In this document: one piece after another, positions 1-11,020 of the stretch
How positions within the stretch are numbered: the first letter of the stretch is position 1
How the letters are laid out: each line of letters begins with the position of its first letter
Assembly (NCBI GenBank): GCA_013139395.1
Contig: WTAX01000466.1
Location: 1 to 11,020, forward strand
DNA length: 11,020 bases
Reading direction: 5' to 3'
From: Gammaproteobacteria bacterium
GTDB taxonomy: Bacteria > Pseudomonadota > Gammaproteobacteria > GRL18
Position numbers and translations under genes: made by a program
Notes under the pieces: model-generated
Database searches by the model: none
Told to the model about the DNA's origin: nothing
What the model saw: only the letters and a program-made list of their open reading frames with translations

Positions 1-135
1 AGACTCAATGAAATCAGTCAGTTAATTGAAAAAAACAAGATCGAGCAAGCTCAGGAATTACTGCTTCAATTTAAAACAAAATACCCTGATTACCCTATAG
101 ACCCTGTGATTTTAAAACAGTTATCCCCATATTAG
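1..135 (+). CDS. C-terminal fragment of an unidentified protein
   Basis: An open frame runs in from the left edge and ends at TAG 133-135. Forty-four residues are visible, beginning RLNEISQLIEKNKIEQAQ and ending LKQLSPY. The segment looks like an amphipathic helix-turn-helix pair of TPR-like or helical-tail character, with a KYPDYP motif after the second helix. The body of the protein lies outside the window, so I do not assign a family. The next gene on the same strand begins 35 bp downstream, with no visible terminator between them, so the two may be co-transcribed. Confidence 0.6.
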   Translation, partial: RLNEISQLIEKNKIEQAQELLLQFKTKYPDYPIDPVILKQLSPY

Positions 136-170
136 AGTTTTCAGGCACTTTTTTACTCGATAAAGACACT

Positions 171-788
171 ATGACAGAACATAATCCAATTGAAATCAAC
201 CTGCACAAAAAATCACGCTTATTAGAAATCAGTTTTGATACCGGTGAAAACTTTAAATTAAGTTGTGAGTATTTACGTACTCATGCCAAATCTGCAGAAA
301 TCACCACATCTGATAAACCTGTCGCAGGTAAAATCAGTGTCAATATTGACTCCATCGAAGCACAGGGTACTTATGCACTCAGACTCTTTTTTGATGATAG
401 CTATGATCAAGGCATCTATTCCTGGGAAACATTGTACGACCTGGGTAAAAATTATGAAAAATATTGGGCTTTATACCTTTTTGCATTAGAAGAACATCAT
501 TTAAACCGGGGTGAAGTTGACAATGCTCATAAAGGACCATCAATAATTAAAATCTTATATTTTATGGATAAGCTCATCAAATTCACCAAAGAAGAGGAAG
601 ATCTGGAGTTGCCGGAAGAGGTAAATACAGTACAGCAACTTCTGGTACTATTACGCAGCCGCGGCAATCGCTGGGAACGAGCATTTAGCGATGATGCCGT
701 TCAATTTACCGTCAACAAAGAATTTGCTGAGTTATTTACAGTATTAGAACATGGTGATGAAATTGCCCTGATACCTAAAGCTAAATAA
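171..788 (+). CDS. DUF971 domain fused to a MoaD/ThiS-like beta-grasp domain without C-terminal Gly-Gly
   Basis: This 205-residue protein appears to have two domains. Residues about 5-105 match the DUF971 / GBBH-like N-terminal fold: an early PIEINLHKKSRLLEI strand, an LR..AKSAEI stretch, and near the end FDDSYDQGIYSWETLYDLG. Most members have DDGH where this one has DDSY. Residues about 124-203 resemble MoaD (small subunit of molybdopterin synthase): IIKILYF, then ELPEEVNTVQQLLVLL, then VNKEFAEL and HGDEIALIP. Functional MoaD/ThiS proteins end in Gly-Gly, which is adenylated and thiocarboxylated. This protein ends IPKAK, so it should not act as a standard sulfur carrier. DUF971 domains are also found near or fused to iron-sulfur assembly proteins, so a cofactor-related role is possible but inferred. 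The ATG at 171 is the first in frame and gives a natural DUF971 N-terminus. No good ribosome binding site is visible. Repeat copy 1 starts 4 bp after the stop. Confidence 0.8.
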   Translation: MTEHNPIEINLHKKSRLLEISFDTGENFKLSCEYLRTHAKSAEITTSDKPVAGKISVNIDSIEAQGTYALRLFFDDSYDQGIYSWETLYDLGKNYEKYWALYLFALEEHHLNRGEVDNAHKGPSIIKILYFMDKLIKFTKEEEDLELPEEVNTVQQLLVLLRSRGNRWERAFSDDAVQFTVNKEFAELFTVLEHGDEIALIPKAK

Positions 789-791
789 AGC

Positions 792-955
792 GTTACTATT
801 CAGCGTGTTATTTACAAAAAGCCTGTGGTTGCTTATTTTTCTGACTTTGATTGTCTGAGCGCAGCGACATCTCGTAACAGAAAGTCAAAGTTAGAAAAAT
901 AAGTGACCATAGGCTTAACACTAGTAATTAGAAATACTCACTTCTGAATAGTTAC
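792..955 (+). mobile_element. MITE-like hairpin element, copy 1 (perfect 8-bp target duplication)
   Basis: This is a 164-bp non-coding element. Its left end GTTACTATTCAG (792-803) is the inverted counterpart of CTGAATAGTTAC at its right end (944-955). It is flanked exactly by the direct repeat AATAAAGC at 784-791 and 956-963, an 8-bp target-site duplication. Inner arms 819-848 and 887-916 pair over 30 positions with four differences, all G-U compatible in plus-strand RNA. The loop holds TGAGCGCAGCGA (856-867) and is about 15 bp longer than in the other copies. The duplication contains the stop codon of the preceding gene, so the insertion left that reading frame intact. The GTAA-type end and 8-bp duplication resemble IS66-family elements; this parentage is inference. 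No transposase is encoded. Confidence 0.88.
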
Positions 956-993
956 AATAAAGCATAGCAAAATAAAATACAGACCCTTTAAAA

Positions 994-1326
994 ATGACCA
1001 AACTTACAAATTCCCTCAATAGCTGGGGTACAGAACAGTTTAAACAAGTGTTAAAACAAGAGATTGAAGCATTAGGTAATGACGTGCTGCCCTTAAATCA
1101 GGCAACCTGTCAGGGTGGTTTGGCGGATGACTCAAATATCTCTGCCCTGATAAACTCAGTCACAGAAAATGACACCCGGATTTTGATAAAAGTGGGAATA
1201 TTTTTTAATGAAATTATTGCCGGCTGTAATTGCGGTGATGATCCCGCATCTGAAAATACCTATTGTGAACTACTTGTTTCTATCAATAAAAACAGTGCCG
1301 AAGCCTGTTTTTCTCTGCAATCTTAA
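994..1326 (+). CDS. Small conserved-looking cysteine-containing protein, function unknown
   Basis: A 110-residue acidic, soluble protein with no signal peptide or membrane segment. It begins MTKLTNSLNSWGTEQFKQVLKQEI, giving a helical N-terminal part. This is followed by GGLADDSNISALINSV, then a strand-rich half KVGIFFNEIIAGCNCGDDP and TYCELLVSINKNSAEACFSL. Five cysteines are present (about residues 39, 78, 80, 91 and 105); the CNC pair with C91 could bind metal, but no complete known motif is present. The overall pattern resembles uncharacterised small gammaproteobacterial proteins, though I cannot name a family. It lies 38 bp after repeat copy 1 and has no Shine-Dalgarno sequence. Its stop is 25 bp from the stop of the convergent permease gene. 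The coherent frame and protein-like composition support a real gene. Confidence 0.7.
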   Translation: MTKLTNSLNSWGTEQFKQVLKQEIEALGNDVLPLNQATCQGGLADDSNISALINSVTENDTRILIKVGIFFNEIIAGCNCGDDPASENTYCELLVSINKNSAEACFSLQS

Positions 1327-1351
1327 ACTAAAGAAAAGCAATCAGGAGTTA

Positions 1352-2551
1352 TTACTCCGCACGCAAGGCTTCAATCGGATCAAGTAAGGCGGCACGACGG
1401 GCAGGCAGTACACCGGCAATCAATCCGATGCTGATGGCAACCACTTCTGCGAGAATGACGAAGTTCCACGAGGTATGTACCGGTAGGGCCGGCAAACTCA
1501 GATGCAGAAGTTGAGCTATACCGACACCCAGTCCCAGTCCGACGAGTCCACCAATCGCAGAAAGTACAACGGCCTCACCTAAAAACAAACTCAGTACCTG
1601 AGACTGTCTGGCACCTAATGCGCGCAGTAAACCAATTTCACTAATACGTTCATTAACTGAAATCGTCATAATAGTGACAATACCGATGGCACCGACTAAT
1701 AATGAAATACTGCCAATGGCGGCAACGGCAAAGGTCAGCACATTTAACACCGAGCCCAGCACTTCAAGCATTTGCTGCTGAGTGGTAATCGTGACATCAT
1801 CCTTGCCATGTCGTGCTTCAAGGATTTGTTTAATGCCGTCAACAACGGTCTCCACTGAGGTATTATCATCATAAAGCACATCGACTTCATGCAAAGTATT
1901 ACGGTTAAATAAACTCATGGCGCGGGAAGCTGGAATATAAATAGTATCATCCAGATCAAAGCCCAGTACACTGCCTTTTGACTCCATGATACCAATGATG
2001 CGAAAGCGATGACCGCCCACTGTAATACGTTGTCCTAAGGGATTTTGATCGCTGAACAGTTCCTTTTTAAGTTTACTGCCCAGTACAGCAAAAGCACGCG
2101 GAGCAGTAGGATCATCATCGGGCAGAAAGCGACCTGTCTTTACCGCCATTTGAAACGCTTCCGGCATCTGTGAACCGGCACCATAAATTGTCGTGCGGCG
2201 ACTACGATTACCGGCTTTAACTTCTGCATTGCCCTGAACAAAAGCAACGACGGCTCTGGCATAAGGTAAACGTTTAAGTGCCTCGGCATCTTCAATCGTT
2301 AATGGCCGTTCAGTACCGAATACGCCCATACTAATGCCGCCAGTTGTTGCCTTGCCCGGATTTATGGCCACTAAATTAGTGCCGAACTGAGTAAATTCAG
2401 CAAGCACAAACTGATGTACACCTTCACCGATAGAAGTTAACAAGACAACCGCAGCAACACCCACAGCAATGCCCAATGCAGTTAAAAAACTGCGCAGGCG
2501 ATGGGCAATCAGAGATGAGCTGGTTAAATGCAGGAAGTCGCGTAGCTGCAT
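1352..2551 (-). CDS. FtsX/MacB-family ABC transporter permease (second of two)
   Basis: A 399-residue inner-membrane permease of the MacB/FtsX (LolC/E-like) type. It has the standard order. A short cytoplasmic start (MQLRDFLHL) precedes TM1 at about 20-40 (SFLTALGIAVGVAAVVLL). A large periplasmic MacB-PCD domain of about 225 residues follows, then three helices at about 268-297, 320-350 and 362-383. The C-terminus LPARRAALLDPIEALRAE is the family signature. The conserved EIGLLRALGA coupling segment, which contacts the ATPase, is present after TM2. It begins 3 bp after the stop of the upstream permease, so the two are almost certainly translated together and probably form a heterodimer. Such systems carry out mechanotransmission, exporting substrate through a periplasmic adaptor rather than through the membrane domain itself. 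The substrate is unknown. This is the last gene of the operon. Confidence 0.93.
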   Translation of the reverse strand: MQLRDFLHLTSSSLIAHRLRSFLTALGIAVGVAAVVLLTSIGEGVHQFVLAEFTQFGTNLVAINPGKATTGGISMGVFGTERPLTIEDAEALKRLPYARAVVAFVQGNAEVKAGNRSRRTTIYGAGSQMPEAFQMAVKTGRFLPDDDPTAPRAFAVLGSKLKKELFSDQNPLGQRITVGGHRFRIIGIMESKGSVLGFDLDDTIYIPASRAMSLFNRNTLHEVDVLYDDNTSVETVVDGIKQILEARHGKDDVTITTQQQMLEVLGSVLNVLTFAVAAIGSISLLVGAIGIVTIMTISVNERISEIGLLRALGARQSQVLSLFLGEAVVLSAIGGLVGLGLGVGIAQLLHLSLPALPVHTSWNFVILAEVVAISIGLIAGVLPARRAALLDPIEALRAE

Positions 2552-2554
2552 GAT

Positions 2555-3769
2555 TTATTTACCTGTTAGTGCTAAAACAGGATCAAGCCGTGCGGCTTGT
2601 CGAGCAGGCAGTAAACTGAACACAAATCCGGCCAATAAACTAACAGCAATCGCAGTCAATACTGCCCACAGTGGAGCATAGGCTGGTAAATCTGGAAAAG
2701 CCTGTCTGATAGCCAGACAACCCAGTTCACCCAGTAATAAACCGATGATGGCTCCGAATGCAGATAACATAATGGCTTCTGATAAAATCAGACGGATGAT
2801 CAGACGTTGAGGAGCACCCAATGCTTTAAGTAATCCAATTTCTGCGGTGCGTTGGGATACGGCGACCAGCATAACATTCATGATTAAAATACCGGCAACA
2901 GCGAGACTGATTGCCGCTATGCCGCCGATCGCATAAGTCAATGCACCTAATATACGATCAAAGGTTGCCAGTACCGCATCCTGAGTGACTACCGTCACAT
3001 CCCGCTTACCCTGATGACGTTCTTTTAGTTGTTCAATAATGGCGAGTTTGACTGGCTCAATGGCGGAACGGGTTTTGGCTTCCACCAGAATCCGAAACAG
3101 TGAAGGGGTATTAAATAATTGCTGTGCCGATGCCACCGGGATCATGATGGTATCCTGTACATCCACGCCAATCGAGCGACCTTCAGAAGCCATAACACCA
3201 ATGACACGAAAACGCCGATCCCCCAGACGCAGCCATTGACCAACTGCCGCCTGGGTATCAAATAGTTCATCACGAATATTACTGCCAATGACACAAACCG
3301 GCGTAGCACGATCCAGATCTGCTGCAGGTAAGAAACTACCCTGTGCCAGTTCCCAATGGCGAATTTCTAACAGCTCATGATTACTGCCAATGACCGGCAC
3401 TTCACGTGAACGTCCCTGAAAACTGGCCTTGACTGAACCGATATTAATCGGTGCAATACGTCGAACATTAGTGTTGCGAGTTAAAACTTGTGCATCATCC
3501 AGAGTCAGATCACGGGGCGTCGTACCGACCAGAGCAATGGGATTAAGACCCGAGGTTTCCGAATAACCGGGAAAAACAATCACAAGATTGGTACCTAATG
3601 AGGTAAATTCATTGCTGACATAACGCCGCGCACCTTCACCCAAAGCAGTTAACATAATAACTGCGGCAACACCAATAGCCATAGCAGTTAACATTAATAG
3701 TGTTCGGGTTGGGTAGCCCACTAAGGCTGTCCATGAGAAACGAATAATATCGTTAATTGAAGTTGTCAT
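2555..3769 (-). CDS. FtsX/MacB-family ABC transporter permease (first of two)
   Basis: With the start chosen here the protein is 404 residues. TM1 lies at about 22-42 (RTLLMLTAMAIGVAAVIML), the periplasmic MacB-PCD domain at about 45-270, and TM2-TM4 at about 276-304, 325-354 and 366-388. The C-terminus LPARQAARLDPVLAL is typical of the family. EIGLLKALGAP after TM2 is the ATPase-coupling segment. It is a paralogue of the next gene: both share IGVAAV, the EF(T)xxGTNL stretch and the overall plan, so the operon contains a tandem permease duplication. The ATG at 3769 overlaps the upstream ATPase stop as TGATG, indicating coupled translation. An in-frame ATG at 3793 would add eight residues but lies inside the ATPase gene without a ribosome binding site. 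Inner-membrane location is expected. Confidence 0.92.
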   Translation of the reverse strand: MTTSINDIIRFSWTALVGYPTRTLLMLTAMAIGVAAVIMLTALGEGARRYVSNEFTSLGTNLVIVFPGYSETSGLNPIALVGTTPRDLTLDDAQVLTRNTNVRRIAPINIGSVKASFQGRSREVPVIGSNHELLEIRHWELAQGSFLPAADLDRATPVCVIGSNIRDELFDTQAAVGQWLRLGDRRFRVIGVMASEGRSIGVDVQDTIMIPVASAQQLFNTPSLFRILVEAKTRSAIEPVKLAIIEQLKERHQGKRDVTVVTQDAVLATFDRILGALTYAIGGIAAISLAVAGILIMNVMLVAVSQRTAEIGLLKALGAPQRLIIRLILSEAIMLSAFGAIIGLLLGELGCLAIRQAFPDLPAYAPLWAVLTAIAVSLLAGFVFSLLPARQAARLDPVLALTGK

Positions 3770-4491
3770 CAGCGTGAACTTATCTGTGAGCATTGTTGAT
3801 CAGATTCAATGCGGCCATCAACCATTTGTATCTGCCGCGTTGCTCGTTGACCGATGTTGGCATCATGGGTCACGATGATCACAGTTATACCCTGCCGGTT
3901 AAGTTGTTCAAGAATATTGATGACATCCTGCCCGGATTTTTGATCAAGGTTGCCCGTGGGTTCATCAGCCAGCAGGATATTGGGCTGCATAATGGTTGCA
4001 CGGGCAATGGCAACACGCTGTCGTTGTCCGCCTGACAGTTGATCGGGAGTATGATGAGCACGATCGCTTAAGCCCATATCCATGACTGCTTTATTGACCA
4101 GCGGCTGCCGTTGGTCAGGCTCTGTTCCTGCAAGAATTAAAGGTAGTGCGATGTTCTCTGCCGCAGTTAATCGGGGGATCAGATGAAAAGCCTGAAAGAC
4201 AAAACCAATGGTTTTGCTGCGCTTTGCAGCTTGTTGGCCATCAGGCAGGGCAGTGACATCCTGCTGGTTTAATAAATAAGTGCCCTTAGTCGCGCTGTCA
4301 AGCAGGCCAATTAAATTCAGTAAAGTTGATTTGCCTGAACCGGAAGGACCCATGATGGAAATATATTCACCCGCTTGAATAGACAGGTTGATATCATCCA
4401 GTGCATGTACCGTTTGCTCACCAACCAGAAAGTTACGATGAATATTCTTTAACTCAATCAAGCTTAATTCAATCATGCTTAATTCAATCAT
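3769..4491 (-). CDS. ABC transporter ATP-binding protein, MacB/LolD type
   Basis: A 240-residue cytoplasmic ATPase that drives the two adjacent permeases. All nucleotide-binding motifs are intact: Walker A GPSGSGKS (about 48-55), Q-loop Q100 in [10 protein letters not shown], signature [14 protein letters not shown] (152 onward), Walker [13 protein letters not shown] (172-183) and the H-loop His209 in IVTHD. The LPLILAG segment after the Q-loop and the compact length are typical of the LolD/MacB-N/SalX group. The start at 4491 overlaps the adaptor stop by 8 bp (ATGATTGA). An upstream ATG at 4581 would give a 98-bp overlap and 30 residues of non-homologous sequence, so I reject it. The N-terminus consists of a tandem [15 protein letters not shown] repeat; the second ATG (4476) is an alternative start. 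The 3' end shares TGATG with the permease gene. Confidence 0.94.
4447..4491 (-). repeat. 15-bp tandem repeat at the ATPase start codon
   Basis: Three 15-bp units in a row encode [10 protein letters not shown] and LIELK. The first two (4477-4491 and 4462-4476) are identical, ATGATTGAATTAAGC; the third (4447-4461) differs at three positions. The first unit also contains the TGA stop of the upstream adaptor gene. The array therefore duplicates a possible start codon without breaking either frame. It probably arose by replication slippage. Confidence 0.85.
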
Positions 4492-5635
4492 ATTTGTTGT
4501 CAATAACGGCACGGGCACCATCTTCGACACCATCTCGTTGGATTGAAATAACAAGCTGTTCACCAGCGACGAGACCGTCAATCACTTCAGTATAACTCCA
4601 GTTGCTCATACCGGTTTTAATCTGACGTTGTTCAAGCAGTCCGTCAGCGTTCAAAATGAGTACCTTGCTGCGTTCAAATAATGCCGCGGTGGGAATACGC
4701 AACACGTTATCACGTCGATCCAAAATGACTTCAGCATCGGCACTATAGCCGGGCAACATATTGTTAATGTTCTCGATATTGGTAAATTCAACTTCTATTT
4801 CAACCGTGCGTGACTGTTTTTCCAGATCCAGCACATAGACTGCAACCCGGCGTACTATACCGTCAAATATTTTCCCGGCAAAGGCATCCAGAGAAATACG
4901 TGCAGGCATTTGTGGACGAATCTGGGGGGCATCCACTTCATCAATAGGAGCAGAGACATAAAGGCAGGTGTAATCAATCAGATCAATCGCCGGCAAGGTC
5001 GCGACACCAACTGGCGAAGGCGTAAGAAATTCACCCAGTTCACCATTAACTTCAGCGATACGACCTTTAAAAGGCGCAATTAACCGGGTACGTGCCAGCT
5101 TGGCCTGGACTACATCGATTTTTGACTGGCTGATCTTGATACTGGTATTAGCGGCTTCACAGGCGGCCAGTTTTGCCTGAGCTTCACTTTCGGCCTGGTC
5201 TACACTTTCTTCAGATACCATATCTTTTTTTCGTAATGTGCGCAGACGACGGGCTTCACGTTTTTCAACTTCGGCCATAATACAGGCTTGGCGTGCCAAT
5301 GCAATCGATGCCTGATACTCATGCTTAGCCAGTGAGACCTGTGCCTGTAAATCATCATTCCATATTTCCAGCAGTAGTTGTCCGGCTTCGACCCGATCCC
5401 CTTCTTTGACGGGCAGACTTTCAATCTGACCACCGATTGAGGGAGACAGACGTGCACGCTGGCAGGCCTTGAGTGTTCCTGCACGAGTATTAGTAATCGT
5501 TGAAAGTACTTCTCCCTGCGTGACTTCCTGTACCACAACAGCAACCGGGCGTGGGCGTTTGATATAGGCAAGCAGTACTGCAATACAAATAATGATCAGC
5601 AGACTGGTAAAAAGCAGGCGATGTCGTTTTAACAT
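4484..5635 (-). CDS. HlyD/MacA-type periplasmic adaptor (membrane fusion protein)
   Basis: A 383-residue adaptor that should link the inner-membrane ABC permeases to an outer-membrane channel. Residues 7-25 (LLFTSLLIIICIAVLLAYI) form a signal anchor. The two halves of the lipoyl domain are at about 58-92 (ARLSPSIGGQIESLPVKEGDRVEAGQ in part) and 180-215 (RLIAPFKGRIAEVNGELGEF). An alpha-hairpin coiled coil of about 85 residues lies between them, rich in K, E, A and R. A beta-barrel (PARISLDAFAGKIFDGIV) and a membrane-proximal domain follow. I choose ATG 5635, giving MLKRHRLLF, because GGGATC stands just upstream and the anchor then lies at the natural N-terminus. An ATG at 5695 would add 20 residues encoded by repeat-like sequence, with no ribosome binding site. 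It is the first gene of a four-gene export operon with overlapping or nearly touching genes. Confidence 0.92.
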   Translation of the reverse strand: MLKRHRLLFTSLLIIICIAVLLAYIKRPRPVAVVVQEVTQGEVLSTITNTRAGTLKACQRARLSPSIGGQIESLPVKEGDRVEAGQLLLEIWNDDLQAQVSLAKHEYQASIALARQACIMAEVEKREARRLRTLRKKDMVSEESVDQAESEAQAKLAACEAANTSIKISQSKIDVVQAKLARTRLIAPFKGRIAEVNGELGEFLTPSPVGVATLPAIDLIDYTCLYVSAPIDEVDAPQIRPQMPARISLDAFAGKIFDGIVRRVAVYVLDLEKQSRTVEIEVEFTNIENINNMLPGYSADAEVILDRRDNVLRIPTAALFERSKVLILNADGLLEQRQIKTGMSNWSYTEVIDGLVAGEQLVISIQRDGVEDGARAVIDNKYD

Positions 5636-5656
5636 GAAAAGATCCCAATTATTTTT

Positions 5657-5668
5657 GTAACTATTCAG
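5657..5668. repeat. Solitary copy of the element terminal sequence
   Basis: GTAACTATTCAG here is a perfect 12-bp inverted match to CTGAATAGTTAC at the right end of element copy 2 (5876-5887). It is also identical to the right-end sequence of copy 1 read inward. It is preceded by TTTT, as is the left end of copy 2. It may be the remains of an older insertion, or the original outer end of copy 2. It lies in the leader of the export operon. Confidence 0.6.
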
Positions 5669-5698
5669 CAACCCAAGCCGAAAACGGCTAACCATCTA

Positions 5699-5746
5699 TA
5701 AGTTACAAAAGATATAAAATACAAAGACTTATATTTTTGTAACTTA
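5699..5746. promoter_or_regulatory. Long inverted repeat upstream of the export operon, candidate operator
   Basis: TAAGTTACAAAA (5699-5710) and TTTTGTAACTTA (5735-5746) are a perfect 12-bp inverted repeat separated by 24 bp. ATATAA and TTATAT inside the spacer extend the symmetry. A third TTTTGTAACT lies at 5653-5662, so three 10-bp sites in alternating orientation precede the adaptor start. The right arm runs into the left end of element copy 2. The position suits a regulator of the export operon, possibly the FixJ-type protein encoded just upstream, but binding is inferred. The alternative is that these sites are only remnants of element ends. Confidence 0.45.
5716..5743 (-). promoter_or_regulatory. 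Possible sigma70-type promoter for the export operon
   Basis: On the minus strand GTTACA (5743-5738) and TATTTT (5721-5716) are separated by 16 bp, each matching four of six consensus bases. The -35 hexamer is formed by the end of element copy 2. The adaptor start lies about 80 bases downstream. A short GCCG-TTTT-CGGC hairpin falls in the leader. The call rests on weak consensus only. Confidence 0.25.
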
Positions 5747-5887
5747 GAAGCGTATTATTTACAAAAAGCCTGTGGTTGCTTATTTTTCTGACTTTGATTG
5801 TTTGAGCGCAGCGAGTTCTCAAAGTTAGAAAAATAAGTGACCATGGGCTTAACAAGTGTTATTTAGGAATACACACTGAATAGTTAC
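5739..5887 (+). mobile_element. MITE-like hairpin element, copy 2
   Basis: A 149-bp copy of the family found at 792 and 7934, in the same orientation. The left end GTAACT begins at 5739 and the right end CTGAATAGTTAC closes at 5887. Inner arms 5766-5795 and 5821-5850 differ at five of 30 positions, all G-U compatible in plus-strand RNA. The loop motif TGAGCGCAGCGA is at 5803-5814. I see no clear 8-bp flanking duplication, so this copy is older or rearranged, in line with its diverged left end. It fills the gap between the response regulator stop (5896) and the export operon. Its hairpin could limit read-through from the two-component genes. Confidence 0.8.
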
Positions 5888-5895
5888 TACTTTTA

Positions 5896-6552
5896 TTACT
5901 TGAGATCTTTAATTAAACTGGCTTGATGAATTAGTTCTGACAAATTCTTTGTACCCATCTTTTCCATTGCTTTAGCGCGATGAATTTCAACGGTTCTGGT
6001 ACTAATATTCAATTCATAGGCAATGATTTTATTGAGCTTTCCGGAAACCACTTCTGAAAATATTTCCCGCTCTCTTGGTGTAAGCGTATTAAATCTTTCC
6101 TGTGCATTATGTCTGATATCGTAAACTTCGTGACGTTCATCGTTCATTGCCAGAGCTTGTGAAATACGATCCAGTAATTGTTGATCGCTGAATGGTTTTT
6201 GTAAAAAATCAACAGCCCCGTTTTGTACCGCTTTAACGGCCATAGGAATTTCACCATGGCCTGAGATCATGATAATGGGCAGGAGTGTCTCCATACTGGT
6301 TAGCTTTTCTTGTAAATCCATACCACTCATTCCGGGCATTCTGACATCCAGAATCAAGCAACCCTTTCGATCAGCCTGGAATTGGTTGAAAAATTCATCT
6401 GCTGAAGCAAAACATTCAACGCTATAACCTACTGACTTTATTAATAAACGAAGCGCTGCTCTGACGTCAGGTTCATCATCTACTACAAAAACTGTTTGCT
6501 GGCTGGTAATATCAGTTGAAGTTTGTATTTGTTCGGGCAAGTTATTCTCCAT
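5896..6552 (-). CDS. FixJ/NarL-type response regulator
   Basis: A 218-residue cytoplasmic transcription regulator. The receiver domain (about 20-135) has the acidic pair D25-D26, phospho-acceptor D69 in LILDVRMPG, S97 in MISGHGE and K119 in LQKPF, all intact. The output domain (about 155-212) is a LuxR/FixJ-type helix-turn-helix starting LTPREREI, with KIIAYELNISTRTVEIHRAKAMEKM as recognition region and a final KNLSELI. This arrangement matches FixJ, TtrR and TodT regulators. It starts 4 bp after the stop of the upstream kinase, without a Shine-Dalgarno sequence, so translation is probably coupled. The export operon follows in the same direction, about 260 bp on, and is the most obvious target. 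Because the neighbouring kinase lacks its His, phosphorylation may come from another kinase. Confidence 0.95.
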   Translation of the reverse strand: MENNLPEQIQTSTDITSQQTVFVVDDEPDVRAALRLLIKSVGYSVECFASADEFFNQFQADRKGCLILDVRMPGMSGMDLQEKLTSMETLLPIIMISGHGEIPMAVKAVQNGAVDFLQKPFSDQQLLDRISQALAMNDERHEVYDIRHNAQERFNTLTPREREIFSEVVSGKLNKIIAYELNISTRTVEIHRAKAMEKMGTKNLSELIHQASLIKDLK

Positions 6553-6556
6553 AAAA

Positions 6557-7723
6557 TTATTGGCAATAGCTGTTTAATGGTAAGAGTATGATAACGACTG
6601 TTGAGGCTTGCGCATTGGATTGAATGCTGATTTTACCTTTATGTAAATTAATAATATGATGGCACATGGATAAGCCTATGCCAATCCCATTTTTTTTAGT
6701 CGTAGTGAATGGTTCAAAGAGTTTGTCTTGAATTTCCTCAGCTAAGCCCGGTCCGTTATCCATTAGGGTAATTTTATAGTGTGATGCTTCTTTGCGTGTT
6801 GTTATTACTATTTCCGGTGCCTGAATAGAATGGTCTAATACGGCATCAAGGGCATTATTTAACAGACTAAAAATAACCTGTCTAAACTGAATTTTATCAA
6901 TACATAACGAGGTAAATTCCGGCTCATAGTCGGTGATTAATTTGATCTGAGATGTTGGATTATCTAATTCGGTTAAATGGATACTTTCCTGAATAAGATC
7001 ATTAACACAGGTCATTTGACAATTTAATGTATTCACCTTAAGTTGAGAACGAACCTTGCGAATGATTTTACCTGCATTTTCAGCATTAATGACTACCCGT
7101 TGCATTGCATTGTTAATTTCGTCAGAAGATGCATTATCGTGATAAAGACGCTGCATGGCCTGAGTGTAAGATAATATTGCCGTCAAAGGCTGGTTTAACT
7201 TATCTGCCAGAGAGCTTGAAATTTCCCGCATTGCACTTAATCGTGAAAATTGTTTTAATTCTTTGAAATTCTTTTTTAATACACTGGTATGGCTGGGGTT
7301 TTTATATGCTGAAGGCTGCTGCTTTGCGGAAGATTTATTGAGCAGAGATGAATCCACGTTAACAGGGCTCAATGTGAATAGATAATCATTATTATTCTTA
7401 CCTGTTTTGTTCATATGAGGATTTTTGATCATGTTTAATAGATACAGCATCTCTTTCTGTGTGAAATATAATTGAGTACTAAATTGCGAGTTAGTGTTAA
7501 GGCTGTCAATCGCATTAGTTAAATCCTGCGCGTTAAAATACTCTGAGAGTTCGGTTAGTTTCGTATTTTTTAAAACATCATGACTAAAAATAGCATCAGC
7601 TTCCTGATTGTAGTAATGTAAATTACCCTTATTATTGGCAATAAGTATGGCTATAGGCAGATGATCTAATATTGTCTGCTGCTCTGCCAGGACAGGAGCT
7701 GATTCTAATGCTAAATTAGACAT
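6557..7723 (-). CDS. FixL-like PAS histidine kinase lacking the phospho-accepting histidine
   Basis: A 388-residue soluble sensor with no membrane segment. Residues about 13-120 look like a PAS domain (ILDHLPIAILIANNKGNLHYYNQEADAIF). The dimerisation region (about 157-225) aligns with NtrB/FixL-type kinases, where the H-box reads AHELNQPLTAI. Here it reads ADKLNQPLTAI, with Asp174 (codon 7204-7202, GAT) at the His position. The catalytic domain looks intact: N-box SLLNNALDAV (N289/N290), G1 DNGPGLA (322-328), FEPFTTTK, and G2 GIGIGL (346-351). Autophosphorylation at the usual site should be impossible; ATP binding is probably retained. It could be a phosphatase, a heterodimer partner or a decaying gene, though the full-length frame and coupling to the regulator argue for retained function. 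His to Asp needs only one base change (CAT to GAT), so a sequencing error is possible but unproven. Confidence 0.9.
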   Translation of the reverse strand: MSNLALESAPVLAEQQTILDHLPIAILIANNKGNLHYYNQEADAIFSHDVLKNTKLTELSEYFNAQDLTNAIDSLNTNSQFSTQLYFTQKEMLYLLNMIKNPHMNKTGKNNNDYLFTLSPVNVDSSLLNKSSAKQQPSAYKNPSHTSVLKKNFKELKQFSRLSAMREISSSLADKLNQPLTAILSYTQAMQRLYHDNASSDEINNAMQRVVINAENAGKIIRKVRSQLKVNTLNCQMTCVNDLIQESIHLTELDNPTSQIKLITDYEPEFTSLCIDKIQFRQVIFSLLNNALDAVLDHSIQAPEIVITTRKEASHYKITLMDNGPGLAEEIQDKLFEPFTTTKKNGIGIGLSMCHHIINLHKGKISIQSNAQASTVVIILLPLNSYCQ

Positions 7724-7933
7724 AATGGTTTGTTTTTTAGCCTTTTTTAAAAAATGAATAGTAAAGCCATCAGGTAGAGTTGTGTTTTTTTACTCTTCCT
7801 TATCTGATATTATGATTTAGTCATCTAGTCTTTACAATATGTAGAAACCGAGAGAAAAATTTATTTCTTGTTATCTGTAATACTTTTATTGTGTAATATT
7901 ATTATATAAAAGTCGTTCTATATAATAATAAAC
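7724..7933. other. AT-rich divergent intergenic region
   Basis: This stretch separates the PAS kinase (minus) from element copy 3 and the large kinase (plus). It is strikingly AT-rich, with TTTTTTAAAAAA at 7743-7754 and TA-rich runs at 7890-7930. It holds the candidate promoter for the kinase-regulator pair. I see no gene, RNA gene or clear terminator. The last eight bases (7926-7933) are the left target duplication of element copy 3. A plus-strand promoter for the large kinase could lie here but none is convincing. Confidence 0.5.
7809..7837 (-). promoter_or_regulatory. Candidate sigma70 promoter for the kinase-regulator pair
   Basis: On the minus strand TTGTAA (7837-7832) is followed after exactly 17 bp by CATAAT (7814-7809). 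These match four and five of six consensus bases. A transcript would begin near 7802 and have a leader of about 80 bases before the kinase ATG at 7723. This is the best promoter-like arrangement in the divergent gap, judged by eye only. Confidence 0.4.
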
Positions 7934-8082
7934 GTAGCTACTCAGCGTGTTATTTACAAAAAGTCTGTGGTTGCTTATTTTTCTGACTTTGATTGTTTGA
8001 GCGTAGCGAGTTTCAAAGTTATAAAAATAAGTGACCATAGGCTTAACAAACGTTATTTAGAAATACACGCTGAGTTTATTAC
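7934..8082 (+). mobile_element. MITE-like hairpin element, copy 3 (perfect 8-bp target duplication)
   Basis: A 149-bp copy in the same orientation as the other two. It is flanked exactly by TAATAAAC at 7926-7933 and 8083-8090, a perfect 8-bp target-site duplication. CTCAGCGTGT (7941-7950) and ACACGCTGAG (8065-8074) form the outer stem. Inner arms 7961-7990 and 8015-8044 differ at six of 30 positions, five of them G-U compatible in plus-strand RNA. The loop motif is TGAGCGTAGCGA (7998-8009). It separates the AT-rich divergent region from the large kinase start, so it will affect that gene's leader or promoter. A short open frame through it is not considered coding. Confidence 0.88.
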
Positions 8083-8133
8083 TAATAAACTAGCAATTAA
8101 GAATCTCATTGTAATCACTGACAACCCGAAATT

Positions 8134-10161
8134 ATGCCTAATAAATTGATTCATTCTCTAAAATTTCAAATTACAGCTGTTTTATTTCTGTTGCTGTCGT
8201 TATTTTCACTTGCCATAACTTATACGCTTTATGCGATTGATGAGCGAGAAAATGAAATGGCAGGTTTGCACCTGATTCATCGATTGCAGCTGATTACAAA
8301 TTATATGGACATGCAGAGTATGAATTATCTCAAAAATGCACCCAAAAGTAGTAGTGCGTATAAACGTGATATTGATTTGTATTATGATGACCTGAAAGGA
8401 CAGCTGGACAATAAAAATGAGATCATTAAGTGTTTTTCTGATGAGCATTTGACGTCTGAACTGACAAAGATGGACAGTGATATTGATTTGAATCTGAATA
8501 GCAAAACCAAGGAGGCTTTATTTCAATTACAAAAGGTCTGGGATCGCTATTTTAAAGAATTAAATGAGACTTTAGGAAAGCGAGATCATTCACCAAAACT
8601 GGCTGCTGCCGCGCAGTACATTGCAGAAAATCAGAAGAAAATCAGAAAAATTGAAGATGTCGTTGTGCAGCAGCTGCAAGGTGATCTTAATAAACGTATT
8701 GAGTGGATCAACTATGTTAATAAAATTATATTAGCAATAGCATTTATTGTGGCATTAGGTACTTTGCTGGGCTTTTATATTAAAGTGATTATTCCGTTAA
8801 ATCGAGCAGTTGACGGCTTTAATAAAGTGGCAAAAGGTGACTTTGGTCATCAAGTTGTTATTAGTGCTGATAATGAAATGGCCTCAATTACAAAAAGTTT
8901 TAATCATTTATCACAAAGATTATATTCTATTTTTCAATTAATTCATCAGGTTCAGCAAGGTAATGATTTAGATGAGACCTTAGGCTTTATTGCCGAGCAA
9001 TTTTCATCTATTTTACCTATCGACTGGACTAGTGTGCTGCTGCATAATGGTAATGCCACCATGCTGGAATTGCAAAAAGCTTATATGGACGGCAAGCCCC
9101 ATGCATTACCCCGAACATTATTTTCTGTAGAAGGCACCTTGCTGGAAAAAGCCATTTTAAGTGAAAAACCATTATTGATTTCCAATTTAAAAGAAGTGGC
9201 TGAACAAAATAAACACTATGTATTTTTAAATTTATTAGCAAAAGAGGGAATGAATAGCGCGATTTTTTTACACCTCACTCAAACAACACAAGTTCCCGGC
9301 ATGCTGATTTTTGCTTCACGACAAGCCAATGCTTATGATAATGAACATATTGAACTGCTCAATAATATTGCTCATCTGGTCACTCATAGTTTTGGTAAAA
9401 CAGTGAAGATGGCTGAACAACGACGTTTGGCAGCGATAGGTGAGTTTACATCCGGAATCGTCCATGAAGTGAGAAACCCTTTGACCACAATAGGGCTGGC
9501 TTTAAAGTATTTTAGTCGCCTGGAACTTGATGAAGATGGTACTGAATGGGCCGAAATAGCGGAGCGTGAATCAGGGCGAATGGGACGCTTGTTAGAGGAT
9601 ATTTTACTTTATTCTAAACCGGTTCAGCTGGATCTCACTCTCATTAACCTGGTCGATTTTATTAATGAATTTATAACTACCAATAAAGCAATAGGTGAGT
9701 CTAAGGGGATCTTGCTTGAACTGTCTCATAGTATACATAACGATGCGGCATCAGATAGTCAATTGTTAGTGAAGGCTGATAGTGATCGTCTAAATCAAAT
9801 CTTGTTAAATATTTACCGTAATGCTGCAGAAGCGGCGCATAGCAATAGTGTAATCCTATGCTGCGTGAGTAATAATCCCGAAGCCCATACCGTCACTATT
9901 GTCATTAATAATCAAGGTGAAGTCATTCCAGAAGATATATTGCAGCGAATAGGTGAACCATTCTTTACCACAAAAACTCGTGGTACAGGCTTAGGAATGG
10001 GTATAGTAAAACGAATGGTGGAGGCACATAGCGGTAATTTAAGTATCAGTTCATCAGATGAAGAGGGCACCAATGTTGCTATTACTTTACCCTATCTTGA
10101 ATCGTTACATTATTCTAGGTTAAGGTCTTTTATTTACTGCTTATTTTTATCAATTGAATAG
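8134..10161 (+). CDS. Membrane histidine kinase with HAMP and GAF-like domains
   Basis: A 675-residue inner-membrane sensor kinase. TM1 is at about 12-34 and TM2 at about 196-220, enclosing a periplasmic helical region of about 160 residues that resembles four-helix-bundle or PilJ/NarX-type sensors. HAMP follows (about 215-268, IPLNRAVDGFNKVAKGDF), then a GAF-like domain (about 278-420). The dimerisation domain has an intact H-box, GIVHEVRNPLTTIG, with His444. The ATPase domain has the N-box ILLNIYRNAAEAA, a G1 region INNQGEVIP in which the usual Asp is Asn, EPFFTTK, and G2 GTGLGMGI. No response regulator is adjacent on the same strand; the nearest is the FixJ-type protein across the gap, whose own kinase lacks the His. 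The frame continues about 22 residues past the usual ITLP end and overlaps the convergent dus gene by 32 bp. No Shine-Dalgarno sequence precedes ATG 8134. Confidence 0.92.
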   Translation: MPNKLIHSLKFQITAVLFLLLSLFSLAITYTLYAIDERENEMAGLHLIHRLQLITNYMDMQSMNYLKNAPKSSSAYKRDIDLYYDDLKGQLDNKNEIIKCFSDEHLTSELTKMDSDIDLNLNSKTKEALFQLQKVWDRYFKELNETLGKRDHSPKLAAAAQYIAENQKKIRKIEDVVVQQLQGDLNKRIEWINYVNKIILAIAFIVALGTLLGFYIKVIIPLNRAVDGFNKVAKGDFGHQVVISADNEMASITKSFNHLSQRLYSIFQLIHQVQQGNDLDETLGFIAEQFSSILPIDWTSVLLHNGNATMLELQKAYMDGKPHALPRTLFSVEGTLLEKAILSEKPLLISNLKEVAEQNKHYVFLNLLAKEGMNSAIFLHLTQTTQVPGMLIFASRQANAYDNEHIELLNNIAHLVTHSFGKTVKMAEQRRLAAIGEFTSGIVHEVRNPLTTIGLALKYFSRLELDEDGTEWAEIAERESGRMGRLLEDILLYSKPVQLDLTLINLVDFINEFITTNKAIGESKGILLELSHSIHNDAASDSQLLVKADSDRLNQILLNIYRNAAEAAHSNSVILCCVSNNPEAHTVTIVINNQGEVIPEDILQRIGEPFFTTKTRGTGLGMGIVKRMVEAHSGNLSISSSDEEGTNVAITLPYLESLHYSRLRSFIYCLFLSIE

Positions 10162-11020
10162 CCTGATGAGGATCTTTAATTCGTTTTAAGGGATTAAAAA
10201 TTTCTTCTGCCTGAGTATAATTAATCATTAACCATTTGACCCATAGTTTAAGGCGAGGTGCGACATATTTCTTATTGAGTTCAGGATTATCAATCATTAA
10301 TTGATAGAGTTTTTCTAATAAGACACAGATGGATTGCCAGTCTAAAGGTTCAATTGCTTCTTGAGCCAGAGAACATTTTATCTGCAGTGCTAAATCTGGG
10401 GTCACCATGGCACCGCGTCCAAGCATGATACTGTCACAACCGCTGCGTTCCCGGCAATTAAAATAATCTTCTACGTTCCAGACTTCACCATTGGCGATCA
10501 CTGGAATATCAAGCAGTGCAGAGATAGGAGCTAATGCATCCCAGTAAGCGGGTGGACGATAACCATCTTTTTTTGTTCGGGCATGAATGGTTAACCAATC
10601 AGCACCGCCATCCTGAATAGCCAGTGCATTATCATGGGCCAGCGCCTGATCGTCATAACCCAGACGCATTTTAGCAGTAACCGGAATGTTTTCAGGTACG
10701 GCCTGACGCACGCAGTGGACTAACTGGTTAATCCGTTCAGGATAGTTTAGTAAGCTGGCGCCCCCACCTCTGCGATTAACTGTTTTTGCAGGGCAGCCAA
10801 AGTTAAGATCAATACCTTTGGCTCCTAACTGCACTGCTTTTGCGGCATTCTCTGCCATAGCAGTGTTATCACTGCCTAATAATTGCAAAAAAACAGGTGT
10901 TCCAGATTTTGTATGACTGATCTTATTTTGTGTTGTTTTTAGCCCGCCTCTTAATTCAGGAAAGCGTCGATAAAAGACTCGGGCTGGAAACAAGGTGTCT
11001 GTTACACGCAGAAATTCAGT
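10130..11020 (-). CDS. dusC: tRNA dihydrouridine synthase, DusC-like (5' end outside window)
   Basis: An FMN-dependent enzyme that reduces uridine to dihydrouridine in the tRNA D-loop. The frame is open to the window edge, so the true N-terminus (the usual APMEG segment) lies beyond 11020; 296 residues are visible, starting TEFLRVTDT. Family motifs in order are VFLQLLG, DLNFGCPAKTVNRRGGGASLL with the catalytic Cys, VTAKMRLG, IHARTKKDGY, IPVIANGEVW and IMLGRGAM, the last three binding FMN phosphate and isoalloxazine. The TEF opening, the G-CPAKTVN-GGGA pattern, and the C-terminal VAPRLKLWVKWL and EEIFNPLKRIKD segments fit DusC better than DusA or DusB. A TTG at 10993 is an internal Leu, not a start. 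Its last 32 bp overlap the 3' end of the convergent kinase gene. Confidence 0.93.
   Translation of the reverse strand, partial: TEFLRVTDTLFPARVFYRRFPELRGGLKTTQNKISHTKSGTPVFLQLLGSDNTAMAENAAKAVQLGAKGIDLNFGCPAKTVNRRGGGASLLNYPERINQLVHCVRQAVPENIPVTAKMRLGYDDQALAHDNALAIQDGGADWLTIHARTKKDGYRPPAYWDALAPISALLDIPVIANGEVWNVEDYFNCRERSGCDSIMLGRGAMVTPDLALQIKCSLAQEAIEPLDWQSICVLLEKLYQLMIDNPELNKKYVAPRLKLWVKWLMINYTQAEEIFNPLKRIKDPHQAIQLIKISSK

Follow-up and report, generated by a model that had tools for sequence, protein, structure and literature searches.

Insertion sequences of the IS66 family have GTAA ends and duplicate 8 bp of their target, a length also duplicated by other transposase families, for example those of the IS1595, ISL3, ISAs1 and IS256 types. 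The usual explanation of MITEs is that they are remnants left by deletions in a parent IS. In the available text of the respective sources, MITECca01 is given as an IS982-derived MITE (PMC9769881) and MITEPsy1 is described with a target duplication (PMC3189936). The elements described here are, as MITEs, ordinary in kind; what is new is their probable IS66 parentage, the arrangement of a hairpin as a cassette, and a hairpin type, found across the class, that combines a fixed tip with a free stem. We consider, with a probability of about 0.87, that they are MITEs moved in trans by an IS66 transposase, and that their interior is a separate, class-wide hairpin cassette rather than what remains of a deleted IS. 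Whereas a MITE is ordinarily seen as such a remnant, ends and interior would here have separate origins. The elements move as units and leave 8-bp duplications, an empty site exists in a relative, and the genus has an IS66 element whose ends are nearly identical.

The window (the whole stretch of DNA analysed, 11,020 nucleotides) lies on contig C194 of a MAG of 3.2 Mb in 550 contigs that is 79% complete (G000). Three related elements were recovered from it as direct repeats, in one orientation throughout, where an initial annotation had placed them. Element 1 (164 bp, 792–955, plus strand) has the ends GTTACTATTCAG and CTGAATAGTTAC, and is abutted exactly by AATAAAGC at 784–791, which holds the stop codon of the 171–788 gene, and again at 956–963; the interval 784–963 singled out by the initial annotation comprises this element and its two duplications only. 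Element 3 (149 bp, 7934–8082, plus strand) lies between two divergent histidine-kinase genes and is abutted just as exactly by TAATAAAC (7926–7933 and 8083–8090), so that the bounds claimed for both of these copies are correct. Element 2, in contrast, had been misbounded at 5739–5887 (plus strand). This 149-bp unit, with a degenerate left end (GTAACTTAGAAG), is internal to a 231-bp composite (5657–5887, plus strand), in which an 82-bp left extension (5657–5738) starts with another GTAACTATTCAG end at 5657. The composite has no intact duplication, its flanks agreeing at 5 of 8 positions. Its 230-bp sister on contig C64 (L001) has an exact TAAATATT duplication, and the long form (∼231 bp) has therefore moved as a unit. 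By eye, the left extension is similar to what adjoins another type of hairpin in G009, G010 and G015, and the 231-bp form would accordingly seem to be a chimera built from two types of MITE. As had been claimed, no transposase is encoded: even the largest window element (231 bp, 77 codons at most) is too short for one.

Each element contains a long hairpin on the plus strand. For element 1 this spans 819–916 (arms 819–857 and 878–916), with the tip TTGTCTGA-GCGCAGC-GA at 851–867 and the GNA mini-hairpin at 859–865; the 3′ part of its loop deviates, with GACATCTCG in place of GAGTT. The hairpin of element 2 spans 5766–5850 (tip GCGCAGC at 5806–5812) and that of element 3 spans 7961–8044 (tip GCGTAGC at 8001–8007). 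The heptamer GCGNAGC at the tip is presumably the known, very stable DNA mini-hairpin of the GNA rule. Compared with shuffled sequences, plus-strand folding gave z values of −7.0, −6.1 and −6.6 for element 1 (first 150 bases only), element 2 (149-bp unit) and element 3, respectively.

The interior of the elements is a separate hairpin class, which the initial annotation missed. The tip motif TGAGCGNAGCGAGTT occurs in 14 of 40 genomes, the MAG itself included, and CTGTYTGAGCGNAGCGAG occurs in 17 of 369 genomes of the class, including the MAG and a congener; the reversed control gave one match in each search. With a somewhat wider pattern, 10 of 398 genomes of the phylum had matches, all 10 belonging to the same class, against one control match. 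The tip pattern is also present in 23 viral contigs, and some tip matches sit outside any hairpin (e.g. L203, L228, L258 and L269). To define the tolerance of the tip, seven bases were left open in 23 genomes preselected for holding the motif, namely 15 of the 17 class genomes (without G000 and G032) and eight relatives. This produced 155 matches, compared with 4 for the reversed control, and in 133 of the 150 matches listed (155 in total) G and A frame one variable base. Among these 133, the variable base is C in 51, T in 49, A in 33 and G in none; the outer pair is G–C in 104, A–T in 24, G–T in three and otherwise in two, and the inner pair is C–G in 127, with T–A, T–G and C–A twice each. 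The tip consensus is TGTYTGA-XYGNAY′X′-GAG, where X/X′ and Y/Y′ are paired and N is variable. G001, G010 and G018, all of one family, account for all 24 A–T outer pairs among the matches listed, which leaves few independent events; a further case was found in G695, from another family.

For the stems, 157 distinct tip instances were reduced to 47 representatives whose 5′ arms are less than 70% identical, and pairing was scored across the eight innermost positions with a small shift allowed and G–T counted. All eight positions are paired in 21 of the 47 representatives but in only 0.8% of swapped arms, and the mean number of paired positions is 6.9 compared with 4.8 after swapping, with 10 of the 47 pairing at five positions or fewer. 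The stems thus differ widely yet remain paired, and the tip is nearly constant, a combination that implies either that the shape is under strong selection or that palindromes are kept paired by some mutational process. The stems of the 16 hairpins examined in G134 are slight variations on one type. In G018 (15 tip matches, 14 of them examined, L482–L495), most hairpins have stems of their own sequence, which look as though one arm had been copied from local sequence. Hairpins of the class also occur in inverted pairs, ∼150–330 bp or 1.7 kb apart (L281–L285), several of which are adjoined by a second palindrome around AAAGAAAAG/CTTTTCTTT. The available parts of the literature list GCGAAGC structures as an oligonucleotide fold (PMC5430850) and contain a stability concept for the mini-hairpin (PMC10527192). 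Searching open papers (titles and starts of abstracts) by tip sequence, together with Rfam, did not return the hairpin class, which on this footing would seem to be undescribed. We regard the class as a larger opening than the MITE itself.

The possibility that the hairpin class acts as RNA, either as a terminator or as a processing signal, is a substantial one, somewhat below even odds: the stems could pair equally in DNA and in RNA, most copies of the MITE are intergenic, and element 3 is situated within a presumed 5′ leader. Against this, no Rfam family reaches its gathering score in the window, and the stretch 5650–5900 has only sub-gathering matches, mostly to microRNA models and with E values of up to 5, by which a known RNA was rejected. 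In addition, the stems of the three window copies are not followed by a T-run, and the framing of one variable base by G and A fits the DNA GNA mini-hairpin. Because the variable base occupies the GNA position and the window copies have no T-run, our guess is that the signal is folded single-strand DNA rather than RNA. The fuller proposal, in which the interior hairpin would belong to a Gammaproteobacteria-wide class of folded single-strand DNA signals, recognised by a nearly constant tip (a GNA triloop flanked by G–A steps) on stems of free sequence, that has been turned into mobile cassettes by IS66 ends in this genus, is tentative and on balance doubtful. If it is true, a structured signal would be spread by the MITE as a small mobile cassette, with the IS66 ends seeding that signal around the genome.

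A conventional origin for the elements is unlikely. They could have spread as an interior-deleted IS derivative, within which the hairpin arose later by chance or by inverted duplication; this is the customary origin of MITEs in the available text of PMC3189936 and PMC9769881, and five hairpin-free forms of 45–82 bp fit it, of which two have an exact duplication (L314, 45 bp, and L315, 72 bp) and one a duplication at 7 of 8 positions. From the two short forms with exact duplications, the hairpin seems dispensable for movement, unless these forms shrank after insertion. What speaks against a deleted IS is that other genera of the class have the tip motif on different stems and not between these ends, from which it follows that the hairpin predates the MITE family or is independent of it; beyond the ends, no matching stretch was seen between the IS66 interior and the MITE interior. 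Two loci in G010 present further class hairpins between IS66-type ends. The first (L501:315–613, 299 bp) has the exact duplication AAAATTAA and a hairpin with the tip ACGCAGT, and the second (L499:308–547, 240 bp) has the exact duplication ATAAAATT and a hairpin with the tip GCAAAGC, the stems differing from one another and from those of the window. These were two of ten G010 hairpin loci examined, the other eight being without such ends by the rule used. These differing stems suggest that more than one member of the class is carried by the ends. Since TTGCT/AGTGA is common to the hairpins that lie between IS66-type ends, a single captured hairpin could also be their ancestor.

We propose that a single-ORF IS66 transposase would act in trans at GTAAC-TATTCAGC-type ends of this non-autonomous family, duplicating 8 bp of AT-rich, mostly intergenic target, while the hairpin, with its nearly fixed tip and free stems, would sit between the ends as cargo. 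The family has several hallmarks of a MITE (short length, no transposase ORF, terminal inverted repeats, target duplication and empty sites). Its autonomous parent was not found in the same genome (G000, 79% complete) and is present in the congeners G008, G012 and G014. The IS66-like mobilisation suggested by the initial annotation is supported in that the genus has an IS66 element whose ends match and which is flanked by an 8-bp duplication; no autonomous copy was found in the assembly itself, and we infer that mobilisation occurs in trans. The full-length element is that of G008 (L173:755–2475), which is 1,721 bp in length with near-identical ends, a single long ORF of 472 amino acids, and ATAAAATG on both sides as its 8-bp duplication. 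Its protein scores 294 bits against the NCBIfam model transpos_IS66 (NF033517; cut-off 180) and 166 bits against Pfam PF03050 (cut-off 23.1), and its single-ORF arrangement is one that we take to be ISBst12-like. The transposase of this element, or a close relative, would probably do the moving.

Ends with 0–2 mismatches from GTAACTATTCAGC were found at L172 and L192 (G014), L173 (G008) and L174 (G012). At L174 both ends are present, the transposase has two stops, and the flanks are unlike one another (no duplication), while L172 and L192 show one end only within the stretch examined; of the IS66 elements seen, L173 alone combines the two ends with a duplication. Inward of the 13 bp in common, a crossed register fits better, with the MITE left end and IS right end giving 0.61 compared with 0.39 (positions 14–22), and the MITE right end and IS left end 0.66 compared with 0.51 (positions 14–28). 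Over positions 14–28, the MITE left end is no closer to the IS right end (0.44) than to the IS left end (0.50); the crossed likeness thus appears modest, its gain depending on the span compared.

Searching the MAG with PF03050 gave a single match, just below the cut-off and without matching ends (L039), which was rejected as the parent; matches above the cut-off occur in 12 of 24 genomes. Within the genus (16 genomes), only G008, G012 and G014 have long matches to the L173 transposase, and short fragments of an L173-like transposase are present in G014, G007 and G010. None was found in the MITE-rich assemblies G000 (79% complete), G001, G002, G003 and G015, and the MITE-rich G009 has only distant IS66 proteins (25–31% identity). 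Such absences are weak evidence, because MAG assemblies lose repeated elements. The congener G013, which has few contigs, contains 68 IS66-domain matches, many of them truncated or with stops, yet only two MITE matches. Another transposase family that duplicates 8 bp might move the elements, with a merely coincidental match to IS66 ends; the assembly has no IS66 transposase with these ends, and the transposase search covered the IS66 family alone. We nevertheless consider this very improbable, given congener IS66 elements with nearly the same 13-bp ends (0–2 mismatches at the four loci named above), one of which has an 8-bp duplication and partly matching inner end sequence.

The many genome copies predicted from the window do exist: GTWACTATTCAG occurs 111 times in the MAG compared with once for its reversed control, these being the exact 12-mers of the GTAACTATTCAGC-type terminal inverted repeats. 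At least 40 copies were scored with a 149-bp query, out of 132 first-look candidates; this number is a floor, since the remaining candidates were left unscored and elements 1 and 3 of the window are absent from that list. To sample complete elements, an end-pairing rule blind to the flanks was applied to 85 stretches of the genome (the window, L001–L038, six pattern loci and L301–L340), resulting in 49 non-overlapping two-ended elements of 45–231 bp; element 3 was missed because its ends have diverged. The flanking 8-mers are exact duplications in 26 of the 49, agree at 7 of 8 positions in eight, and agree at 6 or fewer in 15, whereas swapped flanks of different elements predict 0 exact and 0.5 at 7 of 8. 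The 15 elements without a recognisable duplication are in part decayed copies and in part chance pairings of ends. Exact duplications in this set are 85% A+T, and among the 63 pairings before overlap removal, other duplication lengths (4–12) appeared only twice, both of 4 bp. Duplications were also found in the MAG SY_S20_27 (exact in 19 of 35 elements, with 0.03 expected) and in Thiohalomonas sp. L138_T1 (exact in 3 of 7); judging from alignments that are identical, these two records seem to correspond to G009 and G002.

MITE matches were detected in 11 of 40 genomes including the MAG itself, several of them weak, and are plentiful in the congeners G001, G002, G003, G009 and G015. ORFs of at least 300 nt are left intact by 34 of the 35 insertions in the MAG with enough flank, the single exception being a doubtful pairing, and the orientation of genes at 30 insertion sites shows no clear bias (++ 11, −− 9, +− 7, −+ 3). 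The 231-bp form has no match in plasmid or phage collections, by which carriage on a plasmid or phage was rejected, and the arm pattern has no exact match in viral contigs. One target, AAATTCCT, is filled both in G000 (L327:393–557) and in G002 (L089, complement of 1263–1427), the two MITEs belonging to different subfamilies and pointing in opposite directions; the flanks are ∼96% identical and the elements 88.6% identical when flipped, which suggests either that the target is a hot spot or that conversion replaced one element with another.

The orthologous loci bear out movement as units. At the site of element 1, all 12 genus loci examined with both neighbour genes (none of them from G001, G002 or G014) are without the element, and the closest of them, in G003 (L382), is an empty site that reads through with a single AATAAAGC. 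For element 3, all nine orthologous loci examined with both kinase genes are without the element. A blastn search of all three elements against these 21 loci found none, with the sole matches in L391, from the MAG itself. Synteny beside the response-regulator gene at element 2 is not kept in relatives. A promoter-like block, CGTTCTATATAAT (7914–7926), lies just upstream of element 3 and is exact in 5 of 10 loci, that of the MAG included. In the kinase-gene gap (7831–7926), the block TTTACAATATGTAGAAACCGA is exact in 8 of 10 orthologous loci, again including that of the MAG, and differs by one base in the other two. A non-mobile repeat, for example a REP array or clustered regulatory repeats, which so many hairpins situated between genes would bring to mind, is refuted for the whole element by the exactly abutting 8-bp duplications (26 of 49), the empty site in G003 and the defined 13-bp ends.

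Like IS66 of the single-ORF kind, the elements have GTAA ends and an 8-bp duplication, with a PF03050/NF033517 transposase in a congener's near-identical-ended element; unlike it, the window elements have no transposase and an interior without a match to the IS beyond the ends. As far as the available descriptions of MITECca01 and MITEPsy1 extend, both are likewise IS-derived MITEs of less than 300 bp, with terminal inverted repeats and mostly intergenic positions, and MITECca01 is also of high copy number. The present family differs from these in its IS66-type ends, in that the parental IS was not found in its own assembly, and in that its interior is a hairpin class existing outside the element. 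The tip has the same heptamer as the DNA GNA mini-hairpin d(GCGNAGC), with A, C or T as the middle base (G in none of the 133 matches listed). That mini-hairpin is known as a stable oligonucleotide fold, and to our knowledge no class of genomic hairpins with such a tip was known. Like REP and REPIN sequences (RAYT-associated), the hairpins are dispersed, intergenic and sometimes arranged as inverted pairs. In REP sequences conservation lies in the stem and foot, whereas in the present class it lies in the tip, the stem being free, and the 8-bp duplications belong to DDE-type ends.
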